A DNA stretch of 64,000 nt from Ereboglobus sp. PH5-10 (lineage in GTDB: Bacteria; Verrucomicrobiota; Verrucomicrobiia; Opitutales; Opitutaceae). The translations under genes and the position numbers were made by a program. The notes below the pieces were generated by a model. The model was not told the DNA's origin. It saw only the letters and a program-made list of their open reading frames with translations, and searched no databases. Position 1 is the stretch's first letter, and the number at the start of each line of letters is the position of its first letter. Below are positions 1 through 64,000 of this stretch, piece by piece. The stretch is taken from assembly GCF_029504735.1 (NCBI RefSeq), contig NZ_JAQFIP010000005.1, forward strand, positions 62,001-126,000. Reading direction: 5' to 3'.

Positions 1-754
1 GTTCGCTTTGCGAAATGGGCACGCGTGTGTCCTTCGTGCCATGGCAGATTAAAAAGGGCGCGGCTCCCTTGCCCGCATGCGTGACGGGGCTCGCGGCAAC
101 CGCCACATCCCGTTTTTCTGCCAGGCTGCCTCCGAGCAGTTTCACGCGAGTGTCGTAAGCAGGCTCCCACATTTCCTTCGCGGTGAAATCCGCGGGGCCA
201 TAAAAATCCACCACCGCTTGAACACGACTGGAGGTTTGCAGGTTTTCGCCAACGTCAAATTTCCGAACATCTCCGGTCACTCCGAGCAGGGCTGCGAGGT
301 GCCCGCCCGCCGAGCTTCCCCACGCGGCAAAGCGATTGGGATCGAGATTATATTCCCCGGCACGGGAGCGCAGCCAGCGCACCGCCGCCTTGCAGTCCTC
401 GATTTGGGCGGGAAAAGGCGCGGCCGATGTATAGCGATAATTGATGCTGGCGATTGCGTATCCCCGTTTCGCGAAATCCATCCGCAGGGGAAAGCATGAT
501 GTCTTGCTCCCCTTTTCCCAGCCGCCGCCGTGAATCCAAATGACCAGGGGAAACGGTTTTTTCGCGCCGGCGGTTTTCGGAACATAGAGATCGAGCGTCT
601 GGTGTTCGCCGCCCCCGGTCACGTAAGGCATGTCTCGATAAGCGGTGACATCGGGCGGTGTCGCGCCAGCCTTTTGCGCGGACAAACCGGCGGGGGCGCA
701 TATTCCCGCGATCAATGCCGCGGCGATTACAGGGACGGCTCGTTTCGATTTCAT
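1..754 (-). CDS. Secreted alpha/beta-hydrolase (esterase), 3' end cut by window edge
   Basis: I translated this open-ended frame from ATG at 752-754; about 251 residues are visible. Residues 1-26 look like a Sec signal peptide ending near LSAQ. The oxyanion motif HGGGW is at 75-79 and the nucleophile elbow GSSAGG puts the catalytic serine at about 148. HGTKDTRVP near the window edge supplies the likely catalytic aspartate. The order matches BD-FAE-like and acetylesterase-type carbohydrate esterases of the alpha/beta-hydrolase fold, so a role in removing acyl groups from plant-type polysaccharide in the periplasm or outside is plausible, but the substrate is inference. The DUF5069 gene ends only 24 bp upstream on the same strand, so the two may be cotranscribed. 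The final catalytic histidine lies beyond the window. Confidence 0.85.
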   Translation of the reverse strand, partial: MKSKRAVPVIAAALIAGICAPAGLSAQKAGATPPDVTAYRDMPYVTGGGEHQTLDLYVPKTAGAKKPFPLVIWIHGGGWEKGSKTSCFPLRMDFAKRGYAIASINYRYTSAAPFPAQIEDCKAAVRWLRSRAGEYNLDPNRFAAWGSSAGGHLAALLGVTGDVRKFDVGENLQTSSRVQAVVDFYGPADFTAKEMWEPAYDTRVKLLGGSLAEKRDVAVAASPVTHAGKGAAPFLICHGTKDTRVPISQSE

Positions 755-778
755 GGGGATCGGGGTAATGCCGATGGT

Positions 779-1312
779 TTACGCGCCCGTGTTGCCGCGC
801 GCCGCGACCCAGTCGATGATCATCCTGTCGTTGTCGCCCGCGCGCCAGACGAGGCTCAGGAATTCCTGCGGCAAAATATCGTGCTGCATGAAAAACCGGC
901 GGTCGCCGCCGCAGCAATACATGAGCGATGAGGGCAGTTCGCCGCGCAGCTTCGCGCGCGCTTTCGGCATCAGGCGTGGCAGCCATTCAATTCCGTCAAC
1001 GGCGTCGGTTTTCGCGGGCATCGAGTCCATGTCGAGCACGACCGTCGACGGCTTGCCACCCTGCGCGTTCAGGAAATAGTCGCGCCGCACGAGTTCGATG
1101 CCGAGCGCGATGTCGTAGCCGGGCTGCCCGTCGTAGTTGTTATGATCCTCCGCGTAGTCATACATGTTTTGCGCCGTGAGTCCGTTGGCGGAAAGGAACG
1201 CAAGCTCGTCGCCGGAAAAAAACGCATCCGTTCCGCGCCGGCCCTCCGCGTAGAGCGAAACCGCCTTGTCGTAAATCGCGCGAAATTGTTTGGAGAAGTC
1301 GTAGTGTTTCAT
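779..1312 (-). CDS. DUF5069 domain protein
   Basis: Protein of 177 aa from ATG 1310-1312 (MKHYDFSKQF). An upstream in-frame start would add 15 residues of unlikely sequence. The C-terminal half has the pattern I associate with DUF5069: a DGIEWLPRLMPKARAKLRGEL stretch, a segment containing CCGGD, and then LPQEFLSLV followed by MIIDWV. The N-terminal half is less familiar. The protein is soluble, with no signal peptide or membrane segment. The function is unknown. It is the likely first gene of a two-gene unit with the secreted hydrolase downstream. The family assignment is from memory of the motif, so moderate confidence. Confidence 0.6.
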   Translation of the reverse strand: MKHYDFSKQFRAIYDKAVSLYAEGRRGTDAFFSGDELAFLSANGLTAQNMYDYAEDHNNYDGQPGYDIALGIELVRRDYFLNAQGGKPSTVVLDMDSMPAKTDAVDGIEWLPRLMPKARAKLRGELPSSLMYCCGGDRRFFMQHDILPQEFLSLVWRAGDNDRMIIDWVAARGNTGA

Positions 1313-1461
1313 GGGAGTCTGGATAAATTGTTTTCCAAAAAATAAAAGACAAACCAAACGATGCCTCCCTTGTTTTGGATTTTGCCACGGGCGCCGGGTT
1401 TGTCAGCCGGCCCGAGACTGATGTGTTGCGGATTTTCGATTCGCGTTTTCAGATTTTGAAA

Positions 1462-2757
1462 ATGCCGCCGCTCCCCACAATCGTCCACCTCGATGCCGAT
1501 GCGTTTTTCGTGTCGGTAGAGCAGGCGCTTGACCCGACGCTCAAGGGAAAAAAAGTCGCGGTCGGCGGGCGCGAGCGCGGCATCATTTCATCGGCAAGCT
1601 ACGAGGCGCGGGCATGCGGCGTCTACACGCCGATGCCAACGGCGCGCGCGCTAAAGGTCTGCCCCGATTTGATTCTTGTGCGCGGCTGCGGCAGATACGG
1701 CGAGTTCTCGCGGCGGCTTTTTGACCTGTGCGAGGAACTCACGCCGCTGGTCGAGCGCCGCTCAATCGACGAGGGTTACATTGACCTGACTCCGTGCGGT
1801 TTCAAAACGCGGGAGGCCGTCGTCGCGGCGGTGCGTGGATTGCAAAAAAAAATCACCGACACGATTGATGTGCCGGTGTCGTTCGGCCTGGCGACAAACA
1901 AGCTCGTCTCGGCCCTTGCGAGCAAACTTTACAAACCGCGCGGTTTCATCGTCGTGGACCCGGGCGACGAGGCGGCGTTTGTCGCGCCGCTCGCCATCGG
2001 CAAGCTGCCGGGCATCGGCCCGAAGACGGAAAAGGCGCTCAAGGAGCAGGGCATCGCGCGCGTATCCGACGTGCTGGCCCTGCCGGAGGGACGGTTGCAG
2101 GCGATCTTCGGCGACGGATGGCGCGACATGCTCGCGACGTGCCGCGGCGAGGACGACAGTCCGGTCGTCACGGAATTCGAGGACGCGAAATCCTACTCCC
2201 AGCAAGAAACCTTCGCGCGCGACATCGGAGATTTTGCCGAGATCGAACGCGTCGCCAAGGGAATGATCGACGCGCTCATGCGCGAGATTCGCGCCGACGG
2301 CAAACGCATGCGCACAATCACCGTGAAGGTGCGCTATCCGAATTTCGAGCAGGCCTCGGCGGGCCACTCGCTGCCGCAATCGACCAACCTGGAGCAACCG
2401 TTTTACCCGTGGGTCGCGCCGCTGTTGAAACAGGCGTGGCAGAAACGCCGCGCGCCCTTGCGCCTGGTGAGCGTGAAGCTGTCCGGCGTGGACAACGGCC
2501 CCGAGCAGATGGATTTGTTCGGGGCGCAAACCGACGAAAAACGCCAGCGCCTCGCCGGAGTCGTCGACGCGCTCAACGCCGCCACGCGCCGCCACGGCAC
2601 ACCGGCCGTGATTCACGGCAGCCAGCTGAAAAACCGTGACCGCGGGCTTCGCGACGCCGCTTCCGCGCGGCGCTCCCCTCATCAAAACAGCCCCGTAATC
2701 CAATCCCACAACTGGTTCATCACAACGGCCATCGTCGCGCCGAGAAACACAAGATAA
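1462..2757 (+). CDS. dinB: DNA polymerase IV (Y-family translesion polymerase)
   Basis: 431 aa from ATG 1462; the frame is open further upstream, but the conserved domain begins with HLDADAFFVSVEQ immediately after this start. Catalytic acids are D11 in HLDAD and D103/E104 in RSIDEGY. The fingers motif SASYEARACGVYTPMP and the helix-hairpin-helix LPGIGPKTEKAL are present. A sliding-clamp binding motif QMDLF follows the little-finger domain near residue 350. It performs error-prone bypass of damaged template in the cytoplasm. The last 40 or so residues have no family counterpart I recognise and read into the 3' end of the convergent exoD-like gene, a 76-bp overlap, so they may be a read-through tail. 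No LexA-type operator was recognised. Confidence 0.93.
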   Translation: MPPLPTIVHLDADAFFVSVEQALDPTLKGKKVAVGGRERGIISSASYEARACGVYTPMPTARALKVCPDLILVRGCGRYGEFSRRLFDLCEELTPLVERRSIDEGYIDLTPCGFKTREAVVAAVRGLQKKITDTIDVPVSFGLATNKLVSALASKLYKPRGFIVVDPGDEAAFVAPLAIGKLPGIGPKTEKALKEQGIARVSDVLALPEGRLQAIFGDGWRDMLATCRGEDDSPVVTEFEDAKSYSQQETFARDIGDFAEIERVAKGMIDALMREIRADGKRMRTITVKVRYPNFEQASAGHSLPQSTNLEQPFYPWVAPLLKQAWQKRRAPLRLVSVKLSGVDNGPEQMDLFGAQTDEKRQRLAGVVDALNAATRRHGTPAVIHGSQLKNRDRGLRDAASARRSPHQNSPVIQSHNWFITTAIVAPRNTR

Positions 2758-3356
2758 AACACGCCCGCCACGAGCACCGCGTGCCCCAGCATGACAAACA
2801 CGCCGTCGCGCCCGATGAGTCCGCTCGCCACAAACATGATCGCCCACGCCGGAAATGTGTTCGAAAACGGCACCGGCAGCGGCAGCAACAAATACACGCC
2901 CGAGAGCAACAACCCGAACACATGAAGCCGCTCGCGCGCCGGCGTGGCAAGGATCACCGCGGCGCGCCCCGGATGCAGCCAGCGCTCGATGCCCTTTGAT
3001 ATCCGCGCCGAAAAACGCACGAGCTTGTCGTGCACCGACGGCGCGAAACGGGCGTTGAGAACTTTTTCCGAAAACCGCGGCTCTCGCCCGCGCAGGAGCG
3101 AAATCGCGACCACCACAATCGCGAACCCAAATGGCGCTGACATGGGGATCGGATTGGGAACGGTGAAAAGCAGCGCGAGCAAAATGATGAGAAGCAGCGG
3201 CGCATGCGCTCCAAGCACGCCGACCATGTCTCGAAACAACATCGGCCTGCCCGCAAACACATTGTGCAGGTAGGCCAGTTGCGCGGACAACTTGGCGTCC
3301 TTCGGAAACGGCGGATGCGGCGCAGCCTGCGGTTGTTCTGCGGATGCCTCGCTCAT
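2682..3356 (-). CDS. ExoD-like exopolysaccharide synthesis membrane protein
   Basis: 224 aa starting at ATG 3354-3356 (MSEASAEQ). The frame is open back to 3662, but that part only shadows kdsA. There are several hydrophobic segments: a pair near residues 45-85 (LLLIILLALLF and the following helix) and others in the C-terminal half (VFGLLLSGVYLLLPLPVPFSN, FPAWAIMFVASGLIG, and a terminal FYLVFLGATMAVV). The PVPFSNTFPA segment and overall layout are typical of the ExoD family, inner-membrane proteins linked genetically to exopolysaccharide production but of unknown chemistry. It lies 61 bp downstream of kdsA on the same strand, which fits an envelope-polysaccharide context. Confidence 0.8.
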   Translation of the reverse strand: MSEASAEQPQAAPHPPFPKDAKLSAQLAYLHNVFAGRPMLFRDMVGVLGAHAPLLLIILLALLFTVPNPIPMSAPFGFAIVVVAISLLRGREPRFSEKVLNARFAPSVHDKLVRFSARISKGIERWLHPGRAAVILATPARERLHVFGLLLSGVYLLLPLPVPFSNTFPAWAIMFVASGLIGRDGVFVMLGHAVLVAGVFYLVFLGATMAVVMNQLWDWITGLF

Positions 3357-3417
3357 GCCGTGGCCATCGAATGCGCGCCAAAAAAAAACGCGCGCGCCTG
3401 TTGTGCGAGGTGTGTTT

Positions 3418-4233
3418 TCACGCGTTGCCGCGCGCGACACGCCAGATTGCAAGGCAGCGGTCGAGCAAGGCCGCCAGTTCGCCCAATGGCACCATGTTGG
3501 GACCGTCGCTGATCGCCTCGTCGGGATTCGGATGCGTTTCGAGGAACAGTCCGTCCGCGCCGGCGGCGAGCGCCGAGAGCGCAAGCGGCCGCACAAACTC
3601 GCGCTGCCCCCCGCTTTTGCCCCCGCCGGCGCCGGGCAGCTGCACGCTGTGCGTGGCGTCAAAAATCGCGGGCAGCCCGTTGGCCTTCATGATCGCAAAC
3701 GAGCGCATGTCCACGACGAGGTTTTGATAACCGAATGTCGTGCCGCGCTCCGTCTGCCAGATTTCGCGCCCGGGATGTTGCGCGCTTTTTTCGCCGCGCA
3801 GCTTTGCAACCACATGAGCCATTTCCTGCGGCGAAAGAAACTGACCCTTCTTCACATTCACCACGCGTCCCGTTTCGGCGGCGGCTGCGAGCAAGTCGGT
3901 CTGGCGGCAGAGAAACGCCGGTATCTGCAACACGTCGCACACCTCCGCCACGGGCCGCGCCTGTTCGCGCTCGTGGATGTCGGTGAGCACGGGAAAACCG
4001 TATTCGCGTTTGATGAGCGCGAGCAAACGCAACCCCTCGTCCATGCCGGTGCCTCGCGGACCGGAAATCGACGTGCGGTTGGCCTTGTCGAACGACCCCT
4101 TGAACACGATCCGCAAATCGGGCCGCGTCTTTTGCATGCGGGCCAACTCCTCCGCGACCGCGCGGCAAACGCCCTCGCTCTCAAGCGAGCACGGTCCGGC
4201 AATGAGCAATAGTTTTTCAGGATCAAAAATCAT
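3418..4233 (-). CDS. kdsA: 3-deoxy-8-phosphooctulonate synthase (KDO-8-P synthase)
   Basis: 271 aa from ATG 4231-4233; an alternative ATG lies two codons upstream (4239). It condenses phosphoenolpyruvate with arabinose 5-phosphate to make KDO 8-phosphate for lipid A/LPS inner core. Recognisable family blocks are [10 protein letters not shown] at the N-terminus, [22 protein letters not shown]-like (here RGTGMDEGL), [28 protein letters not shown], and FLETHPNP near the C-terminus. Length and motif order are normal. This gene is direct evidence for a KDO-containing LPS. It is followed by the exoD-like gene, and cysK lies 134 bp upstream. Confidence 0.96.
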
Positions 4234-4367
4234 GACCACAAACCTCGGAGCAACTTGGGAAAAAACGCAAGAGCCGAGCCGCGGCGGTCGCGCGGATGCG
4301 CCGTTTCGAGCGTTGGCGACAATCCGCCAACCACCCCGCCCTTCGCACCACTTCGCGGAAAAGCGCG

Positions 4368-5351
<984 letters not shown>

Positions 5352-5386
5352 GAGTATGTTTTCCAGAACAGCCGATCAGCCTACAC

Positions 5387-6886
5387 TCAAAACGTGATTT
5401 GCGCGCGCGTCAGGATCACTTTTTCCCCTTTTTTAAGAACGGTGCCGGTGGGCGCGGCGAGGCCGCTGCCCTTGGGATCGGTCTGGTTGTAATCGACCGA
5501 AAAGCGCACGGTCCTTGTCATATACCAATTAAGCCCCACGCCCCACGACGACGCCTCCGTGGCGCTTTCCGCGGGGTTGGCGAGAATCGGAAAAACATCG
5601 TTGTCGACGTCGATGTGATCATAGCGCGCAACCAGCTCGAACGCGCCCCATGTGCCGCGATCCACGCTGAACGGACGCGCGGGAGTGACGCCGTCGTAGC
5701 CGGCATTTTCCCCCGTGAGCACCCAGCCCGACGTGACCTGCCAGGCCTTGTTTGTGATTCGCATGGCGTCCTGCCCGGCGCCGGGACGGATGTGCGTCGT
5801 GGATGTCACATACTCAGCGAGAAGCCCGAACGGGCCGTAATAATAATACGCCTGCGGCGAAACGCGCCAAATTTCGCCGGTGTGCGTTGGAAGCGACGTG
5901 TCGTAATTGCCCGCCCCGTTGTCCGACGCATACATGAAAAGCGTCTGCAGCCCGCTGGTGCGGTATCCGGCGGTGAGGCCCTGCCTGGTATTCTGCCGCC
6001 CGTGGCTGCCCGCGATGCCAATGCCGAGCCCCGCAAGCGGCGAGTCTTTTAACGATTTAAACGGATGCGCAAAAATCCGCGCGTAGACATCCTTGTCGTC
6101 ATCGGAATCCGTGTTGTCCTGATTGCTGCGCCCGTCGCCAACTCCATTAAATACGCCCACTTGATAATCAAGCGCGCCGCCAAAAAAACTGCCGCCGAGC
6201 TGCACGCCGATGTCGCGGCTCGGCGCGATCTGCGCGATAAACGACGGCTCGGTGAGCGCAGCCCACGAGTCGGACTGCAACCGTGCGAGGCCGAAAGGCG
6301 CCTTGAATTTACCGATCTTCAATTGCGCGGCGCGGGCGAAATCCACACTCACGTTCGCATCCATCAAAGTGAAAGTGCTGCCGCCGTATTCCGGGACGAA
6401 CTGGAACCGGAAAATATTGGAAAACTGCCCCTCGAGCATGACACGCGCGCGCCGCAGCACAAAACTGTCGCGCCCCTTCGCGCCGCCGTCGCCATACCAG
6501 CGCGAATCGGCCTGCATGAGCCCGCGCAAACGCAGGCGATTGGAATCGTCCGCCGACGCCAGCGTGAACCCCTTGTCGTCCACAATGACCTTCGCCTTTG
6601 CCGCGGACTCGGCGGCGGGTTGTGCGGGAGCTGCTTGCGAAGCCGCGGCCGGTTGCGCGGCGACTTGTTGCGGTGCCGCAGCCTCCCCCTTGCGCAATGC
6701 CTGCTCGCGCTCTAGCACCTGCAACTTTTGGTCGAGCGCGTTGATCATCGCCCGCAGTTGCTTGATTTCCTCGTCGCGCGAATCCGCGAACGCTTGCGAA
6801 GGCCCAAAAACGGCAACTGCAAAAAATGCGAGCGCCAACGCGCACGGCATGCCAAAAACCGATTGTTTTCTGAGGGAGGTAATCAT
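5387..6886 (-). CDS. Phosphate-selective porin (OprO/OprP family)
   Basis: 499 aa from ATG 6886. The first 35 residues form a Sec signal peptide (hydrophobic core ALALAFFAVAVFG, cleavage near AFA). Residues about 36-68 form a short coiled coil (EEIKQLRAMINALDQKLQVLE) of the type that anchors or trimerises outer-membrane porins, followed by an Ala/Gln/Pro-rich linker. The rest has alternating beta-strand character with SRWYGDG, FRLQFVPEYG-like and DIGVQLGG blocks typical of OprO/P, and it ends in phenylalanine (RAQITF), the usual outer-membrane beta-barrel signature. The solute is inferred only from the family. It is the third gene of a minus-strand run after the PhnP-like hydrolase. Confidence 0.88.
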   Translation of the reverse strand: MITSLRKQSVFGMPCALALAFFAVAVFGPSQAFADSRDEEIKQLRAMINALDQKLQVLEREQALRKGEAAAPQQVAAQPAAASQAAPAQPAAESAAKAKVIVDDKGFTLASADDSNRLRLRGLMQADSRWYGDGGAKGRDSFVLRRARVMLEGQFSNIFRFQFVPEYGGSTFTLMDANVSVDFARAAQLKIGKFKAPFGLARLQSDSWAALTEPSFIAQIAPSRDIGVQLGGSFFGGALDYQVGVFNGVGDGRSNQDNTDSDDDKDVYARIFAHPFKSLKDSPLAGLGIGIAGSHGRQNTRQGLTAGYRTSGLQTLFMYASDNGAGNYDTSLPTHTGEIWRVSPQAYYYYGPFGLLAEYVTSTTHIRPGAGQDAMRITNKAWQVTSGWVLTGENAGYDGVTPARPFSVDRGTWGAFELVARYDHIDVDNDVFPILANPAESATEASSWGVGLNWYMTRTVRFSVDYNQTDPKGSGLAAPTGTVLKKGEKVILTRAQITF

Positions 6887-6931
6887 TTTCGTGATAAAAC
6901 GAACTTAGTTTGATGGGGAATGGTAACGATG

Positions 6932-7714
6932 TCACAACACCACCCGCAAGCCATCGTGCGCGGGGGCGACGTTTTTCGGCAACTGCGATATCAGCTCCTC
7001 GTGACCGACCAGATGCGTAAGATGCGTCAGGTAGGTTTGCGGCGCGCCGATTTGCCGCGCCACGGCGACGGCCTCGGCGGTCGTCATGTGCGAGGGATGC
7101 GGACACGGACGCAACCCGTCCAGCACCACCACGCCGGCGCCGCGCGCCAGTTCAATCGCCGCCGCCGGCACCTCCTTGCAATCCGTGTAATAAACAAACT
7201 TCCGTCCGCTGCTGCGCTCCGTAAAAACCAGGCCGAGCGTGTTCAGCGCGCCATGGGGCAGCGGCACGCTTTCGATCACTCCTTGAGGCAATTCCATCCT
7301 CGCGGGCATTTCCCTTAAATCGAAGGCGGCATAACCAACGGCGGCGGGACGGTCGCCGATCGCATAGGGGAAAATGCTGCGTATCCGCGCCATCCCGTCC
7401 TCGCGCGTCGTGTAAACCGGCAGCGCCGTGCCGCCGCGCAAATCACAAAACCTCCGCAAATCATCCATGCCGGCGATGTGGTCGGCGTGGCCGTGCGTAA
7501 GGATGAAAAAATCCATCCGGTTGATATTTTCCCTCAGGCACTGCACGCGAAATTCCGGCGACGCGTCCACCTGCACATGCAGCCCGTCCATGACCACATG
7601 AATGCTTGAGCGCGCGCGCCGGTCTCGCGGATCGTCCGACGCGCAAACCTTGCAATCGCACGCGATCATCGGAACCCCCTGCGAGGTGCCTGTGCCTAGA
7701 AAAATGACTTCCAT
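6932..7714 (-). CDS. PhnP-like MBL-fold metallohydrolase
   Basis: 260 aa from ATG 7712-7714 (MEVIFLGTGTSQG); a start 12 codons further upstream precedes the fold and is less likely. The metallo-beta-lactamase motif THGHADH gives ligands H74, H76, D78 and H79, with later ligands in VYYTDC and THLTHL. A cysteine cluster C19-x-C21-x2-C24 matches the extra structural zinc site of PhnP and related phosphodiesterases. The likely activity is hydrolysis of a small cyclic or phosphodiester substrate in the cytoplasm. No phn genes are nearby, so a role in phosphonate use is not supported here. It precedes the porin gene by 45 bp. Confidence 0.87.
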   Translation of the reverse strand: MEVIFLGTGTSQGVPMIACDCKVCASDDPRDRRARSSIHVVMDGLHVQVDASPEFRVQCLRENINRMDFFILTHGHADHIAGMDDLRRFCDLRGGTALPVYTTREDGMARIRSIFPYAIGDRPAAVGYAAFDLREMPARMELPQGVIESVPLPHGALNTLGLVFTERSSGRKFVYYTDCKEVPAAAIELARGAGVVVLDGLRPCPHPSHMTTAEAVAVARQIGAPQTYLTHLTHLVGHEELISQLPKNVAPAHDGLRVVL

Positions 7715-7781
7715 TCGCTCAACGCAGTTCGCCAACCCGAAAACAGTCAAGCCTCCGCGCGGCGCCCTGCCCCAAAAAGAA

Positions 7782-8315
7782 TCACGTCACTTTATATTTC
7801 AGCAACAGCGTGTCGGACGAAAGCCGCTCGCAATCCAGCAAGGCCAGCTTCACATCCACCGCCTGCGTTGTCAGAGGCACGCCCGCGCCAAAAATTCGCG
7901 GCTCCACGGTCAGCCAAACTTCGTCGACCACGCCCGCGGCCAAAAACGCGCCGTAGATTTGTCCGCCTCCGAGCAGCGCGCATCGCGTCTTTCCCCGCGC
8001 TTTCAGCCCCGCGATGATTTTTTCCGGCGACTCGCGGGAAAACTCCAGCACGCCTGAAACGCTCTCCCGCGGGTCTGTCGCGCCCGACCGCCGGGTCATG
8101 ATTATTTGCAGGCGGCCGTCGTCCTTGCGCCCGCGTATTGCCTTTTCGGACACACGAAAGGTCTCCCCGCCCATCACGCTGCAATCAAACCCGCGCAACA
8201 CCTCGCGAAAATACCGCCGATCCGCCGACGAGGCAAACGTCGCCCCTTTCACATCATGAAAAGTGATGCGCCCGTCCAGCGACTGCGCCGCGATTAAAAT
8301 GACCCTCAAAGACAT
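7782..8315 (-). CDS. RibD C-terminal/dihydrofolate-reductase-like reductase
   Basis: 177 aa from ATG 8313-8315 (MSLRVILIAAQSLDG); the frame is open 12 codons further up but the conserved domain begins here. The fold is that of bacterial bifunctional deaminase-reductase C-terminal domains: AAQSLDGRI at the N-terminus, FDCSVMGGETFRVS, and the nucleotide-binding LLGGGQIYGAFLAAGVVDEVWLTVEPRIFGAG, which is strongly diagnostic. No deaminase domain is attached. Riboflavin-pathway reduction or another NADPH-dependent reduction is possible, and the substrate cannot be decided from sequence. Its start faces the divergent LysM gene across 129 bp. Confidence 0.82.
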   Translation of the reverse strand: MSLRVILIAAQSLDGRITFHDVKGATFASSADRRYFREVLRGFDCSVMGGETFRVSEKAIRGRKDDGRLQIIMTRRSGATDPRESVSGVLEFSRESPEKIIAGLKARGKTRCALLGGGQIYGAFLAAGVVDEVWLTVEPRIFGAGVPLTTQAVDVKLALLDCERLSSDTLLLKYKVT

Positions 8316-8444
8316 GCCCGCAACGCTGCCGCCTCGCGCGCTTTTGCACAAGCGCGCGTTTTCGGAGCCCGCTTTTCGCCGCCAAAAACACTTTTACCTC
8401 CCCTCTTGTTTTCCACCGCGTTTTTTCCCAACATGTGCGCAATC

Positions 8445-9095
8445 ATGTTTCAACCGACCAAACTCATCCGCGCCGGACTCCTGCTCGCGGCCGCCATTTT
8501 TGCGATCAATTTCGCGCCCGCGCAAAGCCTCAACGTCGAAGTCGCCAACATGCGCCAGGAACTCATCCGCCTCCGCGAGCAGGTCGGCGAACTCCAGCTC
8601 GAAGTCGAGTCGCTCCGGCGCGAAGTCAGCGAAACGCGCGCCTCGGCCGCCGCCGGCAAACAAAGCTACGCCACCGTCAACCAGCTCCACGACGCCATCG
8701 CCGAGATCAACCGCCTTATCAAGGACTCCGGCGTCGCGACCAAGGCCGACACACTCCGCACCGTCAGCTCGCAAATGGACAAGCTCGTTAAGCAAACCAA
8801 CGACGCGCTCAACACCATGGCCAAAAACATCAACAGCGGGCGGCGCGGCGGCAACACCGCATCCGCCACCGTGCCCACCTTCTCCGACAACTATCCCAAG
8901 GACGGCATCAGCTACACCGTCCAGCCCGGCGACAACCTGAGCGTCATCGCAAGAAAAACCGGCGCCAAGACCGGCGACATCATCAACGCAAACCGCATCG
9001 CCGACCCCACCAAACTCATGCCCGGCCAGAAGCTTTTCATTCCCGGCGCCAAGGAACCCGCCCCGCCCTCCCCCGTCGCCCCCGCGGCCAACTAA
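8445..9095 (+). CDS. Secreted coiled-coil LysM peptidoglycan-binding protein
   Basis: 216 aa from ATG 8445; two further ATGs lie in frame upstream (8406, 8433), but this start places the signal peptide (IRAGLLLAAAIFAINFAPAQ) at the N-terminus. Residues about 28-70 form a leucine/glutamate heptad coiled coil. A single LysM domain lies at about 156-201, with the diagnostic SYTVQPGDNLSVIARK and LMPGQKLFIPG ends. The protein probably sits in the periplasm bound to peptidoglycan. The arrangement (signal, coiled coil, LysM) recalls YbgF/NlpD-like envelope factors without the catalytic domain. parB starts 30 bp downstream and may share the transcript. Confidence 0.88.
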   Translation: MFQPTKLIRAGLLLAAAIFAINFAPAQSLNVEVANMRQELIRLREQVGELQLEVESLRREVSETRASAAAGKQSYATVNQLHDAIAEINRLIKDSGVATKADTLRTVSSQMDKLVKQTNDALNTMAKNINSGRRGGNTASATVPTFSDNYPKDGISYTVQPGDNLSVIARKTGAKTGDIINANRIADPTKLMPGQKLFIPGAKEPAPPSPVAPAAN

Positions 9096-9125
9096 AACAC
9101 ATTTCGCAACCCAACTCACTTTAAC

Positions 9126-10076
9126 ATGGCAGCATCAAAATCACGTTTAGGCCGCGGACTCGGCGGACTCATTGCCAAGGCCGCCCCGAAAAATCCGCCC
9201 GCCACAACCGCGGCCGCAAAAACCTCCGCGCCGGCAACCGCCGCGCCCGCCGCGCAACACCAAGGCATTCCCGGCTTCATCGAAATCGCCGTCAGCAGCG
9301 TCGTCCCCAGCCCCACGCAAGCCCGCCAGGACATCACGCCAAACGAATTGCAGGAACTCGCCGACAGCATCCGCGCCGAGGGGCTCCTCCAGCCAATCGT
9401 CGTGCGCAAGCAAGGCGACAAATACCAGCTCATCGCCGGCGAGCGCCGCTGGCGCGCGTTCCAGGTTCTCAAGCTCAAAACCATTCCCGCGCGACTCACC
9501 ACCGCGAGCGACACCTCCGCCGCCGTCCTCGGCCTCATCGAAAACCTCCAGCGCGAGGGCCTCAACCCGATCGACGAGGCGCAAGGTTACGCCAGCCTCA
9601 TTCGCGACTTCAAACTCACCGCGGAAATCGTGGCCGACCGCGTCGGCAAAAAACGCCCCACAATCGCAAACGCGCTCCGGCTCCTCCAACTCGACGCCGA
9701 GCTGCAGGGCTATGTCGCCACCAACCGCCTCAGCGTCGGACACGCCAAGGTGCTGCTCGGCGTTGACGACGCCGCGCAACGCTCCCTGCTCGCCCGCCGC
9801 GTCATCGCGGAGGCGCTCAACGTCCGCGACACCGAGCTGCTCGTCCAAAAACACAAGCACGCCGCCGCCGCGACCGGCAAGGGCTCGGCCGCCGCCAAAA
9901 ACAAAACCGCGCCCGCCGACGCCGCCACCGTCGCCACCATCGAGCGCAAGCTCACCTCGCATTTCGGCTCGCGCGTCGCCGTCCACCACACAGCCAAAAA
10001 AGGAAAAATCGTGATCGAATACGCCGGCAACAGCGACCTCCAGCGCATCCTCGAAAAACTCGGCGTGGAAGCCTGA
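9126..10076 (+). CDS. parB: Chromosome-partitioning protein ParB
   Basis: 316 aa. The N-terminus SRLGRGLGGLI is the typical ParB lead-in that contacts ParA. A long Ala/Pro linker follows, then the CTP-binding/sulfiredoxin-like core with PNPxQxR-like SPTQAR, LAxSIxxxGLLQPIVV and the GERRWRA box. A helix-turn-helix region (TAEIVADRVGKKRPTIANALRLL) recognises parS. The C-terminus is a dimerisation domain (RVAVHHTAKKGKIVIEYA). No parA or parS consensus was found nearby, so it is separated from its partner, which is less common. The stop codon abuts a heptameric-repeat array. Confidence 0.94.
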   Translation: MAASKSRLGRGLGGLIAKAAPKNPPATTAAAKTSAPATAAPAAQHQGIPGFIEIAVSSVVPSPTQARQDITPNELQELADSIRAEGLLQPIVVRKQGDKYQLIAGERRWRAFQVLKLKTIPARLTTASDTSAAVLGLIENLQREGLNPIDEAQGYASLIRDFKLTAEIVADRVGKKRPTIANALRLLQLDAELQGYVATNRLSVGHAKVLLGVDDAAQRSLLARRVIAEALNVRDTELLVQKHKHAAAATGKGSAAAKNKTAPADAATVATIERKLTSHFGSRVAVHHTAKKGKIVIEYAGNSDLQRILEKLGVEA

Positions 10077-10203
10077 AAATTAAGAATTAAGATTTGTGAA
10101 TTAAGAAATTCAAACCCACGCATTCCGACACGCTCCACAGCTGCGGCGCGCAATGACGCACCCTGATCTCACTTCTTAATTCCTAACTCTTAATTTTTAA
10201 TTT
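10077..10203. repeat. Pair of degenerate AATTAAG heptamer arrays in inverted orientation
   Basis: Directly after the parB stop there is an AT-rich array built on the 7-mer AATTAAG (10076-10110). About 62 bp of unrelated sequence follows, and then a second array in the opposite orientation (10173-10203). The arms form an imperfect inverted repeat around the core. The block sits between parB and the SulP gene and is much more AT-rich than its surroundings. It resembles short tandemly repeated heptamer elements known from other bacteria. A related block occurs at 60308-60426, and a different heptamer array at 35775-35808. Confidence 0.7.
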
Positions 10204-10209
10204 TATTCC

Positions 10210-12102
10210 ATGCCTGACGCGCCCGACACACTTCTCGAAGCCACGCAGGCATACGGCGCCAAGGTGTTCAAACTGCGCCTGCCCTTTGTCGGCGAACTGC
10301 GCAAGTATTCGCTCGCCAAGTTCAAGCGCGACCTGATCGCGGGCGCCACGCTCACGCTTGTTTCAATCCCGCAGGCAATCGGTTTCGCGCTCATACTCGG
10401 ACTGCCGCCCGGCCCCGTCATCACCTCCGTTGTCATCGGCGGTTTCGTCGGCTCGCTTTTTTTCACGTCACGCTACCACGTTTTCGGCCCCACGAGTTCG
10501 ATCAGCCTTATCACCGCCGCGACCATCACGACCGTCATCGCCGCGAATCCGGGGCTGGAACTTTCCGCCATCCAGCTCGCCGTGCTGATGGCGTTCATGA
10601 TCGGTGTGATTCAGTTTCTTGCGGGGCTGTTCCAGTTTGGCGAGGTCACTCGATTCATTTCGCTCGCCGTCGTCGTCGCCTATGGCACCGGCATCGGCCT
10701 GCTCCTCATGTCGAGCCAGCTGCATCATCTCTTCGGACTTCCCTCGGCGCGGGGCGGCACCTTCGGCGCCAACATTTGGGGCGTGGCCAAGGGCATCGCC
10801 CAAGGGCATGCGTCTTGGATTCCGCTCGCCGTGGGACTCGCCACATGGCTCGTCTTTGAAATCCTGAGCCGATTGAAACCCAAATGGCCCGAGGCGCTGT
10901 TTGGCCTCGTGATAATGGGCTTCGCCGGCTGGATATTCTCGCGCGCCATGAGCATCGTGCCCTTCGCCCTCATCAGCGGCGAGGGCGCGCTCGCCGCGCA
11001 ACTCCCCGCCTTTGCCGGGCTGCATATTTCCGCGGCGGAGGTTTCCGTCATGCCATCGCTCTTCGGCACCTGCGTCGCCATCGCGATCCTCGGCATGCTC
11101 GAGGCCACGTCGATCACCAAGAACCTCGCGGCCAAAAGCGGCCAGTCCGTCGAGCCGCGACAGGAACTCGCCGGCATGGGCGCGGCCAACATCGCCTGCG
11201 CGCTCTTCAGCGGGGTGCCGGGCTCGTCGTCGTTCGCCCGATCCGCAACCAACTACCAGAGCGGCGCGGCCACGCAGCTGGCCTCCATGTTCAGCAGCGT
11301 CATTGTGATCGTCATCGTGCTCTTCATCACGCCCGCGTTCGGATACATCCCCGTCGCCGCGCTTGCCGCGCACCTCATTCGCGTCGGCCTCAAAATGATC
11401 AATCCCTCGCAAATCCGCATTGCGTTTCGCTCCACCCGCGCCGACGCGATCGTGTTCGCGCTCACGCTCCTTTCCTGCCTCTTCCTCCAACTCGACACGG
11501 CAATCTACATCGGCATCGGCGTTTCGCTCGCGCTCTTCCTTCGCAAGGCCAGCGCCCCCTCGCTCGTCGAATACACCTTCACCGAGGAGGGCGCGCTCAC
11601 CCAGCTCGAGGAGGGCGAAAAACGGCGCAACGACGCCATCTCCATCGTGCACGTCGAGGGCGAGCTCTTCTTCGGCGCCGCCGACCTCTTTCAGGAGCAA
11701 GTGCGCCTCATGTCCGCCGACAGCAACATCCGCGTCGTCATCCTGCGCATGAAAAACGCGCGCCACCTCGACGCCACCTCGGTCATGTCGCTCCTCCAGC
11801 TCCACGAGTATCTGCAAAAAACGCACCGCCACCTCATCGTCAGCGGCATCAACCCCGACGTGGAGGACGTCCTGGTTTCGAGCGGCGCAATCAAGGAAAT
11901 CGGCCGTGAAAACGTCTTTCCCGCCGAGGCCAACCTCACCGCCAGCACCAAGAAGGCGCTTCTGCGCGCCTCGCACCTCCTGCAAACCACCTCCCCCGAC
12001 CTGCGTCTCTTCTACGACAAGCGCCGCGAGCAACTCAAGGCCGCCGGCACGCCCAACGCCCCCGCAAACGGCTCTTCGCCGACAAGCGATTATTCGATTT
12101 AA
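10210..12102 (+). CDS. SulP-family anion transporter with STAS domain
   Basis: 630 aa, ATG 10210. It has an N-terminal multi-pass membrane domain of roughly ten or more hydrophobic segments, including the SulP signature region DLIAGATLTLVSIPQAIGFAL. The FSGVPGSSSFARSATNYQSGA motif near residues 337-357 is the conserved anion-binding region. A cytoplasmic STAS domain lies at about 470-570 (ISIVHVEGELFFGAADLF, VVILRMKNARHLDATSV). A further tail of about 60 residues ends the protein. It is predicted to carry sulfate, bicarbonate or another inorganic or organic anion across the inner membrane; the substrate cannot be read from sequence. It converges on the rhodanese gene with only 7 bp between stop codons. 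Confidence 0.93.
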   Translation: MPDAPDTLLEATQAYGAKVFKLRLPFVGELRKYSLAKFKRDLIAGATLTLVSIPQAIGFALILGLPPGPVITSVVIGGFVGSLFFTSRYHVFGPTSSISLITAATITTVIAANPGLELSAIQLAVLMAFMIGVIQFLAGLFQFGEVTRFISLAVVVAYGTGIGLLLMSSQLHHLFGLPSARGGTFGANIWGVAKGIAQGHASWIPLAVGLATWLVFEILSRLKPKWPEALFGLVIMGFAGWIFSRAMSIVPFALISGEGALAAQLPAFAGLHISAAEVSVMPSLFGTCVAIAILGMLEATSITKNLAAKSGQSVEPRQELAGMGAANIACALFSGVPGSSSFARSATNYQSGAATQLASMFSSVIVIVIVLFITPAFGYIPVAALAAHLIRVGLKMINPSQIRIAFRSTRADAIVFALTLLSCLFLQLDTAIYIGIGVSLALFLRKASAPSLVEYTFTEEGALTQLEEGEKRRNDAISIVHVEGELFFGAADLFQEQVRLMSADSNIRVVILRMKNARHLDATSVMSLLQLHEYLQKTHRHLIVSGINPDVEDVLVSSGAIKEIGRENVFPAEANLTASTKKALLRASHLLQTTSPDLRLFYDKRREQLKAAGTPNAPANGSSPTSDYSI

Positions 12103-12109
12103 AATCGCC

Positions 12110-12655
12110 TCAGCGGTTGTTCCACGGCATCCGCGCGAGCAGAATGCCCATCCCGCACACGTCGGTGACTCCCGCAAAAATCAACCCCGCGCCAACAAAC
12201 ACCGGCAGCGCAAACCATGCCGGATTGACAAAATACCCTAGCACCGCGCCGATGAACACCATCGCGCCCGCGACAATCCGCGCCTGCCGCTCCAGCGAAA
12301 TCGCCCTGCGCCCGCAAACGAGCGGCAATCCGGCCGACTCCCAAGCCGCCACGCCTCCGTCGAGGACGCAGGTCGCCTCGAATCCGTTCGCCGCCAGTTT
12401 TTCAGCCGCCTTCCGCGCCCGTCCCCCCGAGCGGCAAATCAACACGCACGTATCCTTGCCCTCGGCAAGTCTCGCGATGATTTCGGCATCCAGCGAGGAG
12501 AGCGGACTCAGGATTGAGCCCTCGATATGCGCCTCATCAAATTCAGCTGGCGTGCGCACATCGAGAAGAAGCGATGTTGTCAGTTGGACGTCATTCGGCG
12601 CGACGGCCCGCGTGCCGGATGTGCTTGACGCCGAATTGGCGAAGAAAGCTTTCAT
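12110..12655 (-). CDS. YgaP-like membrane-anchored rhodanese (rhodanese + DUF2892)
   Basis: 181 aa from ATG 12653-12655; the frame extends 18 codons upstream without family similarity. The N-terminal rhodanese domain has LLDVRTPAEFDEAHI, and the active-site loop CRSGGRA gives catalytic C74. The C-terminal quarter (about 120-175) carries two hydrophobic helices (IVAGAMVFIGAVLGYFV, WFALPVFVGAGLIFAG) of the DUF2892 inner-membrane type, ending GMGILLARMPWN. This is the architecture of E. coli YgaP, a membrane-bound sulfurtransferase. A role in sulfane-sulfur handling is a family-based inference. Confidence 0.87.
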   Translation of the reverse strand: MKAFFANSASSTSGTRAVAPNDVQLTTSLLLDVRTPAEFDEAHIEGSILSPLSSLDAEIIARLAEGKDTCVLICRSGGRARKAAEKLAANGFEATCVLDGGVAAWESAGLPLVCGRRAISLERQARIVAGAMVFIGAVLGYFVNPAWFALPVFVGAGLIFAGVTDVCGMGILLARMPWNNR

Positions 12656-12754
12656 GGGCGGCAGGGTGAAATTTAGTTGCGAAGTGTTCAACCAAACCGA
12701 TGCAAACAAATTATAAAAAACTCAAAGCGCCCACCAAATGACGATGTTTCGAAA

Positions 12755-13078
12755 TCACATCACCCGTATCAAAATCATATACAACGCGGTGCCGGTGAAT
12801 ATGCTGATGAGCGGATTGCGTTTCCAGAAATGCAGCGCGGCGGTCACGACCACACCCACGACCACTGGGATCGCGCGCGCGATGTCATGCCATTCGACAT
12901 CCTTCAGGCAATACGCGACGAGAATCACCATTGTCATCGGCGGAATGTAGCGTTGCAAATACGCGATTCCGGGAGAGGGCGGCCGGTTTCGGAAAAATAG
13001 AAACGGCACGAGCCGCGTGAAGAGCGTCACCCCGGCGGCCACAAAGGTCGCAATAATGACTTGGGTCATGTTCAGCAT
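12755..13078 (-). CDS. azlD: AzlD-like branched-chain amino-acid exporter small subunit
   Basis: 107 aa; overlaps the end of azlC by 7 bp, typical of translational coupling. It contains three or four hydrophobic helices and the AzlD signature FFRNRPPSPGIAYLQRYIPPMTMVILVAYCLKD. With AzlC it forms a two-component inner-membrane exporter of branched-chain amino acids or azaleucine. Nothing in the sequence shows regulation. No lrp/azlB regulator is adjacent. Confidence 0.9.
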   Translation of the reverse strand: MLNMTQVIIATFVAAGVTLFTRLVPFLFFRNRPPSPGIAYLQRYIPPMTMVILVAYCLKDVEWHDIARAIPVVVGVVVTAALHFWKRNPLISIFTGTALYMILIRVM

Positions 13079-13749
13079 GGCTCAACCCGCTTTCTGAAAA
13101 TCATGATGCCCGCAACCGCCAGCACGAACGCGAGGATAAGCATGTGCCGCGGCCCGGCGATGAGGATCGCGGCAACCGCGCACACGGCGGCGATTAGAAA
13201 CGGCAGTTTGTTGGCGCAATGTTTCCATTGCTCGACGAGCAACACCGTGAACAACGAGGTGAGCGCAAAATCGACGCCCTCAAAATCAAACGGAATCGCC
13301 GCGCCGATGAAGTAGCCCGCCAGCCCGCCGAGAATCCAATAGAGCTGGTCGAGGAGCGTGATGTAGAAATACGTCTTTGGCCGGTCGAGCGACGCGGGCA
13401 CGTTGACGGTGCTGAGCAATCCGAAAGTTTCGTCCGTGAGCCCGAAAATCAAGTAGGGCGTGTAGGGTTTGGCGCCCTTGAATTTTTCAAGCAGCGAAAA
13501 CCCGTAAACCATGTGGCGCGAATTGATGAGAAACATGGCGATGGCGATATCGAGATAGCCGGCGCCGGCGGCGAACATGCCGGCGATGGCGTATTGCGCC
13601 GCGCCCGCGTAGATCAACACGCTTGTGAGCAGCACGACATACCACGGATACCCGCAATTGTGCACAATCAACCCGAACGCGCAGCCAATCGTGGAATAGC
13701 CGAGCAGGATCGGAATGGTGGTTTTTGCGGCAAAGGATTTTTCGGACAT
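13072..13749 (-). CDS. azlC: AzlC-like branched-chain amino-acid exporter large subunit
   Basis: 225 aa from ATG 13747-13749 (MSEKSFAAKTTIPILLGY); a start 17 codons upstream adds non-conserved residues. Several transmembrane helices are visible. The AzlC family hallmark GCAFGLIV, YAGAAQYAIAGMF, NSRHMVYG and LTDETFGL are all present. It pairs with AzlD for export of branched-chain amino acids. The gene order azlC-azlD with overlap is standard. Confidence 0.93.
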   Translation of the reverse strand: MSEKSFAAKTTIPILLGYSTIGCAFGLIVHNCGYPWYVVLLTSVLIYAGAAQYAIAGMFAAGAGYLDIAIAMFLINSRHMVYGFSLLEKFKGAKPYTPYLIFGLTDETFGLLSTVNVPASLDRPKTYFYITLLDQLYWILGGLAGYFIGAAIPFDFEGVDFALTSLFTVLLVEQWKHCANKLPFLIAAVCAVAAILIAGPRHMLILAFVLAVAGIMIFRKRVEPC

Positions 13750-14072
13750 TGAGTGAAAACATCCATGTCCTCCAAATCGCGGCGAAAATTCAAACATCAA
13801 AATTATTCCGCATCAAAACTCGGAACCGCGAAGCCCGCATGCCGCGATTTTCGATTCTTCAAATATTGCACGTCGCGTTCGCCGTGATGCGCGTGAAAAT
13901 TTACACATTTTTTCGGTTCGTGACATCCGCGAATGCAGTTTGCCGACGGGCTGAAAACTCCGCTTGTTTTCTTCAAACAAAAAAGCAACTTTTCATGCCG
14001 CTTCCCGTCTTGCCGCTATTCGCATTTTTCACACGCATGAATATGCGATCTCATTTTGCGTAATTTATTCCA
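13750..14072. other. Intergenic region between divergent azlC and RND operon
   Basis: 323 bp separating divergent transcripts, noticeably more AT-rich than the genes, especially in the last 100 bp (runs of A/T around 13965-14065). It must hold the promoters of azlCD and the RND operon. No convincing consensus promoter, operator dyad, RNA gene or conserved short ORF could be identified by eye. No TetR/MarR-type pump regulator gene is adjacent. Confidence 0.5.
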
Positions 14073-15248
14073 ATGTCCCTTAATCGTTATCTCACTCGTT
14101 ACAAAGCAGTTATATTTAGCGTCGCGGTCGCCGTGATGTTTACCCTCGCCGGGTGCGGCGGGAAAACCAAACAGGAGGGGGCGACAAAATCGGGAGCCAA
14201 GGGAGGCGGCCAAACCCGGGTGCAACCCGTCGAGGTCGCAAAAATCCAACGGCGCGATCTTGTCGAAACGCTCAATCTCGTCGGCTCGCTCGCGGCCAAT
14301 GAAACCGCGCAAATCCGCGCCGAGATCGCCGGCCAGATCCGCGAGGTGCTTTTCGACGAGGGCCAGTTTGTGAAACAGGGACAGTTGCTCGTGAGGGTGG
14401 ACGACGCCGAACTGCGCGCCCAGCTCGCCCAGTCCGAGGCCAAGCGCGCCCTCGCCTCGCAAAACCTCAAGCGCATCCAGAGCCTCGTCGCCCAGCAACT
14501 CATCTCCGAGGCCGACGCCGACCAGGCCCGCTCCGACTTTGACGCCGCAACCGCCGAGGCCGAATACCTGCGCGTGCGCGTCAGCAAAATGGAAATCAAG
14601 GCGCCCTTCGACGGCATCGCCGGCGCGCGCACCGTTTCACCGGGCGATTACGTGACCGCGTCGGTCACCGCCACGGCAATCACCACAATCGACGACTTGA
14701 GCCGTCTGAAAATCGAGTTTCAAGTGCCCGAGCGCTACAGCTTGCGCGTAAAACCCGGCACTAAATTCCGCGTGCGCGCCCGCACGACCGAGGGCGAGGC
14801 GCAGGCGGATGGCGAGGTGTATTTCGCATCGGCCATCATCGACCGCACCACGCGCTCCACGCAGGTCAAGGGCTACCTCGACCAGATAATCGAGGGGCTC
14901 CGCCCGGGCATGTTCGTCAACATCGAGCTCGAGCTTTCCACGCACAAAAACGTGCTCGTCGTGCCCGAGGGCGCCATCCTCGTCACCGCCTCCACAGGCC
15001 CGCAAATCGTCGTCGTGCGCGAGCGCGGCGGGGAATACTTCGCCGACTTCGTGCCCGTCGAGATCGGCCTGCGCACCCGCGGCCTCGTTGAGATCAACAT
15101 AATCAAGGAGGGCAACAACAAGGCGCCCGTCGATGAGAGCTCCCGCGTCGTCGCCTCGGGCGTGGGCGCGTTGATTCTTTATCAGGACGGCAGGCTCGAT
15201 CCCCGTCCGCTGCGCAAGGAATTCACGCTCGGAGGGGACGAACTGTGA
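14073..15248 (+). CDS. RND efflux periplasmic adaptor lipoprotein (MFP)
   Basis: 391 aa. A lipobox FTLAGC gives lipidated C28, so it is predicted to be a periplasmic lipoprotein. Domain order follows the membrane-fusion family: lipoyl half (VEVAKIQRRDLVETLNLVG, QIRAEIAGQIREVLFDEGQFVKQG), alpha-helical hairpin (AQLAQSEAKRALASQNLKRI through FDAATAEAEYL), second lipoyl half (VSKMEIKAPFDGIAG), then the beta-barrel and membrane-proximal domain. It links the inner-membrane pump to an outer-membrane channel; no TolC-like gene is present in the window. The TGA overlaps the GTG start of the pump gene by 4 bp, indicating coupling. Confidence 0.95.
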   Translation: MSLNRYLTRYKAVIFSVAVAVMFTLAGCGGKTKQEGATKSGAKGGGQTRVQPVEVAKIQRRDLVETLNLVGSLAANETAQIRAEIAGQIREVLFDEGQFVKQGQLLVRVDDAELRAQLAQSEAKRALASQNLKRIQSLVAQQLISEADADQARSDFDAATAEAEYLRVRVSKMEIKAPFDGIAGARTVSPGDYVTASVTATAITTIDDLSRLKIEFQVPERYSLRVKPGTKFRVRARTTEGEAQADGEVYFASAIIDRTTRSTQVKGYLDQIIEGLRPGMFVNIELELSTHKNVLVVPEGAILVTASTGPQIVVVRERGGEYFADFVPVEIGLRTRGLVEINIIKEGNNKAPVDESSRVVASGVGALILYQDGRLDPRPLRKEFTLGGDEL

Positions 15249-18200
15249 TCATTTCCGACACATCCATCAAGCGCCCGGTCGTCAGCCTGGTCGCCTCAAT
15301 TTTTGTCGTGCTGCTCGGCGTGCTCAGCTTCGTGAGCCTGCCCGTGCGCGAATACCCGATGACCGACACCGCCGTCATCTCGGTGCGCACAAGCTACCGC
15401 GGCGCGTCCGCCGAGGTCGTCGAGACCAAGATCACCGAGCCCATCGAAAAGGAGCTGGCGAGCATCGACGGCATCCGAAACATCCAGTCCACCTCGCAGG
15501 AGGAAAGCTCGCGAATCACCATCGAGTTCAACCTGGACCGCAACATCGACGAGGCCGCCAACGACGTGCGCGACCGCATGAGCCGCGCGCGCCGCCGCCT
15601 GCCCGACGACATCGACGAGCCGGTCATCACCAAGGCCGACCCCGACGCCACGCCCGTCATCACGCTCTCCTTCAACTCCGACCGCTATTCGCGCCTCGAG
15701 CTCGTCGAGCTCGTCGAGCAGCTCGCCATCCAGCGCATCCAGACCGTGCCCGGCGTCGGCTCCGTGACCGTGCGCGGCCCGCGTTTCGCGATGCGCATGT
15801 GGATTGATTCCGACCGGCTCGCCGCCTACGAGCTCACCGTCGCCGATGTGGAGGCGGCGCTGCGCGCGCAAAACGTCGAGGTGCCCAGCGGGCGCATCGA
15901 GTCGAGCGCGCGCGAGTTCCCCCTGCGCATGGAGGGGCGCATGCAGGAGGTCGTGGATTTTGAGAACCTCGTCCTCGTCACGCGCGGCGATTACCAGGTC
16001 AAGTTTTCCGACATCGGCCGCGTCGAGCTCGGCCCCGAGGACTACCGCTCCGAGACTTATTTCAAGGGGCACCTGACCGTGAGCGTCGCCGTCGTGCGCC
16101 AGCCCAACGCCAATCTGCTCGACGTCGTCAACGGCGTGAAGGCCGTGATCCCCGCCGTGCGCACCGACCTGCCGCCCGGCGTGAACGTGCAGGTGGCGTT
16201 CGACAACTCCACCTTCGTCGAGCGCTCCGTGAAGGAGGTTTACAAGACGATCCTAGAGGCCTCCGCGCTCGTCATCCTGATCATCTTCCTCTTCCTGCGA
16301 AACTGGCGCGCCACGCTCGTGCCGCTCGTCGCGATTCCCGTCTCGATCATCGGCACGTTCACCGTGATGTCCATCCTCGGCTTCTCGATCAACATCCTCA
16401 CGCTGCTCGCGCTCGTGCTGGCGGTCGGCCTCGTGGTGGACGACGCCATCGTGGTGCTCGAAAATATTTACCGGCGCATGGAGCACGGGGAGAACGCGAT
16501 CCACGCGGCGATTTTCGGCACGCGCCAGGTGGCGTTCGCCGTCATCGCCACCACGCTCACGCTCGCCGCGGTGTTCCTGCCCGTCGCGTTCCAGTCAGGC
16601 CAGACGGGGCGTTTGTTTTACGAGTTCGGCATCACGCTCGCCGTCGCCGTGCTCGTGTCGGCGTTCGTCGCGCTCACGCTCACGCCCATGCTTTGCTCGC
16701 GGGTGCTGCACCCCGTGAAAGTCGTCAACGGCGTCAAGAAACACGGCTGGCTCTACGACAAAACCGAGCCGTTCTTCGTCTGGTTCAACAAATGCTACGA
16801 ACGGCTCCTGCGCGTTGCCACGAACAACAAGACGCTCGTGCTCCTCGCCGCGCTCGCCTTCTCCTGCGCGGGATTCTGGCTTTACACAAAACTCCAGCGC
16901 GAACTCACGCCCGCCGAGGATCGCGGCGTGTTCACCGCGCGGCTCATTTCCCCTGTCGGCTCCACCGCCGAATACCTGCGCCTCTACTCCTACGACATGG
17001 AGCAAATGGTCCTCAAGGTTCCCGAAATCGACCGCACCTATCACCGCACGGGCGACGGTGGACGCGCGTGGATCTACACCACGCTCGTGCCTTGGGAGGA
17101 TCGCAAACGCAAGACGCAGGATGTCAGCGCCGACCTGCGCCGGCAGTTCGCCCGCGAAGTCACCGGCGGCCAGGCAATCGTCAGCGCCGTGCGCTCCTTT
17201 GGCGGCGGACGCGGCGCGGCGGGCGTGACCATGGTTCTGCTCGGAAGCGAATTCAACGAGCTGCAACGCCTCGGCGCGCTGTTCGTGAAGGACATGCTGG
17301 AAAGCGGGCATTTTGTGCAGCCGCGCGTGGACCCCTCGCCGACCAAACCCCAGCTTCAGTTGCGCATTGACCGCGCCAAGGCGGCCGACATGCGCGTGAA
17401 AGTGAGCGACATCGCGACGACGCTCGAATCGCTCCTCGGCAGCCGCCGCGTCACCGAGTTCCAGCGCGGCAACCAGCAGTATTACGTTGTCGTGCAAATC
17501 GAGGACGCCAAGCGCGCCACGCCCTCCGACCTCGCGCGCCTCTATGTGCGCTCGACCGAGGGCAACCTTGTCCAGTTGAGCAACCTTGTAAGCTGGACCG
17601 AGGACACCGTCGCGGAAAGCTACCGTCACTTCGACCGCATGCGCTCGGTGGTCATATCCTCGCAACTCTCCCCGGGCTTCACAATCGGCGACGCGGTTGA
17701 TTACCTCAACGCAAGGGGCGTCGATCTCCTCACGCCCGGCTACACCATCGCGTGGGACGGCGAGACGCGCGAATACATTGAGAGCGGAAACGACACCTAC
17801 ATGCTCTTCGGCCTCGCGCTGCTGTTCACGTTCCTGATTCTCGCCGCGCAATTCGAGTCGTGGATCCACCCCATCACAATCTTCAGCGGTGTCGTGCTCG
17901 CCATCGCGGGCGGGCTGATGGTGCTCTGGTCAACGCGCTTCTGGTTCGCCACCCCGATGACGGACAACCTCTTCTCGCGCTTCGGCCTCATCATGTTGAT
18001 CGGCCTCGTGGCGAAAAACGGCATTCTCATCGTCGAGTTCGCCAACCAGCTCCAAATCGAGGGCAAGGACGCGTTCACGGCGGCGTTCCAATCGGCCACG
18101 ATCCGTTTTCGCCCGATTCTGATGACCTCGATCGCGACGATTCTCGGCGCGGTGCCGATCGCGTTTGCGACCGGCGCGGGCGCGGAGACGCGCAACCCGA

Positions 18201-18409
18201 TGGGCATTGTGGTCGTGGGCGGGCTTACGCTTTCGACGGTGATCACGCTCTTTGTGATTCCCGTGCTCTACATTTTGCTGGATCGCATCTGCGTGAAAGT
18301 CACCGGCAAATCGAGCGCCTACGGCCTCAAACGCGCCGAGGAAATCGACCGCGAAACCCGGACGATAGGCTCCGGCGTCCACGAATTCGAGCACGCCGAC
18401 AAACAGTAA
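15245..18409 (+). CDS. RND multidrug efflux pump permease (AcrB/MexB-like)
   Basis: 1054 aa, GTG start at 15245 inside the adaptor stop. It has full-length RND architecture with 12 transmembrane helices and two large periplasmic loops. The N-terminal ISDTSIKRPVVSLV and the TM4 proton-relay segment GLVVDDAIVVLENIYRR (about 394-410) contain the paired aspartates characteristic of HAE-1 pumps. The FGLIMLIGLVAKNGILIVEFANQL block near 910 is also typical. Function is proton-driven export of hydrophobic compounds; the substrate range is unknown. The C-terminus is followed within 40 bp by a GC-rich hairpin and T-run. Confidence 0.96.
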   Translation: MIISDTSIKRPVVSLVASIFVVLLGVLSFVSLPVREYPMTDTAVISVRTSYRGASAEVVETKITEPIEKELASIDGIRNIQSTSQEESSRITIEFNLDRNIDEAANDVRDRMSRARRRLPDDIDEPVITKADPDATPVITLSFNSDRYSRLELVELVEQLAIQRIQTVPGVGSVTVRGPRFAMRMWIDSDRLAAYELTVADVEAALRAQNVEVPSGRIESSAREFPLRMEGRMQEVVDFENLVLVTRGDYQVKFSDIGRVELGPEDYRSETYFKGHLTVSVAVVRQPNANLLDVVNGVKAVIPAVRTDLPPGVNVQVAFDNSTFVERSVKEVYKTILEASALVILIIFLFLRNWRATLVPLVAIPVSIIGTFTVMSILGFSINILTLLALVLAVGLVVDDAIVVLENIYRRMEHGENAIHAAIFGTRQVAFAVIATTLTLAAVFLPVAFQSGQTGRLFYEFGITLAVAVLVSAFVALTLTPMLCSRVLHPVKVVNGVKKHGWLYDKTEPFFVWFNKCYERLLRVATNNKTLVLLAALAFSCAGFWLYTKLQRELTPAEDRGVFTARLISPVGSTAEYLRLYSYDMEQMVLKVPEIDRTYHRTGDGGRAWIYTTLVPWEDRKRKTQDVSADLRRQFAREVTGGQAIVSAVRSFGGGRGAAGVTMVLLGSEFNELQRLGALFVKDMLESGHFVQPRVDPSPTKPQLQLRIDRAKAADMRVKVSDIATTLESLLGSRRVTEFQRGNQQYYVVVQIEDAKRATPSDLARLYVRSTEGNLVQLSNLVSWTEDTVAESYRHFDRMRSVVISSQLSPGFTIGDAVDYLNARGVDLLTPGYTIAWDGETREYIESGNDTYMLFGLALLFTFLILAAQFESWIHPITIFSGVVLAIAGGLMVLWSTRFWFATPMTDNLFSRFGLIMLIGLVAKNGILIVEFANQLQIEGKDAFTAAFQSATIRFRPILMTSIATILGAVPIAFATGAGAETRNPMGIVVVGGLTLSTVITLFVIPVLYILLDRICVKVTGKSSAYGLKRAEEIDRETRTIGSGVHEFEHADKQ

Positions 18410-18445
18410 ACCCAAAAGCGAAAGCATGTTTTCGTTTTTGAACAA

Positions 18446-18470
18446 GGGGGCGCAACACGCGCCCTTTCTT
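18446..18470 (+). terminator. Rho-independent terminator after RND operon
   Basis: The stem GGGCGC (18448-18453) pairs with GCGCCC (18459-18464) across a 5-nt loop, extendable by two G-U pairs. It is followed by TTTCTT. It lies 37 bp after the pump stop codon and separates the efflux operon from the glycosyltransferase genes. Confidence 0.7.
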
Positions 18471-18510
18471 GTCGATTGATGCGACCTTGCACAAACGCGG
18501 CGCTTGTGAA

Positions 18511-19590
18511 ATGAACGCCTGTTTTCAAATGACCGATTCTGGCGACACAACCGATGCGAAACCAACCGGCCTGGCCGGCGATCCGCGGCCCAAAACCGTG
18601 GTGCTGCAGCAATATGCGGGCATCGGCGACCTGATCTGGCACATTCCCTATTTTCGCGAAATCGCACGGCAAAGCCGCGACGGCAAGGTCTCCGTCATCT
18701 CCCAGCCTTCCTCGCTCGCGCATGAAATCCTGTCCGTCGAGCCGTGGCTTGACGAGGTGATCTATTATGATCACCGCCGCCGTAAAAACGACCGCGCAAC
18801 CAAGCGCAACCATGGCGGACTCTCCGGCATGTGGAAAATGGCGCGCGAACTTCGCGAGCGGCGCTTCGACCGCGCGATGCTTTTCACGCACAGGCCGAAT
18901 CGAGCCATCATCGCCTGGCTCGCCCGCATCCCGCGACGCACTGCCTATGGTTTCGGCTGGCTGCAGCGCCTCTTTCTCAACGAAGGCCCATACATCAAGC
19001 CCTACAAGGGGCCGTCGCTCGAAGTGTATAAAAACGCCACGGCATTTGCCGTCGCGCATGGCGTGTGCGACGGACCGATCGTGCCGCGCATGACCATCCC
19101 CAACGAACTGGTGAAAAATGCGCGCGAAGTCGTCGCGCGACTGCCGCGGACATTCTACGCATTTTCAATCGGAACATCGGAGCCCGACAAACAATGGGGG
19201 CTGGTCAACTTTGCCGCGCTCGCCACTGAGATCGCCAGGCGCGGCCAGGGCGTGCTGCTCTCCGGCGGACCAAATGAGGATGCCTTTGCGCGCGCAATTA
19301 TCGAAGCCGTGCCGGAAACGCTTCGCGGAAACATCATGCAACTCACGCATGCGCCCATTTTGGAAAGCGCCGCGGCATTGAGTTTGGCGCGCGCATGCAT
19401 CGGCAACGACACAGGCGCCGTCAACATGGCCGCCGCCTGTGGGCGTCCGGCAATTGTCGTGCTCGGCGCCCGCAAACGGATCGACCACGATCCCTTGGTG
19501 CGCATGCTCACCGCGCCAACGGTGGCGGATATTTCCGTGGCCGACGTTCTCGCACAAATGGAAAAACTTGAATCGGAGCAAACCAAGTGA
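18511..19590 (+). CDS. Glycosyltransferase family 9 (heptosyltransferase-like)
   Basis: 359 aa from ATG 18511; a TTG start at 18469 would overlap the terminator and ATG 18529 is also possible. GT-B fold of the WaaC/WaaF type: N-terminal QQYAGIGDLIWHIPYFREI loop, central TAYGFGWLQR, and the C-terminal nucleotide-sugar region with LSGGPNEDAFAR and the family signature ARACIGNDTGAVNMAAACGRPAIVVLGA. It probably adds a heptose or related sugar to the LPS core at the inner face of the cytoplasmic membrane. It is coupled by a 4-bp overlap to a second GT9 gene. Confidence 0.88.
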   Translation: MNACFQMTDSGDTTDAKPTGLAGDPRPKTVVLQQYAGIGDLIWHIPYFREIARQSRDGKVSVISQPSSLAHEILSVEPWLDEVIYYDHRRRKNDRATKRNHGGLSGMWKMARELRERRFDRAMLFTHRPNRAIIAWLARIPRRTAYGFGWLQRLFLNEGPYIKPYKGPSLEVYKNATAFAVAHGVCDGPIVPRMTIPNELVKNAREVVARLPRTFYAFSIGTSEPDKQWGLVNFAALATEIARRGQGVLLSGGPNEDAFARAIIEAVPETLRGNIMQLTHAPILESAAALSLARACIGNDTGAVNMAAACGRPAIVVLGARKRIDHDPLVRMLTAPTVADISVADVLAQMEKLESEQTK

Positions 19591-20675
19591 CTTCCCCCGC
19601 AACCAACACCCGGCCAGATGCCGCGCCCGGCTCGGTCTGCATCGTCCGGCTCTCGGCGCTGGGTGATGTCGTAATGGTCGCGCCGCTGATAAAAATGATC
19701 CGTCGCGAATGGCCCGCGGCGACAATCACATGGATCATCGGCAAGGCCGCCCACCCCGCCGTGGCCACGTTGGAACGATTGGGCGTCGAGTTTGTTGTCA
19801 TCGAAAAACCGCGCGGCATCGGCGACTACCTCGCACTTCGCAGGCAAATGAAGGGACGCTGTTTCGACGCGCTGTTTTGCCTGCAAGCAAGCTGGCGCGC
19901 CAATTTCATTTACCCGTGCATTCGCGCGCGCCGCAAAATCGGCCACGGCAAAGGCTCCAGGGACATGCACTCGCTCTTCGTCCGCGAAAGCGTGCCCGAG
20001 CCGTCCGAGCCTTCGCATATCGCGGATCGCTTTTTGCAATTCGCCGAGGCGCTCGGCGGAAAGCGCAACGATGCGGACACCGAAGGCCCGTGGGGATTGG
20101 AGCCGCCGCCGGACGCGGTAGCATGGGCGCAAGCCGCGCTCCCCGCCGGACGCTGGCTCGCCGTTTCGCCCTGCTCCAGCAAGGCCGAGCGCGACTGGCC
20201 CGCCGAATCCTACGCGGAAGTCGTCAACGCCACATGGCGCGCGCACGGCCTGCCCGCGGTTTTGCTGGGCGGCCCCTCCGCGCGCGAACGCGTCATGGCG
20301 GACGCCATCCGCGAAAAACTCTCTCCCGAAACACGCGTGCTCGACCTGACCGGGCAAACAACCGTGCCGCAGATGCTCGCGGCGCTCAGCCGTTGCGCGG
20401 CCCTGCTCGCCCCCGACACTGGCGCGGTGCATATCGCGCGCGCCTTTGCCCGGCCTGTTGTCGGCCTGTATGCGGTGGCTCCCGCGAGCCGCACGGGTCC
20501 GTATCGCGCCGCGGAGTTTTGCGTGGACAAGTTCGCCGAGGCCGCGCGCCTCGTGCATGGTCGCGATCCCGAAACCCTGTCGCGAAGCGCGCGCGTGCAC
20601 GACCCGCGCGCCATGAAGCTCATCACCCCGCAGGAAGTGCTGCGCCAAATTGACCGCGCGCTGGCTCAGGTTTGA
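19587..20675 (+). CDS. Glycosyltransferase family 9 (heptosyltransferase-like), second copy
   Basis: 362 aa, GTG start overlapping the previous TGA by 4 bp. N-terminal SVCIVRLSALGDVVMVAPLIK is the diagnostic GT9 opening (RxSALGDxV). The C-terminal block LSRCAALLAPDTGAVHIARAFARPVVGLYAVA matches the ADP-heptose-binding region. The sequence is closer to canonical WaaC/WaaF/RfaQ than the preceding copy. It is presumed to act after it in LPS core assembly. The coupled pair suggests two consecutive transfers. Confidence 0.93.
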   Translation: MTSPATNTRPDAAPGSVCIVRLSALGDVVMVAPLIKMIRREWPAATITWIIGKAAHPAVATLERLGVEFVVIEKPRGIGDYLALRRQMKGRCFDALFCLQASWRANFIYPCIRARRKIGHGKGSRDMHSLFVRESVPEPSEPSHIADRFLQFAEALGGKRNDADTEGPWGLEPPPDAVAWAQAALPAGRWLAVSPCSSKAERDWPAESYAEVVNATWRAHGLPAVLLGGPSARERVMADAIREKLSPETRVLDLTGQTTVPQMLAALSRCAALLAPDTGAVHIARAFARPVVGLYAVAPASRTGPYRAAEFCVDKFAEAARLVHGRDPETLSRSARVHDPRAMKLITPQEVLRQIDRALAQV

Positions 20676-20751
20676 ACTCGCGCCCGCGCTCCATGCTTCC
20701 AAAATAAACATGATAAACTCTGCATCCTCATCCAATACTCACATAAAAATC

Positions 20752-21492
20752 ATGAGAATCTTTGTGGTAAACCTTCCCCACCGCACGGACAAGCGCGCCG
20801 AAATACTCGCGCAAGGCGAAAAATACAACCTGCCCCTTGAAATCTTCGATGCAGTGAACGGAAACGCCATTCCCGACGAGGAGATCAAAAAAATCGTTTA
20901 TGATTACCCGGCCTGTTACATGACCAAGGGCGTCATAGGCTGCTCGCTCAGCCACCTGAAAATATACAAAAAAATGTGCGACGAGAACATCGACCTCGCA
21001 CTTGTGCTGGAGGACGACGCCCTGCTCACGGACGACCTTCCGCTCATTCTCGGCGAATTGGAGAAAATCGACAAAAACGAAGTTCCGAAAATCTACTTTG
21101 TCTCCTCGCAATATTACAAACAGTCATCCGGTCAAAAAATTGCCGGTGGCTACGCCATCCGGGATTACATAGACGGCGGAAACAGCCACGCCTATGTGGT
21201 GAACAGAAAGGCGGCCGAGTCGCTCCACGCAAACCTGTGGCCCATCAAGTGGGAGGCCGACAAATGGTATTATTTTCAGGAAATGGGACTGGTTTCGTTT
21301 TCCTGCGTCGTTCCCCATGTGGTCGGCGTCGATGGCGTGCCGGAAAAATCCGATCTCTACACCGAGCGCGCGCTGACAAACAGAAAACGCCGCCACTATT
21401 TGAACGGATTAAAGCATGTGGTTCGCCGCCGCCGCCGCCTCGTCAAAATACTTTGGAAAATATTCAGAAAACCGTTTGTGAAAAAAAGTTAA
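20752..21492 (+). CDS. Glycosyltransferase family 25 (LPS biosynthesis)
   Basis: 246 aa if translation starts at ATG 20752 (MRIFVVNLPHRTDKRAE), where GT25 homology begins; ATG 20710 is an in-frame alternative and neither has a Shine-Dalgarno. Motifs: VVNLPHRTDKR, GCSLSHLKIYKKM, the acidic LVLEDDALLTDD metal/sugar-nucleotide site, and GGNSHAYVVNRKAAE. The C-terminus is strongly basic (VVRRRRRLVKILWKIF), consistent with peripheral membrane attachment. GT25 enzymes include LgtB/LgtE-type galactosyltransferases of lipooligosaccharide. The donor sugar is not decidable from sequence. Confidence 0.87.
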   Translation: MRIFVVNLPHRTDKRAEILAQGEKYNLPLEIFDAVNGNAIPDEEIKKIVYDYPACYMTKGVIGCSLSHLKIYKKMCDENIDLALVLEDDALLTDDLPLILGELEKIDKNEVPKIYFVSSQYYKQSSGQKIAGGYAIRDYIDGGNSHAYVVNRKAAESLHANLWPIKWEADKWYYFQEMGLVSFSCVVPHVVGVDGVPEKSDLYTERALTNRKRRHYLNGLKHVVRRRRRLVKILWKIFRKPFVKKS

Positions 21493-21556
21493 TGTAGTTT
21501 TTACAGTTGCGGAGTTCCGTCGCAGACAAGCGTAAGATAGAAATCAAAAATAGATT

Positions 21557-22525
21557 ATGACATCCTCCATTCCGTGTTTTCTGGCAATCAATGACGCGTA
21601 TGTCAGGCACGCCTGTGTCATGATCGCCTCGGCGGCGTGCAATTCCAAATCCCTTCTCAGGTTTTATATATTAAACGCCTCGCTGTCCGCCGAATCAAAA
21701 AGGGAAATCGAAGCTGTCAGGGAAATTCACAACTTCGAGGTCGAATACGTCCGGATAGACAAGCGTCTCATTGAGGACGTGCAAATAAGGGATGAGCATA
21801 TATCCGTCGAGACATGCTACCGTCTTTTGATTCCGACCATCTTTCCCGAAATGGAGAAGGCTATATATTTGGACGCGGACATGGTGGTGAGGCACGATCT
21901 GGCGGAGTTATGGGCGGAGGATGTCGGGGATTTTTACGCGGGCGTCGTGGAGGATTTTATTCATGTTAAAATAAAAAACTACGACTCCATCTTTCCGTCG
22001 CGGCGCTATTTCAACGCCGGGGTGCTCCTGCTCAACCTGAGGAAAATACGAAAGGATATTCCCTTTGCCCGGTTTGTGGAAATTGAAAGCCGCCACCGGG
22101 ATTCGCTCAGGCACCAGGACCAGGATGTGCTGAACATCGCGCTCGGGAACAATGTCAAATACCTCCCGTTGAAATGGAATGTCACGTTTCTCTACTTCAA
22201 TCCGCGGCGAAGATTTCCCAAGACACTCGGCTTCACGGCCGCCGAAGTCGTCGCGGCCCGCGAGAACCCGGCGATCGTGCACTATATCGGTTCATTGAAA
22301 CCGTGGCGCGTGCCTTGCGGGTTCATGGCGCCGCCTTATGTGAAAGAGTATTTTAAGTATTTGGACATGGTCACGGGACGAAAAAATTACGCCGAGGCCG
22401 TTAAAAAATTCCCCCGCGTGCGCGACTTTTTTGCATACTGGTGGCGGCATCCGTTTTTTTTCGTGCGTCCAAAAACCTACGCCCTCATGAGGGCGCGGCG
22501 AAAGTTTCCCATTGAAAGCATTTAA
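21557..22525 (+). CDS. Glycosyltransferase family 8 (LPS glucosyl/galactosyltransferase-like)
   Basis: 322 aa, ATG 21557. GT-A fold retaining enzyme: N-terminal CFLAINDAYVRHACVMIAS, the metal-binding DxD in AIYLDADMVV (D106/D108), FNAGVLLLNL, the HQDQDVLN box and the later HYIGSLKPW box are all classic GT8 features (WaaJ/LgtC/RfaJ type). The last about 50 residues are basic and aromatic, suggesting membrane association. It is part of the one-strand glycosyltransferase run and probably extends the LPS outer core. Confidence 0.93.
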   Translation: MTSSIPCFLAINDAYVRHACVMIASAACNSKSLLRFYILNASLSAESKREIEAVREIHNFEVEYVRIDKRLIEDVQIRDEHISVETCYRLLIPTIFPEMEKAIYLDADMVVRHDLAELWAEDVGDFYAGVVEDFIHVKIKNYDSIFPSRRYFNAGVLLLNLRKIRKDIPFARFVEIESRHRDSLRHQDQDVLNIALGNNVKYLPLKWNVTFLYFNPRRRFPKTLGFTAAEVVAARENPAIVHYIGSLKPWRVPCGFMAPPYVKEYFKYLDMVTGRKNYAEAVKKFPRVRDFFAYWWRHPFFFVRPKTYALMRARRKFPIESI

Positions 22526-22558
22526 AATCCCGGCATATCCGGCATGCCTCCATCGCAC

Positions 22559-23728
22559 ATGAATTCGAAAAAACCAATCCGACTGGCTCTCCTCGTTGAC
22601 GAGTATTTTGGCGCCCTTGGCACCGCATTTGGCGGCTATGGGTTTCTCGCCCGGCGTTATGTGGCCAAATACCTTCCCTGCGAGGAAATTCAGGTGGACG
22701 TTTTGATACGGCGAAAAAAGAGCCTGCTATTCGCGAAAAAAGATCTCGTTGACGGTGTGAACGTCTGGCATCTTCCCCGCTATGCTTGGCTGGCGAGGCG
22801 CTGGTTGAAAAAACAGAACTACGATATTTATTTGAGCATAGAACTCACATCGGCTTCCGCGCGGATAATGCGACTTGTTGATAAATCAAAGAAACTCATT
22901 CTTTGGATCCAAGATCCACGCCCCAAAAAAGACTGGGATGAAATTTCAACAGTAGGACTGCTTCAGGAGAAATCCTATTACAACCAACAGGATTACGATT
23001 TTGTTGAAAGTCTTTATAAAGAGAATAGAGTCGATTTTGTTTCGCAGGGCTTTTTTCTAAATCCCAAAGCAATCGAACTGTATTCCTTACCGCCTACTGT
23101 CTCAATAACATACCTCCCCAATCCGGTGGAAATGCCGGCTGACCAAGGCGTTGATGCCACACAGTTTTCAAAGAAAAACATGATTATTTTTCTGGGACGG
23201 ATTGAGTCTGTGAAGAGAGGCTGGCTGTTCGGTGAAATCGCTAAAAAAATGCCTGAATTTGAATTTTATATACTTGGGCAAACATTCAGGGAAAAGGGTG
23301 AAAACTCTGCGATCATGCAAAAATACTCCAATATAGAGAATTTGCACTTCCCCGGCCATGTGGATGGACCTGAAAAGGAATCTTTTTTGCGGGAGGCCAA
23401 AATATTGGTCAATACATCCATTCACGAGGCACTGCCTGTTTCTTTTTTAGAGGCGCTCGCGCATGGGACACTGCTTGTTAGCAATCAAAATCCTGAGAAC
23501 TTGACTTCAAAATTTGGAATATGGGTGGGCGAGGTTTTGGGCGATGGTTTCGATAAAGTTGATCTATTTGTGAACGCCATTCGCCGGATAATGAACGATG
23601 AGAGCTTCCGTTGCGAGCACGCCAAAGCCGCTGTGAAATACATTCAGGAAACCCACAACATCAATCGTTTTGTCCGCGACATGAGCCAGATCGTCCTGAA
23701 GAAGGCTCGCCCCTCCGAAAAATCTTAA
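22559..23728 (+). CDS. Glycosyltransferase family 4, AT-rich
   Basis: 389 aa from ATG 22559 (MNSKKPIRLALLVDEYFG); five upstream in-frame codons are dispensable. GT-B fold: N-terminal VDEYFGALGTAFGGYGFLARRY; C-terminal domain starts near 210 with IIFLGRIESVKRGWLF, then FYILGQTF and the E-x7-E-like HEALPVSFLEALAHGTLLVSNQNPENL donor-sugar site. Base composition is much more AT-rich than the GT9 and GT8 genes around it, with codons such as AAA, ATA and TTT frequent, which suggests separate origin. It is the most distinctive gene of the cluster. Confidence 0.88.
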   Translation: MNSKKPIRLALLVDEYFGALGTAFGGYGFLARRYVAKYLPCEEIQVDVLIRRKKSLLFAKKDLVDGVNVWHLPRYAWLARRWLKKQNYDIYLSIELTSASARIMRLVDKSKKLILWIQDPRPKKDWDEISTVGLLQEKSYYNQQDYDFVESLYKENRVDFVSQGFFLNPKAIELYSLPPTVSITYLPNPVEMPADQGVDATQFSKKNMIIFLGRIESVKRGWLFGEIAKKMPEFEFYILGQTFREKGENSAIMQKYSNIENLHFPGHVDGPEKESFLREAKILVNTSIHEALPVSFLEALAHGTLLVSNQNPENLTSKFGIWVGEVLGDGFDKVDLFVNAIRRIMNDESFRCEHAKAAVKYIQETHNINRFVRDMSQIVLKKARPSEKS

Positions 23729-23773
23729 GGAGACATTGATAATCAATCCCGATTTCTATTAGATGGCATTTTA

Positions 23774-24535
23774 ATGACCCAGACCAATCTTCCATTCGTC
23801 ACGTATGTGATAAACCTGGACCGCTATCCGGAACGGTTTGAGACCATGTCGGAAGCGCTGAAACGGGAGCAAATCCCCTGTGAGCGCATCCAGGCCATTG
23901 ATGGGCGCACCCGTGTTTTTACCAAGGACGAAATCGACCTCAAGGCATACGAAAAAAACCACGGCAGGCCGCCGGGCATCGGCGTCGCCGCCTGCTACAT
24001 GAGTCACCTTTCGACCTACAAGGCGCTTCTGAACTCTTCGTATGAGTTCGCCCTGATATTCGAGGACGACATGCTCATCAACCCCGGACTCAGGCAACTG
24101 GTAATCGATTCCATCAAGATCAAGGACTCATGGGATGTGTTGCGGTTTGCGGGATTTCACTCTGGCTGTCCGGTGCGCCGGAAGATGATCAACGCCACCC
24201 ATTCAATGTGCTATAACTTCACATCAAGAACAGGCGGCGGTTGTTATATGATAAATAGAAAGGCGGCAAAAAGTTACCTGGAAAAGATGCTGCCCATCAC
24301 TGTGCATATCGACCATGAATACCCCAAGTCGTGGAAATACAATCTTCGCATATTTTCCATTTACCCCGCCCCGTGCGTCGATGCCGGATTGCCGACATCC
24401 ATTGAATACGCGGCCGCTAAAAAACTAAAAAGGCCGTGGTATAAAAAATTTCCCACCTTGTTTTACAGGGCGAGAATCGCCACGCGCCAAATCTGGCACG
24501 GCATCAGCCACGGTTACTGTTTTCCAAGGAAATAA
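23774..24535 (+). CDS. Glycosyltransferase family 25, second copy
   Basis: 253 aa, ATG 23774. It begins TNLPFVTYVINLDRYPERFETM, the GT25 opening, and has GIGVAACYMSHLSTYKALL, the acidic IFEDDMLINPG site and GGCYMINRKAAKSYLEKMLP. It is a distant paralogue of the GT25 at 20752; similarity is confined to these motifs, so it is not a recent duplicate. It is the last gene of the glycosyltransferase run; no terminator is apparent before the ilv leader 60 bp on. Confidence 0.87.
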   Translation: MTQTNLPFVTYVINLDRYPERFETMSEALKREQIPCERIQAIDGRTRVFTKDEIDLKAYEKNHGRPPGIGVAACYMSHLSTYKALLNSSYEFALIFEDDMLINPGLRQLVIDSIKIKDSWDVLRFAGFHSGCPVRRKMINATHSMCYNFTSRTGGGCYMINRKAAKSYLEKMLPITVHIDHEYPKSWKYNLRIFSIYPAPCVDAGLPTSIEYAAAKKLKRPWYKKFPTLFYRARIATRQIWHGISHGYCFPRK

Positions 24536-24593
24536 ACCCAAGCTCGCGCTTGACAACACGCCAACCAGGCGCATCTCTCAACCACGTTCACCA

Positions 24594-24689
24594 ATGACTC
24601 CCTTCGCCAACAACGCTCTCGCCAATCTCGTCGCCCTCGTGGTCGTCGTAGTAGTCGTGCGTTGCGCACGCCGAGAGGGCCGTTGGTAA
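24594..24689 (+). CDS. ilvBN leader peptide, valine-rich (IvbL-like)
   Basis: A 31-aa ORF, MTPFANNALANLV followed by A-L and then seven consecutive valine codons (24639-24659), ending in a basic tail and TAA. Eight of 31 codons are valine and three are leucine. The run uses GTG, GTC and GTA, so stalling would respond to general charged-valine supply. It sits upstream of ilvB and just before a strong terminator, like E. coli ivbL upstream of ilvBN. No separate function is expected for the peptide itself. It is too short for ordinary gene calling. Confidence 0.85.
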   Translation: MTPFANNALANLVALVVVVVVVRCARREGRW

Positions 24690-24703
24690 ACACAACCACT
24701 TTT

Positions 24704-24740
24704 GCCCCCTCTGGCGTGATCGCCGGAGGGGGCTTTTTTT
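24704..24740 (+). terminator. Intrinsic terminator of the ilv attenuator
   Basis: A 13-bp stem from G24704 to G24716 paired with C24721 to C24733, containing one G-U pair. The loop is TGAT, and seven T residues follow immediately (24734-24740). It lies between the leader peptide and ilvB, so it would stop transcription before the structural genes unless antitermination occurs. It is the strongest class of intrinsic terminator in the window. Confidence 0.92.
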
Positions 24741-24789
24741 GGCTCCGCGACGGTGAAACGAACAGGGGCGGGTTTCTTTCTCCAACCAA

Positions 24790-26529
24790 ATGAAACCAAG
24801 CACACCGCTCACCACCATGACCAAAAAGAAATACACAGGCGCCACGCTCCTGACCGCGTTGCTGGAACGCCAGGAAATCCGCCAAATGCCCGGCATCCCC
24901 GGCGGCGCAATTCTGCCGTTCTACGACGCGCTCCACACAAGCCCCATCCGGCATATTCTCGCCCGCCACGAGCAGGGCGCCGGCTTCATTGCGCAGGGAA
25001 TGGCGCGCGTCACCGGCCGCGCCGCGACCTGCGTCGCCACTTCCGGCCCCGGCGCCACCAACCTCATCACCGCCATCGCCGACGCGCGCCTCGACTCGAT
25101 TCCGCTCGTCGCCATCACCGGCCAGGTCGCGCAATCGCTCATTGGCACCGACGCCTTTCAGGAAGTCGATTTCTACGGGCTCACCGTCCCCATAACAAAA
25201 CACAATTACCTCGTGCGCAACGTCCGCGAACTTCTCCACATCGTCCCCGAGGCGTTCACACTCGCCGAATCAGGGCGTCCCGGCCCCGTCGTGATCGACG
25301 TTCCCAAGGATGTGCAAACCGCTTCCATCGAACTCTCCGATGACGAGCTCCCCGCGCCCGGCGGATGCCGCCCCACCCCGCCGGCAAAGGACGCCGAAAT
25401 CGACGCGCTCGCGCGCATGCTCGCCAAGGCGCAACGGCCCGTGCTTTACCTCGGCGGCGGCATCATCGCGGCCAATGCCTCCGAACCCGCGCACGAACTC
25501 GCCAAACGCCTCGCCTCGCCCGTCGTCAGCACGCTCAACGCCCTCGGCGCAATCCCCGCCGCCAGCCCGCACCACATGGGCATGCTCGGCATGCACGGCA
25601 CGCGCGCCACCCACACACTCCTTGATGAATGCGACCTGCTCATCGCCATCGGCGCGCGTTTCGACGACCGCGCCACGGGCAAAGTCGCCGAGTTTTGCCC
25701 GCGCGCCGCCATCGCGCACATTGACATCGACCGCGCCGAGTTCGGCAAAATCAAGCGCCCGCACCTCTCCATCGAGGCCGACGCCGCCGACGTCCTCCAC
25801 CGCCTGCTCAACCACTCCGTCTTTCACTCTTCACCAGCCATCATTAACAATTCCAAATGGCTCGCCCGCGCCACCGCGCTCCGCGACGCGCATCCGCTCC
25901 GCCATCCCTCGCGCGAAACCGCGCCGTTGCATCCGGTGAACATTTGCCGGTTCCTCGCAAAAACGCTTCCGGGCGATGCGATCATCGCAACCGACGTCGG
26001 CCAGCATCAAATGTGGGTTGCGCAAGCCTACCCTTTCCGCTCGCCGCGCACGCTGCTCACCTCCGGCGGACTCGGCACGATGGGCTTTGGCCTGCCAACC
26101 GCCATCGGCGCGGCCTTTGCCGCCCCCGGAAAACGCATCGCCTGCGTCAGCGGCGACGGCTCGCTGCTCATGAACATTCAGGAGCTTGCCACGCTCGCCG
26201 ACCACAACCTGCCCGTTGCCGTTCTTGTTTTTAACAACGCCCACCTCGGCCTCGTGCGCCAGCAGCAGGAGCTTTTTTACGGGCGCCGTTACGAGGCGTC
26301 GCGCTTTGAGACCACGCCCGATTTCGCCGCGCTCGCGCGCGCCTTTGGCATTCGAGGGCACAGCATCGCCGCCAACTCAGCCGATCCGCTTGGCGACATC
26401 GCCGCCGCGCTCGCCCAGCCCGGCCCCTGCCTGGTCGACATCCCGGTCATCGCCACCGAAAACGTGCTTCCCATGGTTCCTCCCGGCGCTGCCAACAACC
26501 AGTCGATCGAGCACGCCGGGGCAATGTAA
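24790..26529 (+). CDS. ilvB: Acetolactate synthase large (catalytic) subunit
   Basis: 579 aa from ATG 24790, or 570 aa from ATG 24817 (MTKKKYTGATLL); neither start has a clear ribosome binding site. ThDP enzyme joining two pyruvates, or pyruvate and 2-oxobutyrate, for valine, leucine and isoleucine synthesis. The activating glutamate is E61 in ARHEQGAGF. SGPGATN, the FAD-region GMLGMHGTRATH, and the ThDP motif GDGSLLMNIQELATLADHNLPVAVLVFNN are all present. With the short ilvN and the valine leader upstream, the locus mirrors the enterobacterial ilvBN operon. Confidence 0.96.
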   Translation: MKPSTPLTTMTKKKYTGATLLTALLERQEIRQMPGIPGGAILPFYDALHTSPIRHILARHEQGAGFIAQGMARVTGRAATCVATSGPGATNLITAIADARLDSIPLVAITGQVAQSLIGTDAFQEVDFYGLTVPITKHNYLVRNVRELLHIVPEAFTLAESGRPGPVVIDVPKDVQTASIELSDDELPAPGGCRPTPPAKDAEIDALARMLAKAQRPVLYLGGGIIAANASEPAHELAKRLASPVVSTLNALGAIPAASPHHMGMLGMHGTRATHTLLDECDLLIAIGARFDDRATGKVAEFCPRAAIAHIDIDRAEFGKIKRPHLSIEADAADVLHRLLNHSVFHSSPAIINNSKWLARATALRDAHPLRHPSRETAPLHPVNICRFLAKTLPGDAIIATDVGQHQMWVAQAYPFRSPRTLLTSGGLGTMGFGLPTAIGAAFAAPGKRIACVSGDGSLLMNIQELATLADHNLPVAVLVFNNAHLGLVRQQQELFYGRRYEASRFETTPDFAALARAFGIRGHSIAANSADPLGDIAAALAQPGPCLVDIPVIATENVLPMVPPGAANNQSIEHAGAM

Positions 26530-26598
26530 GCGCCCCCTAAGGGTTGCCCTTTTCGCAAACAGCAAACCCATCATTGAAAACATCCAGTCGCAATTAAC

Positions 26599-26892
26599 AT
26601 GAACACTTCCACCATCGAACAAACACACATCATCGACCTTCGCGTCCGCAATCATCCCGGAGTCATGTCGCACATCACAGGCCTCTTCGCTCGCCGCGCA
26701 TTCAACCTCGAGGCGATTCTTTGCGTGCCCGTCTCCGGAAACGACGAAAGCCGCATGCTTCTCCTAGTAAACGACACGCCCAAGCTCGAACAAATCGAGC
26801 GCCAGCTCGCCAAGCTCCACGACGTGCTCGCCGTGCGCCAGCGCATCGATCTGCCGTCCGATTATTTCGAGCGCCTTGGAAAAAGCATCTGA
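26599..26892 (+). CDS. ilvN: Acetolactate synthase small (regulatory) subunit
   Basis: 97 aa, one ACT domain only (IIDLRVRNHPGVMSHITGLFARRAFNLEAILC), the short type found in E. coli IlvN rather than the ~160-aa IlvH form. It binds valine for feedback inhibition and stimulates IlvB. It starts 69 bp after ilvB. The TGA stop is the first base pair group of a small hairpin (TGAGGC/GCCTCA, 26890-26905) with a poor T-tract, a possible weak terminator. Confidence 0.93.
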   Translation: MNTSTIEQTHIIDLRVRNHPGVMSHITGLFARRAFNLEAILCVPVSGNDESRMLLLVNDTPKLEQIERQLAKLHDVLAVRQRIDLPSDYFERLGKSI

Positions 26893-26947
26893 GGCAGACG
26901 CCTCAATTTCCTCCGTGCGCGACCGCAAGGGCGGAACGGCTTTCCCG

Positions 26948-28015
26948 TCACAGTTCCAGCGTGAAATCGTGCGCGGGCTCGTCGAGCCACATGTCATACC
27001 AGGGCGAGTAAGTTTTGACGGCGACGGTTTTGCGGTCGGCGTTGAAGTGCACAAGCCGGAGGAATCCGCCGCCACCGTAGCCGCGGGACGGCTTCACCCC
27101 GCCCTGGTAGTTGGCGAGCAACTGGTGCACCATGCGACCGCCCTTGCCGGGCGTGCTGAGGCGTCCGGCCCCGCCGTGCAACACATGGCCGCTGAAAACA
27201 AAACGGATGTTTTCGTGTTGTGATATGAAGCCGTCCCACATCTCGGTCGCGTCGGTCACGCTTCCTGGCGTCGCCGCGAGCGAGTATGAATGAGGGTTCC
27301 AGCGCTGCTTTTTACCCTTCTTCGCCCAATCGTAACGCGTGCCGTCGGAATAGATAAACGCATGGGTGACCACAATCGTGTCCAAGTCCTTGTTTTCGGA
27401 CACAATCTTGTTCGCCCATTCGAGCACCTCGGGACGCGGCCCGAACTCAAGCGATACCACGAGCAATTCGCCATGCGGCGTGACGACCTTGTGCCAGCTG
27501 TTTTCAAGGTGCAGTTTTTCAAACAGGCCGTGGGCCTTGCTGTTGCGATAATCGCGCCCGGAAAAGTGCTCGTTGAGCAACGTCGAGCGATCATCGCTCC
27601 GGCCCCACCGCCCGATGTCGTGGTTGCCGGTTGCCAGGCTGTAGGGGACGCGCGCGCGGTTCAGCTCGCTCATCGCCTGCCTCGCCACGAGCCATTCCGC
27701 ATGCACGTTGTTGTCCACGATGTCGCCCTCGTGGGCAACGAAACAAAGCTTGAGCCGCGCCTTGTTGGCCGCGAGCCACTGGGTCTGGCGGACAAACACC
27801 TCGGGATGGTTGATCGTGTAGGTCTGGGTGTCGGGCAGCAGCGCGATGGTCCAGCCATCGGCAAAAATATCCGGCAGCCGCGTCTCGGGCATCGCAACCA
27901 CGGGCGCGGGCGGCGTCCATTTTTTATCATTCGGGGCGGTCGCGAGAAATTTCGGCGCAAGCGCGGTTCCCGCGGCGGCAACGGTCAAGGTGTGGATAAA
28001 TTGTTTTCGGTTCAT
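26948..28015 (-). CDS. Exported calcineurin-like metallophosphoesterase
   Basis: 355 aa from ATG 28013-28015 (MNRKQFIHTLTVAAAG); the first 25 residues are a signal-like sequence and the earlier frame is unlikely. Metallophosphoesterase motifs: LLPDTQTYT (a divergent form of the usual D-x-H start), VAHEGDIVDNN, ATGNHDIGRW (GNHD), VVTHAFIY and FSGHVLHGG. The protein is likely to act in the periplasm on phosphate esters; the substrate is unknown. The family is common in Verrucomicrobia and Planctomycetes. Its upstream region carries a 9-bp perfect dyad. Confidence 0.88.
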   Translation of the reverse strand: MNRKQFIHTLTVAAAGTALAPKFLATAPNDKKWTPPAPVVAMPETRLPDIFADGWTIALLPDTQTYTINHPEVFVRQTQWLAANKARLKLCFVAHEGDIVDNNVHAEWLVARQAMSELNRARVPYSLATGNHDIGRWGRSDDRSTLLNEHFSGRDYRNSKAHGLFEKLHLENSWHKVVTPHGELLVVSLEFGPRPEVLEWANKIVSENKDLDTIVVTHAFIYSDGTRYDWAKKGKKQRWNPHSYSLAATPGSVTDATEMWDGFISQHENIRFVFSGHVLHGGAGRLSTPGKGGRMVHQLLANYQGGVKPSRGYGGGGFLRLVHFNADRKTVAVKTYSPWYDMWLDEPAHDFTLEL

Positions 28016-28066
28016 GGGCTGGAGTTGGGTTAGTGAGTGGAAACAAACGCGCCTGTGAACTAAAAG

Positions 28067-28100
28067 CCGCGTTAGCGTCCTGTCCAGCATCCTAACGCGG
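28067..28100. promoter_or_regulatory. 9-bp perfect dyad between divergent genes, possible operator
   Basis: CCGCGTTAG (28067-28075) and its exact reverse complement CTAACGCGG (28092-28100) are separated by 16 nt. The centre lies 68 bp upstream of the phosphoesterase start and about 120 bp upstream of fabG. It could bind a dimeric regulator or fold as RNA; no T-run follows on either strand. Confidence 0.35.
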
Positions 28101-28204
28101 AACGCCGGAAAGCGCCGCGCATTTCTGTCTTCTATTTTTCCTCACGACCCGTCAGCGTTTGCCTTTCACATCCAGTATTCCGCAATTAAAACTCCGTATT
28201 CCAA

Positions 28205-28945
28205 ATGACCTTTAACAACCGCATCGCACTCGTCACCGGCGCAGGCCGCGGCATCGGCAAAGCCATCGCCGAAATGCTCGCCAAGAACGGCGTCACCGTC
28301 ATCTGCGTCTCCAAGTCGCCCGAAAGCTGCGGCGGCGTCGCCGCAGCCATCACCGCCGCCGGCGGCAAGGCCGAGGCCGTGCCCGTTGATGTGTCCGACG
28401 GCCCCGCCGTCGCCAAGGCAGCCGAGGCGCTCCTCGCCAAATACGGCAAAATCGACATCCTCATCAACAACGCCGGCATCACCCGCGACGGCCTCATAGC
28501 CCGCATGTCCGAGGACGACTGGAACGCCGTCATCCAGACCAACCTCTCCAGCTGCTTCCACTGGTGCAAGGCCATCGGCTGGCCCATGTGCCGCGCCCGC
28601 CACGGCCGCATCGTCAACATCGCCTCGGTCGTCGGTCTCGTCGGCAACGCCGGCCAGGCCAACTACGCCGCGGCCAAGGGCGGCATGATCGCCATGACCA
28701 AGTCGCTCGCCCGCGAATTCGCCAAGCGCAATGTCACCGTCAACGCCGTCGCGCCCGGATTCATCCAAACCGACATGACCGCCGCCCTCAGCGAGGAAGT
28801 TCAAAAAGTCGCCGTCGCCCAAGTTCCCATGCAGCGCATGGGCACCCCCGAGGACGTCGCCAATGTCGTTGCCTTCCTTTCCAGCGAGGAAAGCGCCTAC
28901 ATAACCGGCCAAGTTTTTACGGTTGACGGCGGCATGGCAATGTGA
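28205..28945 (+). CDS. fabG: 3-oxoacyl-ACP reductase
   Basis: 246 aa. Short-chain dehydrogenase with the NADPH motif TGAGRGIG, the structural NNAG, the catalytic serine in [11 protein letters not shown] and YAAAK (Tyr/Lys pair), and a C-terminal [12 protein letters not shown]. It reduces 3-oxoacyl-ACP during fatty-acid elongation. Immediate linkage to acpP (31 bp) confirms the fatty-acid role over other SDR activities. Confidence 0.95.
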
Positions 28946-28976
28946 CCCTTTACCAAACCTCAGTAATCTAACTAAC

Positions 28977-29237
28977 ATGGCCGATCAAAAAACCATCGAA
29001 CAACGCGTTAAGGAAATTATCGTTAACCAGCTTAACGTTAATGAAGAGCAGATCACTCCGCAGGCATCCTTCTTGGATGACCTCGGTGCCGATTCCCTCG
29101 ACACAGTCGAGCTCATCATGGCATTCGAAGAAGAGTTCAAGGATGAGATTAAGGGCGAAATCCCTGAATCCGACGCCGAGAAGCTCCAGACAGTCGGTCA
29201 AGTGATCGACTATATCAAGAGCAAGGCCGGAGCATAA
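28977..29237 (+). CDS. acpP: Acyl carrier protein
   Basis: 86 aa from ATG 28977. Acidic helical protein with the phosphopantetheine attachment serine S40 in [11 protein letters not shown], the invariant ACP motif. It carries the growing acyl chain for fatty-acid and lipid A synthesis. Codon choice is less GC-biased than neighbouring genes (AAC, GTT and GAA frequent), as expected for a highly expressed gene. It is followed by a strong terminator. Confidence 0.97.
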
Positions 29238-29270
29238 ATCCTTCGCAATCAGCAAATTATAACTAAATCG

Positions 29271-29312
29271 ACGTTTTGCCGGAACCTCACAAGTTCCGGC
29301 AAAACGTTTTTT
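29271..29312 (+). terminator. Rho-independent terminator after acpP
   Basis: A perfect 15-bp stem (29271-29285 with 29293-29307), a 7-nt loop and TTTTT. It ends the fabG-acpP transcript 34 bp after the acpP stop. Confidence 0.95.
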
Positions 29313-29395
29313 GCATACCCCGCAAACCGCAAAAACGCACTTTCCCTGCATTTTTGATTTCCCCGTCGCGCCCCAACGCCCACACTCACGGCTCC

Positions 29396-30940
29396 ATGCG
29401 AATCACCCTCGTCCATCCCGCCGGCTTTAATTTTGTCCCCGGCCAGCCCGATATCACCACGCTTGCCAACCGCATGGCGCCCATAGGCATCCTTTCGCTT
29501 GCCGCCTGGCTCGAAAAACACGGCCACAACGCCACCGTGCACGACTGCCTCGGCCCCCGCGCGCCGCGCACCCTCGAGGCCAACGCCGACGCCATCCTCG
29601 CCACAAATCCCGACATGGTGGGGTTTTCCGCAACCACCGCCGGATTCATGGATGCCGCCGATATCGCCGCCATCATCAAATCCCGCCGCCCCGAAATCAA
29701 AACCATCTTCGGCAACGTCCACGCCTCCGCCATCGGCCCCAAGCTCCTCAAATATTTCCCCGAAATCGACTACCTCTGCGTCGGCGAAGGAGAAGGCCTC
29801 ATGCTCGACCTCGTCGAAGGCCGCGCCCTCGCTGAAATCCCCAACCTCGCCTACCGCGACACCTCCGCCCCCGACGGCATCCGCGTCAACCTCCGACGCT
29901 CCCGTATCCAGGACCTCGACTCGCTCCCCTTCCCCGCCTACGAAAAACTCGACGGCTTCCCCTTCGGTTACCACCTGCCGCTCTTTTCCTACATAAAGCG
30001 TTGGGGCGCAACAATGATAACCTCGCGCGGCTGCCCCTACACCTGCTCGTTTTGCGACCGCACCGTCTTTGAGCGACTCCACCGCTACAACTCCGCCGCC
30101 TATATTTACGAACACATGCGGCACCTCCGCGATCACTTCGGCGTTTATCATATCAACATTTACGACGACCTCTTCACCGCGCACAAAAAACGCGTTTACG
30201 AACTCTGCGAGCTCCTCATCAACAAACCCCTCGGCGTCGGCTTCAACTGCGCCATCCGCACCGGCCACGACGACCTCGAAATGCTGAAACTGCTCAAGCG
30301 CGCCGGCGCGCTCATGGTTTCGCTTGGCGTGGAGTCCGCCGATCCCGAAATGATGCGTCGTCACAAAGCCGGAGTCACCCTCGACGCCGTCCGCGAAACC
30401 GTTGACCGCATCCACATCGCCGGCCTTCGGGCCAAAGGGCTCTTCATTTTCGGCCTCCCCGGCGAAACCCCCGACACCGTCCGCGCCACCAGCGACTTCA
30501 TCCTCTCGCTCGATCTTGACGAGATGAACATGACCAAGTTCAGCCCCCTCTACGGCGCCCCCATCTGGGATGAATGCGCGAGCGGCGCCGAGGGCGCGTT
30601 CACCGAGGACTGGCGGCTGCTCAACTGCCTCAATTTCACCTTTATCCCGAAAGGTTTTTCGAGTCGCGAGGAAATGGACGCCCTCTACAACTGGCACATC
30701 CAGCGCTACTATAACAGCAAACCCTACCGCCGCCGCTTCGCGAAACACATCTGGCAGCACCGCTGGAGCCTCTGGCACCTCGTCACCCACCTGCCCCGCA
30801 CCGTGCAGGCCGCCCGCTATTTCTACGCCAACCGCGAAAAACTTGAGGCGATGAAAAAGGATTTTCCCCTGCACCCGCGCCAGCCGGTCAACCTCCGCGC
30901 CACACTCGGCCCCGAGTTGCAGGCGGACTTGAATGCGTGA
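29396..30940 (+). CDS. B12-binding domain radical SAM protein
   Basis: 514 aa from ATG 29396 (MRITLVHPAGFNFVPG); the frame runs upstream through the acpP terminator, so that start is excluded. The N-terminal about 150 residues form a cobalamin-binding Rossmann domain (VGFSATTAGFMDAADIAAIIKSR-like region). The radical SAM core carries C213-x3-C217-x2-C220 for the 4Fe-4S cluster, followed by YIYEHMRHL, GVESADPEMM and GLFIFGLPGET. Such proteins (BchE, HpnJ, methyltransferases and C-C bond formers) modify lipids, cofactors or peptides. No substrate clue is present in the neighbourhood, which holds fatty-acid genes on one side and a tRNA on the other. Confidence 0.9.
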   Translation: MRITLVHPAGFNFVPGQPDITTLANRMAPIGILSLAAWLEKHGHNATVHDCLGPRAPRTLEANADAILATNPDMVGFSATTAGFMDAADIAAIIKSRRPEIKTIFGNVHASAIGPKLLKYFPEIDYLCVGEGEGLMLDLVEGRALAEIPNLAYRDTSAPDGIRVNLRRSRIQDLDSLPFPAYEKLDGFPFGYHLPLFSYIKRWGATMITSRGCPYTCSFCDRTVFERLHRYNSAAYIYEHMRHLRDHFGVYHINIYDDLFTAHKKRVYELCELLINKPLGVGFNCAIRTGHDDLEMLKLLKRAGALMVSLGVESADPEMMRRHKAGVTLDAVRETVDRIHIAGLRAKGLFIFGLPGETPDTVRATSDFILSLDLDEMNMTKFSPLYGAPIWDECASGAEGAFTEDWRLLNCLNFTFIPKGFSSREEMDALYNWHIQRYYNSKPYRRRFAKHIWQHRWSLWHLVTHLPRTVQAARYFYANREKLEAMKKDFPLHPRQPVNLRATLGPELQADLNA

Positions 30941-31032
30941 TTTTACAACGCGGTGAAAAAATTTTTATTTCCAAGCTTTACAACGTCCCAACGCTTTCTC
31001 TTACTTCGCGGCTCTTCACTACTGGAAACAAC

Positions 31033-31117
31033 GCTCAGGTGGTGGAATTGGTAGACACACACGTTTGAGGGGCGTGTGCCGTGAGGCGTGCAGGTTCGAG
31101 TCCTGTCCTGAGCACCA
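31033..31117 (+). tRNA. tRNA-Leu (anticodon GAG)
   Basis: Acceptor GCTCAGG (31033-31039) pairs with CCTGAGC (31107-31113), followed by the discriminator A and an encoded CCA. The D-arm includes GGAATTGGTAGAC. The anticodon loop TTGAGGG reads GAG. There is a long class II variable arm, and the T-arm has loop TTCGAGT. It decodes CUC/CUU. Confidence 0.97.
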
Positions 31118-31133
31118 GTTGAAAATTGAAAAC

Positions 31134-31157
31134 ACCGCTTAACCAAGCGGTTTTTTT
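31134..31157 (+). terminator. Rho-independent terminator after tRNA-Leu
   Basis: Stem ACCGCTT (31134-31140), loop AACC, AAGCGGT (31145-31151), then six T residues, 16 bp after the tRNA. Confidence 0.9.
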
Positions 31158-31330
31158 GTGCCCGCACTCGGCGCCGTCATGTATGCCGCGCGCAATCTCC
31201 GCAACGGATCTCGCGCCGGACGGAACGCTTCCGAACGAAAATAAATTTCCAAAAATTCAAATTTAAAACCTGAAATTCTTTGAAACCGGACGCGGCGGGG
31301 TATCTTCTTCCCTCAAACACATCCGCGCAC

Positions 31331-31681
31331 ATGCCTCCCGCGTCCTCCGAATCCACCACTCTCATGATCGGCACAACCACGGTCGCCACGCGCGATGAGG
31401 CCGACGCCCTTGCGCGCGGCCTCGTCGAGTCGCGTCTCGCCGCGTGCGCGCAAATCGACGGCCCCATGACTTCCGTCTATCACTGGCAGGGCAAACTCGA
31501 AACCACCGCCGAATATCGCCTCACAATCAAGTTCCTCGACTCCAACGCCAACGCGCTCGAAACATGGCTCCGCGCCCATCATCCCTATGAAACGCCGGAG
31601 TGGGTCGCGGTGCGCGCTGAAATCGTTGCAGAAAAATACTTGTCATGGGCGCGCTCGAACTCCACCTTCTTGCCTCTTTAA
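31331..31681 (+). CDS. cutA: CutA1 divalent-cation tolerance protein
   Basis: 116 aa from ATG 31331; the frame is open upstream but CutA homology begins at STTLMIGTTTVATRDEADALA. Family blocks RLAACAQIDGPMTSVYHWQGKLETTAEYRLTIK, HHPYETPEWVAVRAEIVAEKYLSWA are complete. CutA forms a small trimer related to PII-like folds, linked genetically to copper tolerance; the biochemical role is uncertain. The PVC small basic protein gene follows 27 bp downstream. Confidence 0.93.
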   Translation: MPPASSESTTLMIGTTTVATRDEADALARGLVESRLAACAQIDGPMTSVYHWQGKLETTAEYRLTIKFLDSNANALETWLRAHHPYETPEWVAVRAEIVAEKYLSWARSNSTFLPL

Positions 31682-31708
31682 CAACTCTCAAGCACTTTTC
31701 ATAACGTC

Positions 31709-31864
31709 ATGTCACAGCACAAAAGTCTCCAAGGTTCCAGCGGTATCGTTGTCAAGCGCAACGTGTTAAAGCGTTTTGAGCGCGTCGAGCTGCTCAAGAA
31801 GCGCGGTCAGTGGAAGGAAGGCGACCGCGTTCAAGGTCTCCGCAAAACCAAGCCCGACGTCTGA
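31709..31864 (+). CDS. PVC-type small basic protein
   Basis: 51 aa, ATG 31709: MSQHKSLQGSSGIVVKRNVL, then KRFERVELLKKRGQWKEGDR and a basic tail. About a third of residues are K or R. It matches the small basic, lysine-rich proteins described as a signature of the Planctomycetes-Verrucomicrobia-Chlamydiae superphylum (TIGR04137-type). A ribosome- or nucleic-acid-associated role has been suggested for the family; that is not shown here. Codon usage is moderate (AAG, GGT, GTT), consistent with high expression. A strong terminator lies 34 bp downstream. Confidence 0.85.
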   Translation: MSQHKSLQGSSGIVVKRNVLKRFERVELLKKRGQWKEGDRVQGLRKTKPDV

Positions 31865-31898
31865 TCACAGACTCGATTTTTTATTTCTGCACTTTCCG

Positions 31899-31929
31899 AG
31901 GCAGGCGACAAACATCGTCTGCCTTTTTT
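31899..31929 (+). terminator. Rho-independent terminator after small basic protein gene
   Basis: A 10-bp stem (31899-31908 with 31915-31924, one G-U pair), 6-nt loop, followed by a T-run to 31929. Confidence 0.9.
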
Positions 31930-32006
31930 GCAAACCAGACCCGTTTTTTGGCGGCATCACCACCGCAAAACCCCTTTCCACGCAACCAATCCAGTCCGCG
32001 CATATC

Positions 32007-32660
32007 GTGAACACCGACACCTCAGCAGTCGCAGCCGAACCCACCGGCGGCCCCGCCAAAAAGCCCAATATCGTCAAGCGCCTCTACAACTGGGTGCTGC
32101 ACTGGGCCGACACCAAATACGGACTGCCCGCGTTGTGCGCGATCTCGTTTGTCGAGTCGTCGTTTTTCCCGATCCCGCCCGACGTGCTGCTGATCGCCCT
32201 GTGCATGGGCGCGCCCAAACGCGCGTTCAAGTTTGTCTTTTATTGCGCGCTTTTTTCGGTGCTCGGTGGAATCCTCGGCTACTACATCGGCTACGCTCTC
32301 TACGAGGAAGTGGGGCGGCGCATCATCGACTTTTTCCACTACCAGGAAGCCTACGCCTACGTGGGGAAACTCTACGGTGACAATGCGTTTCTCTCCATCC
32401 TCACCGCCGGCTTCACTCCCCTGCCCTACAAGGTCTTCACCATCGCTGCGGGCGTGTTTCATGAACAAGTAGGCCTGATGACGCTCGTCACCGCATCCGC
32501 GCTCGGACGCACCGGGCGCTTCCTCCTCGTCGGCGCTGCGATCTATTTCTTCGGCCCGCCCGTGAAACGCCTCCTCGACAAGTATCTGGAAATTTTCTGC
32601 GTGATTTTCATGGTGCTGCTCATCGGCAGTTTCTTCATCGTGAAGTGGCTCGCCAAATAA
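32007..32660 (+). CDS. YqaA/DedA-type VTT-domain membrane protein
   Basis: 217 aa from GTG 32007; earlier in-frame starts run through the terminator and the small basic gene and are excluded. After about 25 polar residues comes LYNWVLHWADTKYGLPALCAISFVESSFFPIPPDVLLIAL, the amphipathic re-entrant VTT signature with the E-x5-PIPPD motif. Further hydrophobic segments follow (YCALFSVLGGILGYYIGYALYE, FTPLPYKVFTIAAG, and a terminal FCVIFMVLLIGSFFIV). YqaA/DedA proteins are inner-membrane transporters or scramblases, some moving undecaprenyl phosphate or phospholipids; the exact role here is not known. Confidence 0.88.
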   Translation: MNTDTSAVAAEPTGGPAKKPNIVKRLYNWVLHWADTKYGLPALCAISFVESSFFPIPPDVLLIALCMGAPKRAFKFVFYCALFSVLGGILGYYIGYALYEEVGRRIIDFFHYQEAYAYVGKLYGDNAFLSILTAGFTPLPYKVFTIAAGVFHEQVGLMTLVTASALGRTGRFLLVGAAIYFFGPPVKRLLDKYLEIFCVIFMVLLIGSFFIVKWLAK

Positions 32661-32745
32661 ACCGCCGAGACCAAACCCTTGGCCCGGAGCCAACGATACG
32701 CGCGGGATGCCATTCCGTGAATCTTGTTAATCCTATTTTCCAAAA

Positions 32746-33750
32746 ATGATCCTCCGCTGCCAGCCCGGTTATGAACTCCTGCTCGAACGCGAATTGCGCC
32801 CCCATGGCCTCGCGATGGGCGCAAACGGCGGCGGCTGGCTTGCGACGACGGACGTCCAGGCAACCGCATGCCCTGATCTCTGCTTCGCCCATTCCGCGCT
32901 TCTCGCCCCAAGGGAAATCACCGGTGAATCCGTCAACGCACTCGCCGCCCGTATCGCGGAATATTTTCTCGAATCCGCGCGCACCGAACGCTTCGACGCG
33001 CAATGGCCGCTCGCCTTCGATTGCGCCGCAAACCTCGACGGACTCGGACGCCGTGCCGACGCCGTTGAAAAAGCCTTCAACGAGCTCCTGCGCAAACGCA
33101 TGTCGCGCGTCGCAAAACTCGCCGCACCGCCCGCCCGGCTCTCCCCTTTCAGTCATTCCCCGCTCCGCGGCCTCTTTGTGTATTTCACCGACTTCCAGCG
33201 CGCGCACGTCGCCCGCGAAAGCATCAGCTACGGCCAGCGCCGCATGGCCGATGATCCGCTCGCGCCCTCGCGCTCCTACCTGAAAGTCGAGGAGGCCTAC
33301 GGCGTCATCGGACGCGAACCCGCGCCCGGAGAAACCGTCGTCGATCTCGGTGCAGCGCCCGGCGGCTGGAGTTACAGCGCGGCCAGGCGCGGCGCGCGCG
33401 TCGTTGCCGTTGACAACGGCCCGCTCAAAGCCGGCGCGCTCAACAACCCGCTCATCACGCACCTGCAGCAAGACGCGTTTCATTTCGATCCGACCCAGTC
33501 GGACGCAACCTCAAATGCCCCCGCCGACTGGCTGTTTTGCGATCTTGTCGAGGATCCCCGCCATGTGCTCGAAAACATTCTTCTCCCCTGGGTTGAACGC
33601 CGCTGGTGCAAACACTACATCGTAAACCTCAAGTTTGGCCGCACCGACCCCGTCGCGCTTTTGAGCGAGGTGCGCGCGCGCATCCCCGCCGCGCGCATCC
33701 GCCACCTCTATCACGATCGCGAGGAGTTCACACTCGTCGCATCCCTGTAG
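32746..33750 (+). CDS. rlmM: 23S rRNA C2498 ribose 2'-O-methyltransferase-like protein
   Basis: 334 aa. N-terminal THUMP-like region, then an FtsJ-type Rossmann methyltransferase. The SAM motif is VVDLGAAPGGWSYSAARRGARVVAVDNG, with the acidic LFCDLVEDP and catalytic-lysine region KHYIVNLKFGRTDP. FVYFTDFQRAHVARES before the domain is typical of RlmM. It is predicted to methylate 23S rRNA in the cytoplasm. The TAG stop lies in the left arm of a short palindrome shared with the convergent response regulator gene. Confidence 0.88.
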   Translation: MILRCQPGYELLLERELRPHGLAMGANGGGWLATTDVQATACPDLCFAHSALLAPREITGESVNALAARIAEYFLESARTERFDAQWPLAFDCAANLDGLGRRADAVEKAFNELLRKRMSRVAKLAAPPARLSPFSHSPLRGLFVYFTDFQRAHVARESISYGQRRMADDPLAPSRSYLKVEEAYGVIGREPAPGETVVDLGAAPGGWSYSAARRGARVVAVDNGPLKAGALNNPLITHLQQDAFHFDPTQSDATSNAPADWLFCDLVEDPRHVLENILLPWVERRWCKHYIVNLKFGRTDPVALLSEVRARIPAARIRHLYHDREEFTLVASL

Positions 33751-33780
33751 AGGCGCATCGCGCGTGCGCGCCCCTATGGC
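33747..33780. repeat. Short palindrome carrying both convergent stop codons
   Basis: GTAGAGGCGCA (33747-33757) and TGCGCGCCCCTAT (33765-33777) form an imperfect inverted repeat. The left arm contains the TAG of rlmM, and the right arm, read on the minus strand, contains the TAG of the response regulator. The arms resemble the GTAGGGGCGCACC arms of the larger palindrome at 51799-51900. It may also act as a bidirectional terminator, but there is no T-run. Confidence 0.55.
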
Positions 33781-34478
33781 TCATACCGATATCCCACGCC
33801 GTGCACGGTGATGATCGCCACCGGCTCGTCGGGTTTGCGCTCCACTTTTTTGCGCAACTGCGCCACATGCTGGTCGAGCGTGCGCGTGGTGCCGTAATAC
33901 TCGACGCCCCACACCGCGTTCAGCAGCGCGTCGCGCGCGAGCACCTCGCCGGGATGCGCCGCGAATATCTCCGCGAGTTTCATTTCGCGCGCAGTGAGCG
34001 ACTCCTCGTTTTTTCCGAGCGTCACCGTGAATTTTTTCCGGTCAACAAGCGCATCGCCGAGCTTGAACACGGCGGGCAAATCGGCCGCGGCGTCCACCGT
34101 CGCCGAATCCAGCCGCGCACGCCGCAGCAACGCCTCCACGCGCGCGATCAGTTCGTGCACGCCGAACGGCTTTGTCATGTAATCGTCCGCGCCGAGCTTG
34201 AGCCCGACGACCTTGTCGATCTCCTCGCCCTTGGCCGATAAAAACAGCACGGGCACGCGGGCGTCCTTGGCGCGGATTTCGCGGCACACATCGTAGCCGC
34301 TCATCTTGGGCATCATGATGTCGAGGATGACGAGATCGTATTTGCCCTGCGGATACAACTTGAGCGCCTGCGCGCCGTCGCCGGCCGCGGTCACGTCGTG
34401 CCCCTCGCTTTCAAGCGTGGTCATCAGCCCGAGGCGGATATTCGGATCGTCTTCAGCAATGAGTATTTTTGCTTTCAT
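33774..34478 (-). CDS. OmpR/PhoB-family response regulator
   Basis: 234 aa from ATG 34476-34478. Receiver domain with phospho-acceptor D53 in YDLVILDIMMPKMSG, acidic pocket AEDDP, and the conserved lysine in FLSAKGEEID. Winged-helix DNA-binding domain at about 135-232 (LTAREMKLAEIFAAHPGEVLARDALL, TRTLDQHVAQLRKKVE, GVGYRYEP). Only 10 bp separate its start from the stop of the serpin gene, so it is translated from the same mRNA. Its presumed partner is the histidine kinase upstream of the serpin. Confidence 0.93.
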   Translation of the reverse strand: MKAKILIAEDDPNIRLGLMTTLESEGHDVTAAGDGAQALKLYPQGKYDLVILDIMMPKMSGYDVCREIRAKDARVPVLFLSAKGEEIDKVVGLKLGADDYMTKPFGVHELIARVEALLRRARLDSATVDAAADLPAVFKLGDALVDRKKFTVTLGKNEESLTAREMKLAEIFAAHPGEVLARDALLNAVWGVEYYGTTRTLDQHVAQLRKKVERKPDEPVAIITVHGVGYRYEP

Positions 34479-34488
34479 AGATAACAAT

Positions 34489-35718
34489 TCACTCCTTCGG
34501 ATTCACCACACGCCCCATGAACAAAATGCATCCGGTCGCATTATCCTGAATCAAAAATATGAACGGATGATCTGCGCGGAAAACAGGAGGGGGAGATGGA
34601 GGCTTCTTGGGCATGCCTCCTAACCAAAGCAAAACTTCAGTTGCCGCAGCAGCTTCGGATCCCGATTCATTCACCTCCACAAACGCCTTATGAATCACAT
34701 TCGAAATGAGAAGGTCTCGATGGCCATTCATGCCGCTGAAATCCGCTTTTTCAAAAATAAACGCCTCTTGCATTCCCAGTTTTTCAAGCGGTTCAACCAA
34801 GGAAGTTGATCCCCATGTCATTTTAAATTTTGGAAGAAGAAGTTGCACCCTTTGTTCCTTCATTTTGTCCCGCCATTGTGCAATCCGCTTTGAGGACAAT
34901 CGCTTTTCTATTTTCTCCAACGCGCGCTTTGTTTTGTTTGCAGGCAAAATCACCAGCATCGACAATTCCCTGCCCTTGTAGGGAAGCTCAATAAACTGGG
35001 CGTCACTCCCTTCCCAATATCGATAACGATTTGTCTGCCGCATGAATGAGGATTGAACAGGCGGATCATCCCAAACGAAAAACTGATCCTTCTTTGTCCG
35101 ATCCTCTTCAAATGTATCGAGCCAAGTTCCCTTAAAATACACCGCATTGACCAGCACCAGCCGGGTTGTCGAATTGAAAGGTTTCTCATTGAGATTTTGA
35201 ATTTTACCCTGGGTCTTTTCTTCCACCCATTGATTGATTCTCTTTCGCGTCTTCGGCTCGTCATCCACAAAATCCACGGACGTGATTTCCGCGCCGTAGT
35301 TTTTCCTCACGAGTGAAAGATAATCCTCAAGCAGCGGCGCGCCTTTTTGCGGCCAGAGGGAGTTGGCAATGTTTAGTTGAGCCTGTTTTGAAGCATTCAC
35401 CTCCTCGAAATGTTTCAGCAAGGCCGCGAATGACGAATGAGTTTCCGTCTGCGACTCGGGGAAGCGCAGCACTTTTTGCATTTGCGCGGCGGTGTCGCCT
35501 TTTGCGCCGGCATAAGTCATGGCCAGCGCCGACGAAACGCTAAACGGCGAGAAGAACAAATTACCCTCGGTGCTCTTCAACTGCGCGTAAAGATCGCACG
35601 CAAAATCATTGCCGGAGAACGCAAGCGCCGCAGCAGACCTCGGCAGCCTCTCCGCGGACACAGCAAGCGTCAGTGCAAAACCAACGGCGATGTTGAGAAT
35701 CAAATGGTGGAGTTTCAT
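34489..35718 (-). CDS. Secreted serpin (serine-protease inhibitor family I4)
   Basis: 409 aa. Residues 1-22 are a Sec signal peptide (ILNIAVGFALTLAVSA). Serpin landmarks are present: NLFFSPFSVSSALAMTYAGAKGDTAAQM, LVLVNAVYFKGTWLDTF, LPKFKMTW, and the C-terminal HPFIFLIQDNATGCILFMGRVVNP. The hinge ESGSEAAAAT (351-360) has the small residues needed for strand insertion, so it should be inhibitory; the reactive bond lies near GG at about 367-368. It is expected in the periplasm or outside. The DNA is more AT-rich than the flanking signalling genes. It lies 87 bp after the kinase gene and 10 bp before the regulator gene, an unusual position. Confidence 0.93.
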   Translation of the reverse strand: MKLHHLILNIAVGFALTLAVSAERLPRSAAALAFSGNDFACDLYAQLKSTEGNLFFSPFSVSSALAMTYAGAKGDTAAQMQKVLRFPESQTETHSSFAALLKHFEEVNASKQAQLNIANSLWPQKGAPLLEDYLSLVRKNYGAEITSVDFVDDEPKTRKRINQWVEEKTQGKIQNLNEKPFNSTTRLVLVNAVYFKGTWLDTFEEDRTKKDQFFVWDDPPVQSSFMRQTNRYRYWEGSDAQFIELPYKGRELSMLVILPANKTKRALEKIEKRLSSKRIAQWRDKMKEQRVQLLLPKFKMTWGSTSLVEPLEKLGMQEAFIFEKADFSGMNGHRDLLISNVIHKAFVEVNESGSEAAAATEVLLWLGGMPKKPPSPPPVFRADHPFIFLIQDNATGCILFMGRVVNPKE

Positions 35719-35774
35719 GGGAGTTTTATGTTATTCGGTCGTTGAATATTGCGCGAAAAAACGCCCGCGCCGGC

Positions 35775-35808
35775 TCATTTTACATTCTTCATTTTGCATT
35801 CTGCATTA
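35775..35808. repeat. CATTYTN heptamer array at the kinase stop codon
   Basis: Four and a half copies of a degenerate 7-mer CATTYTN (cattttA, cattctT, cattttG, cattctG, catta) run from 35775 to 35808. The last unit supplies, on the minus strand, the TAA stop of the histidine kinase (35806-35808). It lies in the 87-bp gap before the serpin gene. Confidence 0.65.
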
Positions 35809-37980
35809 GCTTGCGCGCAGCGTGAGCGCAAACTCGCTGCCGCCGCCTTTGCGCGGGGCGTAAGCGAGGTCGCCGCCGAGGCCGCGAGCGAGTTGACGCG
35901 CAATGCTCAGGCCGAGGCCCGAGCCGCCTTGCGACGCGGTGAGCGTGTCGTCAACGCGGTGAAACTTGTCGAAGATTTTTTCGCGGTGCGACGACGGGAT
36001 TCCCGGGCCGCGGTCGGCGACGGTGATTGTAATGGGTTGAGTGGCACGGGCGTCCCGACCGTGTTCCGAAGACATGGCCGGGTCGGCCATGCCACCCAAT
36101 CCCACGGGCGGGTCGCCCGTGCCACTCGATCCGTTGCGCAACGCCACCAGCACCTCGCCGCCGTTTGCGGCGTATTTGCAGGCGTTGTCGAGCAGGTTGA
36201 TGACGATTTGCTCGACGGCATCCAGGTCGGTTTTCATTATGCAGGGTTCGGCGGAGATTTCCCTCTCCAACTTTATGCCCGCCTCGGCAAGTCGCGGCGC
36301 GTGCCGGTCGAGGAGGCGGTTTAGCTCGGCGTTCAAGTCGTGCTCCGCGAGGTCGAATTTTTTGCGCCCCTGCTCGAGGCGTGAGAAGTCGAGCACGTTG
36401 TTGACGAGTCGGGCGAGGCGCTGCGTTTCGCGCGAGATGGTTTGCAGCGACTCGGCGCGCCTGTCCTCGTCGCGGATGCGGCCCTGCTCGAGCAGCTCGG
36501 AATAGAGGCGGATCGTGGTGAGCGGCGTTTTGAATTCGTGCGACACGTTTGCGACGAACGATGTCTTTTGCGCCGACTCCGCCGCGCTGAGTCGCGCCTG
36601 CCGCATGAGAAGCGAGCCGCCGCCGATGATCGTGAGGATGAAAAAGCCGATCAACAACGCGCTCGCGAGCAAAAACGCGCTTGTGTTCAGGCTGCCCAAT
36701 TCGCCGGCCACCGTAAAACCCGCGACGCGCCAGCCGGGCAGCATGAGCGGTTGCGAGTAAGCTTGCTCCGCCGTGTTGTCGGCGTTCATCCCCACCTGCG
36801 CAATCCGCGCCCCGGTGTCCTTGAACAGCACATAGGCTTCGTCCGGCTCGATGACTTGGGGCAAAATTTCCCGCAGGCGCGACGCGATGGCCTCAAGGTT
36901 GACCTCGACAACCAGCACGGCGCCCTGCGTGGTGAACCTCCAGCCGAACAGGTGCAACACGCCCGCCTCGTCACGCCATGGAGCCCAGCCGGTGAGTTCG
37001 GGAGGCGGCGTGGTCGCGTCGAAAACCGCCGGGATTTGCATGTCTGTTTTTTTTGATTTGAGCATGGCGGCATCGCGCGAGGTCGTCGGAACCGGCGCAA
37101 CGGATTCCGCGGACTTGGCCTGCGGCCTGGCGGCGCTGCTGACGCTGTTGGTGCGAGTGGCGCGGGCGCGTTTGTCCGCCGCAACAGGCGGTGCGATTAT
37201 TTTTTCATCCGCCATTACTGACATGCTTTTTTCGACTTGGATTTCCTCAAGCGCCTCCACTTCGGAAATGGCGGACAGCGGCGGCGGTGCCGGATCAATC
37301 CGTTTTGCGACGTTCACGTTGTAATTTGCCATGCTTTGCATGGCGACGCGCGCGGTTTGATAACTGCTGGCATTGTTTTGCAGTTTTCCCTCGGAAATTG
37401 AAACGGGAGCAGCGCCCTTTGCAATGGAAGCGCCCGCGACATTGGTTTCTTTTTTTGTGACGGAAAACTGTTCCATTGAGATCGGCGAATCCATGTGGAA
37501 ATCCCCCGCTGCTGTCATCGCCGGTTGCGATTCCGCGGCGATGCGCGATTGCGTTGTTTGCCGCGGGCTTGGCTGCGCAACCGAGACGCGCCAGGGCGTG
37601 GTGGCGAGCCACGCGACGACGGAATCGTTTCGCGCGCCCCAGCGAAGGGCGCCGCCGCTGTTCGCGTAATACACATCGTGCACGAGCGGGTTTGTGCGGC
37701 GCCAGTTGTCGAGGTAGTTGCCGGCGTTCGACGAGGGCGCGTCGAGCAGGGTTGTCATGAGGCCGCTCTGCACATCGCCCAGGACCAGGTCGATGTTTTC
37801 CGCGATGAGGCGCGTGCGCGCCTGCACCGCCGACTGGCGCGCCGCCACGGCCGCGGAAGCCTGCTCCCGAATGTGAACCTGCTCGCGCCCGAGAAGCCAG
37901 AGCGCCGCCGCGCCCACGACCAGCGTGGAAATGATGAGAAGCAGCCAGTAGATAAAAATGCGTCGTGTGGAGGCGGTCAT
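35806..37980 (-). CDS. Membrane sensor histidine kinase with large periplasmic domain and in-frame repeat insertion
   Basis: 724 aa from ATG 37978-37980 (MTASTRRIFIYWLLLI); the 80 codons upstream come from a repeat and are not counted. TM1 is about 8-30 and TM2 about 430-455. The roughly 400-residue periplasmic region has a low-complexity Ala/Ser/Met/Lys-rich stretch from about 150 to 330. HisKA: phospho-acceptor H481 in NVSHEFKTPLTT. HATPase: N box DNACKYAANGG, G1 DRGPGIP, G2 GGSGLGLSIARQLA. Residues about 619-647 are the translation of an 85-bp palindromic repeat lying between two core strands. All catalytic boxes remain, so activity is plausible. Its regulator partner is inferred to be the gene at 33774. 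Confidence 0.9.
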   Translation of the reverse strand: MTASTRRIFIYWLLLIISTLVVGAAALWLLGREQVHIREQASAAVAARQSAVQARTRLIAENIDLVLGDVQSGLMTTLLDAPSSNAGNYLDNWRRTNPLVHDVYYANSGGALRWGARNDSVVAWLATTPWRVSVAQPSPRQTTQSRIAAESQPAMTAAGDFHMDSPISMEQFSVTKKETNVAGASIAKGAAPVSISEGKLQNNASSYQTARVAMQSMANYNVNVAKRIDPAPPPLSAISEVEALEEIQVEKSMSVMADEKIIAPPVAADKRARATRTNSVSSAARPQAKSAESVAPVPTTSRDAAMLKSKKTDMQIPAVFDATTPPPELTGWAPWRDEAGVLHLFGWRFTTQGAVLVVEVNLEAIASRLREILPQVIEPDEAYVLFKDTGARIAQVGMNADNTAEQAYSQPLMLPGWRVAGFTVAGELGSLNTSAFLLASALLIGFFILTIIGGGSLLMRQARLSAAESAQKTSFVANVSHEFKTPLTTIRLYSELLEQGRIRDEDRRAESLQTISRETQRLARLVNNVLDFSRLEQGRKKFDLAEHDLNAELNRLLDRHAPRLAEAGIKLEREISAEPCIMKTDLDAVEQIVINLLDNACKYAANGGEVLVALRNGSSGTGDPPVGLGGMADPAMSSEHGRDARATQPITITVADRGPGIPSSHREKIFDKFHRVDDTLTASQGGSGLGLSIARQLARGLGGDLAYAPRKGGGSEFALTLRAS
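36041..36125. repeat. 85-bp REP-like palindrome inside the kinase gene
   Basis: The outer arms GTGGCACGGGCG.. (from 36041) and their inverted counterpart (ending ..GCCAC at 36125) match over about 23 bp with two differences. A central palindrome ATGGCCG-GGT-CGGCCAT lies around 36074-36090. In the kinase frame it encodes the GTGDPPVGLGG and HGRDARAT strings, which I recognise as recurrent translated intergenic repeats in Verrucomicrobia. It is in frame and lacks stops. Confidence 0.8.
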
Positions 37981-38155
37981 GGGGACGGGCGCGATTGCGT
38001 CTGGTCGTTCATGCTGGTGAAAGGCGATGCATTGAAAAGGATGAATATCATTCGTTGGCGGCGGCGCGGCGCGGATTGCGGGCGACGTTTGCGACACCCT
38101 TGCGCGCAAGATTTTCGTATTGGCATGATGCTGGAACACCGCCGACGCCTTTTGA

Positions 38156-38218
38156 GGTAGGGCGAACCGTCCCGGTGAGCCGGAAATGTTGCGGCTCACC
38201 CTGAGGGTTCGCCCTACC
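38156..38218. repeat. 63-bp inverted repeat between VWA and kinase genes
   Basis: 27-nt arms (38156-38182 and 38192-38218) match at 21 positions, with a 6-nt internal mismatch, around a 9-nt loop; the outer part is GGTAGGGCGAACC/GGTTCGCCCTACC. It lies 8 bp beyond the VWA stop codon, inside a 246-bp gap otherwise without recognisable features. It could form an mRNA hairpin limiting read-through from the VWA gene into the kinase gene. Confidence 0.8.
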
Positions 38219-38226
38219 AAAACACA

Positions 38227-39657
38227 TCACTTCGAATCTTTCGGCTTCGGCGCGTTTGTGCCTGTGCTGGAAGCGCCGTCGATCGCGTTGCCTTGTTGCA
38301 TGGTCACGAAATTATAGGAGGCGCGGTATTTTTTGCGGTCGGCGTTGGCAATTCCCTCCGACTGAATCCGAACCGCCTCGGCGGAGTTCGACTTGGCAAG
38401 ATCCAAGACCTCCTTGTTGCCGTAGGTGACGGCAAACTGTTCCATCATCAACGACTCCTCGCTCAAGAGTTTCGCTGCCTCGTCCTTTTTCCCCGCGTCG
38501 GCAAAGACGACCGCTTGCGCCTTGGCCTCGGCAAAACGATTGTCGGCATATTCCGTCTGCACTTTTAGGTTGGCCGACTTCACAACCACGGCCTCGTCGT
38601 CGCTGAAACGCGCGCGGGTGGCCGCCGTGAGCGTGGCGGGTTTGTTGGAGACGGCGTCCTCGAAGGCGATGCGCGCGCGGGCGATTTCGCGCTCGACTCC
38701 GGCGCGGGCGCGGGGCGTTTCGATTTCGACAAGCGCGTATTTCTCCTGCCCGCCGTAAATCTGGTTGAGCGTGAGCTCGGCGTTTTGTCCGCGAATGCTG
38801 CCCTCGCGCCCGACAAAGCGAATCGGGCGCACGCCCTCGGGGAACTCGATTGTGACGACGGCTTTGCGCGCCACGATGCTGAGCACATCGCCGAGCTCGG
38901 CGTCGAAGATTTTTGCCAGGTCACGCGCGTTCTCGGCAAAGTAGGTGTTGCCGTCGCTCTTGAGCGCGAGGCGCGCCATGAGGTCCTCGTCGTAACCGAG
39001 ACCGAGCCCGATCGTGGTCACGGAAATGCCCTCCTTCATGAGCGCGGCGCCGAGGCGTCCGAGCTCCTCGGGCGTGCGCGGACCGGAGTTAGCCTGACCA
39101 TCGGAGAGCAGGATGATGCGATGCACGTAGCGCGAGTCCTCGATGTTGCGGCGGATTTCCGACGCGCCCTGGCTCACGCCGGCGAATAGCGCGGTGGTGC
39201 CGCGAACATTTATCTGGCGGATGCGACGCTCAAGTTCGGAGCGATTGGAGCCGACGCGCACGGCGGGGATGAGCGTCTCGACCCTGCTGTCGAAAGTGAC
39301 GAGTGAAAAGATGTCGCCGTTGTCGAGATGGTTGAGCGCCTCGATCGCGGCAGCCTTGGCCTGCTGGATTTTTTCGCCGCCCATGGAGCCGGAGCGGTCG
39401 AGCACGATGGAGAGGTTGACCGGCGGGCGCTCGCCGGTGCGCGGCAGGCGGCAGCCGTCGATTGCGATTTTGACGATGGCGCGGTCGGCGGTGTCGGCGG
39501 GAAGAACGGAGCGGTCGAGTTCGACGCGAAGTTTTATCGGCTCAGAGGATGGCGCCGAAAGGGCCGACGGACTGAAGGGCTGAAAAGCTGAAACGAACAG
39601 CGCGAGAGCGACGGCTGTGATGGCGAATGGCGATTTGTGTGTGGCGGGTGTTTTCAT
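38227..39657 (-). CDS. Exported von Willebrand factor A domain protein
   Basis: 476 aa from ATG 39655-39657. N-terminal signal or anchor (FAITAVALALFVSAFQ, residues 11-26). The VWA domain has a complete MIDAS: D87-x-S89-x-S91 in VLDRSGSMGG, T in NVRGTTALFAG, and D in ILLSDGQANSG. The C-terminal 200 residues are mixed alpha/beta with no family I can name. VWA proteins of this type bind protein partners in the periplasm in a metal-dependent way. It lies upstream of the histidine kinase and downstream of creC on the same strand, so a role in signal input is possible but unproven. Confidence 0.88.
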   Translation of the reverse strand: MKTPATHKSPFAITAVALALFVSAFQPFSPSALSAPSSEPIKLRVELDRSVLPADTADRAIVKIAIDGCRLPRTGERPPVNLSIVLDRSGSMGGEKIQQAKAAAIEALNHLDNGDIFSLVTFDSRVETLIPAVRVGSNRSELERRIRQINVRGTTALFAGVSQGASEIRRNIEDSRYVHRIILLSDGQANSGPRTPEELGRLGAALMKEGISVTTIGLGLGYDEDLMARLALKSDGNTYFAENARDLAKIFDAELGDVLSIVARKAVVTIEFPEGVRPIRFVGREGSIRGQNAELTLNQIYGGQEKYALVEIETPRARAGVEREIARARIAFEDAVSNKPATLTAATRARFSDDEAVVVKSANLKVQTEYADNRFAEAKAQAVVFADAGKKDEAAKLLSEESLMMEQFAVTYGNKEVLDLAKSNSAEAVRIQSEGIANADRKKYRASYNFVTMQQGNAIDGASSTGTNAPKPKDSK

Positions 39658-39778
39658 GACGCCGCGAGCAAACCACAAATCGCGCCCGCGTGTGTCAGCG
39701 GAGCGTCAGGAAATTGTCAGGGATTTGTCATGAAACCCAAAACGCGCATCAAAAAATGACACGAGGGGCATGTGCGAA

Positions 39779-40180
39779 TCACGCCGCGGGAGCGGGGGCG
39801 GGATCGGGTTTCACCGTCTTGGGTTTGGCGGGCGATCGGTAGAGCCAGAGGCCGGCGATGAGAAGCAGGACGATGGACGCCCACGCGAGCACGTTGTTGA
39901 CCGCGCCGACAAACGGGGCGCTCGTTGTCACCTGCCCGGTTCCGAGCGGCACCACGGTGCCGTCTTTCACGACGAGCTGCGTGCCCTCGGCGGCGCTCAA
40001 ATTGTGCACGGTGATGACTTTCCCGAGCGTCTCGGTCCTCGTGGTGGTGGTGCCGTCGGGTGCCACGATCACGGTTGTGCGGGTGGTGGCTGGTTGCAGC
40101 GAAAACGCCATGGCGGCGATTTTCCAGACCAGCGAAACCGAGGCCACGGCGAGGCAGAGAATGGCGATGAACTTTTTCAT
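39779..40180 (-). CDS. Small two-helix membrane protein of unknown function
   Basis: 133 aa from ATG 40178-40180 (MKKFIAILCLAVASVSLVWK). TM1 is about 3-22 and TM2 about 93-113 (VLAWASIVLLLIAGLWLYRS). Between them is a threonine- and valine-rich, probably periplasmic region, with a Pro/Lys/Ala tail at the C-terminus. I do not recognise the family; it is not CreD, which is much larger. It is placed between creC (136 bp upstream) and the VWA gene (121 bp downstream), all on the minus strand. Confidence 0.7.
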   Translation of the reverse strand: MKKFIAILCLAVASVSLVWKIAAMAFSLQPATTRTTVIVAPDGTTTTRTETLGKVITVHNLSAAEGTQLVVKDGTVVPLGTGQVTTSAPFVGAVNNVLAWASIVLLLIAGLWLYRSPAKPKTVKPDPAPAPAA

Positions 40181-40316
40181 AAATGTTTTCAGATTGATTT
40201 TGGACGAGGGCGACTCGTCGCGCACCCGATCAAACCGGTGTCAGGCGCTCCGGGCTCCAACATGCGCATAAAAAGACGGACTGCACGAAAAATATCGGAG
40301 GAGACGCGCACGCATC

Positions 40317-41786
40317 CTACAACAACCGCCCTTGTGAAAACCTCAATTCCGCGCGAGTGCCGCGCCCGCCATCCTTGCGATTTGCGATTGTCGCGCCGCC
40401 GCCGTGCAAGTGCGCGATTTCACGCACCAGACTGAGGCCCAGCCCCGTGCTCTTCACACCCGAGCGCGGACGCGCAAGCGAATAGAATTTTTCGAACAAT
40501 CGCCCCTCCGCGTAATCAGGAATGCCGCTGCCGTTGTCCTCAACGATTGCGACTATCTCGCGCGTTTGGGCATCCGTTTCCACGCGCAACACCACACGGC
40601 CGCCCGCCGGCGTGAACTCGATCGCATTTTGCAACAGGTTGCCAATCGCCTGCGCGAGCAGGGCACGATCGCCTTTCATCGGCGCGGGCGCGGGCGCGTC
40701 AAGCAAAAGCTCCACCCCGCCGGCCTGCGCCGCGGGTTGAAACACGGCGAATGTCTCGCGCGCAACCGATGCCAGGTCGAGCGCGACCATTTTGGCGTGA
40801 GCCTTGCGCGCCTCGAGCGACGCGAGTTGCAGGAGTTGGTCCACGATGCGCTGGATGCGTCCGGCCTCGGTGTTGATGTTGCCGATGAAACGCGCGCGCT
40901 CCGCCTCGGGCGGATTTTCGCCCAGGATTTCCGCCGCGCCGCGGATGGCGGAAAGCGGCGATTTGATTTCGTGCGTGAGCGTTTGCACGTAGCGCTCGAC
41001 GTAGGCTTTGCCTTCGATCGCGGCGCGCATTTCCTCGAACGCCTTCCGGAGTTCGCGCACTTCGCGGCCCTCAAAACTGGCGAGTTTCGGCACTTTTGCG
41101 GAGCGGCCATCGCGCACGGCTCGCGCATATTGGGTGAGGCGCGTGATCGGCGCCGTCACCCACATCGAAAACGCGATGCCGAGCAGCAAAATCATGCCGC
41201 CGCCCGCCAGCCCGGCAAGAACCACGCGTTTGCGGGCGGCGCTCACCAGTTCATTAATGCTGTCGGCGGGCTTGCCGAGCGACACAACGCCGATGAGCCG
41301 CGAGCCGTCCCGAGACCGGATGGGCGCGGCCATGTAGAGCATGAGCGAATGCGGATCGCCCTTCACCTCGTGCGTGGCGCGCGCGCCGTATTCGCCGCGC
41401 AGGGTCAGAATCACGTCGCGCCATTCGTTGCGGTAGCTTTTCCCCTCGTCGCGCCCCTCGCGCGAATCGTAGAGCACGATGCCGTCGGCGTCGGTCACGT
41501 AAACGCGGGCGTTCACTTGCGTCTTGTTGAGCGAATAAATCAGCGCGTTGAACCGGCGCCGAAACGCGCCGTCGAACATCGTTTTTATTTTCGCGGGATC
41601 AAGCGTGTCGTCCCTCGTTTCGCTTTCAATGACGGACGCGAGTATGTTGACGCTGTCCACAAGCGCCTCCTCCATCGACTCAAGATAACGCGGCGCAAGC
41701 TCCGAAAGGTTGCGGTTGATCAGATAATAAAACCCGCCTCCCACAACGAGCAGATACGCAAGGAGAATGTAGGTGCGGATCGTCAT
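40317..41786 (-). CDS. creC: CreC-like sensor histidine kinase
   Basis: 489 aa. TM1 about 6-22 followed by a periplasmic sensor (NLSELAPRYLESMEEALVDSVNILASVIES is the CreC-type opening). TM2 is about 188-208, then a HAMP-like linker (TAPITRLTQYARAVRDGR). HisKA has H272 in TLTHEIKSPLSAIRGAAEIL, and the HATPase has NLLQNAIEFTPAGG, EDNGSGIP and GLGLSLVREIAHLHGG. In E. coli CreC responds to carbon state and controls the Cre regulon through CreB. It starts 7 bp after creB. creA and creD are not present here. Confidence 0.9.
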   Translation of the reverse strand: MTIRTYILLAYLLVVGGGFYYLINRNLSELAPRYLESMEEALVDSVNILASVIESETRDDTLDPAKIKTMFDGAFRRRFNALIYSLNKTQVNARVYVTDADGIVLYDSREGRDEGKSYRNEWRDVILTLRGEYGARATHEVKGDPHSLMLYMAAPIRSRDGSRLIGVVSLGKPADSINELVSAARKRVVLAGLAGGGMILLLGIAFSMWVTAPITRLTQYARAVRDGRSAKVPKLASFEGREVRELRKAFEEMRAAIEGKAYVERYVQTLTHEIKSPLSAIRGAAEILGENPPEAERARFIGNINTEAGRIQRIVDQLLQLASLEARKAHAKMVALDLASVARETFAVFQPAAQAGGVELLLDAPAPAPMKGDRALLAQAIGNLLQNAIEFTPAGGRVVLRVETDAQTREIVAIVEDNGSGIPDYAEGRLFEKFYSLARPRSGVKSTGLGLSLVREIAHLHGGGATIANRKDGGRGTRAELRFSQGRLL

Positions 41787-41793
41787 GACGCCG

Positions 41794-42525
41794 TCATACC
41801 CTCAACGAATACCCCATGCCGCGATGCGTCTGGATCGGATCGATTTCAGGCGCGGCCGCGCGCAATTTTGCGCGCAGGGTTTTGATGTGCGCATCAACCG
41901 TGCGGTCGAGACTCGCGCCGGGGTCTTCCCACGCGCGTGTCATGAGTTCGTCGCGCGAAAACACGCGCCCCGGACGCGCGAGCAGTGTTTTGAGCAAACG
42001 ATATTCGTAGCGAGTCAGGTCGAGTCGCGCGCCGTTGTAACGGATTTCGCAACGCTCGCTGTCGTGCGCAAAACCGGTTTCACGCCGTTCGGCCTGCTGG
42101 AACGGCGCCGCGCTTGATGACGGCGTCGATGAAACCGGCGCGGGCGCCGCCATGTTTGCGCGCCGCAAAATGGCCTTCACGCGCGCGCTCACTTCGCGCG
42201 GACTGAACGGCTTGGTGACATAATCGTCGCCGCCGATTTCGAGCCCCACGATGCGATCAACCTCCGAGCTGCGCGCCGTCAAAAACAGCACCGGCATTCG
42301 CGGCGAACGCAGCCGGATGATTTTGCAAAGTTCAAACCCGTTCGCATCCGGCAGCCCCACGTCGAGAATCACGAGGGCAAACATTCGGGAGCCGAGCTCC
42401 TCAAGCGCCTCGCTTCCCGTTGCGCGCCACACCGGCTCGAAGCCCTCCGTGCGCAACGCATACACAAGCGTGTCGGCGATGGCCGGCTCGTCCTCGACAA
42501 TCAAAATATTGGCGGGAGGCTGCAT
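41794..42525 (-). CDS. creB: CreB-like response regulator
   Basis: 243 aa. Receiver domain with D55 in FALVILDVGLPDANGFELCK, pocket VEDEP, and FLTARSSEVDRI. An Ala/Pro/Ser-rich linker (about 124-145) separates it from an OmpR-type winged helix (RYEYRLLKTLLARPGRVFSRDEL, DRTVDAHIKTLRAKLR, GMGYSLRV). It pairs with creC directly downstream. This makes a second, independent two-component pair within 9 kb of the serpin-containing one. Confidence 0.92.
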   Translation of the reverse strand: MQPPANILIVEDEPAIADTLVYALRTEGFEPVWRATGSEALEELGSRMFALVILDVGLPDANGFELCKIIRLRSPRMPVLFLTARSSEVDRIVGLEIGGDDYVTKPFSPREVSARVKAILRRANMAAPAPVSSTPSSSAAPFQQAERRETGFAHDSERCEIRYNGARLDLTRYEYRLLKTLLARPGRVFSRDELMTRAWEDPGASLDRTVDAHIKTLRAKLRAAAPEIDPIQTHRGMGYSLRV

Positions 42526-42548
42526 GTTTCTTGCAATGGGGCTGTCGC

Positions 42549-42579
42549 AAAAAACGCGGGAATCATCGGCCCCCGCGTT
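42549..42579 (-). terminator. Rho-independent terminator after purN
   Basis: On the minus strand AACGCGGG (42579-42572) pairs with CCCGCGTT (42560-42553), followed by a T-run (42552-42549). It separates purN from creB. Confidence 0.85.
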
Positions 42580-42596
42580 TCTCGCGCCTCGCGCGG

Positions 42597-43178
42597 TTAT
42601 ATTTTTGCCTCCTCGCTCAAGCGCGCCACAACCGCGGGCAGCAGCGCGTGCTCCGCGGCGTGCACCCTGGCCTCCAGCGACTCAAGCGTATCCGTTTTTT
42701 CAATACGCACAGCCGCCTGGTCAATGATCGGGCCGCCATCGACCTCCGCGGTCACGTAATGAACCGTGCAGCCGGTGATCCTCACCCCGCGCCGCCATGC
42801 CTGCCCGATGCCGTCGAGCCCGGGAAAACTCGGCAGCAGGCTCGGATGCAGGTTGATAATCCTGTTCGCGAACGCGTCGATAAACCGCGGCTTCAAAATG
42901 CGCATGAACCCCGCGAGCACGATCAAGTCGGGCTCGCATGCGTTGATGGCCTCAATGTAACGGGCCTCGCCCTCATCGTCGAATTTCGTCTTGAACGGAC
43001 CGGGGTCTAAAAATGAGGCGGGCACTCCGTATTTGGCTCCATGCGCGAGAATGCCCGCGTCCGGCTTGTCCGAAAAAATCCGCACGACTTCGGCGCGGCC
43101 GAGCTGCTTTTGTTGCAGGGCGTTGAGAATGGCCTCGGCATTGCTGCCCCGGCCCGAACCTAAAATGACGACTCGCAT
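42597..43178 (-). CDS. purN: Phosphoribosylglycinamide formyltransferase
   Basis: 193 aa from ATG 43176-43178 ([18 protein letters not shown]); the much longer open frame upstream shadows the helicase. Folate-dependent formyl transfer in purine synthesis. The phosphate-binding loop [18 protein letters not shown], and the catalytic [13 protein letters not shown] (Asn/His) with [15 protein letters not shown] are all present. It begins 49 bp after the helicase stop on the same strand and ends at a clear terminator. Confidence 0.95.
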
Positions 43179-43227
43179 GTTGCCGCGCAGTGAAACAGAT
43201 GCCGCGCGGGCGACAAAGCGTTTTTTA

Positions 43228-45807
43228 TTAAATCGCTCCCACGCCGTCGAAGCGGAGCACGACGCGTGATTCGCGGCGCGTGGCTTCGCGGTCGAGAGTG
43301 AATCGCGCCTCCCAGTCGTTTTGCTCGTCGGTGTCGGCGAGCACTTGCGCAATGCTCGCGCCGTCGTCGTCGAAATACGTGTGCTTCGCGGCGCGGCCCT
43401 CGGGATCGAGACGGAAGCGTCCGCGCGCGTCGAAATACGGGGCGAATTGCCGCTCGATGAAACGCGCTTGTGAAGGTGGCACAGACATTCCTGTCTGTGC
43501 GGTTTGGAAAGTTTGCGCGAGGGTTGTTTCGCCGTCGGCACAGGCGGGAATGTCCGCGCCGCCTTGCCATGCCATTCGTTCCGCCGCCGCCTCGTAATCG
43601 CGCGCGGCCACGTCCTGCAAAAAGCCCAGTATCGTCGCACGCGCCAAACGCCGCAGCGCGGCCGCGTCTCTCGTGATGTCGTAGTTCGACGGGCGCGCGG
43701 GTTTGCCGTCCTTGTCAGCCGCGTCCGCGATCGCGAAATTCGGATCGCGCATCTTTTCCCATTCCTCAAGCAGACTGCTGTCGATGCCGCGGATCAGCTC
43801 ATGAAAATACGTTTCCATTTCGCGGACTTCCTCGGTCTTGGCAGAGTCGGGCACGGTTTGCGCGAGCACTTTATACACTTGTGAAAGGTGCCGCAGCAGC
43901 AGGCCCTCGCTGCGCTCGATGCCGTATTCGCGCACGTATTCGGCGAACGACTGGTAGCGCTCATACATCTCGCGCGCGATGGACTTGGGGCGCACGTTTT
44001 CGTTTTCCACCCACGGGTGCGCGGCGGCGAAGGCGTTGAATGTGTCGTATAAAAATTCGCGCAACGGCTTCGGGTATTCGAGTTCGTCGAGTTTCGCCAT
44101 GCGCTCGTCGTAGGGGATGTCGGCGGCCTTCATGCGCGCGAGCTCGTCGGTTTTTATCCGGTCGAGCTGGCGGCGCAAAATGATCTCCGGATTCTCCACG
44201 ATGCTTTCGCAGAGCGTGAGCACGTCGAACGCGTAGTCGGGCGATTCGCGGTCGAGCAGCGGCAGCGTGTCGAGCAGGTAGAGCGAGAGCGGCTGGTGCA
44301 GCGAAAAATCGTCCTGCAAATCGACGTTCACGCGCAGTTTTTTTCCATTCGCGGGGCGCGCCTCCCTCGGAATCCACTCGATGATTTTGCGCTCGAGCAG
44401 CGCGCGAAACAACTGCCACGCGCGGCGGCGGTGCGCTTTTTTGCGCACGTCGGGCTCGTGCGAATCGGCGATAAGCTTGCGCATCACGCGGCAGCCGTCG
44501 GCGTCGCGACTGAGGACGTGCAACAGCATGCCGTGCGAAACGGCGAAGCGCGATTGCAGGCCCTCGGGCGGCGCGGTCATGAGTTTTTCAAACGTCCCGG
44601 CGTCCCAGCCCGGCGTGCCCTCGGGCGCTTTTTGCTTCGGCGCGTTTTTCTTTTTGCCGCTGGATTTCGCCGCTTTTTCGGCAGCGATTTTGTTGGCGAT
44701 CACATGCTCGGGCGCCTGCACGATCACGTGGCCGGTGTCGTCGAAACCCTTGCGCCCGGCGCGGCCCGCGATCTGGCGGAAATCGCGCACGTTGAGGATG
44801 GCGGCTTTTTGCCCGTCGTATTTCCAGAGCTTGGTGAACAGGACCGTGCGGATGGGCACGTTGATGCCGACGCCGAGCGTGTCGGTGCCGCAGATGAGTT
44901 TTAGCAGGCCGCGTTGCGCGAGCTGCTCGACGAGGATGCGGTAGCGCGGCAGCAGGCCCGCGTGGTGCACGCCTATGCCGGCGCGCAGCCAGCGTTTCAT
45001 GTCGCGCCCGTAGGGGCTGTTGAAGCGGACGTTTTCAAGCGCGGCGGCGAGCGCGGCCTTTTCATCGCGCGTGCAAATGTTGGCGAGGCTCGTCAGGTCC
45101 TGCGCGGCCTCGGATGCCTCGCGCTGCGTAAAATGCACGAGGTAAACCGGCGCGCGTTTCAGCGCGAGCAGATCGGCGACACGCTCGGTGAGCGGTGTTT
45201 CGGAATACTCGAATTGCAACGGCACCGGCCGGCTGTCGCTGCGAACCGTGACCGCCGGCGCGCCCGTGAGTTTCACCAGCGCGCGCTCGACCGCCTCGGT
45301 GTTGCCGAGCGTCGCCGACATGAGCAGGAAACGCGCGCGCGGCATCAGGAGCAGCGGCGTTTGCCAGGCGACGCCGCGCTCGTTGTCCGAGTAATAATGA
45401 AACTCGTCCATGATCACGGCGGCGACCGACTCCGCGCGTTCGCCGCCGGCGAGCGCGATGTTGGCGAGGATTTCCGCGGTGCAGCAGAGCACGGGCGCGG
45501 ACGGGTTCACACTCGCGTCGCCCGTCATCATGCCGACGTTTTCGGGGCCGAAGTCGCGGCAGAGCGCGAGGAATTTTTCGTTCACGAGCGCCTTGATCGG
45601 GCAGGTGTAAACCGAGCGGCGCGGCGCGGCGGGTGTGTGCGCGCAGAGCTCCTTGAAGTGCAGCGCGGCGGCGACGAGCGACTTGCCGGAGCCGGTGGGC
45701 GTGGCGAGGATGACGTTGTTGCCGGCGAACAATTCCAGAATCGCCTCCTCCTGCTCCGGGTAAAGCGTCATGCCGCGCGCGGACATGGCGTCGAGAAACC
45801 GCTCCAT
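43228..45807 (-). CDS. Ski2-like DEAD/DEAH helicase with DUF3516-type C-terminus and in-frame repeat
   Basis: 859 aa from ATG 45805-45807; a TTG at 45900 could add 31 residues. Walker [10 protein letters not shown] (K42), motif II MDEFHYY, motif [12 protein letters not shown], helicase C-terminal motifs [32 protein letters not shown] and [10 protein letters not shown] place it in the Ski2/Mtr4 group of superfamily 2. The large C-terminal region resembles the DUF3516 helicases. Probably an RNA or DNA helicase. Residues about 749-778 ([12 protein letters not shown] through QTGMSVPP) are translated from an 89-bp inverted repeat. A KKK/Ala insertion near 415-430 is a second low-complexity patch. 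Confidence 0.88.
43475..43563. repeat. 89-bp inverted repeat inside the helicase gene
   Basis: Left arm 43475-43500 (GGTGGCACAGACATTCC..) and right arm 43537-43563 are inverted copies matching at about 21 of 26 positions, the differences nearly all transitions. In frame on the minus strand it reads [10 protein letters not shown] ... AQTGMSVPP, strings I recognise from translated Verrucomicrobia repeats. No stop is introduced. Confidence 0.78.
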
Positions 45808-45924
45808 GACGGCGTCGTTGGAGCTGTGCGGCGGAAGTGGCGTGAGCGGTGCGTTTGACAAAACGAGAAAAACAAAGACGCCGCGCGCCGCCGCGCGCAA
45901 CGCCGCGTTTCACGCAACGGATGC

Positions 45925-45968
45925 CACGAGGGGCGCCGCGTGTTCTTGCGACGCCCCTGCGCGACGAG
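45925..45968. repeat. Hairpin and 24-bp dispersed repeat after the M29 peptidase gene
   Basis: AGGGGCG (45929-45935) and CGCCCCT (45952-45958) can pair. The segment 45945-45968 is the inverted copy of 55086-55109 with one mismatch in 24. It lies 6 bp past the peptidase stop, between that gene and the helicase gene. Confidence 0.65.
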
Positions 45969-45974
45969 ATGACC

Positions 45975-47099
45975 TCACTTGCCCTTGCCGAGCAGGTAGG
46001 CCGGGTTGAGTTTGTGCAGCGACTTGGGAACGAACATGCCGTCCTTGCGGATCAACTTGCCGTCGAACCAAATCTCGCCGCCGCCGTATTCGGGGCGCTG
46101 CATGCACACCATGTCCCAGTGAACTTGGGACTTGTTGCCATTGCCGCAGTCCTCGTAGGCATTGCCCGGCGTGAAGTGGAACGAACCCGCGATTTTCTCG
46201 TCGAAAAGAATGTCGCTCATCGGGTTCAGAATGTGCGGATTGAAGCCGAGCGCAAACTCGCCGATGTAACGCGCGCCCGCGTCGCTATTGAGAATTTCGT
46301 TCAGGCGCTTGGTGTTGGTCGATGTGGCCTCGACGATTTTGCCCTTGCTGAAAACAAGGCGCACCTTGTCGAACGAACAGCCGAGGTAAACCGTGGGCAC
46401 GTTGTATTGGATGACGCCCTCGACGCTGTCCTTGACCGGGCACGAATACACTTCGCCGTCGGGGATGTTGCGCAGACCGCCGCATGGAACCGCGCCAATG
46501 CCCTTGATCGAAAACTTCAAGTCGGTGCCGGGGCCTTTGATGTGCACGCGATCGGTGTTTGTCATGAGTTTCACGAGCGCGTTCATGCCCGGAATCATGC
46601 GCGCATAGTCAAGCGTGCAGACGCGGAAATAAAAATCCTCGAACGCCTCGGTGCTCATGCCCGCCTGTTGCGCCATCGCGGAGGTGGGCCAGCGGAGCAC
46701 GACCCATTTGGTGTTGTTCACGCGATGCTGGAGCACGGGACGCATGAGCCGGGCGACCAGTTGCGCGCGCTCGGGGCGCACATCGGAGGCCTCGAAAATA
46801 TTGTCGGAACCGCGCAGCGCGATGTAGGCGTCCATTTTTTTCATGCGCGCGAGCTCGACCTCGGCGTGCGCGGCATACTGGGATTCCTCGGCGCCGAGCG
46901 TGAGCTCGCGCGTGATGCGGGCGCGGTTGATATTAACGTAGGGATGCGCGCCCCTGGCCTTCGCCGCGCGGATGAGCTCGATCACCATTCCGTCGGGAAT
47001 ATCGAAGGCGTCGATGAGCACCCGCTCGCCCTTCTTGAGCGAGCAGGAGAAATTAATAAGACCTTGGGCGAGTTTTGTGAAGCGAGGATCGGTAAGCAT
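45975..47099 (-). CDS. M29-family (thermophilic-type) aminopeptidase
   Basis: 374 aa, ATG 47097-47099. Dizinc aminopeptidase of the AmpS/PepS clan. The N-terminal half has [25 protein letters not shown]. The metal-ligand region carries [14 protein letters not shown] (Glu), [14 protein letters not shown] (His) and QVHWDMVCM (His/Asp). [13 protein letters not shown] precedes the active-site half. It removes N-terminal residues from peptides in the cytoplasm. Length is slightly below the usual about 400 residues. It is monocistronic by appearance, with repeat sequence at its 3' end. Confidence 0.88.
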
Positions 47100-47198
47100 T
47101 GTGTGGAAATTATATCAGCGACGGAACGAACCCGCGCAAGAGGGAAACTCGCAGGCGCGCCCGGCATTGTCGCGACACGGAGCGGAGCGCCCCCGTCG

Positions 47199-47231
47199 AA
47201 AAAAAACGCGACCCCGTTGCCGGAGTCGCGT
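47199..47231 (-). terminator. Rho-independent terminator after fba
   Basis: On the minus strand an 11-bp stem (47231-47221 with 47216-47206, one G-U pair) with a 4-nt loop, followed by T residues down to 47199. It lies 32 bp after the fba stop. Confidence 0.92.
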
Positions 47232-47262
47232 GAGATGTTTCAAAGAAATGCGTTGGTTTTGC

Positions 47263-48213
47263 TTATTTCTTGAGGCTGGCGCGAACGGCGTCGAGTTGTC
47301 CTGCGCTGCCGAGGAGCTCGTTGCGGCTGGCGATGAACTTCGCGTATTCCTCGATGTAAACCTTGCCGGGGGCGCGGAAGTCGAAATCAGCCGGCTTGTC
47401 GCGGAAGAATTCGCGGTGAACGCGCGTCCAGACGAGGCGTCCGTCGGTGTCGATGTTGATCTTGGTGACGCCGAGTTTCGCGGCGGGCAGGTATTCGTTC
47501 ACGTTGACACCGGCGCTGTCCTTGATCTGGCCGCCGGCGGCGTTGATGCGCGCGACCTCGTCCTGCGGGACGGACGAGGAGCCGTGCATGACGAGCGGGA
47601 AGTTGGGGAGGAGTGCCTTGATTTTTTCGAGCACATCGAAGTGGAGCGATTGTTTGCCCTTGAACTTGAAGGCGCCGTGCGAGGTGCCGATGGCGCAGGC
47701 GAGCGAGTCACAGCCGGTGAGCTCGACGAATTTCTTGGCTTCCTCGGGATCGGTGAGCGTGGCCGCGCCGTCCTCGACCTTCACGTCCTCCTCGACGCCT
47801 CCGAGCATGCCGAGCTCGGCCTCGACGGAGATGCCCTTCTTGTGGGCGGCCTCGACGACGCGCTTGGTGATCTCGACGTTTTTCTCGAACGGATCGTGCG
47901 AGGCGTCGATCATGACGGAGCTGTAGAAGCCGGAGTTGATGCAATCGTAGCAGGTTTCCTCGTCACCGTGGTCGAGGTGAACGGCGAAGATGGCGTCCGG
48001 GAAAATGGTGTCGGCGGAACGGATCATGCCCTCAAGCATGAGCTTGTCGGTGTATTTGCGCGCACCCTTGGAAATCTGGATGATGAAAGGCGCCTTCGAG
48101 GCCATGCAGCCTTTGAACAGACCCATGGTCTGCTCGGCGTTATTGATATTGTAGGCGCCGATGGCGTATTTGCCGTAGGCGTGTTTGAAGAGTTCTGCGG
48201 TTGTAACGATCAT
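47263..48213 (-). CDS. fba: Class II fructose-bisphosphate aldolase
   Basis: 316 aa. Zinc-dependent aldolase of glycolysis and gluconeogenesis. Zinc-site and substrate blocks are VHLDHGDE, EAELGMLGGVEED, AIGTSHGAFKFKG and VMHGSSSVPQDE, with KINIDTDGRLVWT near the C-terminus. Codon usage favours fewer rare GCG clusters, consistent with high expression. It is transcribed alone, ending at a strong terminator. The 195-bp upstream region up to tsaD holds no recognisable gene. Confidence 0.96.
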   Translation of the reverse strand: MIVTTAELFKHAYGKYAIGAYNINNAEQTMGLFKGCMASKAPFIIQISKGARKYTDKLMLEGMIRSADTIFPDAIFAVHLDHGDEETCYDCINSGFYSSVMIDASHDPFEKNVEITKRVVEAAHKKGISVEAELGMLGGVEEDVKVEDGAATLTDPEEAKKFVELTGCDSLACAIGTSHGAFKFKGKQSLHFDVLEKIKALLPNFPLVMHGSSSVPQDEVARINAAGGQIKDSAGVNVNEYLPAAKLGVTKINIDTDGRLVWTRVHREFFRDKPADFDFRAPGKVYIEEYAKFIASRNELLGSAGQLDAVRASLKK

Positions 48214-48408
48214 GATGAGTGCGTTGGTGGTTTTGATTTGGCCGAAGCCTGTTTAACTTGACGAAGTTTTAGAAGTTAATCGTCGAAACAAACGCGACAA
48301 GGGTTTTTTTACGCCCAACCACTTCTTGGCACATCCCCCCGCGCCAGAATGGCAAAAGCATTGCGGCTTAACACAGTCCACCGGGGACGCGCCTCAGTAA
48401 CGACTCGA

Positions 48409-49458
48409 TCACGCCAACTCCAAACCGGGCTCGATGGCGAGGGTTGGGATTGCAACGGGCTTCGCGCCGGGGTCGGCCCAGGCGGCGAAAGCGATCATTG
48501 AGGCGTTGTCGCCGGTGTGGCGCGGCTCGGCCATGAGAAACGGAATGCGGTGCTTTTTTGCGATGCCCTCGAACGCGCCGCGGAGCGTTTTGTTGTTTGC
48601 CACGCCCCCGGACAGGCCGATGCTCGCATAGCGGTCGGCGGTGGAGGCGCGGTTTTGCGCAAGGGCGTTGGTGGTCTTGCGCACGAGCGCGTCGATCACC
48701 GCCTGCTGGTAACTCGCGCACAGGTCGGGCATGCGCGCGGTGATTATGTCGGGCGCCATTTTTTCGAGCGTGTAGCGGAGCGCGGTTTTCAGGCCCGAAA
48801 AACTAAAGTCGAGATCGCTGCGCGGTCCGATGCCGCGTGGAAAATCAAAGGCGTCAACCTTGCCTTCGGCGGCGAGTTTTTCGACGAGCGGGCCGCCGGG
48901 ATAACCGAGGCCGAGGAGTTTTGCGCCCTTGTCGAGCGCCTCGCCCGCGGCGTCGTCGCGCGTGGTCGAGATGACTTTGACGCGCCGATCGCGGTCGATG
49001 CGGAAGAGAATCGTATTGCCGCCCGAGACGATCAGTCCGAGGTGCGGCAGCAGCGCGGCGAAATTTTCATCGAACTTTTCCGGGGCCGACGCGTGCAGCG
49101 CGATGAAGGGCGAAAACGCATGTCCGCGCAGATGGTTGATTCCGACGAGGGGAACGCCGAGCGCGAGCGCGAGCGATTTTGCCGCGGCGACACCGATGGC
49201 AAGGCATCCGGCGAGTCCCGGCCCGTGCGTGACGGCGATTTGCGCGACGCCCGAAAAACCGTCCGACGCATCACGCGCGCGTTCGAGCAGCGGCGCGATG
49301 GTGCGCAGGTGTTCGCGCGTGGCGAGGTCGGGCACGACGCCGCCGTAGCGTCCGTGGAGCGCGATTTGCGAATGCACCCATTCATGCGCGATGCCGCGCG
49401 CCGGGTCAAATAGCGCGGCGGCGGTTTCATCGCAGGATGTTTCGATGGCAAGAATCAT
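48409..49458 (-). CDS. tsaD: tRNA N6-threonylcarbamoyladenosine synthase subunit TsaD
   Basis: 349 aa from ATG 49456-49458 (MILAIETSCDETAAALF); the 55 codons upstream lack homology. ASKHA-fold enzyme with the Kae1/TsaD hallmarks: AIETSCDET, GYGGVVPDLATREH-like metal region, HLRGHAFSP (metal-binding histidines), VSGGNT, GEALDKGAKLLGLGYPGGP, LSGGVANNKTLR and TGDNASMIA. It acts with TsaB/TsaE and the TsaC/Sua5 product (encoded at 59283-60302) to make t6A37 in tRNA. Its start diverges from the secreted DUF6259-like gene across 187 bp. Confidence 0.96.
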   Translation of the reverse strand: MILAIETSCDETAAALFDPARGIAHEWVHSQIALHGRYGGVVPDLATREHLRTIAPLLERARDASDGFSGVAQIAVTHGPGLAGCLAIGVAAAKSLALALGVPLVGINHLRGHAFSPFIALHASAPEKFDENFAALLPHLGLIVSGGNTILFRIDRDRRVKVISTTRDDAAGEALDKGAKLLGLGYPGGPLVEKLAAEGKVDAFDFPRGIGPRSDLDFSFSGLKTALRYTLEKMAPDIITARMPDLCASYQQAVIDALVRKTTNALAQNRASTADRYASIGLSGGVANNKTLRGAFEGIAKKHRIPFLMAEPRHTGDNASMIAFAAWADPGAKPVAIPTLAIEPGLELA

Positions 49459-49645
49459 GGTGGCGGTTGCGCTCCAAGGCCAAACATTCCGCCTTCGCCG
49501 GTCAATGTCGCAAAATAGAAATGCTTTGCCGCAAAAGGCTGTTTGCCGCGCGCGTTTGCGCCAGCAGCATCGACGTCCGTTGCCTCCCTTCCCCGCCCTT
49601 TTTTGTTTTCCGCAAAATAACAAACCTCAAACCACACACACATTC

Positions 49646-51802
49646 ATGCAATCGATCAGATGCAAGATGCCCGCCCTGAAAAAATTAACGCGCGCGTTTG
49701 CCGCATTCGCCCTGCTCGCCGCGATGGCCGGGACCGCCGCCGCCTCGCAACTCCACACGCTCGCAAATGACAAGCTCCAGGTGTCGATCACCGGCAGGGG
49801 CGAACTCGCCAGCCTCAAGAATCTCGCGACCGGGCAGAACTACGCCGGCGGCGGGCATTTGTGGCGCCTCTATTACGACACGCCGAAATACAAGGAGCTG
49901 CAGGTGACGGCGGACTCGCAGGCGCCCAAGGTTTCGCGGAAGGACGGCGTCATAACAATCAGCTACGACAAGCTGGTTCTCGACGGACGCGCGCTGAACA
50001 TGCAGGTGCGCTTCGACATCTGGCTCGAGGACGACTTTGTGCGCTTCTCCTCGGAAGTGAAAAACAACGAGCCGCACACCGTCATCCGCGAGCTGCACTA
50101 CCCGCTCGTCGCAAACATGCCGCTGCCAAAAGACCACAAGCTGCTCATAACCGACACCGGCGGCCAGGTCTTCAACGACGTGCGCCGGGAGATCATGCGA
50201 AGGGGCAACACCGCCGCCCCATACCGCAGCCCCGCGCAGTATTTCCGGCAATGGGACGTCAGGTATCCCGCCCGTTTCGTGACCACCTGCGCGTCGAATT
50301 GCTTCGCGTTTTTCAGCGACTCGCAGGGTCTTTATTTCGGAAGCCACGACCCTTCGTTTCAGGACACTTGGCACGGCTTGCGCCTTTATCCCGACAAGGC
50401 GGGCGCGTTCACGCAACTCGAGGCCGGCTTCTACAAATACCCGCAATGCGTCAACGGCCAGACATGGAAGTGCGACGCAAACGTCATCGGCCCCTACTCG
50501 GGCACATGGCACCAGACCTCGAAACTCTACCGCCGCTGGGCCGACACCTGGTGGGAGCACCGCGATCCGCCCGCGTGGGTCAAGCGCATGAAAAGCTGGC
50601 AGCGGATAATCCTGCGCCATCAATACGGCGAACAGTTTTTCAAATACACCGACCTTCCGGGCCGCATCAAAAGCGTGGGCGAAAGCGTGGGCGCCGACGC
50701 CGTGTTTGCCTTCGGCTGGTGGGAAACCGGCATGGACAACGGCAACCCGCACTACGACGCCGACCCCGCGCAGGGCGGCGACGCGGGTTGGAAAAAAGCA
50801 ATCGCCGACTACAAAAAGGACGGCGGCCGGTTGCTGCTCTATTTCAACGGCAAGCTCATCGACCGCGAAAGCGAGTTCTACAAAAACGGCCCCGGAAAGG
50901 AAATCTGCTACAAGGACAACACCGGCGCGGAACTCACCGAGCAATATCGCTTCACGGGCATGGCCACGTTTCTGGGCAACTACAACGCGCGCACCTTTGT
51001 GGTTGCCGACACACGCGACCCGCGCTGGCAGAAAATGCTCCTCGAATGGGCGGCCCGCGCTTACAACTACGGCGCCGACAGCGTCTTCTACGACCAGCTC
51101 GGCTACGTCGAGCGCACGACCAACTGGGACATCAGCGGCGAGTTCCCGATCCCCCACCACCGCGTGCTCGCCGACAAGGCCGCCGTGCTAAAAAAGATAC
51201 GCGCGCAAAACATGAAAAAGGACCCGCAGTTCGCCCTGGGCACCGAATGGCTCACCGACGCCACCGCGCAATATTGCGACTACATACACATCTACACAAC
51301 GACGGCGGGCCCGAACAGCTTCATCGACTGGTTCCGTTACACATTCCCCGAAGTCATCGTCTCCGACCGCGAAATCCGCGACGACACCGACATCGAGCGC
51401 CGCGTCAACAACACCGTCCTGAAAGGACTGGTCAACGACATCGAAATCTACCGCTGCCGCGACCTCATCGACAAAACGCCCACCTACCAAGCCTACCTTG
51501 CAAAAATCAACGAAATCAAGGAACGCTACATCGACCTGATCGTGGCCGGCACCTATCGCGACACCGAAGGCTTCACGAACTCCAACCCGCAAGTCGAGGC
51601 CCGCGCCTACACCAACGGCAACGGCATGGCGGTGGTGGTGACGCAAACCGTCGAAGCTCCGCAAACCACCGCGATCACCGTCCCCGGCTACAAATACAAG
51701 GAATCCAGAACAGCCAACGGCGCCACCGTCTCGAAGGACGGCGGCAAAGTCTCGCTCGGCCAGCACGCCCTCGCCGTGCTCGTTTACGAAAAAACCAAGT
51801 AG
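49646..51802 (+). CDS. Secreted DUF6259-type (putative glycoside hydrolase-like) protein
   Basis: 718 aa from ATG 49646, or 710 aa from ATG 49670. Signal peptide KKLTRAFAAFALLAAMAGTAAAS. An N-terminal beta-rich domain (residues about 35-280: LATGQNYAGGGHLWRLYYDTP, FVRFSSEVKNNEPHTVIREL) resembles the beta-sandwich of large GH families. A TIM-barrel-like region follows, with FAFGWWETGMDNGNPHYDADP, VVADTRDPRWQKMLLEWAARAYNYGADSVFYDQLGYVE and DPQFALGTEWLTD, which offer candidate acidic catalytic residues. I place it in the DUF6259 group with moderate confidence; the substrate is unknown. Its TAG stop is inside the left arm of a palindromic repeat. Confidence 0.7.
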   Translation: MQSIRCKMPALKKLTRAFAAFALLAAMAGTAAASQLHTLANDKLQVSITGRGELASLKNLATGQNYAGGGHLWRLYYDTPKYKELQVTADSQAPKVSRKDGVITISYDKLVLDGRALNMQVRFDIWLEDDFVRFSSEVKNNEPHTVIRELHYPLVANMPLPKDHKLLITDTGGQVFNDVRREIMRRGNTAAPYRSPAQYFRQWDVRYPARFVTTCASNCFAFFSDSQGLYFGSHDPSFQDTWHGLRLYPDKAGAFTQLEAGFYKYPQCVNGQTWKCDANVIGPYSGTWHQTSKLYRRWADTWWEHRDPPAWVKRMKSWQRIILRHQYGEQFFKYTDLPGRIKSVGESVGADAVFAFGWWETGMDNGNPHYDADPAQGGDAGWKKAIADYKKDGGRLLLYFNGKLIDRESEFYKNGPGKEICYKDNTGAELTEQYRFTGMATFLGNYNARTFVVADTRDPRWQKMLLEWAARAYNYGADSVFYDQLGYVERTTNWDISGEFPIPHHRVLADKAAVLKKIRAQNMKKDPQFALGTEWLTDATAQYCDYIHIYTTTAGPNSFIDWFRYTFPEVIVSDREIRDDTDIERRVNNTVLKGLVNDIEIYRCRDLIDKTPTYQAYLAKINEIKERYIDLIVAGTYRDTEGFTNSNPQVEARAYTNGNGMAVVVTQTVEAPQTTAITVPGYKYKESRTANGATVSKDGGKVSLGQHALAVLVYEKTK

Positions 51803-51900
51803 GGGCGCACCTCGCGTGCGCCCTCGCGCCCGCCCGCTTTGTGAAACCGTCCGCAAACACACACTCGCCCACGAGGGCGCACGCAAGGTGCGCCCCTACG
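51799..51900. repeat. 102-bp palindromic element bridging two genes
   Basis: 28-bp arms starting GTAGGGGCGCACC (51799-51826 and 51873-51900) are inverted copies with a single mismatch, around 46 bp of spacer. The left arm provides the TAG of the upstream gene. The spacer supplies the only available start (GTG 51841) for the downstream gene. Confidence 0.9.
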
Positions 51901-52806
51901 CCGACGGATTTTCCCGTCGCGCGCATCTCCGCCAACGGCGTCCACGCCGAAATCTGCCTGCCGGATTCCGACGCGGGCTACTACCGCGGCACGCGCTTCG
52001 ACTGGGCGGGCGTGATTCGCGACCTGCGCTGGCGCGGACACCGCTACTTCGACGAATGGTTTCCCGCGCACGACCCGTTGTGTCACGACGGCATCTGCGG
52101 CCCGGTCGATGAGTTCACGCAAACCGGCTACGAGGACGCCGCCGAGGGAGACGAGTTCCTGAAAATCGGCGTGGGCGCGTTGCGCAAAACCACCGACGCC
52201 CCCTACGACCGTTTCCAAACCTACCCGATCTCAAACAAAGGCAAACGGCAAACCGGCATAAGCGCCGACCGCGTGGATTTCCAGCACACGCTAACCAGCG
52301 GCGACCTCGCCTACGACTACCGAAAAACGCTGCAACTCACCACCGACAAACCCGGCTTGCGACTGGAATACGCACTCAAAAACACGGGCGCGAAACCGCT
52401 GGAGGGACAAGTTTACAACCACAACTTTTTCACCATCGACGGCATGACCACGGGCCCGGACACCGAGATCCGCCTCCCCTTCCGCCCCGAAGGCGACTGG
52501 CGCGAGGCGTATGACAGCGTGGCGCTGACCGACACCGGCATAAATTTTTCGCGCGAACTAAACGCCGGCGAAAAAGTTTTCATGGGCAACCTCCACGGTC
52601 ACGATCCCGCGCAAACCGGCTACGCCTTCGAACTGCACAACCGCAAATCGGGCGCTGGAGTGCGCGCCAAGGGCAGCGGACACCTCTCGCACATCGTCTT
52701 CTGGGCCTGCCCCGCAACCGCCTGCATCGAGCCCTACACCACACGCCAAGTCCACCCCGGCCAAACCGCACGATGGACAATCGAGTATGAATTTTTCGAG
52801 CGCTAA
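51841..52806 (+). CDS. Aldose-1-epimerase/galactose mutarotase-like protein with repeat-derived N-terminus
   Basis: About 321 aa from GTG 51841, the only possible in-frame start after the upstream TAG and before conserved sequence. The first about 20 residues are translated from the palindromic element, and the real domain begins near ISANGVHAEICLPDSDAGYYRGTRFDWAG. A mutarotase-like beta-sandwich follows: VDEFTQTGYEDAAEGDEFLKIGVGALRK, LRLEYALKNTGAKPLEG, YNHNFFTIDG, and a terminal RQVHPGQTARWTIEYEFFE. Homologues would be expected to have a signal peptide; none is seen, so the 5' end may have been lost or replaced. It may assist the DUF6259 protein in sugar metabolism. Confidence 0.7.
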   Translation: MKPSANTHSPTRAHARCAPTPTDFPVARISANGVHAEICLPDSDAGYYRGTRFDWAGVIRDLRWRGHRYFDEWFPAHDPLCHDGICGPVDEFTQTGYEDAAEGDEFLKIGVGALRKTTDAPYDRFQTYPISNKGKRQTGISADRVDFQHTLTSGDLAYDYRKTLQLTTDKPGLRLEYALKNTGAKPLEGQVYNHNFFTIDGMTTGPDTEIRLPFRPEGDWREAYDSVALTDTGINFSRELNAGEKVFMGNLHGHDPAQTGYAFELHNRKSGAGVRAKGSGHLSHIVFWACPATACIEPYTTRQVHPGQTARWTIEYEFFER

Positions 52807-52902
52807 TCGCGGCGTCGCCACGTCGCAAAAACTAAGCCCCCGCCACTCGCGCGGCGGGGACTTTGGCATGATCGTATCTTTCCAAAAAACCGGCGGCGCC
52901 GG

Positions 52903-53292
52903 TTAATTGATTTCGATTTTGCGAGGCTTGAGCGCCTCGGCTTTCGGAAGCGTGACGGTCAACACGCCGTCGGCAAACTCGGCATGGATTTTTTCCACGT
53001 CGATCCGGCCCTCGTGCTGGAACGAAAGCGCAAACGCCTCGTCGCCGGTTTCGCGATGGAGCGTGGTCCACTCCTTCGGGCTTTTCCACGCGCGTTCGCC
53101 GCGAATGCCCAACACCCCGTTTTCATCGGTGATGGAGAGGTCATTCTTGGCAACGCCCGGCAGGAACGCCTTCAGCGTCCACGATGTGTCGTTGGCGACA
53201 ATGTCGTAGCGGGGCCGCACTCCGGCGGTCGTGTTGTGGTTCGCGGACTCGGCGCGATTTGCAGCCGGGAATATGGATTTGATGAGTGACAT
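52903..53292 (-). CDS. Hsp20/alpha-crystallin small heat-shock protein, copy 1
   Basis: 129 aa from ATG 53290-53292, preceded by an AAAGGAAAA ribosome-binding site. ACD fold: PRYDIVANDTSWTLKAFLPGVAKNDLSI, VLGIRGER, and the closing FADGVLTVTLPKAEALKPRKIEIN. It holds unfolding proteins in the cytoplasm. It is the second gene of an hsp20 pair, 48 bp after the first, and the shared region upstream lies at 53797-54065. No CIRCE or HAIR element was seen. Confidence 0.93.
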   Translation of the reverse strand: MSLIKSIFPAANRAESANHNTTAGVRPRYDIVANDTSWTLKAFLPGVAKNDLSITDENGVLGIRGERAWKSPKEWTTLHRETGDEAFALSFQHEGRIDVEKIHAEFADGVLTVTLPKAEALKPRKIEIN

Positions 53293-53340
53293 GATGTGTT
53301 TTCCTTTCTGTTTGAAATGCGGGTTAATGTTCATTCGCGG

Positions 53341-53796
53341 TCAGTTGACGGAGATTGTCAGCTTGCGCGGTTTCGCCTGCTCCTGTTTTGGAAGCGTGAT
53401 CGTGAGGATGCCGTTCTCGCTCGCGGCGCTGATTTTGTCGGCCTGCGTGTTCTCGGGGAGAAGGACGCTGCGCTTGAGCGTGACGGTTTGCGAATTGTCG
53501 CCGTCGCCCGTCCTGCGCGCCGCGGAAATCTCCAGCGAGCCATCAACCACCTCGACCGTGATGTCGCCGCGGGCGATGCCGGGAAGCTCGGCGCGGACAT
53601 AGCTGTTGTCCTTGTCCTCGTAGATATCGAGAGGGAAGAATTCGCCGTTGCAGGAGTTGCCCTTGCCACCCCAGAACAAGCCGAACAAATCCTCGAATTG
53701 TGTATCGAAATCACCCGCCATCCTGCGCGCCAGTTCGGTGCCGAACGCGGAGGCCGGGCGGAGTGTGCAAGGATATGCGTAACGTGTCATTTTCAT
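53341..53796 (-). CDS. Hsp20/alpha-crystallin small heat-shock protein, copy 2
   Basis: 151 aa from ATG 53794-53796 (MKMTRYAYPC), with AAAGG 13 bp upstream. N-terminal region includes FDTQFEDLFGLFWGG. The alpha-crystallin domain has FFPLDIYEDKDNSYVRAELPGIARGDITVEVVDGSLEISA and the end block SENGILTITLPKQEQAKPRKLTISVN. It is only moderately similar to copy 1 and so an old duplication. It is cotranscribed upstream of copy 1; hetero-oligomers are possible. The longer frame upstream is not coding. Confidence 0.93.
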   Translation of the reverse strand: MKMTRYAYPCTLRPASAFGTELARRMAGDFDTQFEDLFGLFWGGKGNSCNGEFFPLDIYEDKDNSYVRAELPGIARGDITVEVVDGSLEISAARRTGDGDNSQTVTLKRSVLLPENTQADKISAASENGILTITLPKQEQAKPRKLTISVN

Positions 53797-54065
53797 GGTT
53801 GTTGCCTTTCTGTTTTTGGTTGTTGGTGAAAAGTTGTTCATGTGATGAATGGCCCCGTGGCCGTGATGCCTCCTTGTTAAGCTGAAACGGTGCCGAATGT
53901 GCGAAACGCGCAACACGCGCACTTTCAAAGACTTGATTTTCGAGCGCTGGGACACCTGTGAAAAGTTGTCCGCCCGGATGTCACACGCATCGGGAAATTT
54001 CGGCACGCCCCGCGCTTTTCCTTTTGCGGCGGCGACGGCGGGCGTGCAAAAATCCGCCAACAACA
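53797..54065. other. Intergenic region, divergent hsp20/pdxA
   Basis: 269 bp between the divergent hsp20 pair and pdxA. It must contain the heat-shock promoter. I searched for CIRCE (TTAGCACTC-N9-GAGTGCTAA) and for a clear sigma-32-type box by eye and found neither. No other feature is evident. Confidence 0.4.
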
Positions 54066-55007
54066 ATGAGCGCGAAACTTGCCTTCACATGCGGAGACCC
54101 GGCGGGCGTCGGCCCGGAAATCATAGCGGCATGGCTTGCCGCGCATCCAGCGCGGGCGCGCGATGTCGCCGTGATCGGCCCCGCGCAATGGCTGCGCGCC
54201 CTGCCCTCGCACACACCCGCCGCGAAGGATGCGACGCTCGTAAGCGCGGACTCCGGACAATTCGAAATGACGCCGGGCCGCCCATCCGTGGAAGGCGCGC
54301 GCATCGCGCTCGCCGCCATGGAGCGCGCCGCCGAGGGTGTGCGAAATGGCGAGTTCTCAGGCGTCGTCACCGGCCCCGTCAGCAAAAGCTGGCTGCAAAA
54401 AGCGGGCTACCCGTTTCCCGGGCAGACGGAGTTTTTCGCGGCGCGCTGGGGCGGTGTTCCGACGATGGCGTTTTGCGGAGGTCGGCTGCGCGTTGTGTTG
54501 CTGACATGGCACATCCCGCTGCGCGAAGTGCCGGAACATTTAACGCCGGGGGAAATCTCGCGCGCCGTGCGCGCCGCGGACGAACTCGCGCGCGCCGACG
54601 GCATCGCCGCGCCGCGCATCGGCGTGTGCGGCCTCAACCCGCACGCGGGCGAAGGCGGCATGCTCGGCGTCGAGGAACGCGACACAATCGACCCGTTGCT
54701 CGACACACTGCGCGCCGGCGGTTGCCCGAAACTCTCGCGCTGCGAACCGAGCGACACGATTTTCGGACGCGCATTGCGCGGCGAATTCGACGTGATCGTC
54801 GCCCTCTACCACGACCAGGGGCTCGCCCCGTTGAAAACAATCGACTTCGACGAGGCGGTGAACGTCACCCTCGGCCTGCCGCACGTGCGCACCAGCCCCG
54901 ACCATGGCACCGCCTTCGGCATCGCGGGCAAAGGCGAGGCAAACCCGAGAAGTTTCACCAACGCCGTGACCGTCGCACAACGGTTGATCGCGCTGCGGGC
55001 AGGATGA
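54066..55007 (+). CDS. pdxA: 4-hydroxythreonine-4-phosphate dehydrogenase
   Basis: 313 aa from ATG 54066 (MSAKLAFTCGDPAGVGPEIIAAW); the 36 codons upstream lack homology. Oxidises 4-phosphohydroxy-threonine in the DXP-dependent pyridoxal phosphate pathway. Motifs: GDPAGVGPE, TGPVSK, FPGQTEFFA, VCGLNPHAGEGGMLG, ALYHDQGLAPLKTIDFDEAVNVTLGLPHVRTSPDHGTAF. The catalytic histidines and metal ligands are all present. A normal-length, complete gene. Confidence 0.95.
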   Translation: MSAKLAFTCGDPAGVGPEIIAAWLAAHPARARDVAVIGPAQWLRALPSHTPAAKDATLVSADSGQFEMTPGRPSVEGARIALAAMERAAEGVRNGEFSGVVTGPVSKSWLQKAGYPFPGQTEFFAARWGGVPTMAFCGGRLRVVLLTWHIPLREVPEHLTPGEISRAVRAADELARADGIAAPRIGVCGLNPHAGEGGMLGVEERDTIDPLLDTLRAGGCPKLSRCEPSDTIFGRALRGEFDVIVALYHDQGLAPLKTIDFDEAVNVTLGLPHVRTSPDHGTAFGIAGKGEANPRSFTNAVTVAQRLIALRAG

Positions 55008-55085
55008 TTTAAAAACGAGCACGGCACCAAGGGCGCCGCACAACGTGGCCCGAGGGTTGCGACGCGTGCGCAAGTAGGCGCAACT

Positions 55086-55109
55086 CTCGTCGCGCAGGGG
55101 CATCGCAAG
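55086..55109 (+). repeat. 24-bp dispersed repeat, partner of 45945-45968
   Basis: 23 of 24 bases match the reverse complement of 45945-45968 (core CGTCGCGCAGGGGC). It lies between pdxA and the M48 gene in a 184-bp gap that holds no other recognised feature. Confidence 0.65.
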
Positions 55110-55191
55110 CAGCGCGCGCAACCCATGAAATTTTCGCCCCAACAATTCTTGGATTGCCCGCGCAAACCTATCCATGCTCGCTTTCATCACC

Positions 55192-57129
55192 ATGGACTTC
55201 TTTCAGGCTCAGGATAACGCGCGCAAGAAATCGGCGCGACTCGTGTTTTTCTACATCGCGGCGGTAATCGCGATCATCGCCACGATTTATTTCGCCATAG
55301 TATTAGGCATGCGCCTGCTCATCTCGGAGAGCAACAATCCCGATTTGTATTTTCCAATCTGGCAGCCGGAAGTATTTATTGGCACCGCGGGCATCACCAT
55401 CGCCGTGATCGGGCTCGGCAGCCTTTTTAAAACGCTGTCGCTGCGCTCGGGCGGGGGCGTCGTCGCGCGCTCGCTGGGCGGGCAGCTTGTCTCGCCAAAC
55501 ACAAGCGATCCGCAACGCCGCCGGCTCGTCAACATCGTCGAGGAAATGTCCATCGCCGCCGGCGTGCGCATGCCTGAAGTTTACGTGCTGCCGGAGGAGG
55601 GCATCAACGCGTTTGCCGCCGGCTACTCGCCGGACGACGCCGCGGTGGCCGTCACGCAAGGCGCGCTCGACTCGCTCTCTCGCGACGAATTGCAGGGAGT
55701 GGTCGCGCACGAGTTCAGCCACATCCTCAACGGCGACATGAGGCTCAACATCCGCCTGATCGGATTGCTCTTCGGCATCCTGCTCCTGACGATCATCGGG
55801 CGCGTCATTGTGCGAATCGGTTTCTCGTCGGGGGGACGCTCGTCAAAAAACAAAAGCGGCGGCGTGGTCGTGATGGCGTTGCTCGGCCTCGCGCTCATCA
55901 TCATCGGTTACATCGGCGTGATTTTCGGGCGTCTGATTCAGGCGGCGGTTTCGCGCCAGCGGGAATTTCTGGCCGACGCGTCCGCCGTCCAGTTCACACG
56001 CAATCCGGACGGCATCGCGGGAGCCCTGAAAAAAATCGGCGCCGCGACGTCGGGCTCGCGCATCGAAAGTCCGCACGCCACCGAGACCAGCCACATGTAT
56101 TTTGCGAGCGCGCTGCGCTCATCGTTCGGCGGCGCCTTTGCCACGCACCCGCCGCTCGACGCGCGCATCAAGGCCATTGATCCTTCGTTCGACGGAAACT
56201 TCAAAGCGGCAAAAAAAACATCCATCGCAACCGAGGCGGCGCAAACTCGCGCCAGCGCAAACGCATCGCACCCGCCGCGCGTTCCCGGCATGCCCCCGCC
56301 ATTGCCCTCGGCAGTCGGCGCGGCGGCGTTTTTGGCGGCAATCGCCTCCGCCGAGGCTCCCGACGCGCAAAAAGGCGCGGAAATACTGGCGGCGATCCCG
56401 GAGGATTTCCGCGAGGCCGCGCGCGATCCCGAACGCGCGCGCGCAGTGCTACTGGCGACGTTGTATGACAAGACCAACGCCGAGGCCGCCGCCAAGCAGG
56501 ACGCCGCGATCGCGCGCGCGCTGAGCACGACGGAACGCGTGGCATTCATTGACCTGGTGGCGCGCATCGAAACCGTTCCCTCGTGGACGCGCATCGCACT
56601 CGGCGACCTTGCGCTCTCGGCGATCCGCCACGTGGACGCACGCCTGATCAACGCCACGATCGACGCGGTGGACGCCTTCATCGAAGCCGACGGCGAGGTG
56701 AGCCTGCACGAATACGCCCTGCGCAAGGTAATCCACCGCAACCTGCGCCCGCCCGGAAACCCCGGCGTGCTCATCAAAACGTGCGCGGCCGTCGCGGACG
56801 AAATCGCGCTCATATTGAGCGCGGCGGCGCGCGCCGGAAGCTCGGCGGAAGCTTCGCAACAACACGCATTTGAAACGGGCGCGTCCGCCATCCGCGAAAC
56901 GCAACCGGACATCGCGCTCTCAATGGCAAGCGCAACCGGCATGAGCGCCAAAACCCTGACCCGCGCGCTCGACCGCCTCGACATCTGCACGCCCGCCGTA
57001 AAACGCACCGTGATCAACGCGCTCGTGCGAACCATCTCCGACGACGGAAAAATCGAGGTGGAAGAGCAAAACCTCCTCCGTGCCATCGCCGCCGCGCTGA
57101 ACTGCCCGGCGCCAGTGCTGGTAGAGTGA
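55192..57129 (+). CDS. M48-family membrane metalloprotease with helical C-terminal extension
   Basis: 645 aa from ATG 55192 (MDFFQAQDNARKK); a start six codons upstream is possible. TM helices at about 19-40 and 68-82, then the catalytic zinc motif HEFSH (H173, E174, H177) and a third ligand in REFLADASAVQF. Two more helices flank the motif (LIGLLFGILLLTIIGRVIV, GVVVMALLGLALIIIGYIGVIFG). Residues about 1-340 are HtpX-like. The remaining about 300 residues are helical, ending with a TerB-like unit (RTISDDGKIEVEEQNLLRAIAAALN). It probably degrades damaged membrane proteins. The tail unit is duplicated at 58110-58232. Confidence 0.88.
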   Translation: MDFFQAQDNARKKSARLVFFYIAAVIAIIATIYFAIVLGMRLLISESNNPDLYFPIWQPEVFIGTAGITIAVIGLGSLFKTLSLRSGGGVVARSLGGQLVSPNTSDPQRRRLVNIVEEMSIAAGVRMPEVYVLPEEGINAFAAGYSPDDAAVAVTQGALDSLSRDELQGVVAHEFSHILNGDMRLNIRLIGLLFGILLLTIIGRVIVRIGFSSGGRSSKNKSGGVVVMALLGLALIIIGYIGVIFGRLIQAAVSRQREFLADASAVQFTRNPDGIAGALKKIGAATSGSRIESPHATETSHMYFASALRSSFGGAFATHPPLDARIKAIDPSFDGNFKAAKKTSIATEAAQTRASANASHPPRVPGMPPPLPSAVGAAAFLAAIASAEAPDAQKGAEILAAIPEDFREAARDPERARAVLLATLYDKTNAEAAAKQDAAIARALSTTERVAFIDLVARIETVPSWTRIALGDLALSAIRHVDARLINATIDAVDAFIEADGEVSLHEYALRKVIHRNLRPPGNPGVLIKTCAAVADEIALILSAAARAGSSAEASQQHAFETGASAIRETQPDIALSMASATGMSAKTLTRALDRLDICTPAVKRTVINALVRTISDDGKIEVEEQNLLRAIAAALNCPAPVLVE

Positions 57130-57250
57130 TGCGCACATTAATGATGAGCAAATGACAAAACTGCGTTTGTCAGAATATTAAGGAGCGTAAAATAACATCG
57201 GCATGAAAACACGGAATGGCCGCTTGCGCATCCCCAACGGGGATGAGTCC

Positions 57251-57436
57251 CTTAGCCCAGGGTTGGCGCGAGCTGCAAGCGCCTACCCTGGGTGTCATGA
57301 AAAAGAAAGCACAACCCTGAAGGGGTTGCATCCTCTGAAAACGCCCGCCGGCCAATCAGGCCACAACCCCGTTGGAGTTGTTTATTGTGTTTATCATTCC
57401 CAGAATAGTTCGCCGCGCTCGCAACCCTGGGCTAAG
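57251..57436. repeat. Hairpin-rich interspersed repeat
   Basis: CTTAGCCCAGGGTTG (57251-57265) and its perfect 15-bp inverse at 57422-57436 bound the element. Inside are a CCCAGGGT/ACCCTGGG hairpin (57256-57292), CAACCC/GGGTTG-type (57313-57330) and CAACCCC/GGAGTTG (57362-57380) hairpins, and GAAGCCC-GTT-GGGCTTC follows just outside. It has the look of the CAACCCCGTTGGGGTTG-type repeats dispersed in PVC and other genomes. No ORF is supported in it; the 57130-57507 gap is otherwise empty. Confidence 0.8.
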
Positions 57437-57507
57437 AGGCGGAAGCCCGTTGGGCTTCATTCGATGTCCCTTTATTTCGAAAAAATTGATAACACTGTTT
57501 TACACAA

Positions 57508-58113
57508 ATGAGCATCGAGACAAAAACCCCCATTGATACTGCCGTGATCGTCCATGAGAAGCCGCCATCAGGAGCGTTCGATGAGATTCTATTTGGCCAC
57601 GATCATGGGAATACACTTTGGGTGCTCTTTAGTGATAAAGATGGTATCCTTGAGTGGATAGGAAAATTTGCGTGTGGGTTTTCTTCATCAATGCGTGTCA
57701 TTAAGCTTGTAGAGCCTGACCGTTTTTTAATCGTCGCTGGCGGAAATGCATATCTCATTGATGCGTCACGCAGAATGTTAATGAACCAATACTCAGGCAT
57801 TTTCGGTGAAGAGATTGCATACGATCCAGAAAGGAATCATTTCATTGCGGCAGATGTTTGTTTACGCATCATTGAAAATGGCCAGGAAATTTGGACAAGT
57901 AAACGCATTGCCCTTGATGCTATCTACAACATGAAAATCGAAGGTCGCATACTTTCGGGCATGGCAGTCGTTGATTACAATGGTGACGAGAACAACGAGG
58001 AGCAGTTTGCGTTCAATCTTGATTCACGGGAGTTCATCTATGGCCCTGATTTGTCAGTGTGGGATACTCCATCTGCGCAAGCGAAGCCGAAACCGTGGTG
58101 GAAATTTTGGTGA
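57508..58113 (+). CDS. Hypothetical protein, beta-rich, accessory
   Basis: 201 aa, ATG 57508. Soluble, with no signal peptide. Alternating beta-strands resemble a propeller or WD-like repeat region (TLWVLFSDKDGILEWIGKFACG, RFLIVAGGNAYLIDASRRML, FIAADVCLRIIENGQEIWTS). The C-terminus is PKPWWKFW. I do not recognise a family. Base composition is markedly more AT-rich than the flanking M48 and tsaC genes. It is placed between a hairpin-rich repeat and a duplicated tail of the M48 gene, so probably imported. Such small beta-rich orphans are sometimes immunity proteins, but no toxin is nearby. Confidence 0.75.
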   Translation: MSIETKTPIDTAVIVHEKPPSGAFDEILFGHDHGNTLWVLFSDKDGILEWIGKFACGFSSSMRVIKLVEPDRFLIVAGGNAYLIDASRRMLMNQYSGIFGEEIAYDPERNHFIAADVCLRIIENGQEIWTSKRIALDAIYNMKIEGRILSGMAVVDYNGDENNEEQFAFNLDSREFIYGPDLSVWDTPSAQAKPKPWWKFW

Positions 58114-58232
58114 CTTTAACGGCGCCCGCACAGGCAGCCGCGCACGACGGCATGATAAACCGCGAGGAACAGGAAATCTTGCGCGCCATCGCCGCCGCAT
58201 TAAACTGCCCCGAGCCGGTGCTGGTGGAATAG
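58110..58232 (+). pseudogene. Remnant: divergent duplicate of the M48 gene 3' end
   Basis: Read from GTG 58110 the frame gives DGMINREEQEILRAIAAALN then CPEPVLVE and TAG. This closely matches the last residues of the M48 protein (EEQNLLRAIAAALNCPAPVLVE). DNA identity is clear over about 75 bp and continues just beyond the stop (TGCGCA in both). The GTG overlaps the upstream ORF stop. Too short to be a gene; a tail fragment of a paralogue or of a recombination event. Confidence 0.8.
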
Positions 58233-58316
58233 TGCGCAATCCCGAAGCGCAAAAGCAGCCCGCATCATTTTGAAACTTGGCAGGCTGTTTTTCCGGAGTC
58301 ATGGATAGGCATCTTC

Positions 58317-58793
58317 ATGCGTTCCAAGCAGACAAGGCTTCTTGACTCAATTTCGGATGCGTTTCCTGTGTGCGCAACACATGCAACACTTTCCTTGCGA
58401 CAGGGCGACGAGATTGACTCATATAACACACCTCCCCCGGATATCGTGCCAGCTGACTGGCGTAATATTCCTGATGGCGATCTGGAGGCCTTCCATTGGG
58501 GATTCACGCATCTCGACACCGATTCTTGGCGCTTCTATTTGCCTGCTTTCCTTGCATATTCAATTCGACACATGTCCTGCGGCGAATCGCTCGTAATTCA
58601 TGCCTGTCTCGGCAATCTTCGGCCACCAGACAGGATTCCAGCGCGTTTCAACACGCTCAACGACCAGCAACGGCGGACTGTGGTCAGCGTGTTGGAGTTT
58701 CTGGCGTTTGACTGCGAATCGGGTTTCGCGGCTGCCGCCTGTCAGGTCTTGGAGGAATATTGGATCAAGAACCCGTTTAACTCGGATACCTGA
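58317..58793 (+). CDS. DUF6714-like hypothetical protein
   Basis: 158 aa, ATG 58317. Contains LLDSISDAFPVC, LRQGDEIDSY, then DTDSWRFYLPAFLAYSIR and a closing RFNTLNDQQRRTVVSVLEFLAFD, a layout I associate with DUF6714 proteins. No membrane segment. The function is unknown. The TGA stop overlaps the ATG of the next gene (TGATG), so the two are translationally coupled. The composition is intermediate and the gene lies in the accessory patch. Confidence 0.65.
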   Translation: MRSKQTRLLDSISDAFPVCATHATLSLRQGDEIDSYNTPPPDIVPADWRNIPDGDLEAFHWGFTHLDTDSWRFYLPAFLAYSIRHMSCGESLVIHACLGNLRPPDRIPARFNTLNDQQRRTVVSVLEFLAFDCESGFAAAACQVLEEYWIKNPFNSDT

Positions 58794-59314
58794 TGCGTAT
58801 TTCTTTCGATATTGATGACACTTTGGTCATCCACGCCCCGAACACGCCGACGGAACCCCGACGCTTTCCAGTCTTCGTTCACCGTTGGTTTGGCGAGCCT
58901 CTTCGTCGAGGCACTTGTTCACTGATGGCCGGGCTGCGCCGTCGCGGATGTAGCATTTGGATTTATACTTCATCAGGCCGCACACCATTTGGCATTCGCT
59001 TGTGGATGTTTTTGTATGGCATTCGAATTGATGGAGTAATCAACGACGAACGACATCGGCGCAATTTGAGCAAACACCGGTTTATTCGCATGCCATCAAA
59101 GTTCCCGCCTGCATTTGGCATAGATTTGCACATTGATGATTCCGAAGGCGTTTTGATGGAGGGACGGGATCACGGCTTTCGCGTGATTGTCGTCAGCCCG
59201 CATGATGAGCGGTGGACAAAAAAGGTGATGGATGCAGTAGATGCCGTGGATTCGGACATTCTTCCAAAGACTCCGGTCATCCCTACGCCGCCGCGCGGGT
59301 CAGGCGGTCGTTGA
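58793..59314 (+). CDS. HAD-superfamily-like hydrolase
   Basis: 173 aa, ATG overlapping the previous stop. HAD motif I is SFDIDDTLVIH at residues 3-13, with motif II in WIYTSSGRT. An acidic LHIDDSEGVLMEG at about 110-122 may serve as motif IV, and RNLSKHRF supplies a motif III-like lysine. The protein is a small, cap-less HAD hydrolase of unknown substrate. The last about 10 residues (PTPPRGSGGR) overlap the 3' end of tsaC by 32 bp, suggesting the native stop was lost or the end is extended. It forms a unit with the DUF6714-like gene. Confidence 0.7.
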   Translation: MRISFDIDDTLVIHAPNTPTEPRRFPVFVHRWFGEPLRRGTCSLMAGLRRRGCSIWIYTSSGRTPFGIRLWMFLYGIRIDGVINDERHRRNLSKHRFIRMPSKFPPAFGIDLHIDDSEGVLMEGRDHGFRVIVVSPHDERWTKKVMDAVDAVDSDILPKTPVIPTPPRGSGGR

Positions 59315-60302
59315 GGGCGGCGGCGAGGGCGCGGTCTTTTAACGCGGGACTGGCAGGGGCAAGCTCGGCGTGGATTCTTTTCCAAATTTTTTCCGGACCG
59401 TCGAGGGCTCGCAGGGCGGCGAAGAGGTTATGCGCGGCTTCGCCCAGGTCTTGTTTCTCAGAGAGCGGAAAGATGTTTTCGTCCCGGAGTTTTTCGGAGG
59501 CGAAGAGCGGGAGAACGGCTTCGTTCTTGGGAATGCGGGCGATAAGCGCGGGCGTGATGCGGGCGTGCAGCACAACGGGGGTTTTCGGGCTGTAGTGTTT
59601 GCTCAACATTCCCGGGGCGAGTTCGGCGCGGGCGGTTTTGGCGGGGCGTTTTTTTGCAGCCGCGGTCACGGGCACGCGAAGGACGCGGGCGATTTCAGCG
59701 GCGCCGATTTTTCCGGGGCGCAGAATTTTCGGGCAGCGCGGACCGCGCAGGTCGACAATAGTCGATTCGAGCCCGATGTCGCAATCACCGCCGTTTAGGA
59801 TATGACGAATTTTTCCACGCAAACCGTCGCGCACATGCGCCGCGCAGGTGGGGCTGATGTAACCGAAGGGGTTTGCGCTCGGGGCGACGAGCGGCAGGCC
59901 GCACTTTTTGAGGAGCGCGCGGAAGAGCGGATGCGCGGGCATGCGAACGGCAACGCTCGGCAGTCCGGAGGTGGCGAGGTCGGGCACGGTGTCCTTTTTC
60001 GGGAGGACGAGCGTGAGCGGGCCGGGCCAGAAGGCGCGGGCGAGTTTTTCCACGGCGGGATTGCGGTGCGCGAGTTGATCGAGTTGCGCGAGGTCGTGGA
60101 TGTGAACAATGAGGGGATCGTTTGCGGGGCGGCCCTTGGCGCGAAAAATGGCGGCGCAGGCATCAGTGGAGAACGCATTGCCCGCGAGCCCGTAAACCGT
60201 TTCGGTGGGCACGGCGACGAGCTCGCCGCGTTGAAGAGCCGACGCAAGCATGGCAAGGTTGCGCGGCGTGCCGCGATAGATGCGGGTTTTGAGGAAAGGC
60301 AT
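59283..60302 (-). CDS. tsaC: L-threonylcarbamoyladenylate synthase (Sua5-type)
   Basis: 339 aa. YrdC domain (about 10-200): GELVAVPTETVYGLAGNAF, KGRPANDPLIVHI, FWPGPLTLVLPK, VAVRMPAHPLF, LVAPSANPFGYISPTCA, CDIGLESTIVDL. A C-terminal Sua5 domain (about 230-335) follows, with MLSKHYSPKTP at its start. Makes the threonylcarbamoyl-AMP used by TsaD. The two-domain Sua5 form rather than the short TsaC. The gene converges on the HAD-like gene with overlap. Confidence 0.94.
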   Translation of the reverse strand: MPFLKTRIYRGTPRNLAMLASALQRGELVAVPTETVYGLAGNAFSTDACAAIFRAKGRPANDPLIVHIHDLAQLDQLAHRNPAVEKLARAFWPGPLTLVLPKKDTVPDLATSGLPSVAVRMPAHPLFRALLKKCGLPLVAPSANPFGYISPTCAAHVRDGLRGKIRHILNGGDCDIGLESTIVDLRGPRCPKILRPGKIGAAEIARVLRVPVTAAAKKRPAKTARAELAPGMLSKHYSPKTPVVLHARITPALIARIPKNEAVLPLFASEKLRDENIFPLSEKQDLGEAAHNLFAALRALDGPEKIWKRIHAELAPASPALKDRALAAALNDRLTRAAA

Positions 60303-60307
60303 CGGGG

Positions 60308-60426
60308 AAAAGTTTAGGTTTTAAGTTTAAGAGTGGCTGACTGTCGCTTCGCTCGAAACCGGCACTCCGGCCCTTGGTTTTCTGATTTTCAACCTTCAGG
60401 CTTCCATCTCTTCAGTTCTTCTCTCC
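60308..60426. repeat. Degenerate heptamer arrays flanking a core
   Basis: The left block 60308-60334 (AAGTTTAGGTTTTAAG..) and the right block 60375-60426 (..TTCAACCTTCAGGCTTCC..) show period-7 structure around about 40 bp of unrelated sequence. The organisation resembles the block at 10077-10203. It lies in the tsaC/rpsR gap. Confidence 0.5.
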
Positions 60427-60434
60427 AGAGGGCA

Positions 60435-60461
60435 CAAAAAAGGCCGGAAGCATCCGGCCTT
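60435..60461 (-). terminator. Rho-independent terminator after rpsR
   Basis: On the minus strand AAGGCCGGA (60461-60453), loop TGCT, TCCGGCCTT (60448-60440), then a T-run to 60435. Confidence 0.92.
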
Positions 60462-60493
60462 GGAAAGGTTGTTGCGCGGAACGATGGCCTGCC

Positions 60494-60700
60494 TTACTGG
60501 GCGAGGAGCATGTTGCGCGAGCGCTTGATGGTCTTCGTGATGCGGCGCTGCTGCTTGGCGGTGAGGTGCGTCCACTTGCGCGGGAGAATCTTGCCCGTGT
60601 CGGAGACAAAGCGGTTCATAAGCTGCGGCGCGGTGAAGGGAAAGTTCTCCGGCGTGAGGCTCTGTTGTTGTGGTGCGTCGGGCTGTTCTGTCGTGCTCAT
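60494..60700 (-). CDS. rpsR: 30S ribosomal protein S18
   Basis: 68 aa from ATG 60698-60700 (MSTTEQPDAPQQ). The family region is NRFVSDTGKILPRKWTHLTAKQQRRITKTIKRSRNMLLAQ. The N-terminus is acidic/Gln-rich and atypical. The gene stands alone, away from the usual rpsF-ssb-rpsR operon, and ends at a strong terminator. Confidence 0.9.
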   Translation of the reverse strand: MSTTEQPDAPQQQSLTPENFPFTAPQLMNRFVSDTGKILPRKWTHLTAKQQRRITKTIKRSRNMLLAQ

Positions 60701-60971
60701 TTGAAAAAGAATGTGAATAGATAGGCGCTGAATCCCCGCTGTCAACAGGCGATTTTAAGCGTTTTTTTGGCAGGCGACGGTCAACTCATCTCAAATATTT
60801 TCGATGAATGAGGCGTTGCTTCCAAACCAAGCGGCGGTTGGCGGGCTGCCGGCCTCCGGTCTCGAAACCAAGTCACGGGGACGAGGCGCAGCGCGTCCCG
60901 CATGCCCTTATGCCTTTGGTTTTCGTGGCGGGTTGGTCACAGGGGCGGTTTCCTTGGCGTGTATTCGGGTG
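60701..60971. other. Intergenic region upstream of rpsR
   Basis: 271 bp. It must contain the rpsR promoter. Around 60860-60935 there are imperfect inverted arms (CGAAACCAA and TTGGTTTTCG) around a GGGACG/CGTCCC hairpin, possibly a degraded palindromic element. Nothing else is seen. Confidence 0.35.
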
Positions 60972-61697
60972 TCAATTCCGGTAACGGTGGCGATTGAGCG
61001 CTTTATCAATAATCTCATTGTATCTGTCCTCAAAATACGCATGCGTGGCGAGCTCCACATGTGTGAGCTGTTGCTGGTCGCGCCAGATTGCCAAAGTCAC
61101 ATGAAAAAAGCCGCATCTTCCATATGCGGAATACGAGCCACTGCGATTGTTCACCGGAGTCAATGCAATGCCCCGCGACTGAAAATATGCCCGCATTTTG
61201 GAAACAACCGCATCGCGCGTTTCATCCGTCGCATAAATGCAAGACTCAGCGCGAATCATTGGATGCGATACCGTTTGCTCATAGATGACATTCTCCCTTC
61301 GCACCTTGTCCCCTGGCAGCGGCGCGTTCGCGATCAAATCGGAAAATGTATAAAATGCCCCCGACATCGGCTCGCCGTGGCGAACCGTGCGAACCCATCT
61401 GGAGCCCGCTCTTTCACCGTAACTAAAACCGCATGTCGTGCAGGCAAGCGCCTCATTGCCCTTGCCCGCGCCGGCGGCAACCACGGTCTCATGCCCAAAC
61501 GCGCATGACGTTGGAGGGCCAAAGTCGCAAAGCGGCAGATAGTCATCGTTGTGAAGCGCAACGGGAATAACCGTGACTCGCACCGGAACCGTGCGCGTGT
61601 ATAACGCAAACGCGGCGATCACAAAAATGTAGGTGATCCAGCGGAACCTCGATATTTTGCGAAGAAAAGGGCTTTTTTCAGGAAATGGAGCGGTCAT
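60972..61697 (-). CDS. Hypothetical single-pass membrane protein with CxxC
   Basis: 241 aa from ATG 61695-61697 (MTAPFPEKSP); the upstream in-frame start is less likely. One transmembrane helix at about 19-34 (WITYIFVIAAFALY) leaves the rest probably periplasmic. A CTTC pair occurs in ALACTTCGFSYG, and further cysteines at LCDFGPPTSCAFG. I recognise no family. An opposing open frame on the plus strand is a shadow; this frame is preferred for its membrane anchor and start. No partner genes are obvious. Confidence in coding is moderate. Confidence 0.65.
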   Translation of the reverse strand: MTAPFPEKSPFLRKISRFRWITYIFVIAAFALYTRTVPVRVTVIPVALHNDDYLPLCDFGPPTSCAFGHETVVAAGAGKGNEALACTTCGFSYGERAGSRWVRTVRHGEPMSGAFYTFSDLIANAPLPGDKVRRENVIYEQTVSHPMIRAESCIYATDETRDAVVSKMRAYFQSRGIALTPVNNRSGSYSAYGRCGFFHVTLAIWRDQQQLTHVELATHAYFEDRYNEIIDKALNRHRYRN

Positions 61698-61789
61698 GGA
61701 ATTAATGTGGTTGCACGCAATTAACACGCGCAACTCGGGGGAATATTAATGACCAAAAGCGGCCGCCCGAAAAAACTGCGGTTCTTCCC

Positions 61790-62803
61790 TCATTCCCGCA
61801 CGAATTTATCCTTTGGCACCGGCAGGGACAGCTCGTTCAGTTTCCCCGCGGCGGAGACAACTTCGTAGGCTGTGCGGAAATGCAGCTTGCCGAACTCGCC
61901 CAAGGCGCGCGCGCCAAAACGCTCGATGATTTCCGTCGCCTGTTTTTTCACAAGGGGGCCCGCGCCTTTTTGCAGTTTTGCGCCAAAACGCTTTGAAAGT
62001 TTTTGCATCTGCCGCACGTATTCCGCGCGCGCGCAAATCGACGCGGCGGCGACGACCGGGTCCTCCTCCGCCTTCGTGCGCATGCGCAATTCGAACCCCT
62101 TCAGATTCTTCTTTTTCAATTCGCGTTGCACGAGCGGCTGCTCGCTGAACTGGTCGAGCAAACCCCACGGCACTTTTTTCTTGGCAAGCGCGGCAATCAA
62201 GCCCCGCGCGTGCTGCCAGGCGAGAAGCAGGTTCAGATTCGCGCGAGGACGCATCATGAGCTCGTTGTATTTTGTCATGTATTCCCACGCGAACACCTCC
62301 ACGACCACGCCCGGTGTTTTGCGGATAATCTCGTCGAGTTTGACGATTTTGGTGTCGGCAACTTTTTTGGAATCGCGCACCCCCTCCTTGATCCATGACT
62401 CGATGGCCGCCTTGTCGGCAATGACCGTCGCAGTGATCACGGGGCCGAAAAAGTCACCCTTGCCGCTCTCGTCGAGGCCGGCGTGAGGCTCGAACCAGTC
62501 GGGGTGCAGCACCTCGTCGTAGCCGAGCTTGGCCGCGCCGGTGATTTCCGGCTCGATCACGTCGCGCACAAAATCCTCCGTGCCCTTCCCCGCAATGACG
62601 ACCTTGCCGCTCGTGTAGGCGGTGACGTTGAGTTTCAGGTGGTCGGCCTTGTAGGCAAAACGCGAATACGCGACCTCGAACGACAGCCACAGGCGGCGCT
62701 CGCAGTAGGCGCGCAGTTTTTCCATCTGCGCGTCGTCGAGCTTGATTGTGTAACTGCTGAGTTTCTTCGGTTCCTCGTCTTTTGAGGGTTTCTTTTTTGC
62801 CAT
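61790..62803 (-). CDS. rnhC: Ribonuclease HIII
   Basis: 337 aa. N-terminal TBP-like domain (about 15-90; SSYTIKLDDAQMEKLRAYCERRLW, AYTSGKVVIAGKGTEDFV). The catalytic RNase H type 2 fold has GLDESGKGDFFGPV (Asp-Glu pair), VRDSKKVADTKI, and later acidic residues near LLDQFSE. PVVAAASICARAEYVRQM is characteristic. It removes RNA from RNA:DNA hybrids. Complete; begins 139 bp from the divergent glmM gene. Confidence 0.94.
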   Translation of the reverse strand: MAKKKPSKDEEPKKLSSYTIKLDDAQMEKLRAYCERRLWLSFEVAYSRFAYKADHLKLNVTAYTSGKVVIAGKGTEDFVRDVIEPEITGAAKLGYDEVLHPDWFEPHAGLDESGKGDFFGPVITATVIADKAAIESWIKEGVRDSKKVADTKIVKLDEIIRKTPGVVVEVFAWEYMTKYNELMMRPRANLNLLLAWQHARGLIAALAKKKVPWGLLDQFSEQPLVQRELKKKNLKGFELRMRTKAEEDPVVAAASICARAEYVRQMQKLSKRFGAKLQKGAGPLVKKQATEIIERFGARALGEFGKLHFRTAYEVVSAAGKLNELSLPVPKDKFVRE

Positions 62804-62942
62804 GAACTATAGGCCGCAAAATTCCCGCGAAATCACGAGCAGAAAAATCAATTCGCTGCCGCGGCTAAACGCGCCCGGACGCGGACGCGCCGCAAGATTA
62901 TGCTTTTCGCATGAGCAACTTTTCACTTTTGATCCACCGCTT

Positions 62943-64000
62943 ATGTCGCAAATCCAGCGCCAATATTTCGGCACCGACGGAGTTCGCGGCCCCTTCGGCG
63001 GGCCGGTGATCAACGAAATCTTTGCCGCGCGCCTTGGCATCGCCGCCGCGCGCTTCGCAAAAACCGGAAGAGTGCTCATCGGGCGCGACACGCGCGAGTC
63101 GGGTCCGCCGCTGCAGAAAGCCGTCGCCGCCGGACTCGCCTCGGCGGGCATGGAACCGGTCATTCTCGACGTCATCCCCACCCCCGCGCTTGCGATGGCC
63201 GTCGTCGCCGAGGGCGCCTCGCTCGGCATCATGGTCACGGCCTCGCACAACCCCGCCACGGACAACGGCATTAAATTTTTCAACGCCTCCGGCCTCAAAC
63301 TCACCGATGCGCAGGAAGTCGAAATCGAATCACTGCTCGGCGACGAAGCCACCGCCCGCGACGCCCTGGCCCGTTTCGCATCGCGGCAAGGCGCCCCGCA
63401 AACACAACCACCGCCCGCCATCGGGGAACTGCGCGCGTATTTGGACAAAATGGCGTCGGTCCTTCCCGCGCGCGCACTCGACGGATGGTCCGTCGTCCTC
63501 GACACCGCCAATGGCGCGACCTGTGTCACCAGCCCGAGCATACTCGCCTCGCTGGGCGCAAAACTCACATTGCTGGGCAACGAGCCCGACGGCCGAAATA
63601 TCAACGCCGGCGTCGGCAGCGAGCATCCGCAACCACTCGCCGCGCGCGTGCGCGAGACCGGCGCGCGGCTCGGCATCGCGCACGACGGCGACGGCGACCG
63701 CTGCGTCCTCTGCGACGAGCGCGGGGAGGTTTTGGACGGCGACGAAATCCTCACGCTGCTCGCCCTCCACGCGCTCCGGCAGGGCAAGCTCGCCGCCGGC
63801 ACGCTTGTCGTCACCGTGCACAGCAACCTCGGCGTCGACGCCGCCGTCCGCGCCGCCGGGGGCAAAGTCGCGCGCTCCAATGTCGGCGACCGTTACGTGG
63901 CGGAAAAAATGCGGGAAACCGGCGCCACGCTCGGCGGCGAATCGTCCGGCCATATTATTTATTCCGAAATTTCCTCGACCGGCGACGGACTGCTCGCCGC
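62943..64000 (+). CDS. glmM: Phosphoglucosamine mutase, 3' end beyond window
   Basis: I translated this frame from ATG 62943; 352 codons are visible before the window edge. N-terminal QRQYFGTDGVRGPFGG, the active phosphoserine S101 in VTASHNPATDNGIKFF, the metal loop AHDGDGDRCVLCDE, and the sugar-binding GGESSGHIIY are all present. It converts glucosamine 6-phosphate to the 1-phosphate for UDP-GlcNAc, peptidoglycan and LPS. About a fifth of the protein lies outside the window. Confidence 0.95.
   Translation, partial: MSQIQRQYFGTDGVRGPFGGPVINEIFAARLGIAAARFAKTGRVLIGRDTRESGPPLQKAVAAGLASAGMEPVILDVIPTPALAMAVVAEGASLGIMVTASHNPATDNGIKFFNASGLKLTDAQEVEIESLLGDEATARDALARFASRQGAPQTQPPPAIGELRAYLDKMASVLPARALDGWSVVLDTANGATCVTSPSILASLGAKLTLLGNEPDGRNINAGVGSEHPQPLAARVRETGARLGIAHDGDGDRCVLCDERGEVLDGDEILTLLALHALRQGKLAAGTLVVTVHSNLGVDAAVRAAGGKVARSNVGDRYVAEKMRETGATLGGESSGHIIYSEISSTGDGLLA

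Follow-up and report, generated by a model that had tools for sequence, protein, structure and literature searches.

A probable valine-responsive attenuator ahead of ilvBN in Ereboglobus (Verrucomicrobiota) and its relation to the E. coli ivbL leader

The leader ahead of ilvBN in Ereboglobus sp. PH5-10 is best explained as a ribosome-mediated transcription attenuator through which the supply of charged valyl-tRNA governs ilvBN, the leader and the enzyme genes together forming one inherited module related to ivbL-ilvBN of E. coli; we put the probability of this reading at roughly 0.87. It was recognized in a 64,000-nucleotide stretch of the genome, which as a whole is referred to here as the window. 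According to the proposed mechanism, RNA polymerase would start just 5' of a short leader open reading frame (ORF) and a ribosome would follow. When valyl-tRNA is short, the ribosome would stall within seven valine codons and leave segment 2 of the leader (24667-24679) free to pair with segment 3 (24707-24718) in the terminator's left arm and loop, and transcription would proceed into ilvBN. When valyl-tRNA is plentiful, a ribosome at the stop codon would cover segment 2, the terminator would form, and the transcript would end at about 24734-24740. Judging from the sequence, ilvBN is very probably turned down by this switch when valine is plentiful, and the arrangement most likely came with the genes, by inheritance or transfer, instead of arising anew in this lineage.

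The elements described in the initial annotation were all recovered at the positions listed in Table 1: a 31-codon ORF with seven consecutive valine codons, a 13-bp terminator with seven T residues, an alternative partner for the left terminator arm at the end of the ORF (segments 2 and 3, which form an antiterminator helix of 12 bp with one bulge), and, by domain models, ilvB followed by a short ilvN. The terminator hairpin has a computed energy of -29.7 kcal/mol, and the leader RNA folds with a z of -4.1, none of 200 shuffles being equally good. The best model for ilvB is PRK08155, with an in-frame ATG at 24817 as an alternative start; that for ilvN is PRK08178 at 111.2 bits, which is below its cut-off of 128, while TIGR00119 scores 60.8 (cut-off 56.9). 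PRK08155 and PRK08178 are models for IlvB and IlvN proteins as found in E. coli, with which the IlvB tree agrees. A run of GTN codons is by itself common in this genome (12 overlapping matches in 3.58 Mb; 37 in the reversed control). The sole run inspected besides that of the leader, on contig C14, sits inside long overlapping frames and was not accepted as a leader. An Rfam search at the leader gave no family at threshold, and the nine weak matches at E up to 10 included none from ilv families.

Table 1. Positions of the leader elements and the operon genes within the window.
Feature	Positions	Strand	Details
Probable promoter -35 box of the leader transcript	24550-24555	+	TTGACA; 38 nt from its end to the leader ATG
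Leader peptide ORF	24594-24689	+	ATG start, 31 codons plus stop; peptide MTPFANNALANLVALVVVVVVVRCARREGRW
Seven consecutive Val codons, presumed regulatory	24639-24659	+	GTG GTC GTC GTA GTA GTC GTG
Segment 2, antiterminator 5' strand	24667-24679	+	CACGCC, bulged G at 24673, AGAGGG; inside the last ORF codons
Intrinsic terminator hairpin	24704-24733	+	GCCCCCTCTGGCG-TGAT-CGCCGGAGGGGGC; 13 bp, one G-T wobble, 4-nt loop
Segment 3, antiterminator partner	24707-24718	+	CCCTCTGGCGTG; overlaps the terminator in its left arm and loop
Terminator T tract, seven T	24734-24740	+	TTTTTTT in the sequence
ilvB, acetolactate synthase large subunit, E. coli IlvB clade	24790-26529	+	TIGR00118 657.7 bits, cut-off 538.35
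ilvN, short (97 aa) ACT-domain acetolactate synthase regulatory subunit	26599-26892	+	domain models

The arrangement is conserved among relatives. An IlvB search of 150 genomes of the family found 42 with a match at E up to 1e-150, and a search of 387 genomes of the phylum found 12 with a match at E up to 1e-165, of which six were known already and six were new; the new loci belong to five other families of the order (f2, f4, f5 twice, f6 and f9). A marker family of Verrucomicrobia was matched below its cut-off in 4 of 19 genomes, that of the window not among them, and in 0 of 14 controls. Upstream regions were scored with a detector, applied without a shuffle control, that asks for an ORF 10-60 codons long, no more than 330 nt from ilvB and with at least five Val in ten codons, and for a hairpin of 7 bp or more with T4 after it. 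Every one of the 44 order loci that could be assessed (38 from the 42 family matches plus the six new ones) had both the Val-rich short ORF and the terminator, and relatives that keep ilvBN in the absence of both were sought among these loci and not found. Outside this count stand two loci at contig ends (G086, G084), one whose upstream DNA was not included (G056), and one with another IlvB type (G011), which has 48% identity, branches apart from the enzyme clade described below and lacks a leader. The DNA on the upstream side of the window's locus matched none of the other order loci compared; several other genera share theirs. In one further genome (G004), where nothing matched IlvB at E up to 1e-150, a leader resembling an attenuator, its valine run interrupted (VSVVVAVV by eye), lies directly before a short ilvN (L050, 528-637, minus strand).

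The initial annotation had considered both wide conservation and independent evolution of the leader. The tree of the enzyme favours shared descent. Among 126 IlvB rows, 63 that include E. coli IlvB form a clade with an SH-aLRT support of 99, and a Val ORF with a detected terminator precedes 59 of them (44 from the window's order and 15 of 18 others). The four that do not pass are a locus that is cut off (L036), one with a T-box (L069), one with a Val ORF and a hairpin but, by eye, no T tract (L074), and one with a terminator but four Val in ten codons (L076). In the other half of the tree, an ilvG-like group passes the detector in 6 of 14 rows, and the remaining loci do so in 0 of 49, one of which (L101) has only 40 nt upstream. 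A careful tree of 62 rows gives the enzyme clade a support of 100/99 and groups part of the window's order with Proteobacteria (99/96); the order as a single clade is rejected in this tree, in which long branches are present (AU p 0.00095). This split of the order may reflect transfer, or an old duplication with loss.

The leaders themselves were compared with a covariance model, R1, built from 14 leaders of a second group of order members and containing no proteobacterial row. R1 finds 12 of 12 proteobacterial leaders at 35-56 bits, with rough E-values of 1.7e-6 to 1.3e-11, and 11 of the 12 score above every ilvG-like leader (20-37 bits; best E 6.4e-7). Terminators are nearly identical between the second group and Enterobacteriaceae. 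On sequence grounds, the leader itself thus appears clearly to be common to the second group and Proteobacteria. The window's leader, at 33 bits (E 5e-6), lies inside the ilvG-like range and is not separated from those leaders, and the model gives 31 bits to the Fibrobacterota, 32 to the Bacteroidota, 19 to the Myxococcota, and 18 and 15 to the Spirochaetota locus or loci, with one or two loci per phylum. For the leaders of the window and of these other phyla, it is the enzyme tree that would argue for common descent; here we infer the leader's own history, as well as the direction of any transfer.

These results bear on the possibility that each lineage built its own valine attenuator before ilvBN and that the likeness is convergence, which we regard as unlikely. 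Leaders rich in branched-chain amino acid (BCAA) codons do precede other enzyme clades, namely at ilvG-like loci and in Corynebacterium and Streptomyces, as described in the portions consulted of PMC1262725 and PMC10272879, and R1 places the window and the four phyla just named no higher than the ilvG-like leaders. However, the Val leader with its terminator tracks one enzyme clade whatever the phylum, a model without proteobacterial rows ranks nearly all proteobacterial leaders above the ilvG-like ones, and the terminators of the second group and Enterobacteriaceae hardly differ. Since the enzymes form one clade and R1 recovers all the proteobacterial leaders, independent evolution is not favoured, and the link to E. 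coli ivbL-ilvBN, at first drawn by analogy, has become more than that, even with the window's own leader unseparated from ilvG-like ones.

In the window's genome, R1 gave 15 matches at E up to 1, the top one being the window's leader; three further matches, the only others inspected, are not Val leaders. When applied to eleven ilvH/ilvC regions and the region of a second ilvB, the model gave 11 weak matches (best E 0.0033), and none that covered the whole model scored above 15.3 bits.

Shared descent opens a broader view, to which we incline on balance: the Val attenuator and ilvBN would be a self-contained regulated cassette, older than Enterobacteriaceae, that has moved between phyla as a unit, with E. 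coli ivbL as one late copy whose nearest relatives are those of Rhodocyclaceae and of part of the window's order. If this is true, the cassette would work at once in a new host, as it needs only ribosomes, valyl-tRNA and a promoter, and a T-box would have taken the place of its leader in a member of the Bacillota. Through the enzyme clade, the ivbL switch is tied to Val leaders in the window's order and at single loci of Fibrobacterota, Bacteroidota and Spirochaetota, and also to a Myxococcota locus, but one without a T tract. This points to operons being able to bring their own regulation with them from one phylum to another.

Several loci met during the search are worth recording. A plasmid of Pantoea sp. 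JZ29, typed as conjugative, carries, along with an ilvB of the clade, a short gene with an ACT domain and a leader rich in Val (L164, 1362-1512); this ilvB groups with Enterobacteriaceae (99/99), and the leader has a hairpin without a T tract and was missed by R1. Two Klebsiella matches labelled as plasmid have as neighbours tisB with emrD or uhpA, look chromosomal and were excluded as evidence of mobility. In Breznakibacter xylanolyticus (Bacteroidota), two Val leaders lie in series before ilvB (L134, 1174-1314 and 1335-1471), and a separate terminator-like hairpin with T tract follows each of them (MTMHFFNNLLSVVVVVVSLRIIRRIVA, MNIHLSTIVLSVVVVVVCQPPQG), which amounts to a tandem attenuator. 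In Thermomonas, a BCAA-rich leader with a GTG start (MTALSAASALVLVLIIPPTSAGRSGV) and a terminator (L130, 340-483) lie upstream of a gene whose start, in our estimation, resembles ilvC.

Covariation between segment 2 and the terminator was assessed by a swap test, in which each leader's segment 2 was paired with the terminator arm and loop of every other leader and 20,000 permutations were made; it was used in place of per-column pair counting because the segment 2 bulge changes place in MAFFT alignments. Among the 28 leaders from the window's clade, native pairs reach -22.99 against -20.13 kcal/mol for swapped ones, and no permutation was as good. The second clade of the order (16 leaders) gave -20.00 against -15.98 kcal/mol, again with none as good, and the Proteobacteria (12 leaders) -21.47 against -20.18 kcal/mol, with two as good. 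Five smaller sets had 0, 0, 0, 52 and 0 permutations as good, with natives above the median swap in 10/16 (the one-per-genus subset of the window's clade), 12/15, 9/9, 3/7 (the reduced proteobacterial set) and 29/30 (one row per genus over all groups), relatedness being only partly removed in these sets. In a weaker test, where segment 2 was shuffled and paired with the terminator arm without its loop, p 0.05 was passed by 22 of 28 leaders in the window's clade, 2 of 16 in the second clade and 0 of 12 in Proteobacteria; for the window's own segment 2, 0 of 200 shuffles were as good. In L021, a C-to-T change in the left terminator arm, where a wobble remains, is accompanied by a G-to-A change in the antiterminator strand, and in the window's subgroup that T is matched by an A at the next position and the bulge has shifted. 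The leaders thus appear to maintain, through covariation, an antiterminator that is mutually exclusive with the terminator. A conserved protector hairpin 1:2, as in the textbook scheme, is not supported in the window's clade, where 4,448 of 20,000 swap permutations were as good (8,631 in Proteobacteria); such support as the sequences suggest comes from the second clade, with 6.

The effect of a ribosome was modelled by masked folding, with an assumed footprint from 15 nt before to 12 nt after the first base of the A-site codon and with polymerase at 24722. Stalls at Val1 to Val6 leave 10-12 antiterminator pairs, a stall at Val7 leaves 4.1, and a ribosome at the stop codon leaves 0.0; in the absence of a ribosome, there are 11.6. 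In the complete leader RNA, each of the nine states examined contained the terminator; the switch must therefore be kinetic, with timing as the deciding factor. As the antiterminator prevails at 24722 when no ribosome is present, an untranslated leader may fail to terminate. The simplest reading of the model would be that termination requires a ribosome that has arrived at the stop codon. Taken together, the masks, the swap test and the conservation at all assessable loci of the order strongly support the attenuator that the initial annotation had proposed, and the comparison of relatives that it suggested brought out a covarying alternative pairing as well as the ORF and terminator.

The same data must be weighed against the view that terminator and antiterminator alone matter, that the switching is done by some protein or small molecule or by translation in itself, and that the valine run is incidental, which seems to us very unlikely. 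The last ORF codons are constrained by RNA pairing, and, as noted, the antiterminator forms without a ribosome while polymerase is at 24722. Outside the valine run, the leader peptide is without a coding signature, as leader peptides may be: across eight pairs of close leaders, 20 changes are at codon position 1, 25 at position 2 and 27 at position 3. In Streptomyces coelicolor, alterations to the codons upstream of ilvB that are presumed to be regulatory were without effect, according to the part of PMC1262725 consulted. On the other hand, all 44 assessable order loci have at least five valines in ten codons in a peptide that otherwise varies widely, four leaders from the same genus keep all seven Val codons with one synonymous difference between two pairs, and valine is the product of the pathway to which the operon belongs. 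A count of changes at Val-Val codons was discarded as evidence, since such changes are necessarily synonymous.

Upstream of the leader, at a distance of 33-44 nt from the ATG, the window's clade has an exact TTGACA in 26 of its 28 leaders, and the motif with at most one mismatch occurs in 27 of 28, where shuffles expect 3.5. Conservation at this spacing does not extend to the second clade (7 of 16 leaders, 3.6 expected) or to Proteobacteria (5 of 12, 3.2 expected). No recognisable -10 box follows it in the leaders of the window's clade, and a Shine-Dalgarno-like motif is absent before the leader ATG in all 28. If TTGACA is a -35 box, the 5' stretch ahead of the ATG would be about 3-14 nt, assuming a 17-nt spacer. 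Among the 40 long ORFs of the window, with starts taken mechanically, Shine-Dalgarno-like motifs were seen at 5 of 40, compared with 4 of 40 in a shifted control. That the stretch merely terminates the glycosyltransferase gene that ends upstream on the same strand at 24535, with the ORF present by chance, can hardly be credited, given that Val ORF, antiterminator and TTGACA are conserved, that the first two are kept where the upstream gene differs, and that no relative was seen with a terminator after the same upstream gene but without the Val ORF.

The genome encodes a second IlvB, 45% identical (L153, G000:C3:129577-131307), whose upstream 350 nt contain no Val-rich leader by eye and no R1 match. 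In another region (L139, G000:C4:54000-61000), a 156-aa IlvH-like frame adjoins an IlvC-like frame. With a second IlvB and a long IlvH-like gene elsewhere, the attenuated ilvBN operon looks, from gene content, like an accessory enzyme.

Peptide-mediated attenuation is commonly presented in teaching as a feature of Proteobacteria. Control of ilv operons by leader-peptide attenuation is classical, as stated in the sections consulted of PMC11857589, PMC1262725 and PMC10272879, and a survey of 2010 described peptide-mediated attenuation, ermC apart, as known only in Proteobacteria and Actinobacteria and added a case from Firmicutes (PMC2965389, extract). In the literature available to us, partly as extracts, no paper was found that joins ilvB leader attenuation with Verrucomicrobia; a 2010 survey by Lopatovskaya and colleagues (cited in PMC4833913) could list such a case. 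Attenuation at ilvB has already been proposed for several lineages in the consulted part of PMC10272879: the Corynebacterium ilvB-II, ilvB-OMG and Leptospira ilvB motifs have BCAA-rich upstream ORFs ahead of ilvB, and ilvB-OMG is said to occur in various bacterial phyla. These motifs are set beside the window's leader by description. The present work extends what is known to the window's order, connects its leaders with ivbL by way of the enzyme clade, adds evidence that the antiterminator covaries, and casts doubt on the protector hairpin.

Three known systems allow a closer comparison. Loci of the ilvGMEDA (ilvL) type, L092, L100 and L113 among them, likewise have a leader with BCAA codons and a terminator before an acetolactate synthase large subunit, but the codons are mixed Ile/Val/Leu and the enzyme belongs to a separate clade. 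T-boxes sense charged tRNA. One of them (Rfam 136.7 bits) stands at the Fusibacter paucivorans locus (Bacillota; L069, 1179-1403), where no Val leader was detected, although its enzyme is of the same clade as the window's. The regulation of E. coli ivbL-ilvBN is known from experiments. The E. coli locus compared here is L068, the name ivbL occurring in a plasmid-collection record; its leader has no Rfam match, and the present alignment could seed a family. Unlike ivbL, the window has a valine run uninterrupted by Arg, a terminator of the CCCCCTCTGGCG type, an antiterminator with a one-base bulge, and TTGACA 38 nt ahead of an ATG that lacks a Shine-Dalgarno motif. The two nevertheless share a leader peptide with a valine run, a terminator, a short ilvN and the same enzyme clade, and the antiterminator strand reads GCGCCG-TAGGG in E. 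coli and GCGCCG-CGAGGG in much of the window's clade.
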